DNA of 64,000 nucleotides from an uncultured Pelagibacteraceae bacterium (GTDB lineage Bacteria; Pseudomonadota; Alphaproteobacteria; Pelagibacterales; Pelagibacteraceae). The notes below the pieces were generated by a model. That model had not been told where the DNA came from. It ran no database searches and saw nothing but the letters and a program-made list of their open reading frames with translations. Of the stretch, positions 1 through 64,000 are shown piece by piece. The position numbers were made by a program, and so were the translations under genes. How positions within the stretch are numbered: position 1 is the first letter of the stretch; every line of letters starts with the position of its first letter. The stretch lies in the NCBI GenBank assembly GCA_902527215.1, contig CABZOF010000002.1, forward strand, positions 186,001 to 250,000, read 5' to 3'.

Positions 1-1
1 G

Positions 2-451
2 AAGTCTGGAATTGATGTACTGTCATTTGGAGCAACTAAAAATGGGTGCCTAGCAGCAGAAGCCATTATTTTTTTTAAACCAGAGTTAGTTGGAAATTTA
101 GCTTTTTTAATGAAAAGAGCAGGCCATTTACTATCAAAGATGCGTTTTGTATCAGCTCAATTAGATGCTTATATCTCAAATGAGGTTTGGTTAAAAAATG
201 CAAAGCATGCAAATGCAATGGGGAAAAAATTAAGCCAAGGTTTACTGAAACACAAAAATATTGAATTAGCTTACCCGACAGATGCAAATGAAGTTTTTGT
301 CAAAATACCAAAAAATATAATTGATCAATTTAATTCGCATGGTTACAAAATTAACGATGATGAGTGGGAAGATAAAGCTGTTCGATTAGTTGCTGCCTGG
401 AATACTCATCCAGATGATGTAGAATCGTTTTTAAATATAATTAAATCTTAA
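2..451 (+). CDS. ltaE: Low-specificity L-threonine aldolase, C-terminal part (5' end outside window)
   Basis: The reading frame is open from base 2 and gives 149 residues that match the C-terminal half of PLP-dependent threonine aldolases, which cleave L-threonine to glycine and acetaldehyde in the cytosol. The motif ATKNG just inside the window (Lys codon at 38-40) is the family's PLP-binding lysine region, followed by a conserved AEA stretch and the C-terminal small domain. An ATG at 110 is internal and should not be taken as the start. The gene runs convergently into the next small gene with one base between the stop codons. The family call is firm; substrate specificity cannot be told from this part. 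Confidence 0.88.
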   Translation, partial: KSGIDVLSFGATKNGCLAAEAIIFFKPELVGNLAFLMKRAGHLLSKMRFVSAQLDAYISNEVWLKNAKHANAMGKKLSQGLLKHKNIELAYPTDANEVFVKIPKNIIDQFNSHGYKINDDEWEDKAVRLVAAWNTHPDDVESFLNIIKS

Positions 452-452
452 T

Positions 453-680
453 TTAGCAAGGATTTTCTTTAAGGAAATTTATATAATTTACTATTGTATC
501 AAATTTTTCATCCTCAATATCTTTATAACTTGCATTAAATTTATTCTTTACGCAAATTGCAACATGTGCATAAGGATTTCTACCTTTAGGATGATTAGGA
601 TGATCTGGAAGTTGTCCTTCCAAATAATCGCCAGCTTCCTGAATAATTTTCCAGAGTTTCTCTGAGTTTTCTGGCGTCAT
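453..680 (-). CDS. Conserved hypothetical small protein, 75 aa
   Basis: A 75-residue soluble, hydrophilic protein with no signal peptide or membrane segment. It has an N-terminal amphipathic stretch (LWKIIQEAGDYLEGQL), a proline/histidine-rich turn (PDHPNHPKGRNPYAH, about residues 25-39) and a C-terminal helix. I do not recognise the family. It is probably real because it fills the whole space next to ltaE in a genome with almost no spare DNA and its composition is protein-like. It reads in the same direction as the 40-residue membrane ORF upstream. No function is assigned. Confidence 0.6.
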   Translation of the reverse strand: MTPENSEKLWKIIQEAGDYLEGQLPDHPNHPKGRNPYAHVAICVKNKFNASYKDIEDEKFDTIVNYINFLKENPC

Positions 681-739
681 AACTACTAAAACTTTGTTTT
701 ATCTCGAAAGTCTCTAGCCTGGAAACTAGTTTTTTTCAT

Positions 740-862
740 TTAAAATCCACCTCTCCAATTATTTTTAGATTTGAAATCTTTCTCTTCTTGTTTTGAGGTA
801 GGTCTAAATAAATAAAAACCTACTACAAAAATAACGAATATAACTAAAATAATTTCAATCAT
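740..862 (-). CDS. Small single-span membrane protein, 40 aa
   Basis: An ATG at 860-862 opens a 40-codon ORF ending with TAA at 740-742. The product begins MIEIILVIFVIFVVGFYLF, a clear transmembrane helix starting right at the N-terminus, followed by a charged tail rich in Lys/Glu/Asn that ends WRGGF. This pattern is typical of short inner-membrane proteins that gene callers miss. No strong Shine-Dalgarno sequence is visible upstream. It fills part of the gap between the 75-aa gene and the acyltransferase gene. Function unknown; coding status is inferred from composition and length only. Confidence 0.45.
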   Translation of the reverse strand: MIEIILVIFVIFVVGFYLFRPTSKQEEKDFKSKNNWRGGF

Positions 863-905
863 GAAAATAGAAATTTATTGTAGAAAAAAGTTTTTTCATG
901 TTCTC

Positions 906-1382
906 TTAAATCAAATTTTCTTCATTTAATTTATTAATCTTTGAAATTAATTTTGTACTTATATGAATTTCTTCTCTCTGAGGATTACCATAAACAATTG
1001 TATTCGGATTAGTTGATTTCGTGATTACAGAACCTGCTCTAACAAATGTATTTTTTCTTAAAATAACACCAGGCATAATTATTGATTTTGGCCCAACAAA
1101 TACACCTTCTTCTAATACAACTTTTTTTTTATATTTATTTATTGCATGATTTTTGATGCCTTTTGATGGGTCAAAATGGCAAAAAATAGTAACCCCAGAA
1201 CTTATGCATACATTATCTCTAATAGTAATATTTTCAGGAAAGTTATTGTCTAAATAACATTTGTTACCAATCCATACTTTAGAAAAATTAAAATTGACAC
1301 CTGAAAGTTTATAAAAAAAACAATTTATCTTTGGCGGCAAATAATTACCAACTAAACAAAAAAATTTCTTTAAAAAATACAT
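906..1382 (-). CDS. Hexapeptide-repeat acyltransferase (LbH/maa-like)
   Basis: A 158-residue protein with the imperfect hexapeptide repeats of left-handed beta-helix acyltransferases, for example the stretches around NITIRDNVCISSGVTIF and VFVGPKSIIMPGVIL, and a C-terminal NPNTIVYGNP motif that is typical of sugar O-acetyltransferases. A histidine in the FCHFDPS segment (about residue 68) sits where these enzymes often place a substrate or catalytic His. It probably transfers an acetyl or other acyl group from an acyl-CoA to a sugar or lipid hydroxyl or amine. It is the last gene of the 906-6304 minus-strand cluster, separated from the methyltransferase by 159 bases. The exact acceptor is unknown. 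Confidence 0.75.
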   Translation of the reverse strand: MYFLKKFFCLVGNYLPPKINCFFYKLSGVNFNFSKVWIGNKCYLDNNFPENITIRDNVCISSGVTIFCHFDPSKGIKNHAINKYKKKVVLEEGVFVGPKSIIMPGVILRKNTFVRAGSVITKSTNPNTIVYGNPQREEIHISTKLISKINKLNEENLI

Positions 1383-1541
1383 TTTATTTACTATTAATGG
1401 CTTATTGACCTTATTATAATTAATAATTAATAAAAATCACTAATATTACATAGTGTTTAAAATTAAATATTCTATCTTAATATTTGAGATATATTATTTT
1501 AATAAGAAATTAAATAAATTAGTTATAAATATATTTTTTAT
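1383..1541. other. Gene-free A+T-rich spacer
   Basis: This 159-base gap between the acyltransferase and methyltransferase genes is among the largest in the window without any plausible ORF. It is almost pure A+T with short interrupted palindromes (for example around ATTATAATTAATAATTAAT near 1417-1435). I see no tRNA, no G+C-rich terminator stem and no clear promoter. It may carry the promoter of the acyltransferase gene. Confidence 0.5.
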
Positions 1542-2288
1542 CTAAACAGTTTTCTTCCATGATGCAGAAAAGAAAAGTTTTGGTATAAAGGGCAATTTAG
1601 AAAAAAATCTCTCAATGAAGAAAGATATTGGTGCAAGATATTTCTTATATTTTGTGGGAATTCGCAAGGCTAATGATTGACCAATAACAATATACGCAAC
1701 ATTTCCTCCAAAATTTAATGATTTCTCCTCAAATCCCACTGAAAGGAAAGGTTTTAATGTATTTTTGTAACTAATTGCCTCTTCATCTTCTGTAAATTTA
1801 TTATCTAATTTATACCAAAATTTACGGAGCAAATTAACCCATGTATCTTTATTTGGTTCCATAAAATAAAAAAAACCACCAGGTTTCAAAATGCGATGAA
1901 TTTCTAAAATTGTCTCATTTAATAATGGAAGAACATGATGTAACCCACCACAAATATAAATTGCATCAAAAGTATTATCTGAAAAATTTGTTTTGTGAAT
2001 GCTATTTAAAAAACAGGGCTTCGACCATCTCTTATTATATTCCTCAACATTTTTTTCTGAAATATCTATACCTACAACATCAGCACCTTGATTTATAAGA
2101 TAACCAGTTTCAACTCCAGAGGCACACATTGCGTCTAATATATACAATCCTTTTAGATCTTCTTTAAATAATGGGGCTCGGATAAACTCATTTCTGTACA
2201 TCTGTGTATATTTATCATTGTAGTGTTTGCTATGTAAAATGGCTTGAGAATCATATTTTTTTTTTTGATCAATTATAGATTTATGCAT
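1542..2288 (-). CDS. SAM-dependent class I methyltransferase
   Basis: A 248-residue protein with the Rossmann-like methyltransferase fold of the Methyltransf_11 type. Motif I appears as LDAMCASGVETGYL (about residues 50-63; the usual LDxGCGxG is altered, with Ala and Ser in place of two glycines), an acidic ribose-binding residue in VVGIDIS, and the post-I motif NTFDAIYICGGLHHV followed by LKPGGFFYF. It would methylate a small molecule, sugar or lipid using S-adenosylmethionine. It lies in the accessory cluster beside an acyltransferase and a small membrane protein. The acceptor is unknown. Confidence 0.82.
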   Translation of the reverse strand: MHKSIIDQKKKYDSQAILHSKHYNDKYTQMYRNEFIRAPLFKEDLKGLYILDAMCASGVETGYLINQGADVVGIDISEKNVEEYNKRWSKPCFLNSIHKTNFSDNTFDAIYICGGLHHVLPLLNETILEIHRILKPGGFFYFMEPNKDTWVNLLRKFWYKLDNKFTEDEEAISYKNTLKPFLSVGFEEKSLNFGGNVAYIVIGQSLALRIPTKYKKYLAPISFFIERFFSKLPFIPKLFFSASWKKTV

Positions 2289-2361
2289 AAGTAATTTTAA
2301 AGGAATATAGTAATTAAATTAAATAGTAAATAATTTTTATTATCTTAAATAGTACTTATTT

Positions 2362-2727
2362 TTAATTTTTAAAATGATTTAAAATTTCTAAATAAAAAAA
2401 TTTGAAAACAAAGCTAATAGAAATTGTTATTAGCCATGAAATATTTTTTTCAGTTATTATTGAAAAAATATAATTAAAAATATGATATTCAACTATCCGA
2501 GAAATTGTAATTAAAATAAAAAAAAAAATGAAGAATCTATAAGTATTCCCTACAAGATAAATATCTTTTAGTCTTAAAAAATTAAATATAAATAATAAAA
2601 CTAAAACTAACTTTAAAGAAAGGTCAAGAGACAGAAATTGACTGAAAATATTTAATAAAATAAATGATAGAGTAAATGATAGAATTGAAAGATTTAAATA
2701 ACTTTTGAAATTTCTTAAAAAGTTCAC
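2362..2727 (-). CDS. Small multi-span membrane protein, possibly GtrA-like
   Basis: A 121-residue protein made of about four hydrophobic helices (roughly residues 10-33, 38-52, 62-84 and 93-115) with short basic loops. Size and topology resemble GtrA-family proteins, proposed flippases for undecaprenyl-linked sugars, and the position inside a presumed sugar or lipid tailoring cluster fits that idea. The sequence similarity I can see is weak, so this may equally be an unrelated membrane protein. It lies in the same orientation as the DegT-like gene, 22 bases downstream of it. Confidence 0.5.
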   Translation of the reverse strand: MNFLRNFKSYLNLSILSFTLSFILLNIFSQFLSLDLSLKLVLVLLFIFNFLRLKDIYLVGNTYRFFIFFFILITISRIVEYHIFNYIFSIITEKNISWLITISISFVFKFFYLEILNHFKN

Positions 2728-2749
2728 TTTATTTATAAATTTAATCTTA

Positions 2750-3982
2750 TTAATATTTATTTATAGTATCTATTACTTTATAAATATAATTTTTATTTAT
2801 TCCAGCATAGGTTGGAAGTGTAACTAGTTTAGAGACTGATTCTTGGATTTTTTTTGTCACATTTGAATATTCACTTAAAAAAGATAATTCGTTAACAGAT
2901 CTGTAAAATTGTGGGTTTAGGTCAATTTTATTATCTAACATGTAATTTATAAAATTATCTTTATTTTCAACTATGATTGGAAAATTTAAATAAGCATTTT
3001 CATTTAATAAGTTTAGTTCATTATGAAAAAATATGATTTTTTTATTTCTTATATTTTTAGAGTATGTTTTATAATTTTCTTCTCTAAGTGTTCTTTGATC
3101 TTGGAGATTTTTGAATTGAAATATGACATCGTTTATTTGTGTTTGAGATAACTTAAATTCATAATTTTTTGGAAAGATTTTTTTTTTATGTGGATTTGGA
3201 TCGTTAATAAAAAATTTTTTAATAGTTTTGATGTTTTTTTTGTATGAATATCGAATAACTGGAAAAATAAAATTAAAAATGAATGACGAAGTCATTAATC
3301 TTAAAATAAAAGACTTGATGATCAATTTATAAAGATTGTAAATTTTTACTTCTTTCCAATTTTTTTCTTTTTCAATTACAAAGTCATAAAATTCCTTATC
3401 TTTTGAAAAAACCATTCCACCAGACAAGACATTTATAAATTTATATAATCCAAAGCTAAAAATTGAGTAGTCACCAAATTTTCCTACATAGTCATTGTTA
3501 AATTTACTAGCAATAGAAATTGCACAATCTTCAATAAGGACTATATTATTTTTTTTACAAATATTAGATATTTCTCTTAACTCAGAATTATTAACATTAT
3601 AGTGTGTTAACAAAACAGCACCAACTTTGTTATCAAAATTATTTAATTTTTCTTTTAATTGAATGAGATCAATTTGTGAACTATTTTTGTAATGATCAAC
3701 AAAAACTGGCTCAAAACCTGAAAGTAAAACCATATTGACCATATCAAAAACTGTAAATGAGGACAATATTATTTTTTTTTTATTTTTATTTTTTTTTATC
3801 AAAAAATTTAAAATGTGAAATAATCCAATTCTAGCTTTAAATACAAAATTAATATTATATTCTTTACTCAATCCAAAAAATTCTTTTATAAATTTTACTG
3901 AGTCGTATTTTTTTTTAAAAAATAAACTTTTTATTTGTCTAAAGAAACTATAACCATAAATTTTTTGTCTGGGATAAATCAT
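2750..3982 (-). CDS. DegT/DnrJ/EryC1/StrS-family PLP-dependent enzyme
   Basis: A 410-residue protein with the layout of the DegT/StrS sugar aminotransferase family. IEDCA at about residues 150-154 holds the Asp that contacts the PLP pyridine nitrogen, and FSFGLYK puts the probable Schiff-base lysine at about residue 181, followed by a GG pair at 188-189. This departs from the common SFHxxK....GEGG pattern but keeps the key Asp and Lys, so it should be catalytic. Family members transfer an amino group to keto-sugars or, less often, dehydrate them. The ATG (3980-3982) overlaps the TAA of the upstream oxidoreductase (3982-3984), so the two are probably translationally coupled. The substrate is unknown. 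Confidence 0.78.
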   Translation of the reverse strand: MIYPRQKIYGYSFFRQIKSLFFKKKYDSVKFIKEFFGLSKEYNINFVFKARIGLFHILNFLIKKNKNKKKIILSSFTVFDMVNMVLLSGFEPVFVDHYKNSSQIDLIQLKEKLNNFDNKVGAVLLTHYNVNNSELREISNICKKNNIVLIEDCAISIASKFNNDYVGKFGDYSIFSFGLYKFINVLSGGMVFSKDKEFYDFVIEKEKNWKEVKIYNLYKLIIKSFILRLMTSSFIFNFIFPVIRYSYKKNIKTIKKFFINDPNPHKKKIFPKNYEFKLSQTQINDVIFQFKNLQDQRTLREENYKTYSKNIRNKKIIFFHNELNLLNENAYLNFPIIVENKDNFINYMLDNKIDLNPQFYRSVNELSFLSEYSNVTKKIQESVSKLVTLPTYAGINKNYIYKVIDTINKY

Positions 3983-5385
3983 TATAAATATAAGTCGGTA
4001 TTTCTCAATGCATTTGCCATAATTGTAAAAGTTGGTGACTCAGAAGGTAAAGTCTCCCAGAATAAACTGTCACTAAAAAATATCTTCTTTTTATAATGAT
4101 TTTCAGTTTGTCTTAAAATATTTTCTTTAATGAAACTACTATCACCAGCATAATGTGAGCTTGTTTTTGAATCTATAAAAAATTTAATAGGCAGATAGTT
4201 ATCATTTTTAAAATTTCTTTTAAAAATTTCATAAAGTTTTAGTTTTGCATTTTTTATTCTGTCATTTCTTTGATAATTATTTTTATCTTTATGAAACTCT
4301 TTAATTTGACTGTATTCATCGTTTAAATAGCATCTCACCCAAAGCAATCTATTTACTGAAATATTTTTTATAAAATCTAACCTACTCCATAAAAATTCTG
4401 GAAAAATTGATTTATTTATATGGTCCGTAGGAGGATATATTTGTGCATGACCTAAGGTTTTATTCTTATCTCTAACACAAAAAATATAATTCGTTAGACC
4501 GAAATCAACCATGTTGTTATTTAAATTTCCTTTATAAAAAATGGGGAATGTAAATGAGGTACTATCTTTTACCCTTATTGTACTTTTATTATTTTCCGAA
4601 CTCTCAATTAAAATTTTTTGATCATAATATGGACCTGCATTTAAAAAGATTTTATCAAAAATTTGTGTATTATAATCTGAAATTATTGTATTTTTGTCAA
4701 AATTTATCTTCTTTACCTTCTCATTTATAAAAATTATGTTTTTATCTAACTCTAAATTTGCTGTATTAAAAAATTTATGTTTTAAACATCCAATAAAACA
4801 ATTACAATTTCTGTGTAATTTATTTTCTGACATAGCTAAAATTGTATCTTTTTCAAAAATTTCTTGAGAATTTCTATTTATACTTTCACTGATTTCCTCA
4901 ACATAACTATTACATCTTATATATTCTTGAGTTAAATAAATATTTTTGATCGAATTTTTATTAATCACTTGAGATATTGGAATATTATTTGATATTTTTT
5001 TATAATAGACGTCTAAGTCATCAATATTCAAACATGAATTCAGAGTTTCTTTGTCAAATTTCTGTAAAACACCACCCCAAAAATTTAATAAGCCACCTCC
5101 AATTTGATTGTCATAAATTTGAATATTTTTTAATGAAATTGAATTTAATTCATTTCCAAAATATGTCTTAGAATTTGCTGTACCATAACCTAATTTATTT
5201 TTTAATAACTTATAGTTTTCTTTTAAATTTTTATTATTCCATTCATCGACTTGAATTTGTTTTTTTGGAGGTGTTTGATTATAAATATAGATGTTTTTAA
5301 AACCTTTTTCTTTTAGTCCTATATATGTTCCAAACCCTGACGCTCCAAAACCAATTATAGCTATTTTATCCTTTATATCTCTCAT
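3982..5385 (-). CDS. GMC-like FAD-dependent oxidoreductase
   Basis: A 467-residue protein that starts with a dinucleotide-binding motif (IAIIGFGASGFG, about residues 8-19). It has a mid-N-terminal GGGLLNFWGG segment, a cysteine-rich CNCFIGC segment near residue 200, and a C-terminal SPTFTIMANALR segment. These match GMC-type oxidoreductases, where a PTxTIxAxAxR motif lies near the FAD. HYAGDSSF near residue 415 corresponds to the family's conserved His/Gly region. Such enzymes oxidise alcohols of sugars, sterols or long-chain lipids. Its stop overlaps the start of the DegT-like gene by one base, so the two products probably act in sequence, for example alcohol oxidation followed by amination; this is inference. 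Confidence 0.72.
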   Translation of the reverse strand: MRDIKDKIAIIGFGASGFGTYIGLKEKGFKNIYIYNQTPPKKQIQVDEWNNKNLKENYKLLKNKLGYGTANSKTYFGNELNSISLKNIQIYDNQIGGGLLNFWGGVLQKFDKETLNSCLNIDDLDVYYKKISNNIPISQVINKNSIKNIYLTQEYIRCNSYVEEISESINRNSQEIFEKDTILAMSENKLHRNCNCFIGCLKHKFFNTANLELDKNIIFINEKVKKINFDKNTIISDYNTQIFDKIFLNAGPYYDQKILIESSENNKSTIRVKDSTSFTFPIFYKGNLNNNMVDFGLTNYIFCVRDKNKTLGHAQIYPPTDHINKSIFPEFLWSRLDFIKNISVNRLLWVRCYLNDEYSQIKEFHKDKNNYQRNDRIKNAKLKLYEIFKRNFKNDNYLPIKFFIDSKTSSHYAGDSSFIKENILRQTENHYKKKIFFSDSLFWETLPSESPTFTIMANALRNTDLYL

Positions 5386-5413
5386 TCAAATAACCTTTAG
5401 CCATATTAGAATT

Positions 5414-6304
5414 TTATTCTCTTATAATTTTTATCAAACTATTTAATAATCTTTTTATAGTTACGGGAAAAAATAGTATTTCTAAAAAAATTATTTTTAA
5501 GACTGTATAAATAAAATAAAATTTGTATTTATTTATCTGTTTAATATCACTCGCCATCATACTTAAAGAGTATATTTTATCATCTACTTTCTCAAAGTTT
5601 TTTACTGCATAATAATAATTTTGTCTTGATAACATTTTTTTAAGTGTTGCTGTGCTATAATCAACTTTTGAACTTTCATATTCGTCATCATAATTAGGCT
5701 TTCTTTTCGCATCTACAGGAAAAAAAGGAAAAAAAAGTGATATTTTTGTTTTATTAGATATACCAGGCATTCTACCATGCCATGTTCTATTATTAAAATA
5801 GTAATAGTTACCAGGATTACCTATAGCTGATTTCAAAAAAAGTTTTGAAATTTTTATTAATTTCAAACTATTCCAAGACACTTTTTCTGCTAAATGTTTT
5901 TTTGACGGGATTAGTTGTGTTCCAGGAAAAAATACAGTTGATCCATCCATTTGCTCATTAATAAGTACCATCAGACTTATTTGACCTATTGAGTCTTGAT
6001 GTAACATAAGTCCTTTATCATCTGGCTTGTTGTATCTTACGACAATTTTTCGTAATAAATAATTTTTGCCTAAAAATTCTAATAAAGTATTTTGTATCTC
6101 TGAATTATTTAAAATTTTTTCTAAAAGTTCATCTATTCTTTTATCAATTCCAATAATATTTTGAGTTAGTTCTCCTTTTCTAAGATATTTGTTTTTACTT
6201 TTTAAAAGTAAACTTTCTAATTCTTTTATTTCTTCATTAGAAAGAAGTTTAGATCTACCTTTAACAATTCCCTTTTTAACAAGATTTTTTACAATTGGAT
6301 CCAT
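5414..6304 (-). CDS. Phytanoyl-CoA dioxygenase (PhyH)-like Fe(II)/2-oxoglutarate oxygenase
   Basis: A 296-residue protein with the double-stranded beta-helix metal triad visible as LHQDS (His102 and Asp104) and WHGRMPG (His176), spaced as in PhyH-superfamily oxygenases. GSTVFFPGTQ between them resembles the family's GxLxxxPGSH segment. It would hydroxylate a substrate with Fe(II), O2 and 2-oxoglutarate. The C-terminus (about residues 255-285) is hydrophobic and could anchor it to the membrane, hinting at a lipid-linked substrate. It is the most upstream gene of the 906-6304 cluster, 28 bases before the GMC-like gene. Confidence 0.72.
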   Translation of the reverse strand: MDPIVKNLVKKGIVKGRSKLLSNEEIKELESLLLKSKNKYLRKGELTQNIIGIDKRIDELLEKILNNSEIQNTLLEFLGKNYLLRKIVVRYNKPDDKGLMLHQDSIGQISLMVLINEQMDGSTVFFPGTQLIPSKKHLAEKVSWNSLKLIKISKLFLKSAIGNPGNYYYFNNRTWHGRMPGISNKTKISLFFPFFPVDAKRKPNYDDEYESSKVDYSTATLKKMLSRQNYYYAVKNFEKVDDKIYSLSMMASDIKQINKYKFYFIYTVLKIIFLEILFFPVTIKRLLNSLIKIIRE

Positions 6305-6460
6305 TTATTTTTGACTTAATAAAATTTAGTGATTTAAAATTATATTAAATTTTACATTAAACAATTAAAAAATAAATTTTAAATTTTCTTTAATAATTTC
6401 TTTTAGGTAAATATGGAGAATTTAATTATAGATCTTTGGTTTTCTAAATATATAGTTTTT

Positions 6461-7537
6461 TTAAATTTTTGGTAACCAAGAGGTATAGAATGGATTATCT
6501 TTACCAATTGGAAGTTTGATATTTGTATTTTGTCTTGATGATTGGTAAACAGCAGTTACAAATTCTAATGATTTTCTTGCATCCAACAATGTTACCTCAT
6601 CGCTTGGAGAACCATCTAATTTCTTTGCTACTTCATCAAACAATCCTGCGTACCAGGATTTAGGTTTTTCAACTTTTGATAATACTTTATCAATTTGACT
6701 TTGTGAAATAGGAGCTCGTGGTAAAAATATCCATTCATCATCAGCTGGATTGTAAGGCTTACCTGGTGATGCTCCTGACTCTACCGTTAGTCCATCAAAA
6801 CAGAATTTAAGTCTACTGGTATCATTCGCTGCACCAAGGGTGATAGAGCTAGTGACCAATGTTCCATCTTTCATTTCAATTGATAAAGATGCACAATCTT
6901 CAACTTCAATATCATTTACTCTTGTTGTTAATTTTGCAAATACATTTGAAACCGGTCCTAATATCATACTCACTAAGTCATGAATATGTATTGAGTGACT
7001 TAAAACTGCTCCTCCATGTTCACCGTCCCAAGTACCTCTCCAAGGTTTTGAATAATAATCTTTTCCTCTGTTCCAATGTGTCTCCAATGTAGCAATTAAA
7101 GGTTTTCCAACAAGACCTGACTTCATTAGTGCTTTAAATTTAGAAAATCCCAATCCATATCTATATTGAAAAACTGGAAAAATTATTTTACCAGTTTCTT
7201 TACTTATATTTTCTAACTCATCAATTTCTTTAAGACTCGAAACCAATGGTTTTTCACAAATTACATGTTTTCCAGATTTTAGAGATTTTTTGCATGCAGA
7301 AAAGTGTAAATGGGGTGGAAGACAAATATCAATTATATCTATATCCTTTACTTTTAATACATCATCAAAGTTTAAAGATATTTTAGTATCATTATTTGAT
7401 GCCAGTATTTTATCTATTGGTTCTCTTGTTAAGCCACACAATGTATGAACGCTAAATCTGTCTGATACTTTTTGAAAGTCTTCAAAATGTTTAGCTCCTA
7501 TATTAGTTCCTATTATTGCTACCTGATATTTTTTCAT
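6461..7537 (-). CDS. Gfo/Idh/MocA-family NAD(P)-dependent oxidoreductase
   Basis: A 358-residue protein with an N-terminal Rossmann motif (AIIGTNIGAKH, from about residue 8) and the family signature CEKPL (Glu95-Lys96-Pro97) whose lysine takes part in catalysis, followed by the alpha/beta substrate domain with a GGAVLSHSIHIHD segment. These enzymes oxidise or reduce sugar or cyclitol hydroxyls. Its ATG lies within the last codons of the upstream dehydrogenase gene (overlap 7534-7537), so the two paralogues form a coupled pair. The substrate is unknown; a role in uptake and breakdown of a cyclitol or sugar acid, or in the neighbouring tailoring cluster, is possible. Confidence 0.85.
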   Translation of the reverse strand: MKKYQVAIIGTNIGAKHFEDFQKVSDRFSVHTLCGLTREPIDKILASNNDTKISLNFDDVLKVKDIDIIDICLPPHLHFSACKKSLKSGKHVICEKPLVSSLKEIDELENISKETGKIIFPVFQYRYGLGFSKFKALMKSGLVGKPLIATLETHWNRGKDYYSKPWRGTWDGEHGGAVLSHSIHIHDLVSMILGPVSNVFAKLTTRVNDIEVEDCASLSIEMKDGTLVTSSITLGAANDTSRLKFCFDGLTVESGASPGKPYNPADDEWIFLPRAPISQSQIDKVLSKVEKPKSWYAGLFDEVAKKLDGSPSDEVTLLDARKSLEFVTAVYQSSRQNTNIKLPIGKDNPFYTSWLPKI

Positions 7538-8544
7538 TTTTTTTCTGCTAATCCTTGGGCTTTAATTGCTAGTTCCATTGATAAGTAAGTAAGTTCTTGT
7601 GAACAAGCAGTATCAGTTCTGTTCAAAACATCTTGAATTAAATTAGCAAAGTATGGGAGCTTTACATTTGAACAGTCAATTTGTTTAACCTCTTCATTAT
7701 TTGCTAAAAAAAGCTGATTTCCTTTTTCAGATTTTCCTAAGTCTATGTATTTTCTTATTTCAATAAAACCTTTATCACCAAGGATAAATAACCTTCCATC
7801 TCCCCAAGTAGTAAGTGCATCAGGAGTAAACCAATCTAAACGAACATATCCATGACCACCATTTCCGGTAAGATTAACTTCACCAAAATCTTGAAATCCA
7901 CCAAATTTTTTCTTAGTCGTATTTTCAACTAACGCATGGTTTACTTTAGCTTCATTTGAATTAGTAAATACTAAAAATTGGTGAATTTGATGTGAGCCAA
8001 TATCTGTTATTATTCCACCATAACTATCACGATCATAAAACCAATCTGGTCTCTCATAATTACCTTGCCTGTGTGGACCAGTGCCAATTGTTTGTTTTAT
8101 TTTTCCAATTTTACCTTCAGCGACCAGTTCTTCAGCTTTTGTAACAGCAGCTACATGAAATCTTTCTGAAAAATTAATTGACCAAATTTTTCCAGTGTCT
8201 TTAACTATTTGTTTTAGATTGTTAAGTTGCACAAGAGTTGTACATCCTGGCTTATCAACCATGACATCTTTCCCAGCTTTCATTGCAGCAATAGATAGAT
8301 TTGCTCTATCTTTAGGAATTGATGAAATTAAAATCATATCAATTGTATCATCATTCAAAATATCACTTTTATTATCTACTCTTTTAATTTGAGGATATTT
8401 TTTGCTAAATTCTTCTAAAGTTAACGGGGACCCTTGTGTCCAAAAATAATTACAACTACATCCCTCTTTAAGCATCTCATCAAGCATGTCGAAGATATGA
8501 CCATGATCAATACCCAATACTCCAAGATTTATAGTTTTAGTCAT
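7534..8544 (-). CDS. Gfo/Idh/MocA-family oxidoreductase (second copy)
   Basis: A 336-residue protein with the N-terminal dinucleotide-binding region LGVLGIDHGH and the family signature as VDKPG (Asp97-Lys98-Pro99), so the catalytic lysine is kept while the preceding Glu is Asp. A GGIITDIGSHQIHQ segment near residue 175 corresponds to the conserved His-containing loop. It is clearly diverged from its downstream neighbour, so the pair is not a recent tandem duplication. Overlapping stop and start codons suggest co-translation. It lies 41 bases after the MFS transporter gene on the same strand, so the transporter may supply the substrate. Confidence 0.83.
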   Translation of the reverse strand: MTKTINLGVLGIDHGHIFDMLDEMLKEGCSCNYFWTQGSPLTLEEFSKKYPQIKRVDNKSDILNDDTIDMILISSIPKDRANLSIAAMKAGKDVMVDKPGCTTLVQLNNLKQIVKDTGKIWSINFSERFHVAAVTKAEELVAEGKIGKIKQTIGTGPHRQGNYERPDWFYDRDSYGGIITDIGSHQIHQFLVFTNSNEAKVNHALVENTTKKKFGGFQDFGEVNLTGNGGHGYVRLDWFTPDALTTWGDGRLFILGDKGFIEIRKYIDLGKSEKGNQLFLANNEEVKQIDCSNVKLPYFANLIQDVLNRTDTACSQELTYLSMELAIKAQGLAEKK

Positions 8545-8585
8545 AAACTATTTTAGCAGAATAAAAGTTTTAAATAAGATTTTAA

Positions 8586-9905
8586 TTATTGGGAAGGGTT
8601 ATTCTCTAAAATAACTGTTTCTTCGGTTCCCACTGGTTTTATTGGGTCTTCGATAGGCTCTGTCGCTGGATTAAGTTCTAAGCCTATAGGTGTTATTGTT
8701 GTAGGAAGAGGTGTGAATTGAGAGTCAGGGTTATCAACTACCTCTCTAACTTTCATCCTATAAACTCCATATGCTCCTATTAAACAGTGAAATATAATTA
8801 GAAATATAAAATAACCATTCTCTCCTATAAAATCCATAAACATAGAACATAAAAAAGGTCCACTAATTGCACCCATTCCAAAGGTGAATTGTAAACCTGC
8901 ACCTGCAGCGACAAATTTTTCTTTAGCTATAAAATCATTAGTGTGAGCAAAAATTAATGCAAACATAGGAAGACTAAAGAAAGCATAAAGACCTGTAAAA
9001 ATATAAAACCAAAACTTTGAGCTAGCTAAACCATCAGGTAAATGCATTGTACCAACTGAAAAAATTGCACATAGTGCAAAGAAAGCCGAAGCAAAAGTAG
9101 AATATACTGTAACTGATCTTCTGTCATAAATGTCTGATAGTTTACCAATAGGCCATTGGGAAATAGCTCCAGAAATAGCAATTAAAAATGTTACAAAAGA
9201 AATTTCAAAAATACTAAAATTCATTGATGCTGCATAAACAGCAATTAAAGCAAACATTGCAGAGTGACAAATTCCACATAACAGTGCACTTACCATCCCA
9301 AAAGGAGAGGCTTCATAAAGCTCTTTAATTTTCATTCCAATAATTTTTTTAAATTTTGGAGGTTTTTTCTTAGTTAATAATATTGGAACAAGTGATAACG
9401 ACATAAATAAAGAAACAAGTATAAATGGCTGAAAATTTTCTGGTTTACTGAAGTTTAAAAAAAACATTCCGATCGCCATAGATGCATAAAGAACGATCAT
9501 ATAAATTGATAAAACACTTCCTCTATTTTTATTGCTTGCTCGGTCGTTTAACCAGCTTTCAGCAATTGTATATAAACATACCATTGAAAAACCTGAGGCA
9601 ATTCTTAATACAAACCATGTAAATGGATTGATGATTATAGAGTGTACTAAAACAACGATAGAAGCAATTGATGCAAAAGCAGCAAATACTCTTATATGAC
9701 CAACTCTTGAAACTAAAATTGGAACTGTTTTTGCTCCTATAAAATAGCCTACAAAATAACCTGACAGCATAAAGCCGGTTGCTGTTAAGCTGAAACTTTC
9801 ATGAACAGCTCTTACTCCAAGTAAAGAAACTTGAAATCCATGAGCTATCATAATTAGACCCATGCCTGTGAATAATGCCCAGGAGTTTTTAAGTATCTTT
9901 TCCAT
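8586..9905 (-). CDS. Major facilitator superfamily transporter (YcaD-like)
   Basis: A 439-residue protein with about twelve hydrophobic helices starting directly at the N-terminus. The loop after helix 2 carries a weak MFS-type signature (LVSRVGHIRVF), and another follows in the second half (IGKLSDIYDRRSV). The overall pattern resembles the YcaD group of MFS carriers. The last 45 or so residues form a Pro/Thr/Glu-rich hydrophilic tail, probably cytoplasmic, that ordinary MFS proteins lack. The substrate is unknown. It precedes the two Gfo/Idh/MocA genes on the same strand, which suggests uptake of a sugar-like compound, but this is only positional. Confidence 0.83.
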   Translation of the reverse strand: MEKILKNSWALFTGMGLIMIAHGFQVSLLGVRAVHESFSLTATGFMLSGYFVGYFIGAKTVPILVSRVGHIRVFAAFASIASIVVLVHSIIINPFTWFVLRIASGFSMVCLYTIAESWLNDRASNKNRGSVLSIYMIVLYASMAIGMFFLNFSKPENFQPFILVSLFMSLSLVPILLTKKKPPKFKKIIGMKIKELYEASPFGMVSALLCGICHSAMFALIAVYAASMNFSIFEISFVTFLIAISGAISQWPIGKLSDIYDRRSVTVYSTFASAFFALCAIFSVGTMHLPDGLASSKFWFYIFTGLYAFFSLPMFALIFAHTNDFIAKEKFVAAGAGLQFTFGMGAISGPFLCSMFMDFIGENGYFIFLIIFHCLIGAYGVYRMKVREVVDNPDSQFTPLPTTITPIGLELNPATEPIEDPIKPVGTEETVILENNPSQ

Positions 9906-9946
9906 AATTTCGCTATCTATGGATGATTTGATATTAAATCAAGAAA

Positions 9947-10840
9947 TTAATTAATTATTTTCTCAGTCTCTCTTAGTTTTATAAATGAGTGGATACCCAA
10001 AGTAATAATGATCACGGCACCTCCAATAATCGTTTCTATGGTTGGCTGCTCTTTGACAACTAACCAAACCCAAATTGGACCTATTATCGTTTCTAATAAG
10101 AAAAATAAATTTACTTCCTCTGCTGGTATAAATCTTGGTGCGATTGTTACCAAAACAAAAGGTAAGGCTACACAAATAATGCACATTACTGGTATGTAAA
10201 TTCGATCGGTTCCATTTAAATTGAAGTTTTCGACAAAAAGGAAAGCAAATACAGCAACTCCTAATTTACCCATTACAGCAGAAGGCAAAAGATCTCTGTC
10301 CTTGGCATATCTAATAAGAACTGCATTTACTGCCAACCCTGCAGCTGTAACAAATCCCATTATATTCCCAAAAAGATTACCGACTTGTAACGAGTCGTAA
10401 AAAATAAACAAAGCCGCTAAAAATGTAATGAAAATGGCGATCCAAGTCCCTTTACTAGGCATTTCTTTTAAGAATATTGCCCCAAGTATTGCTGAAAGCA
10501 TTGGCGCTAAAGCAATCATTATTAACGTATTGGCTACGTTAGTATTTTGAATAGATACAATGAAAGTAATATTGCAAATAGAAAAGCTAATTGCGTAAAA
10601 TATACCAACTATACCAACTTTTAAAAAGGCATTAATAAAATTTTGCCTATAAAACAATAATAATCCAATTAAGACTATAAAGAAAGGAATGGCTCCTCTA
10701 TAAAAAAGCATTTCCCATGTTTCTATATTTGAAAGCCTAATAAGTAATGAGTCAGGCGTAATGAACATTACAGCTACAAAGGCTAGTAGTGAACCTTTCT
10801 TTTGATCTGATAATTTATTCAAGCTCTTAAACCTTTCCAA
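9947..10840 (-). CDS. EamA/DMT-family transporter
   Basis: A 297-residue protein with about ten transmembrane segments in two EamA repeats; the second repeat begins near residue 155. Conserved DMT features are present, such as ALAPMLSAILGAIFLKE at the end of the first repeat and FFLLETIIGPIWVWLVVKE in the second. Members export or import amino acids, nucleobases or other metabolites; the substrate cannot be read from the sequence. The start codon overlaps the end of gshB by 22 bases, so the gene may be expressed with the glutathione genes. An internal Met at residue 25 is a possible later start. Confidence 0.85.
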   Translation of the reverse strand: MERFKSLNKLSDQKKGSLLAFVAVMFITPDSLLIRLSNIETWEMLFYRGAIPFFIVLIGLLLFYRQNFINAFLKVGIVGIFYAISFSICNITFIVSIQNTNVANTLIMIALAPMLSAILGAIFLKEMPSKGTWIAIFITFLAALFIFYDSLQVGNLFGNIMGFVTAAGLAVNAVLIRYAKDRDLLPSAVMGKLGVAVFAFLFVENFNLNGTDRIYIPVMCIICVALPFVLVTIAPRFIPAEEVNLFFLLETIIGPIWVWLVVKEQPTIETIIGGAVIIITLGIHSFIKLRETEKIIN

Positions 10841-11745
10841 AATATCTTAGCAAGATTGATTTTGGAAAGGTCATAGTATGTTTTTAATCCAGTAGGAGAC
10901 GTAACATTAATATCTCCATTTAGTTTCTGATCTATGAAGTCAATTCCAGCAAAATAAATATTATCATTCTTTAATTTTTTTCCAATAATTTTTGAAATTT
11001 TCAATTCTTGTTTTGTAAGTTTAGTAAGCTTAGGTACAGCACCCTTGCTCATATTGCTCAAATATGAACCTTTTTTAGGAACTCTTGAAATTGCACCACA
11101 AACTTTACCATCAATAATAAAAATTCTTTTATCTCCTTTAGAAATATTTTTTAAAAATTTTTGAAACATTGAATGGCCATTTTTATTTAAAAAATTTGTA
11201 ATAAGTTTTTTATTAAACTTATTTTTGATGAGATGAATTTGATTACCTCCATATCCATTAATAGGTTTCATAATCATACTTTTATTCTGTTTATAAAACT
11301 TCTTAATTTCTTTTATATCATTTGAAAACAAAGTATTTGGCATATATTTAATAAAATTTTTTGAATATAATTTTTCTGATACGTTTCTGATAGCAGTTGG
11401 ATTATTTATTACTTTAACTTTTTTTAAACCATCTAAAATAAGAGTAGTTATTAAATATTCTGAATTAAATGGAGGATCCTGCCTAATCAAAATAAAATTA
11501 AGATTTTCAACATCAATTTTTCGTTTTTTATGAATTTTATAAAATTTTTTTCTTTCATAATTAAATTTTACAAATACTCCATTTGCATATATTTTATTTT
11601 TGATTATGGATAAGTTTGAAGGAGTATAATAAAATATTTTATATCCTAGTTTCTGAGCTTCATGAGCTAAAAATATTGATGTGTCAGAAGATATGTTAAT
11701 TTTATCTAATTTATCGCCTTGTATGCCTATTATTTTATTTGTCAT
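10819..11745 (-). CDS. gshB: Glutathione synthase
   Basis: A 308-residue ATP-grasp enzyme that joins gamma-glutamylcysteine and glycine to give glutathione. Visible family motifs are RQDPPF near residue 88, MKPINGYGGNQI near 160 (ATP-binding loop), GDKRIF near 204 and INVTSPTG near the C-terminus (metal and substrate binding). Length fits the bacterial GshB family. It overlaps the end of gshA by 11 bases, so both steps of glutathione synthesis are transcribed together, and it overlaps the DMT transporter gene downstream. The family call is secure. Confidence 0.93.
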   Translation of the reverse strand: MTNKIIGIQGDKLDKINISSDTSIFLAHEAQKLGYKIFYYTPSNLSIIKNKIYANGVFVKFNYERKKFYKIHKKRKIDVENLNFILIRQDPPFNSEYLITTLILDGLKKVKVINNPTAIRNVSEKLYSKNFIKYMPNTLFSNDIKEIKKFYKQNKSMIMKPINGYGGNQIHLIKNKFNKKLITNFLNKNGHSMFQKFLKNISKGDKRIFIIDGKVCGAISRVPKKGSYLSNMSKGAVPKLTKLTKQELKISKIIGKKLKNDNIYFAGIDFIDQKLNGDINVTSPTGLKTYYDLSKINLAKIFWKGLRA

Positions 11746-13024
11746 ATAAATCTTCTAAATTTTGAAATTTAGAGAATTTATTTATAACATGACTGGCGAC
11801 TGTTTCTTTATTATTGATAATCTTATTTAGATGTTCCAAGTATTTAGTTTCGTTTGTACCGCTTTTTCCAGTAAAATCTCTCTTTTCTAAGCCTTTTTCA
11901 GCAATTTTTAACAAGTTGGAGATCCAATAAATCATATCTTTACCCATTAAATTTGTATAAAGTCCTTTCATAGGCGCATCTTTATAAGCATTCAATAAAT
12001 CTTTCTTTTCCCATTTTGAAATAAATTCTAATGCTTCGTCTAAATTACCATATAAAAGACCAGTAAAAAAAGCTGGACCGGCGCAGATACAGTTCCAACC
12101 ACAAGTATCCATAGATCTTAATTCAATGTATTGTTTTAATCTATTCTCTGTAAATATAGTACTTAAATGCAATCCAAGATCGTCAATACTTGGTAAAGAT
12201 TTATTTATTTCTTGAATATTACCATTCATATAATCAGAAAATTTATAATTTTTACCTGATAAATATTTATCATCTTTTTTTAAAAACAGTATTGGATAAT
12301 CCATTACAAAATCAGCATATTTTTCAAAATCAACATTTTCTAAAAAAATTTCTGGAAGACCGCCCCTTGATGTTTCTTGCCATACTTTTGATCGGTATGA
12401 TAAGTATTTACTATCTTTTTTCTCAACTATTGATGAGTTTGCAAAAAGTGCAATACTTAACGGAACTAAACTATTTGCTAATTTAAATTTTTTTATAAAA
12501 TCATTTTCAGACGTGTAGTCTAGATTTAGCTGTGTCCCTGATGTTCTATACATCATATCTAAACTAAGAGATCCACCTTTAGGCATATCCTTTGTCATTA
12601 CTTCATATCTTTTTTTAGGATTATTTGGAATTTCAGACAACTTAGATATTGGATCAAATCCAGCACTTACTATTTTTAAATCTAATTTTTCAACAACCTG
12701 TTTAAGTTCAAACAAATAATTATTAGCTTCAGAGCAAACTTCATGAATATTAGTTAATTGAGCACCTGCAAGCTCAATTTGATTGCCCGGTTCTAAAGTT
12801 ATACTCTTATTGTCTTTGTTTAACGCTATTACGTTTTCACCTTCATAAGAAGGTTTCCAACCAAATTCGTATAAAATTTTGAAAATCTCTTTAATTGTAG
12901 GATAACTAATTCTTTTATTATTCTTCTTGTAGAAAAGAAATTTTTCGTGCTCAACGCCTATTTTGGAATTTATAGGCTCCTTAATTCCTGATTTAAAATG
13001 ATCTATTATGTTATCTTTATTCAT
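11735..13024 (-). CDS. gshA: Glutamate-cysteine ligase (plant/alphaproteobacterial type)
   Basis: A 429-residue enzyme for the first step of glutathione synthesis, the ATP-dependent joining of glutamate and cysteine. The N-terminal GVEHEKFLF (Glu/His metal-ligand region), LEPGNQIELAGAQ near residue 85, MMYRTSGTQLNLDY near 155 and YIELRSMDTCGW near 295 match the GCS2/EgtA-like class found in plants and alphaproteobacteria and unlike E. coli GshA. It starts ten bases after the end of the DUF255 gene's coding region on the same strand and overlaps gshB. Confidence 0.92.
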   Translation of the reverse strand: MNKDNIIDHFKSGIKEPINSKIGVEHEKFLFYKKNNKRISYPTIKEIFKILYEFGWKPSYEGENVIALNKDNKSITLEPGNQIELAGAQLTNIHEVCSEANNYLFELKQVVEKLDLKIVSAGFDPISKLSEIPNNPKKRYEVMTKDMPKGGSLSLDMMYRTSGTQLNLDYTSENDFIKKFKLANSLVPLSIALFANSSIVEKKDSKYLSYRSKVWQETSRGGLPEIFLENVDFEKYADFVMDYPILFLKKDDKYLSGKNYKFSDYMNGNIQEINKSLPSIDDLGLHLSTIFTENRLKQYIELRSMDTCGWNCICAGPAFFTGLLYGNLDEALEFISKWEKKDLLNAYKDAPMKGLYTNLMGKDMIYWISNLLKIAEKGLEKRDFTGKSGTNETKYLEHLNKIINNKETVASHVINKFSKFQNLEDLYDK

Positions 13025-13033
13025 AATAACGAT

Positions 13034-14974
13034 TTAATCACTCTTACTTAGATATTCAACAGCTTCGCTTATGTTTGTTAATTTGTTAGAACAAGTTTGG
13101 TTTTTACATATAATAACACTAGGTTTTGTATCATTATTTAATTGGTAAATAAATGTTGCAACTCCTAGATATTCTTTTTGTAAATAAAGCTGCATTTCCT
13201 TAATAGACTGAGATGTTCCATGGAATGTGAATGATAAGCTATTATCGCAAATATCAAGGGTTTTAATAAAGCTAAACATCTGTGAATAATAAGAGTTTAT
13301 AATTTGGTGGAATGATTTTTTAAGCACTTCATTTCTTTCATACCATATTTTATCATTTGTAATTGAATATAATTTATTTGAAATTAATAGATAAACACTA
13401 TTACCATTTGGAATGTTGCTATCATTTAAGTCTAGTGGACTCGCAAACAAATCATTATCTTTAATAATATTTTTCTGAAACAACCGAGTTTCATTATTAA
13501 AGAATAATTCCCAAGTATCATTCATTATTTTTATTGATTTTTCTAAAGCTTTTTTATCAGCATTAACCTCGTAAAGTGTTATCATTAGTAGAGCATAATA
13601 AACATAGTCCTCAAGAAAAGTTTCTATTTCTTTATTTTCATAGCAATGAATAATTTTTTGATTTAATTTTTTATTTAGTATTTCAATTGTTTCTATTGTT
13701 TTAATTTTTAAATCTTCATCACCTAAATTTACTGAAGTTTTGAGAAGAACTTGGAGCATATATGAGTTTAAATCAGTTTGTGATTTATCGTCAAAAAATG
13801 GTTTTATTCTATTTCTTCTTTCATCGAGTAATTTATTTTTTATTCGATCTAGTTTATTTTTATCTTCATCAGGTATTAAATTTTTTTCTACCAGGATGTT
13901 GTTACCTTCAAAATTACCACTCTCCGAAATTTCATACTTATTTTCTAAAGTTTTCATATCATCCTTTAATAGATTTTTTAATTCTGCGTATGACCAAACA
14001 TAATATTTTCCTTCAACACCTTCACTATCAGCATCGTATGCGGAACCATATAATTCTTCTTTGTTTTTAAATTCATTATTAAAATATTGAATTGTTTGTA
14101 AAAGTTTATTTTTAAAATAATCATTTTTGGTATTTTGATAAAATTTTGTTAATAGATCTATGAACTGGATGTTATCGTAAAGCATTTTTTCAAAGTGTGG
14201 AATTATCCATTTTTCGTCAACAGCATATCTTGAAATTCCTCCATCTAGTTGATCATAAATACCTTTGGAACAAAGATTATTGAGTAAAATTTCAACAGGC
14301 TTAAAATAATTTTTATTTTTAGTCTTTAGATAAAAGTAGAACATTGCATCAAATAAATAAAATTGGGGAAACTTTGGGGCTCCTTTGAAACTTCCGTTAT
14401 TTTCATCTAAATAATTAATAATTTTTTCAACAAATGGCTCCAACGGTTGATTTAAAACTGCAGATCTTTGATTTATTTTTGAGAATATTTCTTTAACTTG
14501 TGGTGCTTGAGCTAAAATTTTCTCTCTATTTTCATTGTAGACGTTATGCACGTTGTTTAAGACTTTTTTAAAGTCAGGCCTCCCTTGAATTTCCTTAGGT
14601 GGGAAATACGTTCCTCCTGTAAATGGTACACCATTTTCGTCTAAAAACATTGATAGTGGCCATCCACCTTGAGCCCCAGTTAATATTGATAAGCTTTTTT
14701 GAAATACATAATCCAAATCAGGCCTTTCCTCTCTATCAACTTTAATATTAATAAACTTTTCGTTCATTAGTTTGGCAGTTTCCTCATTTTCAAAGCTCTC
14801 ATGAGCCATAACATGACACCAATGACAACTTGCATATCCAACGCTTAAAAATATAGGCTTTTTTTCTTTCTTTGCTTTACCTAAAGTTTCTTTATTCCAA
14901 GGAAACCAATCAACTGGATTATCTTTATGTTGTTGAAGATAAGGACTTTTTTCGTTTTTTAAAATATTAGACAA
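13034..14974 (-). CDS. DUF255 thioredoxin-fold protein (YyaL/SSP411-like)
   Basis: The protein has an N-terminal thioredoxin-like domain with the signature [14 protein letters not shown] and a long (alpha/alpha)6-barrel-like C-terminal part, as in the YyaL/spermatogenesis-associated protein 20 family. The biochemical role of this family is not established. An upstream ATG at 15026-15028 lies inside the preceding HD gene and would add an unrelated 18-residue leader. I prefer the TTG at 14972-14974, one base after that gene's TAA, because family members begin almost directly with the NEKSPYL...NPVDW motif, as here. This gives 646 residues. It lies between the glutathione genes and an HD-domain gene, consistent with a redox role. 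Confidence 0.85.
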
Positions 14975-14975
14975 T

Positions 14976-15533
14976 TTAGTGATGGTAATAAGGTTTTCTT
15001 GAAAAAATATTCCTAACCATTGGTTCAAATTCTTTTAAAGTCATTGACTTATAATTAGGATCAAAAGAAGCCTGATCATAGTTTTCACAAAAATCTATTG
15101 TTGCTTGATAATGTTCTGCATCCTTATATTTTTCTCTTGCATTCTTATCCCCTCCTAAGTGCTCTGCAGAGTAATAGGTTTGAAATAAACCATGATGTAA
15201 AATAATCCAATAAGTTTTTTCTGAAACATAAGGCTTAATAACTGATGCTGCATATTGAGAATGATTCATTGGAGCTAATTCATCTCCAAGATCATGTAAT
15301 AATGTTGCTACAACCATTTCCTCGTTTTCTCCGTTTTTATATGCTCTTGTCGCAGCTTGTAACGAGTGTTGTAATCTTGTTATCTGATAGCCCTCAAGTG
15401 TAGTAGTTTGAGAGGCTAAATAATTTAAAATTCTATCAGCAGTTTTTCTTTCATACTGACTTTCTAATTTTTCTAAAAGTTGGTAGTCATCTTTAGTTCC
15501 ATTTTTCATTTCTGTGAAACTTACTTTTTTCAT
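14976..15533 (-). CDS. HD-domain protein, PhnZ/inositol oxygenase-like
   Basis: A 185-residue all-helical protein with an HD metal-binding pattern: His56, His80-Asp81 (LLHDLGDE), His91 and His113/114 (ILHHGLF). Size and motif order resemble the HD subgroup related to PhnZ, a mixed-valent di-iron oxygenase that opens 2-amino-1-hydroxyethylphosphonate, and to inositol oxygenase, rather than nucleotide phosphohydrolases. No phosphonate genes are nearby, so the substrate is open. It begins one base after the purF stop and is followed directly by the DUF255 gene. Confidence 0.72.
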
Positions 15534-15534
15534 T

Positions 15535-17004
15535 TTAATTATTAGATGCAGTACTTAATAATGATAATTGAGTTACTTTATCCTCACCAAGTTCATCAAT
15601 TATTTTTACTGGATATTCTCCTGTAAAGTGATGATCAGTTAGTTGTGGATAATTTTCATTTCTCTTTTCAAAACCCATACCCATATATAAACCATTTAAA
15701 CTCAAAAATATTAGAGATTTTGCTTTGATAAATTCACAGATTTCTTTCGTAGTTTTATTTGCTGCTAAAAGTTCTTTTTTTGTTGGTGTATCAACTCCAT
15801 AGAAGTCAGGAAATTTTATTTCTGGACTTGCTATTCTCACATGAACCTCTTTTGCACCAGCATCGTATAGCATTTTAACTATTTTTGATGATGTAGTTCC
15901 TCTTACAAGTGAGTCATCAACTAAAATAATTCGTTTGTCTTTAATCACTGAAATATTTGGATTTAATTTTAATTTAACGCCTAGACTTCTAATTTGTTGA
16001 GATGGCTCGATAAATGTTCTACCAACGTAATGATTCCTAATCAAACCTAAATCGAATTTTAAACCTTTTTTTTCAGCATATCCTAGTGCAGATGCATTTC
16101 CAGAGTCTGGAACTGGCACAACTAAATCAGCATTAATATTATCTTCATCAGCAAGTTGAGCACCAAAGTTTTTTCTGTATTCATAGGCAGTTTTGCCGTT
16201 TAAAATACTGTCAGGTCTTGAAAAATAAATAAATTCAAAAACACATGGTCTAACTTTTTTTGGTGGAAATGGTTTAATACTTTTCAGTTCATCATTATCA
16301 ATATAAACAATTTCTCCATTTTCAACTTCTCTAACAAACTTAGCTCCGATTATATCAAAGGCACATGTTTCAGAGGCAAATACATACGAGTTTTTTAATT
16401 TACCAATTACTAAAGGTCTAATTCCGTAAGGATCTCTAACTCCTATAAGAGTATTTTGTGTCATCATTACTAAAGCGTAACCCCCTTGAATTTGAAATAT
16501 AGCATCAATAATTTTATCTAATGTTTTTGCTCTTTTAGATTTTGCTATTAATTTAACAATTGTCTCAGTATCTGACGTAGTATAAAAAATAGATCCCTCT
16601 TGAACCATTTTATTTCTTAAAGTAATCGCATTAGTTAAATTACCGTTATGTGCAACTCCAATACCTCCAGAATTGGTATCCGCAAAAAATGGCTGAACGT
16701 TTCTTAATGCTGTACCTCCAGTAGTAGAATATCTATTATGTCCTATTGCAAATTTTCCTGGTAAATTCTTTAAAACTTTTTCATCGTTGAAATTATCTCC
16801 AACAAGTCCAAATCTTTTTTCAGAGTGATATTTGGATCCATCAAAAGAAACAATCCCACAACCTTCCTGCCCTCTGTGTTGAAGAGCATGAAGTCCCAAA
16901 GCTGTAAGTGTTGCTGCGTCCTCATTATTGCTTATTCCAAAAACAGCACATTCCTCTTTTAATTTGGGATCATATATCTTGAACTTTTTCTTTAGTTTCT
17001 TCAT
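15535..17004 (-). CDS. purF: Amidophosphoribosyltransferase
   Basis: A 489-residue enzyme that starts de novo purine synthesis by converting PRPP and glutamine to phosphoribosylamine. The N-terminal nucleophile cysteine is in EECAVFG (residue 19), implying removal of a short propeptide. The class II glutamine amidotransferase domain is followed by the phosphoribosyltransferase domain with the PRPP motif ILVDDSLVRGTTS near residue 360. The ATG lies 35 bases inside the end of cvpA; no better start exists after that stop. The cvpA-purF order is conserved in many proteobacteria. Confidence 0.95.
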   Translation of the reverse strand: MKKLKKKFKIYDPKLKEECAVFGISNNEDAATLTALGLHALQHRGQEGCGIVSFDGSKYHSEKRFGLVGDNFNDEKVLKNLPGKFAIGHNRYSTTGGTALRNVQPFFADTNSGGIGVAHNGNLTNAITLRNKMVQEGSIFYTTSDTETIVKLIAKSKRAKTLDKIIDAIFQIQGGYALVMMTQNTLIGVRDPYGIRPLVIGKLKNSYVFASETCAFDIIGAKFVREVENGEIVYIDNDELKSIKPFPPKKVRPCVFEFIYFSRPDSILNGKTAYEYRKNFGAQLADEDNINADLVVPVPDSGNASALGYAEKKGLKFDLGLIRNHYVGRTFIEPSQQIRSLGVKLKLNPNISVIKDKRIILVDDSLVRGTTSSKIVKMLYDAGAKEVHVRIASPEIKFPDFYGVDTPTKKELLAANKTTKEICEFIKAKSLIFLSLNGLYMGMGFEKRNENYPQLTDHHFTGEYPVKIIDELGEDKVTQLSLLSTASNN

Positions 17005-17512
17005 AATCTTTTTTATCTGGAAATTCTTTTATAAGATAGTTACTACCTTTTTCAACCCATGCATATGTAAAAGTATCATCCAAATTAATTGGCCATTTAT
17101 TGTGATTATATACAATATTTATAGTTGTATAAATGCAAACCACGACAACGTAAGCTCTTATAAAACCAAAAAAGAAACCAAAGATTCTATCAAGACTCCC
17201 TAACCCAGAGTATGTGACAGCTCTATTAATTCCTTTATTTATTAACAAAATTAAGAAAATAATAATTATAAACAATCCTATACCAACTGCTAGATCAAGT
17301 ACGTATTCACTATCAATTATACCTTCAAAGTATGGTTTTACTTTTGGAAACATAAATAGAGTAACAACATAAGCCAAAAGCCATTTAGAGGCTGACAAAA
17401 TACTTAATAAAAAACCTTTTTTTGTACACGTAATCAAGGATAGTGTTGTGAAAACAAAGTAAATAATATCAAAAGTATACAGATCGCTTAAAATTTCTTT
17501 TGCAACTTCCAT
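16970..17512 (-). CDS. cvpA: CvpA family membrane protein
   Basis: A 180-residue inner-membrane protein with four hydrophobic helices. The second half carries GLGSLDRIFGFFFGFIRAYV, matching the conserved CvpA motif (LDRxLGxxxGxxRG). CvpA was first described for colicin V production in E. coli and has been linked to envelope homeostasis. Position directly upstream of purF and overlapping it by 35 bases is the classic arrangement and supports the call. It follows the RND transporter gene by three bases. Confidence 0.9.
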   Translation of the reverse strand: MEVAKEILSDLYTFDIIYFVFTTLSLITCTKKGFLLSILSASKWLLAYVVTLFMFPKVKPYFEGIIDSEYVLDLAVGIGLFIIIIFLILLINKGINRAVTYSGLGSLDRIFGFFFGFIRAYVVVVCIYTTINIVYNHNKWPINLDDTFTYAWVEKGSNYLIKEFPDKKDYEETKEKVQDI

Positions 17513-17515
17513 TAA

Positions 17516-19888
17516 TTATTTAATCTTAAAAGGTTTAAATACCAAAAGTAAAGACGGTAGTAGTGTTAAAACTGAAATCATTGCTAGTAGCATTGCTATT
17601 CCAGTGAAGACTCCAAAGTATATTGTTGGAATGAAATTAGATAAAATTAAAATAGAAAATCCAAATACAATTGTTATAGATGTATTCAGTATTGCTATTC
17701 CAACGGTGGAATGGCAATATTTAAGTGTTTTATTATAATCTTTTAATTTATTCAGCTCTTCCCTAAATCTATAAATATAGTGGATGCTATTATCTACAGC
17801 TATACCGATTGTAATTGCAGCGATTGTGATGGTCATCATGTCTAAAGGAATTCCAGCTAAACCAATAATTCCCAGAATAAAAAAAGCTGCAATAAAATTT
17901 GGTATTACACCTATTAATGAGATTTTTATATTTCTAAAAAGAATTAAAAACATAATAAAAATACCAACCATTACAAAACCAAGAGTTAAAATTTGAGATT
18001 TAAATAAACTTTGAAGTAAATTATTAAATAATATAAGCACACCCCCTAGTTTAAATTCATCTTTTTTAATATTTAATTTATTCTCTAAATCAAAGTTAAT
18101 TTTATTGATAAGATCGTTTCTTCTTAATCCATCTAAAGAGTCTTTTATTCTTAAACTTATTCGAGCTTCAGAGTTTTTTATAGATATATATGGGTCTACT
18201 ATTTCTTTTTTAATATTATCTGGAATTTTAGTATACAGAACACCCATTTCCAAAGTTCCAAGTGGTTTATTATTGTTCAATTTTGTTGCAACTTCAATTA
18301 TTGATGAAAAAGATAAAACTTTACCAACAGCATCAATATCATCTAAATAATTGTGGACCCGGGTTATTTTATTAATTTTATCTTTTGTAAACCAATATTT
18401 GTTGTCATTTTCATCTTCATCGCCCCAATCATTCTCACTATCAGTTTTTTCATCTTCATCTTTTGGAAATTTTAAAATAATTTCTAGTGGGGTTGTTCCA
18501 CCCAGCTTTTCATCTATTAACTTCATACCTTTATAAATCTCAGTATTTTTATCAAAGTAATTAATAAAACTATTTTCAACTTCTAATTTTGAGATACCAA
18601 ATATGCTTAAAAATATAATTATCCCAGTTAAACCAAATATATAATTTTTATTTTTTATAGCTAATATTCCTAGATAGCTTGTTACTTTTGAGTTTTTTTC
18701 CTCAGCTAATACTACATTTGAGTTTTGAGCAAAACTTAATAATGTAGGGAGAAGAGTGAATGTAATTATTAGAGAGGTTATCAATCCAAAAGTCATCATC
18801 CATCCAAAATCGATAATTGGTTTTATTTCACTAAAGATTAATGACATAAAAGCACATATCGTTGTTAAGACAGTATAAAATATTGGCCAAATCATTTTTC
18901 TTGTTGTCAAAATTAAAATTTCAAATTTCTTTTTTCTTGGAAACTGTTTGTTTAATTGCAAAAATCTAGTGCTCATATGAATATTCATTGCCATTGTTAG
19001 AATTAGCATTAAAGCAATAAAGTTTGATGAAATTACTGTAACTTTCCACCCAACTATACCGAGAAAACCCATCATAACAACAACTGAGAAGAAACAGCTA
19101 CAAATTGGAATTACTATCCAAATTATTTTTTTGAATACATACCAAAGTGTTAGGATTATAAAAAGTAGTACTCCAATACCAAAAGTCAAAATATCATTTT
19201 TTATAAAGGTCATCATATCGTCTGCAATCATTGGGATGCCGCCGAGATAAATTTGTGTATTTTGATTATGATTTTTTATAACTTCTCTAATTTCTAAAAT
19301 ATTTTGATGACGCTCTTTTTTAATTTTATCTTTATAAACCTCTAATTCCTTATTGGTCTTAATCTGTTTGTCTATTTTATCCGGTTTAATATATACGATG
19401 ATACCACTTGTTTTTCCGTCCTCACTAATTACAAAATTTTTAAATACTGGACTATTTAAGATTTCATTAAATCCGCGGTCTTTATCAATATTTTTACTCG
19501 TTAACGTTTTAAAATTTTGAATACGTTCAATTAAAGTATCATCTGTTGCTTCTAATAAAGGAATATCTAGAAGTGTAACAACATTATGAACCCAATTTAA
19601 TGATTTTAACTCTTTTTTTAATTCAGAAAGACTTTTAATTGATTCCTCTGAATTCATTTTAATATTTGGGGAGTAGGTAAGTACTAAAAATTCCTTAGCT
19701 CCATATCTTTCATTTATTTCTTTTAGATATTTTAGATCTGGATCATTTTCTAATAACAACGTTTCTGAACTTGCATCCAAGCGAAAATCTTTAGAAAAAT
19801 ACAAAGCGAAAAATAATATTAATAATAAAATCGAAAAAACTAACCTTGGTTTTTCTATAATATTTTTTTCGTAAAAATTAGCTAACAT
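17516..19888 (-). CDS. RND superfamily (MMPL-type) transporter
   Basis: A 790-residue protein with the two-fold RND plan. There is an N-terminal helix (about residues 15-33), a large periplasmic domain, a block of five to six helices (about 230-385), a second periplasmic domain containing an unusually acidic stretch (KDEDEKTDSENDWGDEDEND near 480) and a second helix block to the C-terminus. It resembles the MMPL/hopanoid-transporter-like exporters of proteobacteria. Its substrate is unknown; lipid export is common in this group. It occupies the space between dnaB and cvpA where many alphaproteobacteria carry alr and radA. Confidence 0.85.
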   Translation of the reverse strand: MLANFYEKNIIEKPRLVFSILLLILFFALYFSKDFRLDASSETLLLENDPDLKYLKEINERYGAKEFLVLTYSPNIKMNSEESIKSLSELKKELKSLNWVHNVVTLLDIPLLEATDDTLIERIQNFKTLTSKNIDKDRGFNEILNSPVFKNFVISEDGKTSGIIVYIKPDKIDKQIKTNKELEVYKDKIKKERHQNILEIREVIKNHNQNTQIYLGGIPMIADDMMTFIKNDILTFGIGVLLFIILTLWYVFKKIIWIVIPICSCFFSVVVMMGFLGIVGWKVTVISSNFIALMLILTMAMNIHMSTRFLQLNKQFPRKKKFEILILTTRKMIWPIFYTVLTTICAFMSLIFSEIKPIIDFGWMMTFGLITSLIITFTLLPTLLSFAQNSNVVLAEEKNSKVTSYLGILAIKNKNYIFGLTGIIIFLSIFGISKLEVENSFINYFDKNTEIYKGMKLIDEKLGGTTPLEIILKFPKDEDEKTDSENDWGDEDENDNKYWFTKDKINKITRVHNYLDDIDAVGKVLSFSSIIEVATKLNNNKPLGTLEMGVLYTKIPDNIKKEIVDPYISIKNSEARISLRIKDSLDGLRRNDLINKINFDLENKLNIKKDEFKLGGVLILFNNLLQSLFKSQILTLGFVMVGIFIMFLILFRNIKISLIGVIPNFIAAFFILGIIGLAGIPLDMMTITIAAITIGIAVDNSIHYIYRFREELNKLKDYNKTLKYCHSTVGIAILNTSITIVFGFSILILSNFIPTIYFGVFTGIAMLLAMISVLTLLPSLLLVFKPFKIK

Positions 19889-19913
19889 TCAATATTAGCT
19901 TTTATAATTTAAA

Positions 19914-21329
19914 TTAATTATTTTGAATATCTTTAAATTTTGTAAACATTTCCTCAAATTCAAGCATAATGGTACCTGTTGGACCATGTCTTTGTTTAAG
20001 TATGAGAAGTTCAGCTAAATGAGAAATTTCATTCATTTTAGCTTGCCATTCTGCATGCTCAACTGTTGCAGGTCTTGGCTCTTTATTTTTTAAATAATAT
20101 GCCTCTCTGAACACAAACATCACTACATCTGCATCTTGTTCAATTGATCCGGACTCACGCAGATCTGAAAGCAAGGGTTTTTTATCATCTCTTTGTTCAA
20201 CAGCCCTAGACAATTGGGAAAGGGCCAATACTGGAACAGCTAACTCTTTTGCAAGAGCTTTCAGCCCTTGTGTTATCTCAGAAATTTCTTGAACACGACC
20301 ATCTTTAAAGTTAGTTCCTTTCATTAACTGAATATAATCAATAACTACCATATCAAGACCATGAATTCTTTTAATTCTTCTAGCTCTGTTACTGAGTGCA
20401 GCAATAGATATTGCAGGGGTTTCATCAATATACAAAGGTAGTTCAGCAATATTTTTTGATGTTTCGATAAACTTATCAAATTGTTCCTCTGATATTTTTC
20501 CACGCCTAATATCATTTGATTTAATTCTTGACTGTTCCGCAAGAATTCTTGTGGACAATTGTTCTGAGGACATTTCTAATGAAAAAAAAGCTATACAGGA
20601 TTTTTCTCCTTTATCTTGAATATTTTTCGCAGCATAAAATGCAATATTTGTTGCTAGAGCTGTTTTTCCCATTGAGGGCCTTCCAGCAATTATTATTAAA
20701 TCTGATTTGTGCATTCCACCCAATCTATCATCAAGATCTTTTAGACCAGACGGGACACCTACAATTCCTTCCTCATTTTTGTAGGCATTAGAGGCCATTT
20801 CAATTGTTTGTCTCATTGCTTCATCAAACTTTACAATTGAAGAACTAAATGATCCTTTTTCAGCTAGATCAAAAAGAGACTTTTCAAAAGTTTCTATAAT
20901 TTGTTGTCCATCACTATTTAAATCATTGAGTTTTGCATTATCAATTATGTTATCTGAAATTTTTATAAGTTCTCTTTTTACATACAAATCGTAAATTAAC
21001 TTAGAATATTCAATACTTTGTCTTGAGGAAGTAGAGAATTTTGTAATTTTTACAAGATACTCAGGAATATTTAGTTCATCTTTTTCATTTTCAAAATAAT
21101 TTTTTAATGTGATAGGATTAGCCAGCATTCCTTTATAAATTAAGCTTTCTAAGGCACCAAAAATTTTTTGATGCATAGGGTCGTAAAAATTTTTACTTGA
21201 AATTAAAATACTAATATCATCAAATATTTCATTAGTAACTAAAATTGAACCTATAACAGATTGTTCTGCTTCTATATTATTTGGCAATTCCTCTAAATTG
21301 TTTTTCACTATGTTTAGAGATTGAGACAT
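19914..21329 (-). CDS. dnaB: Replicative DNA helicase DnaB
   Basis: A 471-residue hexameric helicase of the replication fork. The N-terminal DnaB domain begins LPNNIEAEQSVIGSIL; the RecA-like C-terminal domain has Walker A GRPSMGKT (residues 216-223), the Walker B region MVVIDYIQLM, and the LSQLSRAVEQR and DLRESGSIEQDAD motifs. Length is normal and there is no intein. It follows rplI, rpsR and rpsF on the same strand, the usual bacterial neighbourhood. The 67-base gap before rplI is A+T-rich with no clear terminator. Confidence 0.96.
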   Translation of the reverse strand: MSQSLNIVKNNLEELPNNIEAEQSVIGSILVTNEIFDDISILISSKNFYDPMHQKIFGALESLIYKGMLANPITLKNYFENEKDELNIPEYLVKITKFSTSSRQSIEYSKLIYDLYVKRELIKISDNIIDNAKLNDLNSDGQQIIETFEKSLFDLAEKGSFSSSIVKFDEAMRQTIEMASNAYKNEEGIVGVPSGLKDLDDRLGGMHKSDLIIIAGRPSMGKTALATNIAFYAAKNIQDKGEKSCIAFFSLEMSSEQLSTRILAEQSRIKSNDIRRGKISEEQFDKFIETSKNIAELPLYIDETPAISIAALSNRARRIKRIHGLDMVVIDYIQLMKGTNFKDGRVQEISEITQGLKALAKELAVPVLALSQLSRAVEQRDDKKPLLSDLRESGSIEQDADVVMFVFREAYYLKNKEPRPATVEHAEWQAKMNEISHLAELLILKQRHGPTGTIMLEFEEMFTKFKDIQNN

Positions 21330-21396
21330 ATTAAAAAATTATATAATATTAAAAAAAATACAATTACTAAATATTATTGGGGAAAATTATGTATAA

Positions 21397-21855
21397 TTAG
21401 TTTGTTTCTTCTTGAGATACAGTTTTTATTACAATCTGTGTTTGAACATCTGGATGTAAATTGATTAGTACATCAAAATTGCCAATCGATTTAATTTCTT
21501 TGGAGGGTTGTATTAAAGATGGATTAATTTGGACTTGATCTATTTCCTCTAAAACTTTTGATATTTCTGTTGGTTTTACAGATCCATAAAGCTCTTTATT
21601 TTCAGTGCTGAGTTTTTGGATCTCATATTGTTTGTTCTTGATTTTTTCATGAATTAATTTGGCTTCTTTTTTTCTGTCTTGGTCTTTTTTAGATAAATCT
21701 TGTTTAATTTTTTCTACCTCTTTAATATTATCTTTAGAGGCAAATAGTGCTTTTTTTTTAGATATTAGATAATTTCTAGCAAATCCCCTTTTTACATCTA
21801 TGATCTCACCTATAGATCCAACTTTTCTTACGTTTTCAAGTAAAATAACTTTCAT
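21397..21855 (-). CDS. rplI: 50S ribosomal protein L9
   Basis: A 152-residue ribosomal protein. The N-terminal domain MKVILLENVRKVGSIGEI...VKRGFARNYLI is nearly identical to the family signature, followed by the long charged connecting helix (about residues 40-75) and the C-terminal domain. It starts one base before the rpsR stop, part of the rpsF-rpsR-rplI operon. Confidence 0.97.
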   Translation of the reverse strand: MKVILLENVRKVGSIGEIIDVKRGFARNYLISKKKALFASKDNIKEVEKIKQDLSKKDQDRKKEAKLIHEKIKNKQYEIQKLSTENKELYGSVKPTEISKVLEEIDQVQINPSLIQPSKEIKSIGNFDVLINLHPDVQTQIVIKTVSQEETN

Positions 21856-21856
21856 A

Positions 21857-22126
21857 TTATAATAATGCTAAATTTCTTGCTCTTTTTACCGACAAAGATA
21901 GTTCTCTCTGTTTTTTTTGACTTACTGAAGTTATTCTTGATGGCAAAATTTTACCATTTTCAGACATATATCTTTTTAATAATTTTATATTTTTATAGTC
22001 TACAACAGGAGCACCCTTTCCTGAGAGAGGACATTTCTTTTTAAACTTATATTTTTGATTCTGAAAAATACTTAGTTTAGCAAAACTGCTTTGTTTATTT
22101 TTTTTTTTATTAATTCGTTTCTTCAT
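21857..22126 (-). CDS. rpsR: 30S ribosomal protein S18
   Basis: An 89-residue, strongly basic ribosomal protein of the platform that pairs with S6. The core motif [19 protein letters not shown] and the [20 protein letters not shown] region are diagnostic (S18 signature with Arg-rich C-terminal helix). The first 30 residues are lysine-rich and less conserved. The gene starts three bases after rpsF ends and one base separates it from rplI. Confidence 0.96.
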
Positions 22127-22129
22127 AGT

Positions 22130-22474
22130 TTATTTACTATGGTTTTCCTTATCATCAGATTTCATAAAATAATCAGTATCAAGATCGAATTTTTTTACTT
22201 TTACGGTCAAAAATCTTAACAAGTTTTTATCAATTTTCTCGTTTTTTTCTAATTCAGAAATTATTTTTCCATCAGCTTTTATTTTAAAATGAATATAATT
22301 TCCTTTTTTATTTTTTTTAATTAAATATGATAAGTTCATTAATCCCCAATTTTCTAATTTCACAATATCTCCATCTAATTTTTCTACAATTTTAGAATAT
22401 TTTTCCTCAATTTGTTTAAGCTGTGAAGGACTAACGTCTTGTCGCGCTATAATTGTGTGCTCATATAAGTTCAT
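22130..22474 (-). CDS. rpsF: 30S ribosomal protein S6
   Basis: A 114-residue ribosomal protein with the conserved start NLYEHTIIARQDVSPSQ and the central NWGLMNLSYLIKKNKKGNY segment typical of S6. It is the first gene of the rpsF-rpsR-rplI-dnaB string, transcribed away from fabD. The upstream space is 84 bases; I did not find the CCG-loop hairpin of the known S6:S18 leader. A TATAAT-like box is present about 30 bases before the start. Confidence 0.96.
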   Translation of the reverse strand: MNLYEHTIIARQDVSPSQLKQIEEKYSKIVEKLDGDIVKLENWGLMNLSYLIKKNKKGNYIHFKIKADGKIISELEKNEKIDKNLLRFLTVKVKKFDLDTDYFMKSDDKENHSK

Positions 22475-22505
22475 AATAATTCTTTTAAAAAAGAGAGGAT
22501 ATACT

Positions 22506-22513
22506 ATTATAAT
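22506..22513. promoter_or_regulatory. Possible shared -10 element for rpsF and fabD
   Basis: The stretch ATTATAAT reads TATAAT on the plus strand (22508-22513, toward fabD) and TATAAT on the minus strand (22506-22511, toward rpsF). It lies in the 84-base gap between the divergent genes. No convincing -35 box is seen on either side. In DNA this A+T-rich the match may be chance. Confidence 0.3.
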
Positions 22514-22558
22514 TTTTTAATTACAATATAAAAAATAAGGTTTTTACTTACATTTTCT

Positions 22559-23488
22559 ATGTTTTCTGTTTTATTTCCTGGACAAGGTTCTCAATCAGTG
22601 GGGATGGCTAAAGAATTATACGAGAATTTTAGATATATTAAGGATTTATTTGATGAAGCAGACGAAGTACTTAATTTACCAATCAGTAAATTAATTTTTG
22701 AAGGTCCAAAAGATTTATTAAATGAAACTGAAAACACTCAGCCTGCAATATTTTTAACTAGCTATTCAATTTATCAAGTAATAAAGAGAGAAACAACATT
22801 CGATATAGACAAAGCAAAATATTTTGCAGGTCATTCCTTGGGAGAATATTCTGCTTTAGGGTGTGCTGGTGTAATAAATTTTATAGATACATTAAAACTT
22901 TTAAAAATTCGTGCAAAAGCAATGCAAAATTCCGTACCAAAAAATGAAGGTGGTATGGTAGCTGTATTGGGTGAAGATATTAATAAAATTTTAGATTTTA
23001 TCTATCAAAATAAAAATATATTTAAGTGTTATTTGGCAAATGATAATTGTAATGGCCAAGTTGTTATAAGTGGAAGAATTCTCGATTTAGAAAAATTTAC
23101 ATCTGAACTTTCAAAATTTAACATAAAAAATATAAAACTACCAGTTTCTGCACCATTTCACTGTAAATTAATGAGTCCAGCGACTGAGATTATGAAAAAT
23201 GAAATTAATAAAACAAATTTTCAAAAACCAAAACAAATGATAGTTTCAAACGTTACTGCAGAACCAAATGATGATATTGAAAAAATTAAAAGTCTTTTAA
23301 TTGACCAGATTGAAAGCCCAGTACTTTGGAGAGAGAGTATTCTAAAAATGATTAATTCTGGAAATCAAAAATTTATTGAAATAGGCCCTGGGAAAGTATT
23401 GTCAGGATTAGTAAAAAGAATTGATAGAAATGTTAAAATAATTCAAGTAAATAATATTGATGATTTAGAAAATTTAAAACAATTATGA
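22559..23488 (+). CDS. fabD: Malonyl-CoA:ACP transacylase
   Basis: A 309-residue enzyme that loads malonyl groups on acyl carrier protein for type II fatty acid synthesis. The N-terminal FPGQGSQSVGM motif, the catalytic serine in GHSLGEYSAL (near residue 92) and the SAPFHCKLM histidine region near 200 are all present. Its stop overlaps the fabG start (ATGA at 23485-23488), so translation is coupled. It opens the fabD-fabG-acpP-gmk string, divergent from rpsF. Confidence 0.96.
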   Translation: MFSVLFPGQGSQSVGMAKELYENFRYIKDLFDEADEVLNLPISKLIFEGPKDLLNETENTQPAIFLTSYSIYQVIKRETTFDIDKAKYFAGHSLGEYSALGCAGVINFIDTLKLLKIRAKAMQNSVPKNEGGMVAVLGEDINKILDFIYQNKNIFKCYLANDNCNGQVVISGRILDLEKFTSELSKFNIKNIKLPVSAPFHCKLMSPATEIMKNEINKTNFQKPKQMIVSNVTAEPNDDIEKIKSLLIDQIESPVLWRESILKMINSGNQKFIEIGPGKVLSGLVKRIDRNVKIIQVNNIDDLENLKQL

Positions 23489-24222
23489 TTGACTTAAAAA
23501 ATTTGAATATAATTTTGACTGGAGCTACAGGAATAATTGGAAACTCTATTCTTGATAAAATTATTCCTTCTGGATGCAATGTGATTGCTACCGGGACCAA
23601 CGAATTAAAACTAAAAAGTATCAAAGATAAGTACAAAAACATCAATGTTATAAAATTTGATATTTCAAATCATAAAGAAATAGAGAATTTTGTTGAAGAG
23701 TGTAGCAAAATTTTTTCTAATAAAATTGATATACTAATCAATAATGCTGGAATTACATTAGATAATTTATCGATAAGAATGAAGCAAGAAGAATGGAAAG
23801 AGGTAATTGATATTAATTTATCATCGACATTCTTTATTACAAAAAATGTAATTAAAAAAATGTTAAAAACCAGAAATGGTAAAATTATCAATGTTACATC
23901 AGTAGTGGGTCACTCTGGAAATATTGGCCAAGCAAACTATGCAGCTTCAAAAGCGGGTATTATTGCCATGTCAAAAAGTTTAGCTCTGGAATATGGTAAA
24001 AAAAATATTAAAGTAAATTGTGTATCACCAGGATTTATTATATCAGAAATGACTGATAAAATAAGCGATGAGCACACTGAACTTATGAAATCACGAATTT
24101 CACTCAATAAATTTGGGAATCCAGAGGATGTGGCTAATGCAATTGCCTTTTTAAGTTCTAACCTTTCAGATTATATAACTGGTGAGACTATACATGTTAA
24201 TGGGGGTATGTATTTTAGTTGA
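23485..24222 (+). CDS. fabG: 3-oxoacyl-ACP reductase
   Basis: A 245-residue short-chain dehydrogenase that reduces 3-oxoacyl-ACP with NADPH. The cofactor loop is GATGIIG (near residue 13), followed by the NNAGIT motif, a catalytic Ser in NVTSVVG, and the YAASKAG Tyr/Lys pair near residue 152. The C-terminal YITGETIHVNGGMYF is the FabG signature. Position between fabD and acpP supports fatty acid synthesis rather than another SDR role. Confidence 0.96.
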   Translation: MIDLKNLNIILTGATGIIGNSILDKIIPSGCNVIATGTNELKLKSIKDKYKNINVIKFDISNHKEIENFVEECSKIFSNKIDILINNAGITLDNLSIRMKQEEWKEVIDINLSSTFFITKNVIKKMLKTRNGKIINVTSVVGHSGNIGQANYAASKAGIIAMSKSLALEYGKKNIKVNCVSPGFIISEMTDKISDEHTELMKSRISLNKFGNPEDVANAIAFLSSNLSDYITGETIHVNGGMYFS

Positions 24223-24268
24223 CAAAATTGATAAATTATTTATTAACAAATTAATTTAAAGGAACAAA

Positions 24269-24508
24269 ATGTCTGAAGATATTTCAAGTAAAGTAAAAAA
24301 AATAGTTGCGGATCACTTAGGAATTGATGAAGCTAAAGTAAATGATGAATCTAGTTTTATTGATGATTTAGGCGCAGATAGCCTAGATACTGTTGAATTA
24401 GTAATGGCTTTTGAAGAGGAATTTGGATCTGAGATATCCGATAGTGATGCTGAAAAAATTTTAACTGTAGGCGATGCAGTAAAATTTATTGAAAATAAAG
24501 CAAACTAG
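24269..24508 (+). CDS. acpP: Acyl carrier protein
   Basis: A 79-residue acidic helical protein with the phosphopantetheine attachment serine in [12 protein letters not shown] (near residue 37) and the usual 79-residue length. It carries growing fatty acyl chains and, in Gram-negatives, lipid A precursors. A good ribosome binding site (AAAGGA) precedes the ATG at 24269. The next gene is gmk after only 11 bases; the usual fabF and mltG are not here. Confidence 0.97.
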
Positions 24509-24519
24509 TTTTTACTTAA

Positions 24520-25155
24520 ATGGCCGAAACAAAAGCAGGGATAATTTTAATATTATCATCTCCTTCTGGTGCGGGAAAAACCACATTAGTAAAAAAAATT
24601 TCCTCTAGAAAAAAATATAGGATTTCAATATCCCATACCACAAGAAAACCAAGAATTAATGAAAAAAATGGTCAAGATTATTATTTCGTAAACCATAAAG
24701 AGTTCAGAAAATTAATTAAGCATAAACAATTCTTAGAATATGCTAAAGTTTTTAAAAATTATTATGGATCTTTAAAAAAAAATGTAATTGAAAAATTAAA
24801 CAGAGGTGAAAATGTAATTTTTGATATTGACTGGCAAGGAACTGAAAAAATTAAAAAACTAAAATTAAATTATAAAATTATAACAATATTCATACTTCCT
24901 CCATCAAAAAAAGAATTGTTTAATAGATTATTGAAAAGAGACCAAAAAGATAAAAAAATTGCTAATGAAAGAATGAAACATTTTAAACAGGACGTTGTGC
25001 ACTGGAAAGATTATGATTTTGCTGTAATAAATGATAATTTAGAAAAATGTTATAAATTAATAATTAAATTTATACATAAAAAAAATAAAAATAAAAAATC
25101 ATTAAATTATAATAAAGATTATATTCAAAAACATATTAGAAAATTAGTTAATTGA
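24520..25155 (+). CDS. gmk: Guanylate kinase
   Basis: A 211-residue kinase that phosphorylates GMP to GDP. The P-loop [10 protein letters not shown] lies at residues 13-22; the GMP-binding part SHTTRKPR...NGQDYYFV and the [11 protein letters not shown] segment are typical. The extra C-terminal lysine/asparagine-rich tail beyond about residue 190 is poorly conserved. Its 3' end overlaps that of the convergent rsmA by 12 bases, leaving no room for a terminator. Confidence 0.95.
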
Positions 25156-25935
25156 AGCTTCATAATACTCGCATATTTTATAGTAAGTAAAATAATCTAA
25201 ATCTTGAGGTCTTAAACTTAAATCTAAACAAAGAATTTCTGCAATTTCTTCAAAATTTGTAAATAAATATTTTAAGGGTTTCTTTATCATTTTACGTCTA
25301 TTACTAAAGAATATATTAGTAACATGTTCTAAGTTTTTTGGATCATTAAATTCATAAATATTTTTTTGTGGTATAAAAATTAGCAATGAACTCTTCACTT
25401 TCGGAGATGGGCTAAAGCTTTCAGGATTAATATCTATTATCTTCTCAATTTTCATTCTCCAATTAGATAAGATTGATAGTCTACCATAATTTTTTGTTCC
25501 AGACTTCGCAATTATTCTATCAGCAACTTCTTTTTGAAACATTAATACTAATCTTTTACAAAATTTATCTAAATTTTTTATCTTTATCCATTTTGCTAAA
25601 ATTTGTGTAGAAATGTTGTAGGGTAAATTTCCAAATATTATAGTATTTTCTTTTAGATAATCCTCATAACAAATCTCCAGCATATCATCATTGATAATTA
25701 TTATATCTCTCTCAAATTTTTCATATAATATTTTTACTAATCTTTGATCTTTTTCTACAACTATAAAATTATTAGGACGTTTTTCAATTATTTTCTTAGT
25801 CAATGCACCATTACCAGGCCCAACCTCTATTATTTTAGACTCATGATTTATATTTCCAACTTTAATAATTAAATCTATTATTTTTGTGTCATTAAGAAAG
25901 TTTTGACCTAAACTTTTTTTATTTAAAAATTTCAT
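25144..25935 (-). CDS. rsmA: 16S rRNA (adenine1518-N6/adenine1519-N6)-dimethyltransferase
   Basis: A 263-residue methyltransferase (KsgA) that dimethylates two adenines in helix 45 of 16S rRNA using SAM. Visible motifs are [10 protein letters not shown] at the N-terminus, motif [10 protein letters not shown], and motif [11 protein letters not shown] (NLPY is the target-base motif). The C-terminal domain has [13 protein letters not shown] and [12 protein letters not shown]. It overlaps the pdxA stop by four bases (25932-25935). It converges on gmk. Confidence 0.95.
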
Positions 25936-26897
25936 TTAACTCTGCTTAAGAAGTCTAAAGCATAAAAAAATGATGAAGGATCTGATTTGTTCTTTCCTAT
26001 CATATCAAAATTAGGACCATGGTCAGGCGTAACCTTTATAAAAGGTAAACCTATTGTTACATTGATTGCATTAAATTTAAATAAAGTCTTAATTGGTGTA
26101 AGAACTTGATCATGATACATTCCTATAACAACATCGAATTTATTTATATTTTTTTTTAAAAAAAATGTGTCAGCTGAAATTGGTCCTGTTACTTTAATTT
26201 TTTTTTTTTTTAGAAATTCTATTGCAGGATTAATCTCCCTTTTTTCCTCACTTATTTTATCTATTGTTTCACAATGTGGATTTAATCCCAATATAGCTAT
26301 ATTTGGAATTTTTTTTAATCTAACTTTAAAAAAATAATCTACTTTTAAAACTTTTGAAATAATTATTTTTCTCTTAACAAAATTTGTCACATTTTTTATA
26401 GGTATATGAGTAGTTAAAGGCAAAACTGAAAGTTTTTTATTATATATTAACATCACAGGTTCATCCGAAGATGTTTTTTTTGCAATATATTCAGTTATTC
26501 CTGGAAATTTTTTTTTTAAAAAATGTGATTTAGAAATTGGCCCATTTATAAGTGCTGCAGATTTATTTTTTTTTAAAATTTTGATCGATAGATTAAAACA
26601 TTTTTCAATATAAGAATTGGATGAGCTAGAAATAGCAGAGAAAACCTTATTAAATGAGTAATCTATGTCTATTATATTTATTAATTTTACAGATGATTCA
26701 TCAATATTATTTATTAAATTTAGTTTAAATTTATATCCAAGATATTTCATTTGTAGTTCAATTAATCTTTTACTCCCAATAAGAACAATTTTTTTATTAT
26801 TTTTACTAAAATTATTAGATTTAAAATATTTAAACAATATTTCAGAGAAGGTACTATTAGGTTCTCCTAATACGATTAAAATTATTTTAATATTCAT
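25932..26897 (-). CDS. pdxA: 4-hydroxythreonine-4-phosphate dehydrogenase
   Basis: A 321-residue enzyme of the DXP-dependent pyridoxal phosphate pathway, oxidising 4-phosphohydroxy-threonine with NAD. Conserved features are the N-terminal LGEPNS segment, the NGPISK segment near 125, the YHDQVLTPIK histidine near 257 and the VTPDHGPNFDMIGK region near 290. The last differs slightly from the usual DHGTAFDIAGKG. It is linked by overlaps to surA upstream and rsmA downstream, the common proteobacterial order. Confidence 0.92.
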   Translation of the reverse strand: MNIKIILIVLGEPNSTFSEILFKYFKSNNFSKNNKKIVLIGSKRLIELQMKYLGYKFKLNLINNIDESSVKLINIIDIDYSFNKVFSAISSSSNSYIEKCFNLSIKILKKNKSAALINGPISKSHFLKKKFPGITEYIAKKTSSDEPVMLIYNKKLSVLPLTTHIPIKNVTNFVKRKIIISKVLKVDYFFKVRLKKIPNIAILGLNPHCETIDKISEEKREINPAIEFLKKKKIKVTGPISADTFFLKKNINKFDVVIGMYHDQVLTPIKTLFKFNAINVTIGLPFIKVTPDHGPNFDMIGKNKSDPSSFFYALDFLSRVK

Positions 26898-27819
26898 TAA
26901 TTTCTATATTTTTTTTTATTTTTTTATAAAAAATTATTGAAAAGTTATTTAGTTGTCTATTTGTTTCTTCATTGATTAATCTCTTGAGTTGTTCATCTAA
27001 ATTAAATTTTTGAATAAACTCTTTTTTATTATTTAATTTAATTAATATATATCCACCTTGTATTTTGATTGGTTTACTTACTTGATTTATATCTAATCTT
27101 TTTACTTCATTATTAATTATTTTTGATAATTGCAGTTCATTAACCCATCCAATTAACCCGCCATTTTTTGATGTATTGGCAATACTATAAATGTTTGCAG
27201 TATTTTCAAAACCAATATCATTAATATTTTTTTTTATGTTATTCAATTCTTCTTCCATGCTTGTGTTTAGATTTTCCTTAAATACAATTTCAGATAAATT
27301 GTATTCATAAATTTTATTCCTATTATTATATTGATCTAATATTCTTTTTTTTAATTCTTCTCTATTGATCTTAATATTATTTATATAATTTTTAAAAATA
27401 AATTGATTCCATAAAGCTTCAACTTTAAGTTTATTTCTTATTATTTTATAATCCAAATTATTTAATTTTAATTTTTCAATAAATGCAGACTTATTATCTA
27501 AATTTTTGTTTTTAAGAATTTTTTTTTCTAAATTATCAATAATGTTTTGATTTTTATTAAAATCGTAAAACTTTTTTAATTCATTTTTTTTTATAATTTC
27601 AGTGATTAATGAATCTTTTGAAATTTTTTCTATTCTATTATTATCTAGTTCAATTAATTTAGGATTTAAAAAAATTAAATATTTTTTCTCATTATCTATA
27701 TCAATGTTTGTAATTATCTCATTATTAACCTTAGCTTTAATTTCTATTACATTACTATTCACAATTTTATTTACAGAAAATATTACAACTAAGATAAGAA
27801 TGAGTTTAATTTTTTTCAT
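26887..27819 (-). CDS. surA: Periplasmic peptidyl-prolyl isomerase SurA
   Basis: A 310-residue exported chaperone with an N-terminal signal peptide (positively charged start and hydrophobic core to about residue 21), a SurA_N-like helical domain and a single parvulin domain (about residues 170-265, with GGLIGWV at 220-226). E. coli SurA has two parvulin domains and is about 100 residues longer; the single-domain form is usual in alphaproteobacteria. It escorts outer-membrane proteins, and its gene sits directly after lptD, a known client, with a 4-base overlap. Confidence 0.85.
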   Translation of the reverse strand: MKKIKLILILVVIFSVNKIVNSNVIEIKAKVNNEIITNIDIDNEKKYLIFLNPKLIELDNNRIEKISKDSLITEIIKKNELKKFYDFNKNQNIIDNLEKKILKNKNLDNKSAFIEKLKLNNLDYKIIRNKLKVEALWNQFIFKNYINNIKINREELKKRILDQYNNRNKIYEYNLSEIVFKENLNTSMEEELNNIKKNINDIGFENTANIYSIANTSKNGGLIGWVNELQLSKIINNEVKRLDINQVSKPIKIQGGYILIKLNNKKEFIQKFNLDEQLKRLINEETNRQLNNFSIIFYKKIKKNIEINEY

Positions 27820-30236
27820 CTATTGTTAACAAGTGTATTTGCCGACCCCCTTAATTCTGTAAATGGAATAAACTTAATTAAAAAAGCCAAATTTTGATCT
27901 GGAACTAAATTTCCATCTCTAAAAAATTTTTTCTGATACTGGAATGTCACATAAAGACAATCTGTTTCATATATATAGGATAAATTATAATTCTGTGTAA
28001 AGTCTGTCTTTAAATCTTTTGTAGTGTTAAAAGTTAGAGAATGTTCATTATTAAATTTTATGTTTGTCTCATTTGATATAGTTTCACTATTACCTAATTC
28101 ATGATTTTCTGTTACGTAATTAAAAGTTGTTAATAATTTGTTTGAACCAATTTCGGCGGAGATAGCATCATAATTTGAAAACTTCATGTCTCTATCATAA
28201 GAAAAATCGTAGCCTAATTCAAAATAGTCACTAGGTTTATAAAAAAAACTACCCACGATATCAGATCTTGTTTGGTCTAATTTTGCCTTCTCAGGCATTG
28301 AGCTATTTTTTTTGTCTTTAATTACATTTCCTATGTTAAAGCCTAATATTTTTTCTTTAAAAAAGTTCTGTTTTTCGTATTCCAATCCAATTGTTAATGA
28401 CCGTCCTGTTTCAGCTGTATCTCCAGTTCCAATTCTACTTGGTGAAAATATATTTCCGTAACCTAACCTTGTAGAATTTGATGATATATCTGTACTACCG
28501 GTTGGAGTAAACTTAAATTGAATTTTAGGTTTAAGAAAATTAGTCATATCATTAGATAGTTTTTTTTTTAGTGGTAGCTCTGAATTTATTAGCATGGATC
28601 CTAACAATTCATGTTCACTATCTTCGTTTAGGGTCGATGAATTTTCAGAATATTTATTTAAATTTTTTAATAAGAGCCTGTAGTTTGTTAGAACTCCACC
28701 ATTTGTAAAATAATTATATGAAGAAAAATTAAAGTCATTGTTTAATTGAGCTTCGTATATATTAGTTTCATAATTTTTTTGATAGCCACTAGAGGTAAAA
28801 CTGAATTTACCATTGTAACTTTGATCTAGTTCAATATTCTTATCAAATACAAAACTAGGAAGAATATATTGGTACCTATCACTATCTTTTGTAACATTTA
28901 AGCTTTCATACACTCTCATTGAGGTTTTTAAAGCTGTATTATCATCAAACATTTTATCTATTTCTAAAAAAGATCTTAGGGTACTTGTGTCAAATTTTGA
29001 TACCATACTATTAGTTTCTTCTATTCCACGAAAATCATGAATTTTTAAATAATTATCATTTGAAACATTTTGAAATTCAAATTCATATGAAGTGCTATCA
29101 TTAAATTTTCCTTCTGAGTTTAAAAAAAAGTGGGTATTTGCATTTCCTTCATTTTGGTTAAAACTAAAATCTGCAATTAGATCAGAATTTTTAAAACTTT
29201 CTCTATATTCAGATTGTAGAATAAAATCACCATCGGAATACATTCTCGGGTTAAATGTCATATCTTTTGCTTCTGATATAGCTAGAAAATATGGAACATT
29301 GATTGCTCTTCCTAAATTATCTGAGCTTGAATATACTGGAGTTAAAAACCCTGACTTTCTTTTAACTGTTGGATCTGGATGACTAAAGTAGGGAAAGAAA
29401 AATACTTTCTTACCAAATAATTTTAGCCAAGAATTTTTGTATTGAAATAATCTTTGTATTTTGTCGTGTATGAATTCATGACTTTGTAATTCCCAGCCTC
29501 TACACTCTTTATTTTCTATATTGCACGTACTAAACACAGCTTTGTGTATTGTTGTTTTTTCTTCATTAGATGTTGCAGATTTTCCTTTTAAAAGTGGATC
29601 ATTGTCATTATTTCCAAAAAAGTCATCGACAAATTCTACTATTAACTCTTTTCCCGCTAGTTCCTTCGATTTAAGATTAACTTTTGCCTTTTCAAATAAA
29701 TAACTATTATTTTGATTATCAATTATATTTGTTCTTTCTGAGGATATAATCTCTTCAACTGTATCAAATAAAAAACCATCCTGAAAATTATAAATATTAT
29801 TTGTATCATCATATACTTTTGTATCTGACTCACTCAAAACTTCCATTGAATTTCTATTATATAAAACATCTTTTGAAAAAACTTCATATCTATTTTCAAC
29901 TTTTATAAATGTATCTCCCTGTGTAAGAATTATATTATCTATTTCGTTATATATTGCTTTATCACTTTCAATATAAACATTATTTAGATTATCAAAAAAT
30001 TTAACATTTCCAATAATTACTAATTCAGAAATTGATTTATTATATTTTGATTTGTCACCCTCTACTATAATTTTTTGATTTGGAATTTTTGCAATACCTT
30101 TTAATGAATAAATCATATTACCTTCTTCCTCTATCTGAATATTCTTTGAGTCAAAAAAAATAGTATCAGCTTCAATTTCTGTTATAAAAAAAAAGGTGAA
30201 TATAAATATTATTAATCCAATAAACTTAGTTTTCAT
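27816..30236 (-). CDS. lptD: LPS-assembly protein LptD
   Basis: An 806-residue outer-membrane protein. It has a signal peptide (about residues 1-23), a periplasmic OstA/LptA-like beta-jellyroll (about 25-250) and a long C-terminal beta-barrel rich in alternating aromatic and polar residues. Conserved LptD elements include WELQSHEF near 245 and KKVFFFPYFSHPDPTVKRKSG near 275-295. It forms the outer-membrane end of the lipopolysaccharide transport bridge with LptE. The gene is in a run with lptG and lptF, showing that this lineage makes or at least transports LPS. Confidence 0.92.
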   Translation of the reverse strand: MKTKFIGLIIFIFTFFFITEIEADTIFFDSKNIQIEEEGNMIYSLKGIAKIPNQKIIVEGDKSKYNKSISELVIIGNVKFFDNLNNVYIESDKAIYNEIDNIILTQGDTFIKVENRYEVFSKDVLYNRNSMEVLSESDTKVYDDTNNIYNFQDGFLFDTVEEIISSERTNIIDNQNNSYLFEKAKVNLKSKELAGKELIVEFVDDFFGNNDNDPLLKGKSATSNEEKTTIHKAVFSTCNIENKECRGWELQSHEFIHDKIQRLFQYKNSWLKLFGKKVFFFPYFSHPDPTVKRKSGFLTPVYSSSDNLGRAINVPYFLAISEAKDMTFNPRMYSDGDFILQSEYRESFKNSDLIADFSFNQNEGNANTHFFLNSEGKFNDSTSYEFEFQNVSNDNYLKIHDFRGIEETNSMVSKFDTSTLRSFLEIDKMFDDNTALKTSMRVYESLNVTKDSDRYQYILPSFVFDKNIELDQSYNGKFSFTSSGYQKNYETNIYEAQLNNDFNFSSYNYFTNGGVLTNYRLLLKNLNKYSENSSTLNEDSEHELLGSMLINSELPLKKKLSNDMTNFLKPKIQFKFTPTGSTDISSNSTRLGYGNIFSPSRIGTGDTAETGRSLTIGLEYEKQNFFKEKILGFNIGNVIKDKKNSSMPEKAKLDQTRSDIVGSFFYKPSDYFELGYDFSYDRDMKFSNYDAISAEIGSNKLLTTFNYVTENHELGNSETISNETNIKFNNEHSLTFNTTKDLKTDFTQNYNLSYIYETDCLYVTFQYQKKFFRDGNLVPDQNLAFLIKFIPFTELRGSANTLVNNR

Positions 30237-31313
30237 TTAATTTAGTTAATCCTAACCCACATATAAGAAATATAAGAACTTGAGGCAACCAAATTGATAC
30301 CAGAATAGGAAATGTTTCATTTTTACCAAATAATATTGAAAAATAATTCATATAATAAAACACTACTGAGACCAATACTCCAACAACAACTAAAAAAAAT
30401 TTTGATTTTATAAAATTTAGTTTAAACATTAGCAATGCACCAATAATGGTAGTTAGAGTAAGATAAAATGGTATGCTATATATTTTATTTAGGTGTAATT
30501 TAACTTCAGTAGCTGAATAACCAATAGCCTCATAATTTTTTTCTAATTGTATTAACTGGAATATATTTAAGGAGTTTAAATTTGAATATAAATTTGAAAT
30601 TATTTTTCCATTGAATGATGAAGAATAATTATATTTACTTAAGTTTTTAGTCTGCCTATCCTCAGAATAAATTTTAACTTCTTTAAGTTTCCAATCCTTT
30701 AATGTTATATCTCCTTTGCTAGCAATTATAGTATTTAAAAGTTTATATTTTTTATCTAATTCTGTGATTATAATATTTTGTAATGTATTTTTTTTATAAT
30801 TTGTCGCATTTATAATATACAATTTTGATCCATCTTTGCTATTTTCTTTGATCCAAAGACCATCATCATTCACTACAGCCAAATGATCTCCAGTGCTGGA
30901 ATACTGATATTTAATATTAAGATACAAACTTTTTAAATTTGCAGAAAATGAGTAGTAAACAATTATTATTGCTATTCCCAAAACTAAAGAAACTATTGAA
31001 ATTATAGAGGTAATTTTAAAATTATTTATTCCATGGCTTCTAAGAAGTTCAATCTCATCTCTTTCAAAAAGACTAATAAAAAAAAACATTACACCTAATA
31101 AAAATATAAATGGTAGTATCTCAAAAACTATCGAAGGTATGTTTAAAATTGTTAAGATTATTGGATAATACATACTACTATTTTTATTCTCAAAAAATTT
31201 TATTTCTTCAAATATATTTAAAAAAAACTTAAAAAAATAAAAACAACAATTATTATTAAGATATTTTTAAGAAAAAGTTTCGTTAAATATTTTTCATAAT
31301 TTTTTAAGATCAT
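30226..31313 (-). CDS. lptG: LPS export permease LptG, split by a frameshift near its start
   Basis: The long ORF (30226-31173, 315 residues) encodes the LptG periplasmic domain and C-terminal helices but lacks the first transmembrane helix. That helix is present upstream in another frame. An ATG at 31311-31313, overlapping the lptF stop as ATGA, encodes MILKNYEKYLTKLF and a hydrophobic segment, then hits TAA at 31218-31220 directly after a T8 tract on the coding strand. One more T would join both parts into a normal protein of about 360 residues. LptG pairs with LptF in the LptB2FG exporter that pulls LPS from the inner membrane. Either the gene is mutated, the tract is misassembled, or slippage restores the frame. 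Confidence 0.85.
31220..31227 (-). other. Homopolymer (T8 on coding strand) at the lptG frameshift
   Basis: Eight A bases on the plus strand, T8 in the lptG sense strand. Reading from the ATG at 31313 the tract runs into a TAA; with nine T bases the frame would continue into the main lptG ORF through codons for LNIFEEIKFFENKNSSMYYP. Homopolymers of this size are prone to sequencing error and to polymerase slippage. Confidence 0.8.
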
Positions 31314-32455
31314 AACAAATTTAATTTAAATTTTGTAATTAAAATTAGAAGTGAATAAAAAATAATCACCAGCGCTATTGGTAAGAATAAAATTAAAATT
31401 GTAATACTAATAGAGCTTAATATAAATTTCAAACTAATCTGTGAAATAATTATTACAAAACTTCCAATCAAAAACAAATTAATCTTATGATATTTTGAAA
31501 AATATTTTGATTTAGGTTCAATTATAATACTAGCTCCAATCAAAGCTATTATAAGAGTATAAAATGGTAAAATAAATCTCTTATAAAGTTCCTCACTAAT
31601 TTGAACAAGCGGTCTTGTTTTGCATTCTATATTTTTTAAATTTGATATTTCTATTACTTCATTGTTATTCAAGTTAAATAGAATTTTTTTTAAACAATTA
31701 AAAAGTGTTTTTGTGTCTAGTTCTTGAATTTTAGAATGTGTAATGGATTTAGTTGAAAAATTTGATAAATCATAATCTGTCTCTGAAAAGTTTAAAGTAT
31801 AAGTATTGTCTACATTAATATTTGTAATACCTCCATTATATAATCTTAAAAAATACTGATCATCATTTTGAATAATTTTGCCATTTTTTGAAATAATTAT
31901 TTTCGAGCCACCATCTATTTTTTCATTAATATATATTTTCTTAAGTTCACCATTTTTTTCATAATCTTCAACAAAAATTGTAAGATTTTTTACAACACTT
32001 ATAAATTTTTTTTCAGAAATCAATTTTGGCAAAAAATCTATGTTAGATGATTTAATATACTCTCTTCCTAGATTTTGAGATTTTGGTACTACAAACAGGT
32101 TGAGGAATAATTGTAATAATAAAAAAAAAAATGAAAATAATAATATATAATTAATAAATTGAATTTTTTTAATTCCGTTGTTCCAAAATACAATTAACTC
32201 ATTTGAATTAATATATTTATTGATAACGTAAAAAATTGAAATAAAAAATACAAAGATAATTGTCTTGCTAAAAATTTTTGGTAAATTTAAAGAGATATAG
32301 TAAAAATATATTTTTAGACTGTGCCCGTCGTCTGAAACTAGGTCTAAAAAATTTACAGCTTGTATTATCCAAACAATAAAAGTTATGCTGAATGACGAAA
32401 TCAAAAAGAAATTTACTATATCTAGTGAAAATTTACGAAATATTAATTTATTCAT
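31310..32455 (-). CDS. lptF: LPS export permease LptF
   Basis: A 381-residue YjgP/YjgQ-family permease with two N-terminal-half helix groups (helix 1 at about residues 12-32, further helices at 45-70 and 98-122), a periplasmic jellyroll domain (about 130-260) and C-terminal helices (about 295-375). The start MNKLIFRKFSLDIV with helix 1 intact fits the family. It is the partner of LptG; the two genes overlap by four bases (ATGA). Unlike lptG, no frameshift is seen. It is divergent from pepA with 54 bases between starts. Confidence 0.88.
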   Translation of the reverse strand: MNKLIFRKFSLDIVNFFLISSFSITFIVWIIQAVNFLDLVSDDGHSLKIYFYYISLNLPKIFSKTIIFVFFISIFYVINKYINSNELIVFWNNGIKKIQFINYILLFSFFFLLLQLFLNLFVVPKSQNLGREYIKSSNIDFLPKLISEKKFISVVKNLTIFVEDYEKNGELKKIYINEKIDGGSKIIISKNGKIIQNDDQYFLRLYNGGITNINVDNTYTLNFSETDYDLSNFSTKSITHSKIQELDTKTLFNCLKKILFNLNNNEVIEISNLKNIECKTRPLVQISEELYKRFILPFYTLIIALIGASIIIEPKSKYFSKYHKINLFLIGSFVIIISQISLKFILSSISITILILFLPIALVIIFYSLLILITKFKLNLL

Positions 32456-32509
32456 TGAAATTATTGTTTTTATAAATATACAACATTATCTAATAAAAAT
32501 TTCATAAAA

Positions 32510-33946
32510 ATGAAGCTAAATTTGAATTTTGTAAATAAAGTCCCAAAACTAGCTAAGGATAGCGAGATTATTCTCCTTACACAAAAAGTAAGAAAAAGTA
32601 AAGTGATTACGCAATTAACGAAATCAATATTTTCTAATAAACTTTTCTCTGAACAGGATTTTCTTATAAAAGATTATGACGATAAAAGTTATATATTCGT
32701 AAATTGCACTAAGTCAAAAGTTTCATTAGATTTTGAAAAACTTGGTTCGAAATTATATGTTTTCTTAAAGAAAAATAAGAAAGAGAATTCTTTTATTAAT
32801 GTAGAAAATAATTCTTTTAATAATTTTCAATTAGAAAAGTTTCTTCATGGAGTACAACTTAAGTCTTATAATTTTAATCTTTATAAAACAGATAAGAAAA
32901 AAAATGTTAATATAAATTTGAGCGTTGTTGGCAGTAACATTAAACAAAAAAATTTATTAAGAAATAAATTAAACGCTCTTTTGGAAGGAGTTTTTCTTAC
33001 TAGAGATTTAGTTTCTGAACCTGGAAATGTTTTGCACCCAGATGAATACGCAAAGAGAATTGTTAAATTAAGAAAGTTTGGACTAAAAGTAACAGTATAT
33101 GATCAAAGGAGATTAAAAAAATTAGGTTTTAATGCATTGCTTGGTGTCGGACAAGGAAGTATCAGAGGTTCTTACATGATAACCATAGAGTGGAATGGAA
33201 ATAAAAATAAATCAAAACCTTTGGCATTCGTTGGAAAAGGTGTTTGTTTTGATACTGGGGGAATTTCACTTAAGCCTGCAAAATTTATGGAGGATATGAC
33301 ATATGATATGGCAGGTTCAGCAACTGTTGTTGGTCTTATGAAAACTCTAGCTTTAAGGAAATCTAAAATTAATGCGGTTGGGGTTGTAGGATTAGTTGAA
33401 AATATGCCAGGAGCAAATGCACAGAGACCTGGAGATATTGTAAAATCCTATAGTGGACAAACGATCGAAGTTTTAAATACTGATGCTGAAGGAAGACTAG
33501 TTTTAGCAGATGCACTTACATATACCGAAGAGAAATTTAAGCCAAGTCTAATTATTGACTTAGCGACATTAACTGGAGCAATAATTGTTGCTCTAGGATC
33601 TGAATATGCTGGATTATGGTCAAATAATAAAAAATTGTCTAAACAACTTTTTGATGCTGGAGAACAAGTAGAGGAAAAGGTATGGGAAATGCCTCTACAC
33701 GAAAATTATAATAAATTAATGAACTCAAACAATGCTGACATGCAAAATATCAATTATGTTGGGGGAGCTGGATCAACAACCGCAGCTCAATTTTTACAGA
33801 GATTTATAATTAATAAAACACCCTGGGCACACTTAGATATTGCTGGCATGGCTTTTTCTAAATATGCTGGAGCATTGAACTCTGGTGGGGCAACTGGGTA
33901 TGGGGTTAGGTTACTAAATAAATTTATAGAGGAGAATTATGAGTAA
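32510..33946 (+). CDS. pepA: Cytosol (leucyl) aminopeptidase
   Basis: A 478-residue M17 metallopeptidase that removes N-terminal residues from peptides. The catalytic domain holds GKGVCFDTGGISLKP (Lys243 and Lys255 region), the VENMPGANAQRPGD segment and the family signature NTDAEGRL (residues 323-330) with metal ligands Asp and Glu. The N-terminal domain is diverged. The end of the gene contains GAGGAG, which serves as ribosome binding site for ndk, overlapping by eight bases. The usual holC between pepA and ndk is missing. Confidence 0.94.
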   Translation: MKLNLNFVNKVPKLAKDSEIILLTQKVRKSKVITQLTKSIFSNKLFSEQDFLIKDYDDKSYIFVNCTKSKVSLDFEKLGSKLYVFLKKNKKENSFINVENNSFNNFQLEKFLHGVQLKSYNFNLYKTDKKKNVNINLSVVGSNIKQKNLLRNKLNALLEGVFLTRDLVSEPGNVLHPDEYAKRIVKLRKFGLKVTVYDQRRLKKLGFNALLGVGQGSIRGSYMITIEWNGNKNKSKPLAFVGKGVCFDTGGISLKPAKFMEDMTYDMAGSATVVGLMKTLALRKSKINAVGVVGLVENMPGANAQRPGDIVKSYSGQTIEVLNTDAEGRLVLADALTYTEEKFKPSLIIDLATLTGAIIVALGSEYAGLWSNNKKLSKQLFDAGEQVEEKVWEMPLHENYNKLMNSNNADMQNINYVGGAGSTTAAQFLQRFIINKTPWAHLDIAGMAFSKYAGALNSGGATGYGVRLLNKFIEENYE

Positions 33947-34349
33947 TATTGAAAAAACTTTATCAATAATTAAGCCAGATGCTGTTGAAAGAAATTTGCA
34001 AGATCAGATTAAAAATGAATTTAAAAATAACGGATTTGAAATTTTAAAAGAAAAAAAAATTCATATTTCTAAAGAGGAGGCTGAAAAGTTTTATAAAGTT
34101 CATGAGTCTAAACCATTTTACAGCGATTTATGTACCTATTTATCTTCTGGACCAATTATTGTAATGAGTCTTCAAAAAGATAACGCAGTTTTAGAAAATA
34201 GGAAATTAATGGGAGCGACTAACCCCAAAGATGCTGAAGACGGAACACTTAGAAAAAAATATGGTATTTCAATTGATAAAAATTCTGTTCATGGATCAGA
34301 TAGTGTTGAAAATGCAAAGAAAGAGCTAGACTTTTTCTTTAATGATTAG
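33939..34349 (+). CDS. ndk: Nucleoside-diphosphate kinase
   Basis: A 136-residue kinase that equalises nucleoside di- and triphosphate pools through a phospho-histidine. The N-terminal TLSIIKPDAVERN, the central GATNPKDAEDGTLRKKYG and the active-site His118 in NSVHGSDSVENA are diagnostic. The length is slightly shorter than E. coli Ndk. Its ATG is inside the last codons of pepA with GAGGAG upstream, and its 3' end overlaps the convergent purN by 11 bases. Confidence 0.96.
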   Translation: MSNIEKTLSIIKPDAVERNLQDQIKNEFKNNGFEILKEKKIHISKEEAEKFYKVHESKPFYSDLCTYLSSGPIIVMSLQKDNAVLENRKLMGATNPKDAEDGTLRKKYGISIDKNSVHGSDSVENAKKELDFFFND

Positions 34350-34911
34350 TTAAAAATTTATTAATAGCTTTTGGATAAATTTCATGTTCAATTTTAAGCA
34401 CTTTTTTTTCTAAACTTCTTACATTATCTGATTTTAGGATTTTTACCTTCTTTTGTAAAATAACTTTACCTGAATCTAATTTTTCTGTTACTTTGTGAAT
34501 TGAAACTCCTGCAAATTGATCTTTATTTCTAATTGCTCTCTCATGTGTATTTAAACCTTTATACTTTGGCAAAAGTGATGGATGAATATTCAATATTGGC
34601 TTAGAAAATTTTTTTATAAAACTACCGGACAAGATTTTCATAAACCCAGCTAAACACAGAATATCTATGTTAAATTTATTTAGTAATTTTATTGATTTAT
34701 TTTCAAAATTTGATTTATTTTTAATTCCATAAATCTTTATATTTGATTTAGATGCATATTTTAATCCTTTAGCGTCTGGATTGTTTGAAATAACTAATAT
34801 AATTTTAAATAATGAATTTTTTTTTTTTGAGTGTTTTATTAAAGATTTTAAGTTACTACCTCTACCACTAATAAAAACAGCAGTATTTTTTTTACCAGGA
34901 TATTTTTCCAC
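34339..34911 (-). CDS. purN: Phosphoribosylglycinamide formyltransferase
   Basis: A 190-residue enzyme that transfers a formyl group from 10-formyltetrahydrofolate to GAR in purine synthesis. Motifs include FISGRGSNLKSL near residue 13, LAGFMKILS, and the catalytic NIHPSLLPKYKGLNTHERAI region (Asn-His) followed by GVSIHKVTEKLDSGKVI. It overlaps purM by 20 bases, so purM-purN are co-transcribed, and converges on ndk. Confidence 0.95.
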   Translation of the reverse strand: MEKYPGKKNTAVFISGRGSNLKSLIKHSKKKNSLFKIILVISNNPDAKGLKYASKSNIKIYGIKNKSNFENKSIKLLNKFNIDILCLAGFMKILSGSFIKKFSKPILNIHPSLLPKYKGLNTHERAIRNKDQFAGVSIHKVTEKLDSGKVILQKKVKILKSDNVRSLEKKVLKIEHEIYPKAINKFLTNH

Positions 34912-35914
34912 TTAATTTTACTTTTTTTGAATTTTTAACTATTTTACCAATTATATAAGGTTTAAAATTTTTTCCAAAATATTTTCTTACCAAATTTAAA
35001 TTTCTAGGATTTGTCACTAAACAAAAACCTACACCACAATTAAAGGTCTTTAACATTTCTTTCTCACTAACACCCATTTTATATAACCATGTAAAAATTT
35101 TTAATGTTTTGACTCTATTTAGGGCTATTTCAGCACATAAATTTTTTGGTATTATTCTTTTAATATTATCCACTAAACCTCCACCAGTTATATTTGCACA
35201 TCCATTTATTAAATTTTTTTCATTAATAAGAGATAATTCTTTTACATAAATTTTAGTCGGTCGAATTAATTCGTCTTTGAGAAATTTGTTCTTCTTGAAA
35301 TTTATTTTTTTTTTTTTTAAAAGATATCTCACTAAGGAATAACCATTAGAGTGTAGTCCATTAGAAGGTACCGCTAAAATAAGATCATTATTTCTAATTT
35401 TTTTATTAAGTATTTTTTTCTTTTCAACAAGACCAACAGCAAAACCTGCTATATCAAACTTCCCTTTGGTATACGTCCCTGGCATTTCAGCAGTTTCACC
35501 ACCAACTAATTTGCAACCCGCTATATCACATCCCTTAACAATTCCTTTAACTAAATGTTTTAATTTACTCAAACTAATTTTGCTAATCGAAATGTAGTCT
35601 AAGAACAAATAAGGCGTAGCCCCTTGAACGACTAAATCATTTGCACACATTGCAACAAGATCTATTCCAATTGTATCAAATTTATTTAGATCATTCGCAA
35701 TCTCAATTTTTGTTCCAACTCCATCAGTGCTAGTAACTATGTGAGGGTCTTTTAGTTTTCTAGGTATTGGTGAGATTGCTCCAAAGCCTCCTATATTCTT
35801 AAAATCACCACTTTTACTTGATTTTCTTGCTAGTGAACTTATGAACTTAACAAAACTATCTGCTTTTGGAATATTAACTCCACTCTTACTGTATGTTAAT
35901 TTATTTGATGCCAT
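34892..35914 (-). CDS. purM: Phosphoribosylformylglycinamidine cyclo-ligase
   Basis: A 340-residue AIR synthetase of purine biosynthesis. Key segments are SKSGVNIPKAD at the N-terminus, STDGVGTKIEIA and GGETAEMPGTY, which form the ATP-binding region, and NITGGGLVDNI and GVGFCLV toward the C-terminus. It starts 11 bases from the divergent DUF2066 gene; the purM-DUF2066-hda neighbourhood is common in proteobacteria. Confidence 0.95.
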   Translation of the reverse strand: MASNKLTYSKSGVNIPKADSFVKFISSLARKSSKSGDFKNIGGFGAISPIPRKLKDPHIVTSTDGVGTKIEIANDLNKFDTIGIDLVAMCANDLVVQGATPYLFLDYISISKISLSKLKHLVKGIVKGCDIAGCKLVGGETAEMPGTYTKGKFDIAGFAVGLVEKKKILNKKIRNNDLILAVPSNGLHSNGYSLVRYLLKKKKINFKKNKFLKDELIRPTKIYVKELSLINEKNLINGCANITGGGLVDNIKRIIPKNLCAEIALNRVKTLKIFTWLYKMGVSEKEMLKTFNCGVGFCLVTNPRNLNLVRKYFGKNFKPYIIGKIVKNSKKVKLSGKISW

Positions 35915-35925
35915 ATAACAAAGTT

Positions 35926-37002
35926 ATGTATTTTTTTAAAAAAAATATATCAAATTGTTTATATATATTTTTCATATTTTTAACCTTAAATTTTATAGAG
36001 TTTTCCACAAAAGAGGTACTTGCTAAAACTTTTGTTGTTTCAAAAATTGAAGTTGAGGAAAAATATAATCTTAATTTTAATAAGCCTAAAGTTATTGATA
36101 GAGGATTTAAAAAAGCATTTGAAGATATCTCTCAAATGATACTTGAAAGAAAAGATCTTTATAAAATTAAAAACACACCAATAAACGATATTAAAAAATT
36201 AATTGAAAACTTTTCAATATTGGACGAAAAATTTATAAACCAAAAATATAAAAGTATTATGGAAGTAGAATTTAATAGAATAAAATTAATTAAATTTTTA
36301 GACTCTAAAAATATAACTATTTCATTACCAAAAAAAATAGATGTTCTTTTGATACCAGTTCTAGTTGACTTAGAAAAAGATAATTTAAACTACTTAAGTG
36401 AAAATATTTTTGTAAAGAATTGGCAAAATATCGAAAAAAATTATTTTCAAATTACTTATGTTATGCCAAACGAGGATGTAGAAGATTATTTAAGTATAAA
36501 AGAAAACTTACAAAATATTGAAAATTATGATTTTAAAAAAATATTAAAAAAATATAATTCTGAAAATTTTGTAATAATGATAATTTTTAAAAGAAAAAAT
36601 AATTTTAAATTTTATTCAAAAATTAATTTTGATGATAACTTTGAAATATTAAGTAAAAATTTTAATAATAAAAATATAAATAATCAAATAGACTTAAACT
36701 CAATGATACTTAATATTAAAAACGAGTATGAAGATAATTGGAAATCCATTAATAAAATGAATCCAACTACATCTGTTCCAATCCGATTATCAGTAGAGTC
36801 AAACAATATAGAAAAATCATTAAAATTAGAAAATGCTTTGGATAATTTAGATTTTGTTAATAGCTATAATATTGAAAAGTTTGATAGTAAAATGATTATA
36901 TATAAAGTTTATTACAGCAGTAGTCCAAAAAGATTTTTAAAAGATATTTTGTCTTATGGAATTAATGTTAATATCTCTTCAACTAACTGGAAAATAGAAT
37001 GA
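35926..37002 (+). CDS. DUF2066-domain exported protein
   Basis: A protein of about 358 residues counted from the ATG at 35926. It has a positively charged start (YFFKKN), a hydrophobic core and a likely cleavage site near VLAKTF, so it is probably exported or membrane-anchored. The N-terminal region with VSKIEVEEK and the layout between purM and hda match the DUF2066 family, whose function is unknown. An upstream ATG at 35893 would overlap purM and add residues before the signal peptide; I reject it. The stop overlaps the hda start as ATGA. Confidence 0.7.
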   Translation: MYFFKKNISNCLYIFFIFLTLNFIEFSTKEVLAKTFVVSKIEVEEKYNLNFNKPKVIDRGFKKAFEDISQMILERKDLYKIKNTPINDIKKLIENFSILDEKFINQKYKSIMEVEFNRIKLIKFLDSKNITISLPKKIDVLLIPVLVDLEKDNLNYLSENIFVKNWQNIEKNYFQITYVMPNEDVEDYLSIKENLQNIENYDFKKILKKYNSENFVIMIIFKRKNNFKFYSKINFDDNFEILSKNFNNKNINNQIDLNSMILNIKNEYEDNWKSINKMNPTTSVPIRLSVESNNIEKSLKLENALDNLDFVNSYNIEKFDSKMIIYKVYYSSSPKRFLKDILSYGINVNISSTNWKIE

Positions 37003-37655
37003 GTGAATTAAATCAATTACTTCTAGATTTTAATTATAAAACTAATTTTAATGAACATGATTTTTATTTATCGAAAAGTAATTCCAATGCATTTAATTTG
37101 ATTAATAGATGGCCCGACTGGGATAAAAAAATATTAAACATATCAGGCGAAAAATTCTCTGGAAAAAGTCACCTAGCAAATATCTTTAAATTAAAATCTA
37201 AAGCATTTTTAGTTAAGGGAAATGAGATTGATAATTCAATTTTTAAAAATATAAAATTACATGAAAGTATAATTGTTGATAATTTTGAGGAATGTAATCA
37301 AGAAGAAATACTTTACTCAATTTTTAATCTAATAGATCAGGATAGTAAGTATTTGTTAATAAATTCATTAAAACCAATAAATGAAATTAAATACAAACTG
37401 CCTGATTTAACCTCAAGATCAAAAAATTGTCTTTACGCTGTAATTGAGAATCCAGATGATGAATTACTTTTTGCAATCATTTTAAAGAATTTTTCAGATC
37501 GGCAGATTAAAATCGAAAAAAAAATAATCAAATTCATAATTAATAGAATTGATAGATCTTATAGAAAAATTGATGAATTTATATATAAGATTGACGAGTT
37601 GAGTTTAAAAAAAAAAAAACCAATTAATTTAAAAACCATAAAAGAGATTTTATAA
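36999..37655 (+). CDS. hda: DnaA-related regulator (Hda/DnaA-like ATPase)
   Basis: A 218-residue protein homologous to the ATPase part of DnaA, without the DNA-binding domain IV. It has a P-loop GEKFSGKS (residues 50-57), a Walker B-like SIIVDNFEE and an arginine-containing segment LPDLTSRSKN. In E. coli Hda works with the sliding clamp to convert DnaA-ATP to DnaA-ADP. The N-terminal QLLLDF is a plausible clamp-binding motif. It overlaps the DUF2066 gene and is followed after one base by aspS. Confidence 0.82.
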   Translation: MSELNQLLLDFNYKTNFNEHDFYLSKSNSNAFNLINRWPDWDKKILNISGEKFSGKSHLANIFKLKSKAFLVKGNEIDNSIFKNIKLHESIIVDNFEECNQEEILYSIFNLIDQDSKYLLINSLKPINEIKYKLPDLTSRSKNCLYAVIENPDDELLFAIILKNFSDRQIKIEKKIIKFIINRIDRSYRKIDEFIYKIDELSLKKKKPINLKTIKEIL

Positions 37656-37656
37656 A

Positions 37657-39441
37657 TTGAATAAATACAGAACTCATACCTGCGGGGAATTAACTAAGTT
37701 ACATAAAGAAAAGATAATTTCTTTATCTGGTTGGATTAACAAAAAAAGAGACCATGGAAATCTTTTATTTATAGACTTAAGAGATAATTTTGGAATTACT
37801 CAATGTGTTATAGACAAAAGTAATGAAATTTTTAAAAAAATTGAAAAACTTTCTTTGGAAACAGTAATTAAAATTACGGGAATGGTTATTGAGAGGTCAA
37901 ATGAAACAGTAAATAAAAATATTTCTACTGGCGAAATTGAAGTCAAAATTAATAAGATTGATATTCTTGGTGAAACTAAAGAATTACCAATGCCAGTTTT
38001 TTCAGATCAAGAATATGCTGAGGATATAAGACTTAAGTATAGATTTTTAGATTTAAGAAGAAAAAAAATACATCAAAATATTATCTTAAGATCACAAGTA
38101 ATCTCATTTATTAGAATTGAAATGCAAAAACTTGGTTTTTTAGAATTTCAAACTCCTATTTTAACTTCATCTAGTCCAGAAGGAGCAAGAGATTTTCTTG
38201 TACCTAGTAGATTAAATCCAGGAAAATTTTATGCATTACCACAAGCTCCCCAACAATTTAAGCAACTAATAATGGTTTCTGGGTTCGACAAATATTTCCA
38301 AATAGCTCCTTGTTTCAGAGACGAGGACGCAAGAGCAGATAGAAGTCCTGGGGAATTTTATCAATTAGATCTTGAAATGTCTTTCGTTGAACAAGAGGAT
38401 GTCTTTGGAGTAATTGAAACTTTATTCCTAAAATTATTTAAAACATTCAGTAATAAAAAAATTCTTCATGAAAAGTTTCCAAAGATTACCTATGAAGATG
38501 CAATGATTAAATATGGGTCAGATAAACCAGATTTAAGAAATCCATTAGAAATTTCAGATTTAACAAACATTTTTGAAAGAGAGGATGTTAAATTTGAAAT
38601 ATTCAAGAAATTGGTAAAAAATGGCTCAATAGTTAGAGCGTTAGTCACCAAAAATACAAAAGATAAACCTAGAAGTTTCTTTGATGGAATTGATAAATGG
38701 GCTAAAGATCAAGGTTCATCTGGTCTTGCATATTTTACATTAGAAAAAGAGGATAAAATTAATGCGAAAGGACCGATTGGAAAATTTTTTTCAGAGAATT
38801 CATTATTAGAAATTATGAAACTAACAAATGCGAATATAGGTGATACTATATTTCTTTCTTGTGGCAAGAAAGTTGATGTAGAAAAAATATTAAGTGGTGC
38901 AAGAAAAAAAATAGCAGAGGATTTAGATTTAATTGATAATGAAACATTTTCATTTTGTTGGATTGTTGATTATCCAATGTATGAGATTGATCAAACAACA
39001 AAAAAAATCAAATTTAGTCATAATCCATTTTCAATGCCACAAGGAGAAGTAAATAAATTAGACCTTTCTAATCCTTTAAATATTAAAGCTTTTCAATATG
39101 ATATTGTTTGTAATGGTATTGAGTTATCATCAGGGGCTATAAGAAATCATATTCCTGAATTAATGTATAAATTATTTGAAATTGCTGGCTATTCAAAAAA
39201 TGACGTAAATCAAAAATTTAGCGGAATGATAAATGCCTTGAGTTATGGAGCACCACCCCATGGAGGAATAGCTCCAGGAATTGATAGAATCGTTATGCTT
39301 TTGGCAAATGAAAAAAACATAAGAGAAGTTACTATGTTCCCAATGAATCAAAATGCACAAGATTTGATGATGAATGCACCTTCTGAAATTTCAGATAATC
39401 AATTAAAAGAGTTAAATTTAAATATTAAAAAAAAAAAATAG
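37657..39441 (+). CDS. aspS: Aspartyl-tRNA synthetase
   Basis: A 594-residue class IIb synthetase. It has an N-terminal OB-fold anticodon domain (residues 1-110), motif 2 as FRDEDARADRSPGEFYQLD, the bacterial GAD insert (about 275-425) and motif 3 GAPPHGGIAPGIDR. The start is TTG at 37657, directly after the hda stop; the residues HTCGEL that follow match the usual AspRS N-terminus, so no ATG start is missing. Many alphaproteobacterial enzymes of this type also charge tRNA-Asn, but I cannot tell here. Its stop abuts that of the convergent TSCPD gene with no base between. Confidence 0.96.
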   Translation: MNKYRTHTCGELTKLHKEKIISLSGWINKKRDHGNLLFIDLRDNFGITQCVIDKSNEIFKKIEKLSLETVIKITGMVIERSNETVNKNISTGEIEVKINKIDILGETKELPMPVFSDQEYAEDIRLKYRFLDLRRKKIHQNIILRSQVISFIRIEMQKLGFLEFQTPILTSSSPEGARDFLVPSRLNPGKFYALPQAPQQFKQLIMVSGFDKYFQIAPCFRDEDARADRSPGEFYQLDLEMSFVEQEDVFGVIETLFLKLFKTFSNKKILHEKFPKITYEDAMIKYGSDKPDLRNPLEISDLTNIFEREDVKFEIFKKLVKNGSIVRALVTKNTKDKPRSFFDGIDKWAKDQGSSGLAYFTLEKEDKINAKGPIGKFFSENSLLEIMKLTNANIGDTIFLSCGKKVDVEKILSGARKKIAEDLDLIDNETFSFCWIVDYPMYEIDQTTKKIKFSHNPFSMPQGEVNKLDLSNPLNIKAFQYDIVCNGIELSSGAIRNHIPELMYKLFEIAGYSKNDVNQKFSGMINALSYGAPPHGGIAPGIDRIVMLLANEKNIREVTMFPMNQNAQDLMMNAPSEISDNQLKELNLNIKKKK

Positions 39442-40266
39442 TTATTTCTTTCCTTTAAGATTTATTTTTATATCTGACAGATCTACTAATTTCTTTTTGT
39501 AATTACTTCTAACAAAACCTTTACTTGTAATGTCTTTTACTAATTTTAAGAATTGAGTTTTATCCTCGCTATTTTCATCTATTACAGCTTCATCCAAGTT
39601 TTCAGATCCTCCTATAGAAGGAGTATGGGCAAGATCTTCTCTGTTTAGATATGATATTGCTAATTCTCGAAATATATAGTCAAGAATTGATGTTGCACTT
39701 AATATTCTGTCATTTCCAAACACTTTGCCTGATGGTTCAAATTTTGTATCAACAAATGCATTTACAAATTCATCCAATGGAACTCCGTATTGCAATCCAA
39801 GTGAAACGGCTATAGCAAAGTTATTCATCGTTGCTTTTACTAGTTCACCTTCTTTACTTGTATCAATAAATATTTCCCCTATTTTGCCATCTTCGTATTC
39901 GCCAGTATGAAGGTATACTTTATGATCTCCAATCGATGCCTTTTGGATATATCCTTTTCTTCTGTCTGGCATACTAAATCTTCTACCACTAGTGTCTTTG
40001 ATATTTTGAGTTAACATTTCTTGGTTAATCCTAAGATTATTTTTTTCCTTAGGCTGAGGAAGCTCTTTTTTAACTACATTTATATTGTTTTTTTCAATTT
40101 TTTCTAAATTTTTAGTTTTTCTGTTATCTAGTTTTACATCTAATATTTCAAATTTTCCGTCATTCCTTTTCTCAATATTTTGTATATTTTTCTCATCAAT
40201 ATCGTTTAGATAATGACTTACTTTGAAACTACAAGTGTAGTATGTCTCTACTAGATATTTTGCCAT
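39442..40266 (-). CDS. Stand-alone TSCPD-domain protein related to the C-terminus of NrdJ
   Basis: A 274-residue protein. The central part (about residues 100-215, with [33 protein letters not shown] and [20 protein letters not shown]) is very close to the C-terminal TSCPD domain of B12-dependent class II ribonucleotide reductases. The N-terminal 55 residues ([15 protein letters not shown], then [17 protein letters not shown]) form a separate conserved-looking unit, followed by a charged linker. No catalytic reductase barrel is present. A ribosome binding site (AAGGAA) precedes the ATG. It could be an accessory or regulator of ribonucleotide reductase, but no function is established. Confidence 0.78.
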
Positions 40267-40382
40267 TTAATTTCCTTATTTATTTATAAAATTGAATCTA
40301 AAATATATATTGTATATAGAAATTTAAAATTTTAGTCTAATTTAATTTTTACAATTTTGAATTGAAAAAAAAATAAACTTTT

Positions 40383-40742
40383 ATGTTGACAATATTAAAA
40401 CAAATTTTTACCTGGTGGAATCAACAGACGTTTGGAACAAGATTGCAAATATTTTTTTCAGGTAAACTAGTTGGGCAAGATAAAAATGGAAATAAATATT
40501 ATGAAAGTAAAACTGGGAGAAGATGGGTGATTTATAATGGTGAAGTTGAAGCATCAAAAATACCTAATGAATGGTATTCATGGATGCATTACATGAATAA
40601 TAAAATAGAAAATGATCATAATTTAAAAAAATATGATTGGCAGAAAGAACATTTACCTAACCAAACAGGATCAGAAAATTCTTATCATCCAAAAAAATAT
40701 AACGATGCTAAAAAAAAAAAATATAAAAGCTGGAAAAATTAA
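40383..40742 (+). CDS. NDUFA12-like NADH:ubiquinone oxidoreductase accessory subunit
   Basis: A 119-residue protein with the core WWNQQTFGTRLQIFFSGKLVG, DKNGNKYYE, RRWVIYNG and PNEWYSWMHYMN motifs of the mitochondrial 17.2 kDa complex I subunit family (NDUFA12). This family occurs in alphaproteobacteria and mitochondria, so the gene supports alphaproteobacterial origin. It would sit on the membrane-facing side of complex I. The reading frame overlaps the start of the DUF2155 gene by 38 bases. Confidence 0.9.
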   Translation: MLTILKQIFTWWNQQTFGTRLQIFFSGKLVGQDKNGNKYYESKTGRRWVIYNGEVEASKIPNEWYSWMHYMNNKIENDHNLKKYDWQKEHLPNQTGSENSYHPKKYNDAKKKKYKSWKN

Positions 40743-41109
40743 TTTTTTATTAGCAACAGTTTTAAGTATTCTTATAATAAAAAATATTCACGCTGAAGCT
40801 TTGCCAAAAAGTGAGACAACTGCAGAGTTAAGTGTTCTTGATAAGGTAAGTTCAAAGAATACAAACATTAAAATTAAAGTTGGAGAAGAAATATCTTTTC
40901 AAAATTTAAATATAAAAGTTTTAAAATGTTACAATTCGGAATTTGATGATGACCCAGAAGTTACAGCTTATATTCAAGTAAAAGATACTACAATGAATAA
41001 TAATGACATAGTATTTGTTTTTAATGATTGGACATTTGCATCAAGTCCATCGATTAGACCGTTCGATCATCCAGTTTATGATGTTTGGTTAAAAAAATGT
41101 TATAGTTAA
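40705..41109 (+). CDS. DUF2155 exported protein
   Basis: About 134 residues from the ATG at 40705, with a signal peptide (KKKNIKAGKINF, then a hydrophobic core to about residue 30). The C-terminal domain LKCYNSEFDDDPEVTAYIQV and FNDWTFASSPSIRPFDHPVYDVW matches DUF2155, a small secreted alphaproteobacterial family of unknown function usually next to the NDUFA12 gene, as here. A longer reading from 40633 would add residues encoded inside NDUFA12 before the signal peptide and is unlikely. Two cysteines in the mature domain (KCYN and the C-terminal KKCYS) could form a disulfide. It shares TTAA with accC as both stops. Confidence 0.82.
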   Translation: MLKKKNIKAGKINFLLATVLSILIIKNIHAEALPKSETTAELSVLDKVSSKNTNIKIKVGEEISFQNLNIKVLKCYNSEFDDDPEVTAYIQVKDTTMNNNDIVFVFNDWTFASSPSIRPFDHPVYDVWLKKCYS

Positions 41110-42443
41110 ATAACTTTTTCTTTATCTAACCAGCTTACATTGAAGTCAGATGTAATAAATTTTTTATTATTTAATAATACTTTATGTAGCCCTATTGTAG
41201 TTGTTATTCCATCGATAACAAACTCATCAAGAGATCTTAACATTCTTTGAATTGCCTCTTGTCTATTTCTTCCATGTGTTATCACTTTACAAACCATACT
41301 GTCATAATACGGCGTAATTTTATATCCTTGGTAGATAGATCCATCAACTCTTGTTCTAAAACCAGACGGCTGATGACACATACCTATTTTGCCTGGTGAG
41401 GGTTGAAAATTGTTGCTTGGATCCTCAGCATTAATTCGACACTCAATTGCATGACCTCTTGGGTTTACATCGCTTTGTTCCAAGGCTGTATCACCAGAAA
41501 AAGCTATCCATATTTGCTCTTTTATGATGTCAATTCCTGTAACCATCTCTGTTACTGGGTGCTCAACTTGAACTCTTGTATTCATCTCTAAAAAATAGAA
41601 TTTTCTGTCCTCGTATATAAATTCAACTGTTCCAGCTCCTTCATACCCAATTTTACTAACCATACTAACAGTCTTCTTAAAAAGATCTTTTCTAATAGTA
41701 TCATCTAAAACTGGACTAGGAGTCTCTTCTATAAGTTTTTGATGTCTTCGCTGTACAGAACAATCTCGCTCATGTAAATGAACAGTTCTATTCTTACCTG
41801 ATAAAACTTGCACTTCAATATGTCTTGGATTTTGAAAGAATTTTTCAATATAAACTTCGTCATTTCCGAAAAATTTTTTTGCTTCTTGTTTAGCCGTCAA
41901 AAAAAGATTTTCAAAATCTTCTAACTTATTTACAATTTTCATTCCTTTTCCTCCACCTCCACCAGAGGCCTTTATTAAAACTGGAAAACCTATCTTTTCA
42001 CATATTTTTTTTGCTTCAATAATGTCTTTAATACCGCCTTCTGAGCCCTCAATTACTGGAAGTCCATATTGCTTTGCAACTTTTTTAGCTTCAATTTTAT
42101 CTCCCATCATTTTTATTAGATTAGACGATGGACCAATAAATTTTATATTATTTTCTTCTAATACTTTCGCAAATTCAAAATTCTCTGATAAAAAACCATA
42201 ACCAGGATGGACAGCCTCAGCACCTGTGAGTTCAATTGCTGACATAATTGCAGGGATATTTAAATAACTTAATGTTGGTTGATGAGGACCTACGCAAATA
42301 CTTTCATCAGCTAACCTAACATGCATACTCTCTCTATCCACATCTGAGTGAATAGCCACTGTTGCAATACCCCATTCTTTACATGCTCTAATAATACGAA
42401 CTGCTATTTCACCTCTATTAGCTATAAGTATTTTATTGAACAT
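41106..42443 (-). CDS. accC: Acetyl-CoA carboxylase, biotin carboxylase subunit
   Basis: A 445-residue ATP-grasp enzyme that carboxylates biotin on AccB. The N-terminal KILIANRGEIAVRIIRAC, the glycine-rich ATP loop KASGGGGGKGMK, HERDCSVQRRHQKLIEE and EMNTRVQVEHPVTE are the standard biotin carboxylase signatures. It follows accB after four bases on the same strand, giving the accB-accC pair; aroQ lies upstream, a usual proteobacterial order. Subunit architecture (separate carboxylase, not a fused propionyl-CoA type) is shown by the 445-residue length. Confidence 0.96.
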   Translation of the reverse strand: MFNKILIANRGEIAVRIIRACKEWGIATVAIHSDVDRESMHVRLADESICVGPHQPTLSYLNIPAIMSAIELTGAEAVHPGYGFLSENFEFAKVLEENNIKFIGPSSNLIKMMGDKIEAKKVAKQYGLPVIEGSEGGIKDIIEAKKICEKIGFPVLIKASGGGGGKGMKIVNKLEDFENLFLTAKQEAKKFFGNDEVYIEKFFQNPRHIEVQVLSGKNRTVHLHERDCSVQRRHQKLIEETPSPVLDDTIRKDLFKKTVSMVSKIGYEGAGTVEFIYEDRKFYFLEMNTRVQVEHPVTEMVTGIDIIKEQIWIAFSGDTALEQSDVNPRGHAIECRINAEDPSNNFQPSPGKIGMCHQPSGFRTRVDGSIYQGYKITPYYDSMVCKVITHGRNRQEAIQRMLRSLDEFVIDGITTTIGLHKVLLNNKKFITSDFNVSWLDKEKVI

Positions 42444-42447
42444 TAAT

Positions 42448-42870
42448 TTAATCTAGGGTCGCAATAGTTTGACCAAATTCTACAGGTTGTCCATCTTCAA
42501 CACTAATTTCTTTTACAATGCCATCAATTGGGCTTGGCACATGATTCATAGTTTTCATTGCCTCTACAATCATAATTGTATCACCTTTTTTAATCTTTTG
42601 ACCCACCTCAATAAATTTTTTACCACCTGGTTCTGGGGCAAGGTAAGCAGTACCAATTATAGGTGAAGTGATTTTTTTAGAATTATCATTTAAAACTTCT
42701 TTTTTTATGATTTTTTTTTCATTAGCAGGCGCCAAAGCATCTATATTTTTTGATATTCTAGATTTTGAAACTTTTACCTTAACATCTTTTTCAGTGTACT
42801 CAATTTCAGTAAGATTAAATTCTTCTAAATAATCATTTAATTCTTTAATAATATTTTTATTAATTTTCAT
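42448..42870 (-). CDS. accB: Biotin carboxyl carrier protein of acetyl-CoA carboxylase
   Basis: A 140-residue protein with a variable N-terminus and a biotinyl domain (about residues 65-140). The biotin-accepting lysine is in VEAMKTMNHV near residue 105, and the APEPGGKKFIEVGQKIKKGDT segment carries the family thumb region. It starts inside the end of aroQ (11-base overlap) and precedes accC. Confidence 0.95.
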   Translation of the reverse strand: MKINKNIIKELNDYLEEFNLTEIEYTEKDVKVKVSKSRISKNIDALAPANEKKIIKKEVLNDNSKKITSPIIGTAYLAPEPGGKKFIEVGQKIKKGDTIMIVEAMKTMNHVPSPIDGIVKEISVEDGQPVEFGQTIATLD

Positions 42871-43303
42871 TTTTTAAAATTTCATGCATAGAGTTTATGG
42901 CCAAAATATAACCATTTATACCCAATCCACATATTATACCAGTAACAACCTGGCTTATTAATGACTTATGTCTAAAATCCTCTCTTTTATAAATATTAGA
43001 TATATGGATTTCGATGATAGGTTTTTTGAAAATGCTCAAAGCATCTCTTATAGCAACTGATGTATGGCTATATCCTGCCGCATTTATTATAATTCCATCA
43101 TATATTTTACGAGCATCTTGAATAATATTTACAATGTTTCCCTCAATATTTGATTGTTTGATATCTATATCAATCTTTAAATCTTTTGCCCTTTTTATAC
43201 AAATTTCTTCAAGAAATTTGTAGTCTTTGCTACCATATTGAGTTTGTTCTCTTTCACCTAATAGATTAAGATTAGGTCCATTAATAATTATTAATTTACT
43301 CAT
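42860..43303 (-). CDS. aroQ: 3-dehydroquinate dehydratase, type II
   Basis: A 147-residue shikimate pathway enzyme. The NGPNLNLLGERE start, the catalytic Tyr region TQYGS, the NAAGYSHTSVAIRDAL loop and EIHISNIYKREDFRHKS match type II dehydroquinases. It is transcribed with accB and accC, and is divergent from thiS with 16 bases between starts. Confidence 0.95.
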   Translation of the reverse strand: MSKLIIINGPNLNLLGEREQTQYGSKDYKFLEEICIKRAKDLKIDIDIKQSNIEGNIVNIIQDARKIYDGIIINAAGYSHTSVAIRDALSIFKKPIIEIHISNIYKREDFRHKSLISQVVTGIICGLGINGYILAINSMHEILKNEN

Positions 43304-43319
43304 TAAAACTTTATATTAT

Positions 43320-43538
43320 ATGAATAAAAAAAATAAAATAAAAATAGTAGTCAATGGTAAACTTTTGACAGTAAATATAAAATTTTCTTTAAAAAACCTG
43401 ATCGAAAAGTTAAAAACGCCAATTAATAAAGTAGCAATAGAATTAAATGAAGAAATAGTTGATAAAAAAAAATTAAATAAAATTTATTTAAAAAATAAAG
43501 ACAAAATAGAAATTGTACATTTTATAGGTGGTGGTTAA
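43320..43538 (+). CDS. thiS: Sulfur carrier protein ThiS
   Basis: A 72-residue ubiquitin-like protein ending in the required Gly-Gly (HFIGGG), where sulfur is carried as thiocarboxylate for thiazole formation. The N-terminus is more basic than usual (MNKKNKIKIVVNGK). Its last base overlaps the thiG ATG, so the two are translated together. No thiF, thiO or thiC is nearby. Confidence 0.88.
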   Translation: MNKKNKIKIVVNGKLLTVNIKFSLKNLIEKLKTPINKVAIELNEEIVDKKKLNKIYLKNKDKIEIVHFIGGG

Positions 43539-44311
43539 TGAAATCTGATATTTTAAAAATTGCAAATAGGAAGTTTAAATCTAGACTCATTGTTGGAACT
43601 GGAAAATACAAAAATCTTAAAGAATGTGCAGAGGCTATTAAAATTTCAGGTGCTGAAATTGTTACAGTTGCGGTAAGAAGAGTTAACATATCAGATAAAT
43701 CTAAACCTTTACTTATGGATTATGTTGATCCAAAAAAAATAATGTATTTGCCAAATACAGCAGGTTGCTTTACTTCAAAGGATGCCCTAAGAACATTAAG
43801 ACTTGCTAGGGAAATTGGAGGCTGGAAAATAGTTAAATTAGAGGTTTTAGGAGATAAAAAAAACTTATTTCCAGATATGATTGAGACATTAAAATCTACA
43901 GAAGTTTTAACAAAAGAAGGTTTTAATGTAATGGTTTATTGTAATGATGATCCACTTATGTGTAAGAGGTTAGAAAATTCTGGAGCTTCAGCTATTATGC
44001 CACTAGCAGCTCCAATCGGGTCAGGCTTAGGAATTCAAAACAAAACAAATATTAAAATTTTAAGACATCAAACAAAAGTTCCTTTGATTATTGATGCTGG
44101 AATTGGAAAGGCATCTGATGCAGTTGAAGCTATGGAAATGGGATGTGATGCAGTATTAATTAATACAGCAATTGCAAAAGCCAGAAATCCTTTTCAAATG
44201 GCTGACTCAATGAAATACGCAGTTATATCAGGAAGAAAATCCTTTCTATCAGGAAGCATAACACCTATTCTCCAAGGATCACCCTCATCTCCAAAAAAAG
44301 GACTAATTTGA
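43538..44311 (+). CDS. thiG: Thiazole synthase ThiG
   Basis: A 257-residue TIM-barrel enzyme that forms the thiamin thiazole phosphate from DXP, ThiS thiocarboxylate and dehydroglycine. Conserved segments are RLIVGTGKYKN, VTVAVRRVN, LPNTAGCFT, KLEVLGD (Lys of the Schiff base) and GSGLGIQNK, DAGIGKASDA. It overlaps rne at the 3' end by nine bases. With thiS it forms a two-gene thiamin unit. Confidence 0.95.
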   Translation: MKSDILKIANRKFKSRLIVGTGKYKNLKECAEAIKISGAEIVTVAVRRVNISDKSKPLLMDYVDPKKIMYLPNTAGCFTSKDALRTLRLAREIGGWKIVKLEVLGDKKNLFPDMIETLKSTEVLTKEGFNVMVYCNDDPLMCKRLENSGASAIMPLAAPIGSGLGIQNKTNIKILRHQTKVPLIIDAGIGKASDAVEAMEMGCDAVLINTAIAKARNPFQMADSMKYAVISGRKSFLSGSITPILQGSPSSPKKGLI

Positions 44312-46075
44312 ATTCTTTTTACTAAAATTTTTTCTCTTTTTAAATTTTTTTCTTTTAAAATTTGATTTTTTTTCTTTATTCGATTCTTTATTTTTATCAA
44401 TCGTTTCACTCTCTATTTTCTGCAAAGTTTCAATTTTTTCAATTTTATCTAATACTTTTGATAGTTTTGATTTAAATTCTATTTTGTAATCTTGTAGACC
44501 TAGTTCTGCGCCAACAGTGAGATTAATCTTAATCTTATTCTTCTTTTTAAAATAATTTAAATCCTCTAAAAAATAATTTTCTATAAAATTAAGTATTTTT
44601 TCATTAACATTGACTTCTACTACTTTAGCATTTGTTTCGAATGTCTTAATTTCAATTAATTTAATTATCTTTAAAGCTAAAGTTTCATTAGTTAATTTAA
44701 TTGACCATTTAATATTACTTTCCCTTAATCTTTGTCTAGACATCTCAAGTAATCCAAAATTGCTTATTCTTCCTATTTGAATTCTTGCTCTATCATTTCT
44801 ACACCTCTCCTTTAATCTCCTTTCAACTTGTTTACGATTGTTAAAGCTAAGCATGTCTATGAAATCTATTATTATTAGACCAGATAAATCTCTAATCTTT
44901 ATTTGCCTTGCTATTTCCTCAGCTGCTTCTAGATTAGTATCTAGCGCGGTACTTTCAACGTTCTTCTGCTTAATAGATTTGCCTGAATTGATATCAATTG
45001 ACACTAATGCTTCTGTTGGGTTTATTACAAGATAACCCCCAGAGCTAAGTTTTACCTCTGACTTAAAAATTTCAAAAAGTTTTTTTTCAATATCTTCTTT
45101 AAAAAATAGTGGTATTTTTTCTCTAAATTTTTTTACTTTTTTCAGTTGTTTGGGCATCATAAGTTTCATGTAGTTTTTTGCTTTTTGATATCCCTCAGTA
45201 CCTTCTACAATAATATTTTGAGTTTCATCATCATACATGTCTCTTATACTTCTTTTTATAATATCACTTTCTTGATGAATTAAAGAGGGAGCAATTGAAT
45301 TTAAGGCATTATCTTTTATTGAATTCCAAGCTGTAATTAAGTTTTTAAGATCACCGTCTATTTCATTTTTTGTTTTATTTGAACCAGCAGTTCTTACTAT
45401 AACACCCATCTCTTTCGGAATTTCTATTTCATTTAAAATTTTTCTTATTTTTTTTCTGTCACCGGGGTTGAATATTTTTCTTGAAATACCACCCCCTTTT
45501 GCGGTGTTGGGCATTAAAACTATGTATTTTCCTGCAATACTTATAAATGTACTAAGTGCTGCTCCTTTAAAACCTCTTTCATCTTTAAGCACCTGAACCA
45601 ATATGACTTGATTTGGTTTTATTACCTCTTGAATTTTGTATCTTTTAGATGGAAATTTTTTTTCATTTTTTATTTTTTCTTTAGTTTCGTCTTCTAATTT
45701 TTCAACTGGATCACTTAATTTGATCTCTTCGTTACCTTCTAAAATTTGATTTTCATTATTTTCACTTTCTTTTGACAGTTCTTCTCTAACTTTTTCTTCT
45801 TCCTCTTTTATTTTATCTAAATCTGATTGTGGAAGTTGATAGTAATCAGATTGAATATCATTAAATGATAAAAAACCATGCCTTTCTCTTCCAAAATCAA
45901 CGAATGCAGCTTGCAAAGAAGGCTCTATTCTACTTACTTTGCCTAAATAAATGTTATTTTTTATTAATGTGTTGTTTACACTCTCATACTCATAATCTTC
46001 GATATGATTATCTTTTTTGAGAACAACTCTTGTTTCATTTGGATGCGATGCATCAATGTATAAATTTTTTGACAT
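44303..46075 (-). CDS. rne: Ribonuclease E/G, short form
   Basis: A 590-residue endoribonuclease. The S1 domain (about residues 35-185) is interrupted by an acidic, glutamate-rich insert (about 85-145), as in alphaproteobacterial RNase E. The catalytic DNase I-like part has LIIIDFIDM with the metal-binding Asp pair. After LLEMSRQRLRES the usual CPxCxG zinc-link that joins protomers is missing, the sequence running straight into NIKWSIKLTNE (about 44700-44745). The C-terminus is only a short basic tail, so no long degradosome scaffold exists. It handles rRNA processing and mRNA decay. Confidence 0.9.
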   Translation of the reverse strand: MSKNLYIDASHPNETRVVLKKDNHIEDYEYESVNNTLIKNNIYLGKVSRIEPSLQAAFVDFGRERHGFLSFNDIQSDYYQLPQSDLDKIKEEEEKVREELSKESENNENQILEGNEEIKLSDPVEKLEDETKEKIKNEKKFPSKRYKIQEVIKPNQVILVQVLKDERGFKGAALSTFISIAGKYIVLMPNTAKGGGISRKIFNPGDRKKIRKILNEIEIPKEMGVIVRTAGSNKTKNEIDGDLKNLITAWNSIKDNALNSIAPSLIHQESDIIKRSIRDMYDDETQNIIVEGTEGYQKAKNYMKLMMPKQLKKVKKFREKIPLFFKEDIEKKLFEIFKSEVKLSSGGYLVINPTEALVSIDINSGKSIKQKNVESTALDTNLEAAEEIARQIKIRDLSGLIIIDFIDMLSFNNRKQVERRLKERCRNDRARIQIGRISNFGLLEMSRQRLRESNIKWSIKLTNETLALKIIKLIEIKTFETNAKVVEVNVNEKILNFIENYFLEDLNYFKKKNKIKINLTVGAELGLQDYKIEFKSKLSKVLDKIEKIETLQKIESETIDKNKESNKEKKSNFKRKKFKKRKNFSKKNSN

Positions 46076-46157
46076 AAATTTTGATTATTTTTCATTTGTT
46101 TATTTTTAAAATTCGGTGCCTTAACTTTAACAAATTCGATCAATAATTTAAACTAAA

Positions 46158-48497
46158 ATGAGTAAATTCATAAAAAACCTTTTAATAACTCTAATTTTAT
46201 TTTCATTAGTTGGCATTATAGTGGCTTTCTCAATTCTTTGGTCTTATTCAAATAGATTGCCAGATTATAAGTTTTTAAAAAATTATAAACCACCAGTATC
46301 TAGTAAAGTGTATTCTGGGAATGGAGTATTAATCAGTGATTTCTCCTCTGAAAAAAGAATATTTGTTCCATTTAATGCTATACCAAAAAAAATAATCCAC
46401 TCATTTTTATCTTCTGAAGATAAAAATTTTTTTAGGCATCCAGGTGTAGATGCAAAAGGAGTATTAAGAGCAATTAAAAACAATATTTTTAATTTAATAA
46501 AGTCAAATAGATTAGAGGGAGCGTCTACTATTACTCAACAGGTAGCTAAAAATTTTCTCTTATCAAATGAGGTAAGTTTAGATAGAAAAATAAAAGAGGC
46601 TATTTTAGCCTTTAGAATTGAAAGAGCTTTATCAAAAGAGAGAATATTAGAACTTTATTTAAATCAGATTTATCTTGGAGAAGGATCTTACGGCATAGCA
46701 TCCGCAAGCCTTAGATATTTTAACAAACCAATAGGTGAATTAAATTATTCGGAGTCAGCTTTGTTAGCTGCATTACCTAAGGCACCAAGTAAATATAATC
46801 CATACAAAAATAAAGAATTAGCAACTTATAGAAGAAATTTAGTAATTAAAAATCTTTATGAGAATAATTATGTTTCAAAAGAAAAGTACGAAGAAATTAT
46901 AAAATCAGAAATTATTTTAAATAAGAGAAAAAGAATTTTTTTAGAAGATACAAGATATTTTGTGGAAGATATAAGAAAAAAAGTAATTCAGAATTATGGA
47001 TATGACAAAATTCATAAACAAGGATTTAATATAAAAAGCCCAATTAATTTAAAACTTCAAAATTTAGCTTCTGCATCATTAAGAAAAGGACTCCTAGAAT
47101 ATGATAAGAGAATGGGTTGGCGTGGGCCTTTAGACAATAGAGATTATAAAGATTGGAATAAAAATTTAGATAAGTTTAAGCTTGAAAAAACAATTGGTTG
47201 GCAAATAGCAATTGTAAAAAGAATAGATAAATTTGAAACTGTAATTCAAACATCTAATAAAGAAAATGGTGTTATAAGTTACGAGGATATTAACTGGACG
47301 AGGAAAAATTTTGAAGAAATATTTAAAATTAATGATCTAATTTACGTAGAAAAAATTTCTGATGGAATATTTAGTTTAAGACAATTACCAAAAGTAAATG
47401 GTGGGATTATTGTTATGGATCCTTATAGTGGTAGAGTATTAGCAATGTCGGGAGGTTTTAGCTTTAAAAAAAGTGAATTTAACAGAGTGTCACAAGCAAA
47501 AAGGCAGCCTGGATCTGCTTTTAAACCTTTTATATATGCTTTAGCATTAGAAAATAACTATACACCATCTTCTTTAATCCTAGATGCTCCAATTGTTTTA
47601 AACCAAGGAGAAGATCTAAAAATGTGGAAACCTGAAAATTATGGTAAAAAATTTTATGGTCTTTCTACCTTAAGAAATGGTGTTGAAAAGTCTAGAAACC
47701 TTATGACTGTGAGGATTTCTCAAGATTTGGGAATAGACAAGATTATAAATTTTTCAAAACAATTAAATATTTATGAAAATCCAGATGAGTTACTGTCAGT
47801 CTCATTAGGGTCAGCAGAAACTACATTGTTGAATATCACAAGTGCATATTGCTCCTTTGTAAATGGTGGAAAATTAGTTACACCTATAATAATTGATAGA
47901 ATTCAAGATAGCGAAGGAAAAACAATTTTTAATAATGAAAAAAGGTTTTGTGAAAATTGTGATAAAATTTCATTTGAAGGTAACAGCGTACCCATAATAA
48001 AAAGTGATTTTAGGCAAATCTTCTCACCACAAACAGCATATCAAATGACATCGATATTGGAAGGGGTAATAGAAAGAGGAACAGGAAAAAGATTACGTGA
48101 TTTAAATTTACAATTAGCAGGAAAAACAGGTACAACTAATAATAATACTGATACCTGGTTCATCGGTTTCACATCAAATCTAGTAGTTGGAGTTTATGTT
48201 GGGTATGATAATCCAAGAAGATTAGGAAAATATGAAACTGGTTCTAAAACTGCATTACCAATATTTAAAGAGTTTATAAAAAAAGCAGTAAATAACTATG
48301 AAGCTAGACCTTTCAAAATTGCTAAAGGAATTAAAATGATGGTAATTGATGCTGAAACTGGAAAAAAAGCAGATTTTTCATCAAAAAAAACAATAATTGA
48401 GTCTTATAAGAAAGAAAAAATTGAAAATCATGCAATTAATAGTAATGATAAATACAATCATAATATATTTAAAAAAAATATTTTAAAGTTTTATTAA
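46158..48497 (+). CDS. mrcA: Penicillin-binding protein 1A (bifunctional)
   Basis: A 779-residue membrane-anchored peptidoglycan synthase. It has an N-terminal membrane helix (about residues 8-29), a glycosyltransferase domain with SSEDKNFF (Glu87) and GASTITQQVAKN, an OB-like insert, and a transpeptidase domain with catalytic Ser453 in GSAFKP, an SRN motif in KSRNLM, and KTGTTNN (the KTG motif). It makes glycan strands and cross-links them in the periplasm. The final TAA overlaps the prfB ATG (TAATG). Confidence 0.94.
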   Translation: MSKFIKNLLITLILFSLVGIIVAFSILWSYSNRLPDYKFLKNYKPPVSSKVYSGNGVLISDFSSEKRIFVPFNAIPKKIIHSFLSSEDKNFFRHPGVDAKGVLRAIKNNIFNLIKSNRLEGASTITQQVAKNFLLSNEVSLDRKIKEAILAFRIERALSKERILELYLNQIYLGEGSYGIASASLRYFNKPIGELNYSESALLAALPKAPSKYNPYKNKELATYRRNLVIKNLYENNYVSKEKYEEIIKSEIILNKRKRIFLEDTRYFVEDIRKKVIQNYGYDKIHKQGFNIKSPINLKLQNLASASLRKGLLEYDKRMGWRGPLDNRDYKDWNKNLDKFKLEKTIGWQIAIVKRIDKFETVIQTSNKENGVISYEDINWTRKNFEEIFKINDLIYVEKISDGIFSLRQLPKVNGGIIVMDPYSGRVLAMSGGFSFKKSEFNRVSQAKRQPGSAFKPFIYALALENNYTPSSLILDAPIVLNQGEDLKMWKPENYGKKFYGLSTLRNGVEKSRNLMTVRISQDLGIDKIINFSKQLNIYENPDELLSVSLGSAETTLLNITSAYCSFVNGGKLVTPIIIDRIQDSEGKTIFNNEKRFCENCDKISFEGNSVPIIKSDFRQIFSPQTAYQMTSILEGVIERGTGKRLRDLNLQLAGKTGTTNNNTDTWFIGFTSNLVVGVYVGYDNPRRLGKYETGSKTALPIFKEFIKKAVNNYEARPFKIAKGIKMMVIDAETGKKADFSSKKTIIESYKKEKIENHAINSNDKYNHNIFKKNILKFY

Positions 48498-49595
48498 TGG
48501 AACAAGAAATTGAAAAATTTAAATCTGAAGTAATAAAAATTAATCAAAGAATCAAGGAGTTTCTTTGAAACACAAAATATTGAGTCAAAAAGAAATAAAC
48601 TTAACAATTTGATAGAAGACCCAAAATTTTGGGATGACAGAAAAAAAGCTGAAAAAATATTAAAAGAAAAAAAAGCTTATGATAGTTTACTAACTTCTCA
48701 TAAACAGTCCGAAGATGAAATTAATGAATTATATGATATCTTTAAATTAGCAAAAGATGAAAATGACAAACAACTTATTAAAGAGTCACTAGATAAATTT
48801 GTTAATTTAAAAAAAGAATTTAAAAAACTAGAAATTAAATGTTTCTTATCTAATGAAAATGATACTCTAGATAGTTATTTAGAATTTCATGCAGGTGCAG
48901 GTGGCACAGAAAGTCAAGATTGGGCTGAAATGCTCAGAAGAATGTATATGAAGTGGGCAGTTGATCGAGGTCACAAAGTAGAATTAATTAGCGAACATAA
49001 AGGAGAAGAAGCGGGAGTAAAATCTTCTGTAATTAAAATTTCTGGAGAATATATATATGGTTTTTTAAAATCAGAATCTGGAATCCATCGTTTAGTAAGA
49101 ATATCACCTTTCGATTCAGGTGCTAGAAGACATACGAGTTTTGCAAGTGTTTGGGTTTACCCAGTAATTAGTGAAGAAATAGATATAGAAATATTAGACA
49201 AGGATTTAAGAATAGATACATACAGATCAAGCGGAGCAGGAGGACAACATGTTAACACAACTGATAGTGCTGTAAGAATTACACACATTCCAAGTAAAAT
49301 TGTCGTTCAATGTCAAAATGAAAGATCTCAACACAAGAATAAGGAAACATGCATGAACATGCTCAAAGCAAGGATCTATGAGCATGAAATCCAAAAAAGA
49401 AAAAAAGAGAGTGATAATATTGAAAATTCAAAATCTGAGATTGGGTGGGGACATCAAATTAGATCATATATATTACATCCTTATAGAATGGTTAAAGATA
49501 ATAGAACAAATTACGAGAACACTAATCCCGACAAAGTTTTAGATGGTAACATTGACGATTTTCTAGAAAATTCTTTATATAAAATAAATGCGTAA
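48497..49595 (+). CDS. prfB: Peptide chain release factor 2, with programmed +1 frameshift
   Basis: Release factor 2 recognises UAA and UGA. Translation starts at ATG 48497-48499 and reads 23 codons to an in-frame TGA at 48566-48568. At CTT TGA, with AGGAG five bases before CTT on the 5' side, the ribosome shifts +1 and continues to 49595. The full product is about 365 residues, the normal RF2 length; the open stretch from an internal start would lack the N-terminus. SPF (RISPFDSGARRH) is the RF2 stop-codon recognition tripeptide and GAGGQHVN holds the catalytic GGQ. The site makes RF2 regulate its own synthesis. Confidence 0.95.
48555..48568 (+). promoter_or_regulatory. prfB: prfB programmed frameshift signal
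   Basis: The sequence AGGAGTTTCTTTGA (from 48555 counting the leading A) has the internal Shine-Dalgarno-like AGGAG, three bases of spacer and CTT TGA, with the same spacing as the E. coli prfB site (AGGGGGTATCTTTGA). The base after TGA is A where E. coli has C. Confidence 0.92.
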
Positions 49596-52560
49596 AACTA
49601 TTTTAATTATACTTTCAATAGTTTTAACAATCTTATTTTTTTCTCTAATTTATCTTAGCATTTATGGAGTGAAGACAGATAATTTTAATACTTTTATAAA
49701 TACCAAAGTTAAGGAATATAATTCTAGATTAAATATAAAACTTGATACTGTTTTTATTAAGCTAAATCTCCTTCAAGGTTCAATAAATATTAATACTAAA
49801 GATGCAATTTTAATTGCTGAAAATAATCAAATAAAAATTTTAAAAATAGATATAAATTTAAATATTATAAAATTTATAAAAAAAGAAAACTCAATTAAAG
49901 ATATTAAGATACAGTCTTCAGAAAATTCTATAAAAAGAGTTACATCTTTATTAAATTCTATAAACTTCGACCTATCTAGATATGTACTTTACAGCCAAAT
50001 CAAAAAAGGATTGATTAAATTTAAATTAGAGGCTGAATTAGATACTATAAGTCAAAAACTATACTCATATAGCTTTTCTGGCTTTATTAAAGAGGCAAAA
50101 TTTAATTTGTTAGGCTATGACAATATTGATGGAATTAATTTTAATTTTGACACTAAAGATAAATTGACACAAATTTCAAATTTAAAATTTAAATATCAAA
50201 ATTTAAATTTTGTATCAGAAAGTATTCAAATTAAAGTTGAAAAGTCAGACTTGTATTCTATCAAAGGAGATATTGAAAATTCTAAAGCATTAATAAATCC
50301 AAATACATTATTTAAATTAGCAAATATCAAACAGGATTTTTTATCTAATACAGATATTCTAATTAAAAGTAAAAATTTTTTTTCATTTAAGTTAAGTAAA
50401 TTAAAAAAATTAAAAAACATAAAAATTGATTCAATTATAAATTTTGATGAAGTAAATTTGAGTGAAAAGTACAAAAGTTTTATTTTTCTCAAGCATGGCA
50501 CAATCAACTCTAAGTATGAAAATAATCAATTTAATGCAGATTTAACTTCAAATTTCGTATTTTCTAATAACTTAAAATCGAAAAATAATTATAAAAATAA
50601 TAAATTAAAATTATTTTTAAAAAGTACAAATAATAAAAAAATCAAAATAAATGGAAATATTAGTAATGAAAAAACACTTGTAGATCCTAAAATTTTTCTA
50701 AACCTCTTAAGATTAGATGTCAATCTAGTAGCTGATGAAAGTATTAATATTGCAACAGATAATCAATTCAAATTTGAAATTAATGAGAATAAAGTGGAAA
50801 ATTATCTTATAAATTCAAAAATTGATTTTGATAAATTAGAGCTAAATAAAAAAATTCATGATGTTCTGTATTTAAAAAACATTAAAAGTGAATTAATTAT
50901 TGGGGATGAAATATTAAAACTAGATTTGAAAAGTAATTATTCATTTTTAAATCAAAACTATAATAATAAGTTTGATAATAATGTTTTAAATTTAAAATTA
51001 GATAAAAATAGATCCAAAACCAGTGATGTTGAAATCTTTTTAAATACTAAAGATAATAATATTAATATAAGAGAATTTAAAAAATATTTTAATTTTCAAG
51101 AAAGTTTAGTAAAAGATCAAATTATTAATTTAGATTCTAATTTTTTGATCAATTTTTCCATTGATGATAAATTTAATATAAACAAACTTTATATAAACTC
51201 TGATTTAAATTTTGATAATCTAGATGTTAATTTTAAATCTAATATCATAAAAAAATATTTAGAAAATTATGAAAATAAAGTATCTATTAAGGATCCAAAT
51301 CTTTCATTTAAATACTCGAATGATAAAATTAATTTTCAATTAGATGGAAAATATTCATTTAATAACAAAGAAGATAATTTTTTTATTAAATTTCAAGGAA
51401 ATGAAAATAATTTTGAATTTTACTCATTAGTTGATTTAGATAAAAATATTTTAAACTTAAGAGATGTTCAATATTATAAAAAAAATAATATTCCTGCAAA
51501 ATTAGAAATTTTATTAAATAAATCAAAAAAAGGTTTAAACATAAAAAAAATTAAATTTTATGAAAATCAGAATTATATTTTGGCTCAAAATTTAAATATT
51601 ACTCCTGATTTTAAGATGCTGAGTGTAGACGAAATTGACGTAAATTTTGTGAATACAAAAAAGATTTTAAACACGTTCAAAATAAAAAAAAATTCAAATA
51701 AGTATAATTTTATTGGAAACCAAATTGATGGAGAACAATTAATAGAAAAACTATTGAAAGGTAATAGAAAAAATAAAATATCCAAAATATTTCACAATAT
51801 GAACACTTCATTAATATTAGACATAAAAAAAATATATCTAGAAAAAGATACATACCTTGAGAAATTTATAGGTGAATTTGATATAAAGGAAAATAAGTTA
51901 TTCTTAGCCAAGGCTGATGCAATCTTAAAGAATAATAAGAAATTTTCATATTCTTATCGAACAACAATTAAAAATGAAAAAATAACAAATATTTTTATTG
52001 ATAGACCAAAACCATTTATAAATAATTATAAATTTATTAAAGGTTTTGATGAAGGTGAATTAAAATTAAATTCTATAAAGATTGATAATACTTCTAGATC
52101 AAATCTAAAAATTACTAATTTTAAAATTAAGGAAGTTCCAGTTTTGGCAAAAATACTTACACTCGCATCTTTGCAAGGAATTGCCGATCTTCTAACAGGA
52201 GAAGGAATAAGATTTGATGAGTTTGAAATGGATTTTAAGACAAAAAATAATCTAATAGAAATTGACGAGCTATATGCACTTGGGCCAGCTATTTCTATAA
52301 TGATGGAAGGTTACATTGAGAAAGACAAACTAACAAGTTTAAGAGGAACCTTAGTACCAGCTACAACAATTAATAAAACAATATCTAAAATTCCTTTACT
52401 TGGTAATATTTTGGTTGGCAGTAAAACTGGTGAAGGTGTGTTTGGTGTAAGTTTTAAGATTAAGGGACCACCAAATGATTTAAAAAGTTCAGTAAATCCA
52501 ATAAAAACTTTAACACCAAGGTTTATTACTAGGACTCTAGAAATTATTAAAGGTAATTAA
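49588..52560 (+). CDS. AsmA/YhdP-like (DUF3971) large envelope protein
   Basis: A 990-residue protein with an N-terminal membrane anchor (about residues 4-28) and a very long, Asn/Lys/Asp-rich beta-repeat body, ending in a conserved C-terminal domain (about 840-985, with VPVLAKILTLASLQGIADLL and IPLLGNIL). This matches the AsmA-like/YhdP group, proposed to form bridges that carry phospholipids between the membranes. The middle is low in conservation and rich in short beta strands. It overlaps prfB by eight bases and shares TTAA with tyrS as both stops. Confidence 0.8.
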   Translation: MRKTILIILSIVLTILFFSLIYLSIYGVKTDNFNTFINTKVKEYNSRLNIKLDTVFIKLNLLQGSININTKDAILIAENNQIKILKIDINLNIIKFIKKENSIKDIKIQSSENSIKRVTSLLNSINFDLSRYVLYSQIKKGLIKFKLEAELDTISQKLYSYSFSGFIKEAKFNLLGYDNIDGINFNFDTKDKLTQISNLKFKYQNLNFVSESIQIKVEKSDLYSIKGDIENSKALINPNTLFKLANIKQDFLSNTDILIKSKNFFSFKLSKLKKLKNIKIDSIINFDEVNLSEKYKSFIFLKHGTINSKYENNQFNADLTSNFVFSNNLKSKNNYKNNKLKLFLKSTNNKKIKINGNISNEKTLVDPKIFLNLLRLDVNLVADESINIATDNQFKFEINENKVENYLINSKIDFDKLELNKKIHDVLYLKNIKSELIIGDEILKLDLKSNYSFLNQNYNNKFDNNVLNLKLDKNRSKTSDVEIFLNTKDNNINIREFKKYFNFQESLVKDQIINLDSNFLINFSIDDKFNINKLYINSDLNFDNLDVNFKSNIIKKYLENYENKVSIKDPNLSFKYSNDKINFQLDGKYSFNNKEDNFFIKFQGNENNFEFYSLVDLDKNILNLRDVQYYKKNNIPAKLEILLNKSKKGLNIKKIKFYENQNYILAQNLNITPDFKMLSVDEIDVNFVNTKKILNTFKIKKNSNKYNFIGNQIDGEQLIEKLLKGNRKNKISKIFHNMNTSLILDIKKIYLEKDTYLEKFIGEFDIKENKLFLAKADAILKNNKKFSYSYRTTIKNEKITNIFIDRPKPFINNYKFIKGFDEGELKLNSIKIDNTSRSNLKITNFKIKEVPVLAKILTLASLQGIADLLTGEGIRFDEFEMDFKTKNNLIEIDELYALGPAISIMMEGYIEKDKLTSLRGTLVPATTINKTISKIPLLGNILVGSKTGEGVFGVSFKIKGPPNDLKSSVNPIKTLTPRFITRTLEIIKGN

Positions 52561-53780
52561 ACTTTAATTTTAAAGTGCTTCTTCTTTCCTATAGATAACT
52601 TTATAAAACCCTTTTCGGAGAACAAGGTAGGATCAACAATATATTTTTCGTCCTGTATATTTTTATTATCTATTTTAATGGCGTTGGATTTAATCAATCT
52701 TCTTATTTCAGATTTTGAAATATCTTTATTAACAAATGAAATAAGCTCTATAATATTTTTTGAAATAATGTCATTTTTGACTTTGATTGCTGGAAGATTT
52801 ACACCAGTAGAGTTTTCTTTGAAGGTATTTTTAGCAAGTTTTGCAGACTTTTCAGCTTCTTTTTTTCCATGAAGCATTTCTGTTGCGTTATTGGCGAGTA
52901 TAATTTTTAATTCATTGATATTTCTATCTTTTAAATTATTTATTCCATCTAAAGATAAATCAGTGAACATTTTTAAAAACTTTAATACATCACGATCATC
53001 CGTATTTCTCCAAAACTGCCAATAATCATATGGTGATAGCATATCTTTATTAAGCCATATTGCACCTTTTTCAGTTTTACCCATTTTAGCACCTGATGCT
53101 AAGGTTATAAGTGGTGTAGTTAAACCATATACATAATTTCCAGACTCTCTTTTAATAAGCTCAACTCCATTCACTATATTACCCCACTGATCTGATCCAC
53201 CAATTTGTAAGTTACACCTGTTTGATTTATTAAGCTCATAAAAATCATATGCTTGTAGAATCATATAATTAAATTCCATGTAACTTAATGATTGTTCTCT
53301 TTCTAATCTTAATTTTACACTATCAAATGTTAACATTTTATTGATTGTGAAATGTCTTCCTATTTCTCTTAAAAAATTTATATAGTTAAGTTTGCTTAAC
53401 CATTTATAATTATTTACAAATAAAGGTTTTAATTTTGGATTTTTTGTTTTTAGAAAAATTTTAAAAATTTTTTTTATATTATTAATATTACTCTCTATCT
53501 GTTTTTCAGATAATATTTTTCTAGTTTCTTCTTTTCCAGATGGATCTCCTATTCTTGTCGTTCCTCCACCTAAAAGAACAATTGGTCTATGTCCATGTTT
53601 TTGTAAAAGTCTAAGACACATTATTTGCAATAAACTACCAACGTGAAGACTGGGAGCAGTGCTATCAAATCCAATATAAGCATTCATACTTTCTTTATTT
53701 AATAAATTTGATAATTCCAATTCATTGGTACATTGATAAAAATACCCTCTATCTTTAAATTCTTTTAAAAAATTATTCAT
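52557..53780 (-). CDS. tyrS: Tyrosyl-tRNA synthetase
   Basis: A 407-residue class I synthetase. The HIGH-type motif is HVGS (residues 46-49), the KMSKS-type motif is KMGKT, and the tyrosine-binding segment is YMILQAYDFYEL followed by GGSDQWGNI. The C-terminal S4-like RNA-binding domain is at about residues 340-400. It is divergent from anmK with 47 bases between, a pairing common in proteobacteria because anmK and tyrS are neighbours. Confidence 0.96.
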   Translation of the reverse strand: MNNFLKEFKDRGYFYQCTNELELSNLLNKESMNAYIGFDSTAPSLHVGSLLQIMCLRLLQKHGHRPIVLLGGGTTRIGDPSGKEETRKILSEKQIESNINNIKKIFKIFLKTKNPKLKPLFVNNYKWLSKLNYINFLREIGRHFTINKMLTFDSVKLRLEREQSLSYMEFNYMILQAYDFYELNKSNRCNLQIGGSDQWGNIVNGVELIKRESGNYVYGLTTPLITLASGAKMGKTEKGAIWLNKDMLSPYDYWQFWRNTDDRDVLKFLKMFTDLSLDGINNLKDRNINELKIILANNATEMLHGKKEAEKSAKLAKNTFKENSTGVNLPAIKVKNDIISKNIIELISFVNKDISKSEIRRLIKSNAIKIDNKNIQDEKYIVDPTLFSEKGFIKLSIGKKKHFKIKV

Positions 53781-53827
53781 AGGTCTATAGTCTTACAATA
53801 TACATATTTTAATAAAAAAAAATAAGA

Positions 53828-54922
53828 ATGGAAAAAAATTTATCAGCACTTGGATTTATGAGTGGTACCTCTGGCGATGGTGTAGATTCTTCGGTTATAA
53901 GCTCTAATGGTAAAGACAGTATTATTATCAAATATAATAGATATGACACTTATCCATCAAAGCTTTCAAATAAAATTCATAGAATAAAAGAAAACATTTC
54001 AAAAATGCAAGATCTGCTAAAATATTCCTCTTTTATTGAAGAATTAGAGAGAGAAATTACAGAGTTTCATGTTGATATCGCAATTAAAATATCCAAAAAA
54101 ATTAATTATGATCTAATTGGTTTTCATGGTCATACACTTTATCATAATGCAGACGAGAAAATTTCTAAGCAAATTGGTTTAGGTAATAGTTTATCATTAA
54201 AAACTAATAAAACTGTAGTTTATGATTTCAGACAAAACGATATTAAAAATGGAGGAGAGGGAGCACCTTTAGCTCCCATTTTCCATCTTGCACTTATAAA
54301 AACATTATTTAAAGAAAGTAAAGTAAAAATCCCAATTTCAATATTAAATATCGGGGGTATAGCAAACATTACTGAAATTGACAAAAATTTTAAAATAACA
54401 AGTAGAGATATAGGACCAGGAAATTGCTTAATTGACAAGTGGATGAGAAAAAATTCAAACAAACCTTTTGACAAGGACGGGAATTTAGCAATGAAAGGTA
54501 AAATAGACAAATTTATTTTTGATCAATATATGGATAATTATTATTATAGCAAAATTAATTCTAAGAGATCCCTGGATACAAATGATTTCGATATTTCATT
54601 TGCAAAAGGTCTTTCGTTAGACAACGGAATAACCACAGTCACTGATTTAACATCTGAATTATTATCAAAAAAAATTGGAAATAATAATATTTATGTTTGT
54701 GGCGGCGGAAGAAAAAATAAATACTTAATTAACTCACTGAAAAACAAAATTCAAAATAAAGTTTTCTTAATTGATGATTTAAATATTGATGGTGACTTTG
54801 TAGAATCACAAGCGTTTGCTTTCATTGCGATTAGATCTTACCTAGGATTACCTATTTCATTTCCATCTACTACTAATTGTAAAACACCTACAGTTGGTGG
54901 AACTATTATTAAAAATTTTTAA
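53828..54922 (+). CDS. anmK: Anhydro-N-acetylmuramic acid kinase
   Basis: A 364-residue sugar kinase of the hexokinase/ASKHA fold that phosphorylates anhydro-MurNAc released in cell-wall turnover. The phosphate-binding loop is GFMSGTSGDGVDSS near residue 9; GFHGHTLYHN, DFRQNDIKNGGEGAPLAPI, NIGGIANIT and the CGGG segment in the second half are family hallmarks. Its stop abuts the stop of the convergent alpha/beta hydrolase gene. Confidence 0.93.
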   Translation: MEKNLSALGFMSGTSGDGVDSSVISSNGKDSIIIKYNRYDTYPSKLSNKIHRIKENISKMQDLLKYSSFIEELEREITEFHVDIAIKISKKINYDLIGFHGHTLYHNADEKISKQIGLGNSLSLKTNKTVVYDFRQNDIKNGGEGAPLAPIFHLALIKTLFKESKVKIPISILNIGGIANITEIDKNFKITSRDIGPGNCLIDKWMRKNSNKPFDKDGNLAMKGKIDKFIFDQYMDNYYYSKINSKRSLDTNDFDISFAKGLSLDNGITTVTDLTSELLSKKIGNNNIYVCGGGRKNKYLINSLKNKIQNKVFLIDDLNIDGDFVESQAFAFIAIRSYLGLPISFPSTTNCKTPTVGGTIIKNF

Positions 54923-55588
54923 TTAATATAAGGCAGTCTCTTTTTTTATATATTTATTCAAAGATTTAATTAAAGCTAAATCATTTTTAGAAAAAAAATG
55001 ATTTGCGTCTTGAATTGGTTCAAATTCAACTTTGATACCTTTTTGCTCACTCAATCTTTTATTTAAGTCAACAATATGTTCAATTGGAACCAATTCATCT
55101 TTTTTACCATATATCATTGTACCCGAAGTAGGACATGGTGATAAAAATGAAAAGTCATAAACATTAGGTTGTGGCGAAACAACTACAAATCTATTTATTT
55201 CAGGTCTTCTCATTAATAATTGCATTGCTATAAGAGAACCAAAAGAAAAACCCGAAATCCAACATTGGGAATTATCGAAGTTTTCTCTTTCTAGCCAGTC
55301 TAGTGCTGCAGCAGCATCAGCAAGTTCTCCTTGTCCATTGTCAAACTCCCCATCACTTTTACCAACTCCTCTAAAATTTACTCTGCAAACTGAAAAATCG
55401 TTATCAACAAAAGTTTGAAATATATCTATCACAACTTTGTTGTTCATTGTTCCACCATATTGAGGATGTGGATGCAAAACTAATGCAATTGGAGAAGTAT
55501 TTTTTTTGCTTTTATAATATTTTGCTTCTAATCTTCCAGCTGGACCGGGGATAAATATTTCTACTATTTTGTTATCTACTGATGCCAT
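54923..55588 (-). CDS. Alpha/beta hydrolase
   Basis: A 221-residue hydrolase of the small dienelactone-hydrolase-like group common in alphaproteobacteria. ALVLHPHPQYGGTMNNKVV carries the HPHP oxyanion segment, the nucleophile is Ser115 in GFSFGS, and DANHFF near residue 200 supplies the catalytic His. No signal peptide is present, so it is cytosolic. Substrate unknown. Divergent from the iscR-suf operon by 130 bases. Confidence 0.85.
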   Translation of the reverse strand: MASVDNKIVEIFIPGPAGRLEAKYYKSKKNTSPIALVLHPHPQYGGTMNNKVVIDIFQTFVDNDFSVCRVNFRGVGKSDGEFDNGQGELADAAAALDWLERENFDNSQCWISGFSFGSLIAMQLLMRRPEINRFVVVSPQPNVYDFSFLSPCPTSGTMIYGKKDELVPIEHIVDLNKRLSEQKGIKVEFEPIQDANHFFSKNDLALIKSLNKYIKKETALY

Positions 55589-55666
55589 TGATTATTAATA
55601 TCAAAAAAAAATAAGGTTTTTTCTATCAAAATTGAGTGACAAAATGCAAGTTTTTAAATATCAATT

Positions 55667-55691
55667 AATCTTGACTAAAATAGTCGGGTAT
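55667..55691 (+). promoter_or_regulatory. IscR type-1-like operator overlapping the suf promoter
   Basis: The 25 bases, with core TTGACTAAAATAGTCGGGTA (55671-55690), match the E. coli type-1 IscR consensus (ATASYYGACTRWWWYAGTCRRSTAT) at all but two flanking positions by my reading. The palindromic halves GACT and AGTC are exact. It overlaps the -35 box and spacer of the likely promoter before the IscR-like gene, so binding would repress the operon. Confidence 0.75.
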
Positions 55692-55698
55692 ATATAAG
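55671..55698 (+). promoter_or_regulatory. Probable sigma-70 promoter of the iscR-suf operon
   Basis: TTGACT (55671-55676), a 16-base spacer and TATAAG (55693-55698) form a good housekeeping promoter about 20 bases before the iscR-like ATG. The overlap with the IscR-type operator supports its use. Confidence 0.6.
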
Positions 55699-55718
55699 TC
55701 CCATCAATTGCGGAAAAT

Positions 55719-56141
55719 ATGAAATTATCAAGTAAAGGTAGATACGCTGTAATGGCTCTAGCGGATCTAGCAAAATTTAATTTAAAAGAACCAGTATCTT
55801 TAAGAGATATTTCTTTAAGACAAGGTATATCGCTTGTTTATTTGGAACAGCTTTTTTCAAAATTAAAAAAGAACCAAATTGTTACAAGCGTTAGAGGTAA
55901 TAGAGGTGGTTACGTGTTATCAAAAAAAGCTTCTGAGATAAAAATTTCAGATGTATTTATTGCGGTCGATGAAAAAGTAAGAACAGTTGGGTGTGAAAAA
56001 CATTCAGAGAATGGATGCAACGGTAAATCTTCTAAATGTATTACGCATGATTTATGGGATGAACTTGAAGACTATATAAATAATTTTTTCCAGCAAAAAA
56101 CATTAAGTGATTTAATTAATAAGAAAATTTTAAATGGATAA
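55719..56141 (+). CDS. iscR: Rrf2-family Fe-S regulator, IscR-like
   Basis: A 140-residue Rrf2 winged-helix repressor with the IscR cluster ligands visible: Cys92, Cys100, Cys107 and His110 near the C-terminal third, compared with Cys92, Cys98, Cys104 and His107 of E. coli IscR. The N-terminal [17 protein letters not shown] and [15 protein letters not shown]-binding wing match the family. When loaded with a 2Fe-2S cluster it should repress the downstream suf genes through the operator just upstream. It overlaps sufB by eight bases. Confidence 0.9.
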
Positions 56142-57576
56142 CAGACAAAAAGAAATTGATAATCTAAAAGATTATAAGTACGGTTTTACAACTGATATTG
56201 AAAATACTAGAGCTCCAAAAGGTTTAAATGAAGATGTGATAAAATTTATCTCTAATATTAAAAAAGAACCACAGTGGATGCTTGATTTTAGATTAAAAGC
56301 ATATGAAAGATTTAAACAGTTAAAAGAACCTGATTGGCAAAAACCAAAATATCCGAAAATAGATTACCAAGATTTATATTATTATTCGGCGCCTAAAAGT
56401 ATGAGAGATAAACCAAAAAATTTAGAGGATTTAGACCCAAAACTTTTAGAGACTTATAAAAAATTAGGTATACCACTACAGGAGCAAAAAAGACTTAATG
56501 GTATTGCAGTAGACGCTGTTTTTGATTCAGTCTCTGTTGCAACTACATTTAGAGATGAGCTTACAAAACAAGGAATTATTTTCTGTCCTATATCAGAAGC
56601 TATACAAAATCATCCCGATTTAGTAAAAAAATATTTAGGTTCAGTGATACCAGTAACAGACCATTTTTTTGCAACACTAAACTCAGCAGTTTTTACTGAT
56701 GGATCATTTGCTTACATACCTGAAGGTGTCCGATGCCCAATGGAGCTTTCAACATACTTTAGAATAAACGCATCTAATACAGGTCAATTCGAAAGAACAT
56801 TAATTGTTGCTGATAAGGGAAGTTATGTAAGTTATTTAGAAGGTTGTACTGCTCCAATGCGAGATGAAAATCAGCTACATGCTGCAAATGTTGAATTAGT
56901 TGCATTAGATGATGCGGAGATAAAATATTCAACAGTTCAGAATTGGTATCCTGGTGATAAAGATGGAAAAGGTGGAATTTATAATTTTGTTACAAAGCGT
57001 GGATTGTGTAAAGGAAAGAACTCCAAAATCTCTTGGACGCAAGTTGAAACTGGTTCTGCCATTACTTGGAAATATCCCAGTTGTATTTTAAAAGGTGATA
57101 ATTCTGTTGGAGAATTTTACTCTATAGCTATTACAAATAATCATCAAAAAGCAGATACTGGAACCAAAATGATACATTTAGGAAAAAATACTAAAAGCAA
57201 AATAATATCGAAAGGTATTAGCGCTGGTCACTCAGATATGACTTACAGAGGGTTAGTTGATATCTCACCAAAAGCTACAAATTCCAATAATTATACTCAA
57301 TGTGACTCATTATTAATGGGCAACAAATGTGGGGCACATACAGTTCCGTATATCAAAAATAAAAATTCAGAATCGAATATTGCTCATGAAGCTACAACAT
57401 CAAAAATTAGTGAAGAGCAATTACATTACTGTCAACAAAGAGGCTTGAGCGCTGAAGAGGCAGTAGGATTAATTGTAAATGGGTTTTGTAAAGAAGTATT
57501 GCAACAATTACCAATGGAATTTGCTGTTGAGGCTCAAAAGCTAGTTGGTATCAGCTTAGAAGGAAGTGTCGGCTAA
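56134..57576 (+). CDS. sufB: Fe-S cluster assembly protein SufB
   Basis: A 480-residue SufB of the SufBC2D scaffold complex. The C-terminal core has the SufB signature [42 protein letters not shown] and [15 protein letters not shown], and the ending [22 protein letters not shown]. It receives sulfur from SufS and assembles clusters. It is the second gene of the operon and its stop overlaps the sufC ATG. Confidence 0.96.
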
Positions 57577-58310
57577 TGTTAAAAATAAATAAATTAAATG
57601 CTAAAATTGATAGCAAAGAAATTTTAAAGGAATTTTCTCTTAATATAAATCCTGGAGAAGTTCATGCTATTATGGGACCAAATGGATCTGGTAAAAGCAC
57701 ATTATCAAATATTTTATCAGGTAAAAAAGGATATGAAGTTTCTGGAGAAGTACTTTTTGAAGAGAAAGATTTGTTTGAGCTTGAAACAGAAGAAAGAGCT
57801 CATAAAGGTATTTTTCTTGCCTTTCAATATCCATTAGAAATCCCAGGCGTTAATACAAATATATTCCTAAAAACTTCATTAAATGCAGTAAGAAAAGCAA
57901 AGGGGGAGAAAGAGCTTGATGCTATAGAATTTTTAAAATTAGTGAAGGAAAAATCTAAAGAACTAAAATTTGATGAAGAAAAATTAAATAGACAACTAAA
58001 TGTTGGTTTTTCAGGTGGAGAGAAAAAGAAAAATGAAATTTTACAAATGTCATTATTAGCCCCTAAATTATCAATTTTAGATGAAACAGATTCAGGTCTA
58101 GATATCGATGCACTAAAAATTGTAGCTGATGGAGTAAATACATTAAGGAATAATAAAAATTCGTTTTTAATAATTACACATTACCAGAGATTACTTGATT
58201 ATATCAAACCAGATTTTGTACATGTTTTAATGGACGGAAAAATTGTTAAATCAGGAGGGGCAGAATTAGCTTTGGAATTAGAAAAAAAGGGGTATGAAAA
58301 TTTTCATTAG
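57576..58310 (+). CDS. sufC: Fe-S assembly ATPase SufC
   Basis: A 244-residue ABC-type ATPase with Walker A GPNGSGKST, a signature SGGEKKKNEILQ and Walker B LSILDETDSGLDIDAL, the SufC form (ETDSGLD). It powers conformational change in the SufB-SufD scaffold. It starts inside the last codon of sufB and is followed immediately by sufD with no intervening base. Confidence 0.97.
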   Translation: MLKINKLNAKIDSKEILKEFSLNINPGEVHAIMGPNGSGKSTLSNILSGKKGYEVSGEVLFEEKDLFELETEERAHKGIFLAFQYPLEIPGVNTNIFLKTSLNAVRKAKGEKELDAIEFLKLVKEKSKELKFDEEKLNRQLNVGFSGGEKKKNEILQMSLLAPKLSILDETDSGLDIDALKIVADGVNTLRNNKNSFLIITHYQRLLDYIKPDFVHVLMDGKIVKSGGAELALELEKKGYENFH

Positions 58311-59558
58311 ATGAAAGAGCAATTACAAAAAGACTTTGACAATACTATTAGGAATTTGACTTTATCCCAAAAAGATATTGAAATAAAAAAATTTTATTTA
58401 GATAATTTTATAAATAAAGGTTTTCCAAACAGACGAGAAGAAGATTGGAAATTTTATGATCTTAATCAAATAATAAATAGAAATATTGGAGAGTTAAGTT
58501 TTTATAGTGATTATGCTTCCACCAATAAGGTTGATACTTCTGTATTCGTAGATGGTCTAGAGCACAACAAAATAGTATTTATCAATGGAAGAATAGAAAA
58601 AATTGATTTTGATTATGAAAAAAAAGACCAAATAGAAATAATTGATCAGTCTGAAACTATTAATAAATTCAATAACAATAGCTCTTTATCTGACTTAAAT
58701 AGTGCCTTTACCAACAAGTCTTTTAGAATAGTGGTTAAAGAGGGTTATCAATTAAAAAAGCCTCTTATTATCTATCATACAACCAACTCTAAAATCTGGT
58801 CTAAAAATATTAATTTAAGATTAAATTTTGAATTATATGAGAATAGTTCATTAAGATTAATTGATTTATTCAGGGACACTTCAGAAAAAAATTTTATAAA
58901 TATTTTTTACAACTTTGATTTAAAAGAAAACTCTGTTTTAAAAAATTACAAAGTAGATAAATTTGAAAATAAAAATATTAAGTATTCATTTAACAATATT
59001 GAGCAAGATAATAACAGTATTTCAGAAACATTTATTTTATCCTCAGGGTCAAATTTTTGTAAGAATGAAATCAATTGTAACTTAAATGGAGAATATTCAT
59101 CAGCTTTTGTAAATGGTATTTTTTCTATAAATAATAATAAACATCATGAAATCAGAACAATAATCAACCACTTAACTGAAAATACGAAAAGCTATCAACT
59201 TATAAAAAGTGTTTTAGAAGATAGTTCTAGATCAGTTTATCAAGGAAAAATATTTGTTGACTCTAAAGCTCAAAAAACAGATGGATATCAACTGAGTAAA
59301 GCAATATTGTTAAATAAAGACTCCGAGTTCAATGCTAAACCGGAGTTAGAAATTTATGCAGATGATGTAAAATGTTCACACGGTTCTGCATCAGGCAGTC
59401 TTAATGAGGACTCGATATTTTATTTAAGGTCAAGAGGTTTAAATTATCAACAATCAAGAGAACTTTTAATAAACGGTTTTCTGTTAGATGTTGTTGAAAA
59501 AATTACCGATCCTGAGGTAAAAAATTTAATTAAAAATATGATTGGAATAAAAGAATGA
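58311..59558 (+). CDS. sufD: Fe-S cluster assembly protein SufD
   Basis: A 415-residue SufD that pairs with SufB. The N-terminal half is diverged (RREEDWKFYDL is the conserved anchor near residue 45); the C-terminal core has VYQGKIFVDSKAQKTDGYQ, ADDVKCSHGSASGSL and SRGLNYQQSRELLINGF. The gene begins directly after the sufC stop and overlaps sufS by four bases, so the scaffold complex is expressed as one unit. Confidence 0.94.
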   Translation: MKEQLQKDFDNTIRNLTLSQKDIEIKKFYLDNFINKGFPNRREEDWKFYDLNQIINRNIGELSFYSDYASTNKVDTSVFVDGLEHNKIVFINGRIEKIDFDYEKKDQIEIIDQSETINKFNNNSSLSDLNSAFTNKSFRIVVKEGYQLKKPLIIYHTTNSKIWSKNINLRLNFELYENSSLRLIDLFRDTSEKNFINIFYNFDLKENSVLKNYKVDKFENKNIKYSFNNIEQDNNSISETFILSSGSNFCKNEINCNLNGEYSSAFVNGIFSINNNKHHEIRTIINHLTENTKSYQLIKSVLEDSSRSVYQGKIFVDSKAQKTDGYQLSKAILLNKDSEFNAKPELEIYADDVKCSHGSASGSLNEDSIFYLRSRGLNYQQSRELLINGFLLDVVEKITDPEVKNLIKNMIGIKE

Positions 59559-60775
59559 AAATAGAAAATATAAAAACTGAGTTTCCCATATTTGATGAAA
59601 AAATTCAAAATAATGATTTAGTCTATTTGGATAGCGCTAACTCATCTCAAAAACCAAAAGTAGTAGCTGATAAAATAAATGAGTTTTATACTAAGCAATT
59701 TTCGAATGTTGGGAGAAGTGTTCATTATTTAGCAGTTGCAGCAACAAACTTATATGAAAACACAAGGTCATCTGTACAAAAATATATCAATGCTAAAGAT
59801 AAAAATGAAATAGTTTTTACTAAAGGAGCGACAGAGGCACTAAATTTAGTAGCTAATACTCTAGGTCAAAAATATCTAAATGAGGGTGATGAAATTTTAA
59901 TTACAGAACTTGAGCATCATTCAAATTACGTACCTTGGCATTTCTTAAGAAAATCAAAAAATATTAAAATTAATTTTGCAGAGGTAAATGATAATGGAGA
60001 TATTTCTATAGAGGATATTGAAAAAAAAATAACTTCCAAGACTAAAGTAATTGCAATTACTCATTTATCTAACGTAACTGGAGCAATATTGCCCGTTAAA
60101 GAAATAACAGATTTAGCTCATTCAAAAGGTATAATAGTTGTTATTGATGGTTGTCAGGGAGCTCCTCATCTTAAATTAGATATGCAAGACTTAGATTGTG
60201 ATTTTTATGCAATATCATGCCATAAAATGTATGGACCTACTGGACTTGGTGTTTTGTATGGTAAAAAGAAGTGGTTAGAAGAACTGCCACCCTATCAAGG
60301 TGGAGGTGGAATGATTAGAGAAGTCAAAAAAGATAAAATATCTTACGGTGATTTACCAAATAAATATGAGGCTGGTACCATGGCTACAGCTCAAGTTATT
60401 GCATTTGATCAGTCAATAAAGTTTATGGAGAGTATTGGTATAGAGAATATAATGAAACATGAAGCTGATTTAGTTGAGTATGGTCAAGAGCTATTACAAA
60501 AAAATAATTCTGTTAAGTTAATTGGTAGTCCAAAAAACAAAGGGGGAGTTTTATCCTTCACATTGGAGGGTGTTCATCCACATGACATTGCAACAATACT
60601 TGATGAAGACGGAGTTGCAATAAGAGCAGGCCATCATTGCTGTCAAATATTACATGATAAATTAAATATACCTGCTAGTGCAAGAGCGTCAGTTGGAATT
60701 TATAATACTAAAGATGACTTAGAAAAGTTGAATGACTCTATTAATAACTGTAAAAAAATATTTAATTTAAAATGA
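59555..60775 (+). CDS. sufS: Cysteine desulfurase SufS
   Basis: A 406-residue PLP enzyme that takes sulfur from cysteine. Conserved residues are the PLP lysine at about position 224 (SCHKMYGPTG) and the catalytic persulfide cysteine at about 362 (IRAGHHC). The FTKGATEALNLVANTL and LEHHSNYVPWH segments match group II (SufS/CsdA). Its ATG overlaps the sufD stop and its own stop overlaps sufU. No sufE is in the operon; sufU takes its place. Confidence 0.96.
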   Translation: MKIENIKTEFPIFDEKIQNNDLVYLDSANSSQKPKVVADKINEFYTKQFSNVGRSVHYLAVAATNLYENTRSSVQKYINAKDKNEIVFTKGATEALNLVANTLGQKYLNEGDEILITELEHHSNYVPWHFLRKSKNIKINFAEVNDNGDISIEDIEKKITSKTKVIAITHLSNVTGAILPVKEITDLAHSKGIIVVIDGCQGAPHLKLDMQDLDCDFYAISCHKMYGPTGLGVLYGKKKWLEELPPYQGGGGMIREVKKDKISYGDLPNKYEAGTMATAQVIAFDQSIKFMESIGIENIMKHEADLVEYGQELLQKNNSVKLIGSPKNKGGVLSFTLEGVHPHDIATILDEDGVAIRAGHHCCQILHDKLNIPASARASVGIYNTKDDLEKLNDSINNCKKIFNLK

Positions 60776-61236
60776 ACTTAAAAGAACTTTATCAAGAAAT
60801 TATTTTAGAACATGGAAAAAATCCAAGGAATCTTGGAAAAGTACATGAGTTTAATAAAGATGCAGAAGGTCATAACCCTTTATGTGGAGACAATGTTCAT
60901 GTTTATCTTAAATTAAATGGACAAAAAATAGTTGAGGATATTTCATTTGAGGGAAGTGGATGTGCTATTTCAATGGCATCAGCTTCAATCATGACAGATT
61001 TAATTAAAGGCAAAAATGAACACGAGGCTAAAGAGATAGTCGAAGACTTTTTAGGAATGATAAAAGAAAATCCAGACTTAAAATCAAAATACTTAAAAGA
61101 CGACGAAAAAACTAAATTAATGTGTTTATCTGGTGTTAAACAATATCCAATGAGAGTTAAGTGCGCAACATTATCGTGGCACACTCTTACATCTGCAATG
61201 GATAACTCAAAGGAAATCACTAAAACCGAGTCATAA
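60772..61236 (+). CDS. sufU: SufU-type sulfur acceptor/scaffold (NifU-like)
   Basis: A 154-residue IscU-fold protein of the SufU type: LYQEIILEHGKNPRN at the N-terminus, a first cysteine in LCGDNVHVY, the second in GSGCAISMASAS and the third in KCATLSW, with the insert between Cys2 and Cys3 that marks SufU rather than IscU. In Gram-positives SufU is a zinc-dependent sulfur acceptor for SufS; the same role is likely here given the absence of sufE. Confidence 0.92.
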   Translation: MNLKELYQEIILEHGKNPRNLGKVHEFNKDAEGHNPLCGDNVHVYLKLNGQKIVEDISFEGSGCAISMASASIMTDLIKGKNEHEAKEIVEDFLGMIKENPDLKSKYLKDDEKTKLMCLSGVKQYPMRVKCATLSWHTLTSAMDNSKEITKTES

Positions 61237-61240
61237 CTTT

Positions 61241-61537
61241 ATGGAATTAAAAGAAAAAGTAATTGAAGAAATAAAAAAAATTTATGATCCTGAAATACCA
61301 GTAAATATTTACGAACTTGGATTAATATATGATATTGTGGTAGACAAAAAAAATATTAGTGTAAAAATGACACTTACCACTCCAAATTGTCCAGTAGCTG
61401 AAAGTTTGCCTAAAGAAGTTAAAGATAGTATTATGCAATTAGAAGAAGTTGACAAAGTAGATTTAGATTTAGTTTGGGAACCACCATGGGATAAATCCAT
61501 GATGTCAGAGGCTGCAAAATTAGAATTAAACTTATGA
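61241..61537 (+). CDS. sufT: SufT-like (MIP18/DUF59) Fe-S maturation protein
   Basis: A 98-residue protein of the MIP18/DUF59 family. DPEIPVNIYELGLIYDI and MTLTTPNCPVAESLP with the conserved cysteine are present, and VWEPPWDKSMMSEAAK closes the domain. These proteins help deliver Fe-S clusters to targets and are often the penultimate gene of suf operons in proteobacteria. It overlaps the following A-type carrier gene by four bases. Confidence 0.92.
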   Translation: MELKEKVIEEIKKIYDPEIPVNIYELGLIYDIVVDKKNISVKMTLTTPNCPVAESLPKEVKDSIMQLEEVDKVDLDLVWEPPWDKSMMSEAAKLELNL

Positions 61538-61869
61538 CAAAACAAGTTATATCATTAAGCGATCAAGCAGCAGATAGGATAAAAGAAATTATGTCTTCTG
61601 CTGATAATGAGTCCATCGGTGTTAGAGTTGGAGTAAAATCAGGTGGATGCGCAGGAATGTCTTATATCATGGAATACACAAAGGAAATAAATCCCAATGA
61701 TGAAGTTATTGAGGACAAAGGTGTGAAAGTTTTCATAGATCCAGCCGCCGTAATGTACCTTTTTGGAACTCAAATGGATTACAAAAAAGAGGAATTTTCA
61801 TCACAATTTGTTTTTAACAATCCAAATGAAACTGAAAGATGTGGATGTGGAGAATCTTTTAAAATTTAA
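61534..61869 (+). CDS. sufA: A-type Fe-S carrier (SufA/ErpA-like)
   Basis: A 111-residue HesB/IscA-family carrier with the three conserved cysteines in SGGCAGMSY and CGCGESF at the C-terminus. It receives clusters from the scaffold and passes them on to apo-enzymes. Position as the last gene of the suf operon favours the SufA name, though ErpA or IscA function cannot be separated by sequence here. Its stop lies four bases from the end of the convergent small ORF. Confidence 0.92.
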   Translation: MTKQVISLSDQAADRIKEIMSSADNESIGVRVGVKSGGCAGMSYIMEYTKEINPNDEVIEDKGVKVFIDPAAVMYLFGTQMDYKKEEFSSQFVFNNPNETERCGCGESFKI

Positions 61870-61873
61870 TTAA

Positions 61874-62020
61874 TTATTGATAATAAGAAATAAACCAATA
61901 TTGGCCTCTTTTATTCATAGAGTAAGTCTTATTCTTTCTTCGCTTAGACTTCCTAATTTCAGGTTTTTTATATCCAATAATATTTTTTAAAATTGATATG
62001 TACTTAGTCATACCTTCCAT
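61874..62020 (-). CDS. Small basic protein, 48 aa, downstream of glnA
   Basis: An ATG at 62018-62020 opens a 48-codon ORF ending at 61874-61876. The product is very basic in the middle (EIRKSKRRKNKTYS) and ends with an aromatic stretch (GQYWFISYYQ). A second in-frame ATG follows three codons later. I do not recognise it. It occupies nearly all the space between sufA and the hairpin following glnA, and it reads in the same direction as glnA, but no strong ribosome binding site is present. Coding status is uncertain. Confidence 0.4.
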   Translation of the reverse strand: MEGMTKYISILKNIIGYKKPEIRKSKRRKNKTYSMNKRGQYWFISYYQ

Positions 62021-62037
62021 TAACAAAATTTAGTAAA

Positions 62038-62086
62038 ATTAGAATTCTAATATGGGAATACCTGCTATTACCACAGGTAATCCCAT
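62038..62086 (-). terminator. Hairpin and adjoining palindrome after glnA
   Basis: On the glnA strand, fourteen bases after the stop, a 13-base stem with one mismatch (arms 62052-62064 and 62074-62086, ATGGGAATACCTG pairing with CAGGTAATCCCAT) encloses a nine-base loop, and the perfect palindrome ATTAGAATTCTAAT (62038-62051) follows at once, then TTTTA. It may be the glnA terminator or an RNA-processing site; the poly-U run is weak. Confidence 0.55.
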
Positions 62087-62099
62087 AAAATTTAGCTTT

Positions 62100-63506
62100 T
62101 TAACAGCTATAATACATGTCGAACTCAATAGGGTGCGGCGTATGTTCAAAATTATGAATTTCTTCATATTTAAGTTCTATGTACGCATCTATTTGATCAT
62201 CAGTGAATACATTGCTTTTAGTTAAGAAACTTCTATCTTTATCCAAAGCTTCCATTGCTTCTCTCAAAGAACCGCAAACTGTTGGTACCTTCTTAACTTG
62301 CTTTTCAGATAAAGCATAAAGGTCTTTATCGAATGATTTACCTGGATCAATTTTATTTTTTATTCCGTCAATTCCAGCCATAAGCATAGAAGCAAATGTT
62401 AAATATGGATTTCCAGATGCATCTGGGAATCTAATTTCACATCTTGCACCTTTTTTACTTAATGTGATTGGAATTCTGCATGAAGCCGATCTATTTCTTG
62501 CAGAGTATGCAAGTAAAACAGGAGCTTCAAATCCTGGTATTAATCTTTTGTAACTATTTGTAGTTGCATTAGCAAATGCATTAATTGCTTTTGCATGCTT
62601 TAATACTCCACCAATATAATAAAGAGCTGTTTGAGATAATCCTGCATATTTGTTTCCAGAAAAAACAGGAGTTTTCCCTTTCCAAATTGATTGGTGAGTA
62701 TGCATTCCTGAACCATTATCTCCTTTAACAGGTTTAGGCATAAATGTTGCAGTTTTACCAAAAGAGTGAGAAACCATTTGAACTACATATTTGTATAGTT
62801 GGACGTTGTCTGCTTGATTAACTAAAGTTCCAAATAACATTCCAAGTTCATGTTGACTTGGAGCAACTTCATGGTGGTGTTTTTCTACTGTAATTCCAAC
62901 ATCTCTTAGTCCCTTAAGATATTCACCTCTCATATCTTGTGCACTATCTACTGGTGGTACAGGAAAATATCCTCCTTTTACTCCAGGTCTATGACCCATG
63001 TTTCCATTATCATAAGATTTTCCAGAGTTATAAGGACCTTCTGAACTATCAATTGAAAAACTTGTTTCATTCATATCATTTTTAATTCTGACGTCATCAA
63101 AAACAAAAAATTCAGGCTCTGGACCAAAGTATGCTGTATCACCAATTCCTGTTTTCTTTAAATATGCTTCAGCTTTTTTTGCAATTCCTCTTGGATCTCT
63201 TTCATAGGGATCTCTCTTAACTGCATCTAAAATATCACAAAATAAAATTAAAGTATTATGAGATGTATAAGGATCTATTACTTTTCTACTTAAATCAGGC
63301 TTTAATATCATGTCAGATTCATTAATTGCTTTCCATCCTGCAATTGACGATCCATCAAAAAATACACCGTCATTTAACATTCCTTCATCTACAATAGTTG
63401 TATCCATTGTTAAATGTTGAAGTTTTCCCCTTGGGTCCGTAAATCTAAGATCTACAAACTCAATATTCTTAGACTTCATTAATTTTAGTACGTCCTTAGC
63501 GCTCAT
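62100..63506 (-). CDS. glnA: Glutamine synthetase, type I
   Basis: A 468-residue ammonia-assimilating enzyme that forms glutamine from glutamate, ammonia and ATP as a dodecamer. Family segments are FVDLRFTDPRGKLQHLT and DGSSIAGWKAI in the beta-grasp part, EPEFFVFDDVR, the metal-binding VEKHHHEVAPSQHE, and NGSGMHTHQS and the ATP region KRLIPGFEAPV. A tyrosine in DKDLYALS near residue 395 lies where type I enzymes are adenylylated. A strong ribosome binding site (AGGAGA, 63511-63516) precedes the ATG. It is divergent from the YbaK-like gene with 141 bases between. Confidence 0.97.
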   Translation of the reverse strand: MSAKDVLKLMKSKNIEFVDLRFTDPRGKLQHLTMDTTIVDEGMLNDGVFFDGSSIAGWKAINESDMILKPDLSRKVIDPYTSHNTLILFCDILDAVKRDPYERDPRGIAKKAEAYLKKTGIGDTAYFGPEPEFFVFDDVRIKNDMNETSFSIDSSEGPYNSGKSYDNGNMGHRPGVKGGYFPVPPVDSAQDMRGEYLKGLRDVGITVEKHHHEVAPSQHELGMLFGTLVNQADNVQLYKYVVQMVSHSFGKTATFMPKPVKGDNGSGMHTHQSIWKGKTPVFSGNKYAGLSQTALYYIGGVLKHAKAINAFANATTNSYKRLIPGFEAPVLLAYSARNRSASCRIPITLSKKGARCEIRFPDASGNPYLTFASMLMAGIDGIKNKIDPGKSFDKDLYALSEKQVKKVPTVCGSLREAMEALDKDRSFLTKSNVFTDDQIDAYIELKYEEIHNFEHTPHPIEFDMYYSC

Positions 63507-63510
63507 ATTA

Positions 63511-63516
63511 TCTCCT
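63511..63516 (-). promoter_or_regulatory. glnA: Strong ribosome binding site of glnA
   Basis: AGGAGA on the minus strand ends four bases before the glnA ATG. It is one of the few full Shine-Dalgarno sequences in the window, fitting a highly translated gene. Confidence 0.7.
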
Positions 63517-63647
63517 ATAATTTTTTAATTTTATTATCAGTTAAGAAAAGATAAATAATGCCTATTAAATAGATATCACTTATGCTTTTTTTACATGTAT
63601 ATTAACCTTAAAAAATTAGAATTTTCAATCAATCCTAAGTTGCAATA

Positions 63648-64000
63648 ATGAGTTTATTAAATAAAGAACCAGTTAAAAGAGCTGAAAAAGCATTAAAAGA
63701 ATTCGATGAAACTTTATCAGTCACAGAATTAGAAAATACAGCAAGAACCGCCGTTGACGCAGCAAAATCTTTAAATTGTGAAGTTGGGGCAATTGTAAAA
63801 AGTTTACTTTTTAAAAGTGGTGATAATTATTTTTTATGTTTGGTCTCTGGTGACAAAAGATGTTCATTAAACAAATTAAAAAATTTTTTTAATAGTAAAG
63901 ATTTAAGCATGGCATCACCTAATGATGTGAAAGAACAAACTGGATATACAATAGGAGGAGTTTCACCTATAGGTCATAAAAATAATTTAGAGATATTAGT
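63648..64000 (+). CDS. YbaK/EbsC-type aminoacyl-tRNA deacylase, 5' part (runs off the end)
   Basis: The ATG at 63648-63650 opens a frame that stays open to the window end (117 codons). The product starts MSLLNKEPVKRAEKALKE and continues with TARTAVDAAKSLNCEVGAIVKSLLF, CLVSGDKRCSLNKL and the GYTIGGVSPIGH segment, the conserved core of the YbaK/ProX editing family, with the lysine of IVKSL as the functional residue. Members remove Cys or Ala mis-charged on tRNA-Pro. The C-terminus is outside the window, so the length cannot be checked. Confidence 0.88.
   Translation, partial: MSLLNKEPVKRAEKALKEFDETLSVTELENTARTAVDAAKSLNCEVGAIVKSLLFKSGDNYFLCLVSGDKRCSLNKLKNFFNSKDLSMASPNDVKEQTGYTIGGVSPIGHKNNLEIL

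Follow-up and report, generated by a model that had tools for sequence, protein, structure and literature searches.

An rne gene in the window

The window, a stretch of 64,000 nucleotides from an uncultured member of the Pelagibacteraceae (SAR11), carries on its reverse strand an rne gene (44303..46075) that encodes an RNase E of 590 amino acids. The protein scores 462.7 bits against TIGR00757 (cut-off, 325.95) and 316.5 bits against PF10150 (cut-off, 25.5), and reaches 393.2 bits, below the cut-off of 908, against NF008074, the NCBI equivalog for full-length RNase E of the E. coli type, a model whose 1068 positions amount to twice the length of the SAR11 protein. Its nearest named relatives among the matches listed belong to uncultured Pelagibacteraceae and share at most 91% identity with it. 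A profile search of the genome to which the window belongs (92.7% complete) found rne as the only PF10150 match, and a relative rated 100% complete (G001) likewise holds one PF10150 gene, so that no second copy is there to take over; the SAR11 enzyme is probably essential. Across the SAR11 order, the gene was found in 104 of the 117 genomes searched, and in 75 of the 76 of good quality. Gene order around rne is stable: of 34 named SAR11 loci, some of them cut by contig ends, 33 have a penicillin-binding-protein gene (which we take to be mrcA) next to it and 32 have thiG there. In the window, rne and thiG converge, with a nine-base overlap at their ends (44303-44311).

As in E. coli RNase E (structures 2bx2, 2c0b and 2vmk), the SAR11 protein comprises S1, 5'-sensor, RNase H-like, DNase I-like and small domains and possesses the catalytic and 5'-sensor residues. 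Counterparts of E. coli F57, F67, R169, T170, D303, N305 and D346 are present in 82-83 of 83 SAR11 loci, the misses being gaps; the catalytic residues D361, N363 and D404 and the 5'-monophosphate sensor residues R228 and T229 (R169 and T170 in E. coli) occur in all 83, where N363 is the counterpart of the catalytic asparagine that we take to be N305 in E. coli numbering. By alignment, D361 (44993..44995, reverse strand) corresponds to catalytic D303 and D404 (44864..44866, reverse strand) to catalytic D346, residue numbers that are given in the available text of PMC9841416. Caulobacter crescentus RNase E is alphaproteobacterial, as is the SAR11 protein, whose residues 1-271 align with the Caulobacter S1/5'-sensor structure (4oxp). 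Within the stretch matched by 4oxp lies an acidic insertion in the S1/5'-sensor part (residues 83-142; window 45650-45829) that is unaligned in E. coli; in the AlphaFold2 model, residues 83-112 are predicted to form a helix and residues 115-142 are loose.

The zinc link is missing

Zinc-linked members of the RNase E/G family carry CPxCxGxG between the large and the small domain, and the window protein has no such motif at this place. Its reverse-strand open reading frame (46075..44303) reads GLLEMSRQRLRES-NIKWSIKLTNE, that is, MSRQRLRES is directly followed by NIKWSIKLTNE, and window 44743-44684 is without a cysteine codon. Aligned with E. coli RNase E (2bx2), the protein shows one in-frame gap of 11 residues between the two domains that takes in CPRC. 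HMMER places this gap over HHVCPRCSGTG of the E. coli sequence and MAFFT over CPxCxGxGxxR, about three residues further on; this leaves an uncertainty of about three residues at its edges, and both zinc cysteines are missing under either placement. What stands there instead is a remodelled link of residues 451-463 (RESNIKWSIKLTN; 44687..44725, reverse strand) that lacks the CPxCxGxG loop. Given that the accessible part of PMC2631609 assigns residues 1-400 of E. coli RNase E to the large domain, 415-510 to the small domain and 401-414 to the zinc-coordinating region, the missing stretch corresponds to nearly the whole zinc link. A displaced CPxCxG motif is ruled out, as the window protein has a single cysteine in its entire length (C425); six of the 83 SAR11 RNase E open frames, a few of which are cut by contig ends, have none. 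The window protein belongs to the RNase E/G family and falls outside its zinc-linked type.

The small domain is followed by a short lysine-rich tail (residues 548-590; 44306..44434, reverse strand; from translation and model) that ends in KKNSN and, in this protein of 590 amino acids, offers neither a long C-terminal degradosome scaffold nor the motif GWW. Compared with E. coli RNase E, the SAR11 protein lacks CPxCxGxG and the degradosome scaffold and is 11 residues shorter between the large and the small domain. C. crescentus RNase E has a CPHC zinc link, GWW and a long disordered C terminus, none of which is found in the SAR11 family of the window. A preliminary description of this DNA had claimed that the zinc-link cysteines after MSRQR and the C-terminal scaffold are absent, and both claims are borne out, the first by translation of the open reading frame and alignment with E. 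coli, the second by the mere 43 lysine-rich residues after the small domain. It had also raised the possibility that assembly or metal use differs from the E. coli model, of which our data support the part on metal: with no CxxC on which to build a shared zinc site, and no scaffold, the enzyme should not use metal in the way that E. coli RNase E does.

Distribution across alphaproteobacteria

When SAR11 is compared with other alphaproteobacteria over this segment, as proposed in the preliminary description, CxxC is found in 0 of 84 SAR11 loci versus 132 of 134 other genomes. The 84 are those that reach the segment among 86 SAR11 loci read (L001-L065, L068 and L112-L131), which span two families and ten genera (f1, with g1-g6, and f2, with g7-g10). 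L001 and L002 represent one gene, and named and unnamed SAR11 records may in some cases come from the same genome; of the 81 distinct SAR11 frames in the CxxC count, two end before the segment. Rows L068 and L131 (short of the segment) and L087 (masked or frameshifted) were dropped. For the wider class, in which the best PF10150 match of each genome was read, PF10150 was matched in 139 of 142 genomes sampled (two of them SAR11) and not matched in three. This leaves 137 non-SAR11 genomes, of which 134 are readable once G127 and G161 (each yielding only a distant paralogue) and G152 (RNase E truncated ahead of the segment) are set aside; CxxC is present in 132 of them (84 + 47 + 1 over three readings), with two exceptions. 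Among the best 80 matches, a set chosen by similarity to the window protein, 44 of 45 non-SAR11 loci have CxxC and the last is unreadable. Loss of the zinc link characterises the SAR11 order, in both families sampled.

The same counts bear on another explanation, a sequencing or assembly error, to which we give practically no credence. Every one of the 84 SAR11 loci that extend into the segment shows the same in-frame loss, single-contig genomes included, which rules out a sequencing indel for SAR11; an error finds no support in this order and is possible for one genome outside it, G233, whose RNase E contains ambiguous letters.

In the available text of PMC12510024, CxxC is called well conserved across alphaproteobacteria, and that of PMC9841416 lists C404 and C407 as conserved in RNase E as well as in RNase G. 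A literature search that covered few subscription papers found no report of the loss of the zinc link in SAR11, and the accessible portions of PMC4435900, PMC6538622, PMC10783494, PMC12510024, PMC2631609, PMC9841416, PMC10412687 and PMC5436854 make no mention of it. The short C terminus of Pelagibacterales RNase E is already published: according to the part of PMC5436854 that is available, RNase E is remarkably short in Rickettsiales and Pelagibacterales, with at most 720 amino acids.

C-terminal motif and small domain

In Caulobacter, the C-terminal GWW docks PNPase (available text of PMC10412687). Within SAR11, all nine family f2 proteins whose end is intact (L122-L130) have this motif, and the 76 other SAR11 loci (L001-L065, L068 and L112-L121; a few cut by contig ends) all lack it; these 76 were assigned to f1 from their handles or, where the record is named, from sequence identity. 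PNPase itself was found in 39 of 40 SAR11 genomes, despite the absence of GWW outside f2. Given that loss of the zinc link is common to both families and loss of GWW is not, the zinc link was, on this pattern, lost first.

The small domain (residues 464-547; 44435..44686, reverse strand) is kept but divergent. It scores 24.8 bits against PF20833, just below the cut-off of 26.8 (the profile is matched by 44 of the 46 sequences in alignment A1, which come from SAR11 and other groups), and it is folded in the AlphaFold2 model, with pLDDT blocks of 70-89. With domain borders set by the analyst, it is also the most variable folded part of the protein in SAR11, at a mean entropy of 1.73 bits versus 0.49 bits for the DNase I part. 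Both this variability and the PF20833 score, together with the short C terminus and the loss of the PNPase-docking GWW in the window's SAR11 family, are consistent with an enzyme that acts as a large-domain dimer only, that is, one in which the tetramer was given up and the zinc link and scaffold were shed in genome reduction, leaving the small domains unorganised. We nevertheless regard such a dimer as rather doubtful, given that the small domain is still present and folded in the model and that a useless tether would not need the two invariant residues, W457 and L461, that the remodelled link contains.

Two fixed residues in the remodelled link

W457 (44705..44707, reverse strand), which aligns to E. 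coli S399 (a number counted from C404), is present in 83 of 83 SAR11 loci and in 0 of 84 other alphaproteobacteria, and L461 (44693..44695, reverse strand) is present in 83 of 83 SAR11 loci and in 2.4% of the same 84. These 83 loci represent 79 distinct proteins. The codon for W457 is TGG in all 83, and L461 is encoded by six synonymous codons, which suggests that selection acts on the amino acid. When fixed is taken as at least 95% of the 79 distinct SAR11 proteins and rare as less than 5% of the 84 other alphaproteobacteria, only five positions are fixed in SAR11 and otherwise rare (48, 183, 457, 461 and 469), two of them inside the 13-residue link and one more at residue 469. The chance that at least two of five positions fall in the link is about 0.005, a figure that is indicative only, as the region was picked after seeing the alignment and the sequences are related. 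The gap is therefore not a bare excision: the flanking residues changed and became fixed (W457 and L461).

Window RNase E was modelled as an AlphaFold2 monomer on alignment A1, which is shallow (46 rows), with a mean pLDDT of 80.2 and a pTM of 0.71; the large domain of the model fits 2bx2 with an rmsd of 2.8 over 384 residues (Z 39.6). Residues 453-461 have a pLDDT below 50, and the link is unplaced. A CxxC control modelled on a 31-row alignment (L069, from Accumulibacter) has no run of pLDDT below 50 at the zinc link and forms a short helix and strands there. Relative to the crystals, the small domain is misplaced in both monomer models, the CxxC control included: the rmsd of the control was 15.6 over 470 residues of 2bx2, and that of the window model was 14.8 over 443 residues of 2c0b and, with Foldseek, 15.1 over 552 columns of 2bx2. 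As both monomers misplace the small domain, the models are uninformative on assembly, and domain placement from them was dropped, the control being equally wrong against the crystals.

An invariant aromatic residue within a stretch that is loose in the monomer model suggests that it touches something beyond its own chain, and we infer that SAR11 subunits may contact each other through W457 and L461. Two points speak against this: the invariance could reflect intrachain packing or RNA contact, and where a segment is lineage-specific, its low pLDDT can stem from a lack of data. Tryptophan is a common contact of RNA, which would suit a reading in which the W457/L461 pair serves RNA binding or intrachain packing and the link has no role in assembly. 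The groove between the small and RNase H domains, which is a reported RNA interaction site in E. coli (available text of PMC9841416), points the same way. However, the alignment puts W457 at the very end of the large domain, next to where the shared zinc used to be bound, and this residue is unplaced in the monomer model, and we consider a role in RNA binding or packing unlikely.

Proposed model for the SAR11 enzyme

On balance, we lean towards the view that this is the ordinary, single RNase E of SAR11, predicted to be active, from which the zinc loop was deleted in frame and in which a remodelled link does without metal. The deletion of the zinc-link loop would date back to an ancestor of the order. 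The dimer of large domains (DNase I), which carries the active sites, would have been kept by its own hydrophobic interface; for E. coli, the accessible part of PMC2631609 describes the self-interfaces of both the DNase I and the small domains as hydrophobic, with little change between the apo and holo forms. The small domain would then be tethered directly, by few residues instead of about fourteen, and W457 and L461 may take over the role of the shared zinc through a contact without metal, which most likely spans the dimer. That an invariant Trp/Leu contact between subunits replaced the shared zinc in SAR11 RNase E is a possibility that we put forward tentatively.

In E. coli, mutation or deletion of the motif prevents tetramers and substantially lowers activity (available text of PMC2631609), and in Caulobacter the C461A/C464A exchange raises the half-life of ctrA mRNA from 0.67 to 3.14 min (available text of PMC12510024). 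Given that the motif mutants of both species are impaired, the loss in SAR11 may simply have cost activity; SAR11 would have had to compensate for it, or would tolerate a slower enzyme.

If the Trp/Leu contact is real, one of the most abundant bacterial groups of the oceans would have a zinc-independent RNase E, the assembly of which would be independent of metal supply and thiol oxidation. An abundant order with one RNase E that lacks the zinc link provides a natural experiment on the role of zinc, and the fixed Trp/Leu pair offers a concrete idea, accessible to mutation, of how a metal bridge might be replaced. Caution is also warranted, in that assembly or zinc demand of the E. coli type should not be assumed for RNA decay in SAR11.

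Zinc use in SAR11

The site might also have been lost to spare zinc, which is scarce in the surface ocean, in which case SAR11 would replace zinc proteins generally. This could agree with the small assemblies of two other lineages without CxxC (0.8 and 1.2 Mb; 71 and 80% complete) and with ribosomal protein L31, which is without CxxC in nine of nine readable SAR11 loci (12 fetched; read by regular expression, all nine from family f1). As Cys-free L31 is usual in alphaproteobacteria, however, SAR11 L31 says little on zinc sparing. DnaJ, which has the same CxxCxGxG type of motif, is retained in SAR11, with a match in 40 of 40 genomes and 3-4 motifs kept in 12 of 12 loci read, and we hold zinc sparing to be very improbable. 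General avoidance of zinc is not supported, the DnaJ motifs being kept, although two zinc families (DnaJ and L31) make for a weak test.

Other lineages and paralogues without CxxC

As in SAR11, CxxC is absent from RNase E in the order of G139, alphaproteobacteria with assemblies of 0.6-1.1 Mb (five of five sequences, L164 and L224-L227, from five of six genomes searched). In this order the loop has its normal length and the cysteines are substituted (GIISGIRC), whereas the SAR11 loop is deleted; the order is also without the W/L pair of SAR11 and has a different place in the tree. A possible in-frame deletion of the zinc link, of about 14 residues, is seen in one further genome, G233 (L177 / L222), which is alone in its order and has an RNase E with ambiguous letters. 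The G233 protein keeps the C-terminal GWW.

A FastTree phylogeny of 123 RNase E sequences, for which the link was removed before tree building, places the 29 SAR11 tips in one clade (support 0.97) beside a CxxC sequence (0.84), the order of G139 with a CxxC sequence (0.76) and G233 in a different part of the tree, next to a further CxxC sequence (0.66). Support is low at some of the deeper nodes (0.27 at one of them), and AT-rich long branches are a risk. On the simplest reading of these sequences, the cases of the G139 order and of G233 look like losses separate from that in SAR11.

In addition, CxxC is absent at the corresponding place in the two PF10150 paralogues read (L300 and L302, from G127 and G161), which are distant from the SAR11 protein (115.6 and 53.0 bits); one of their frames ends soon after the motif position and the other continues for ~80 residues. 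Second PF10150 copies may be common, as many genomes of the class have two or more matches.
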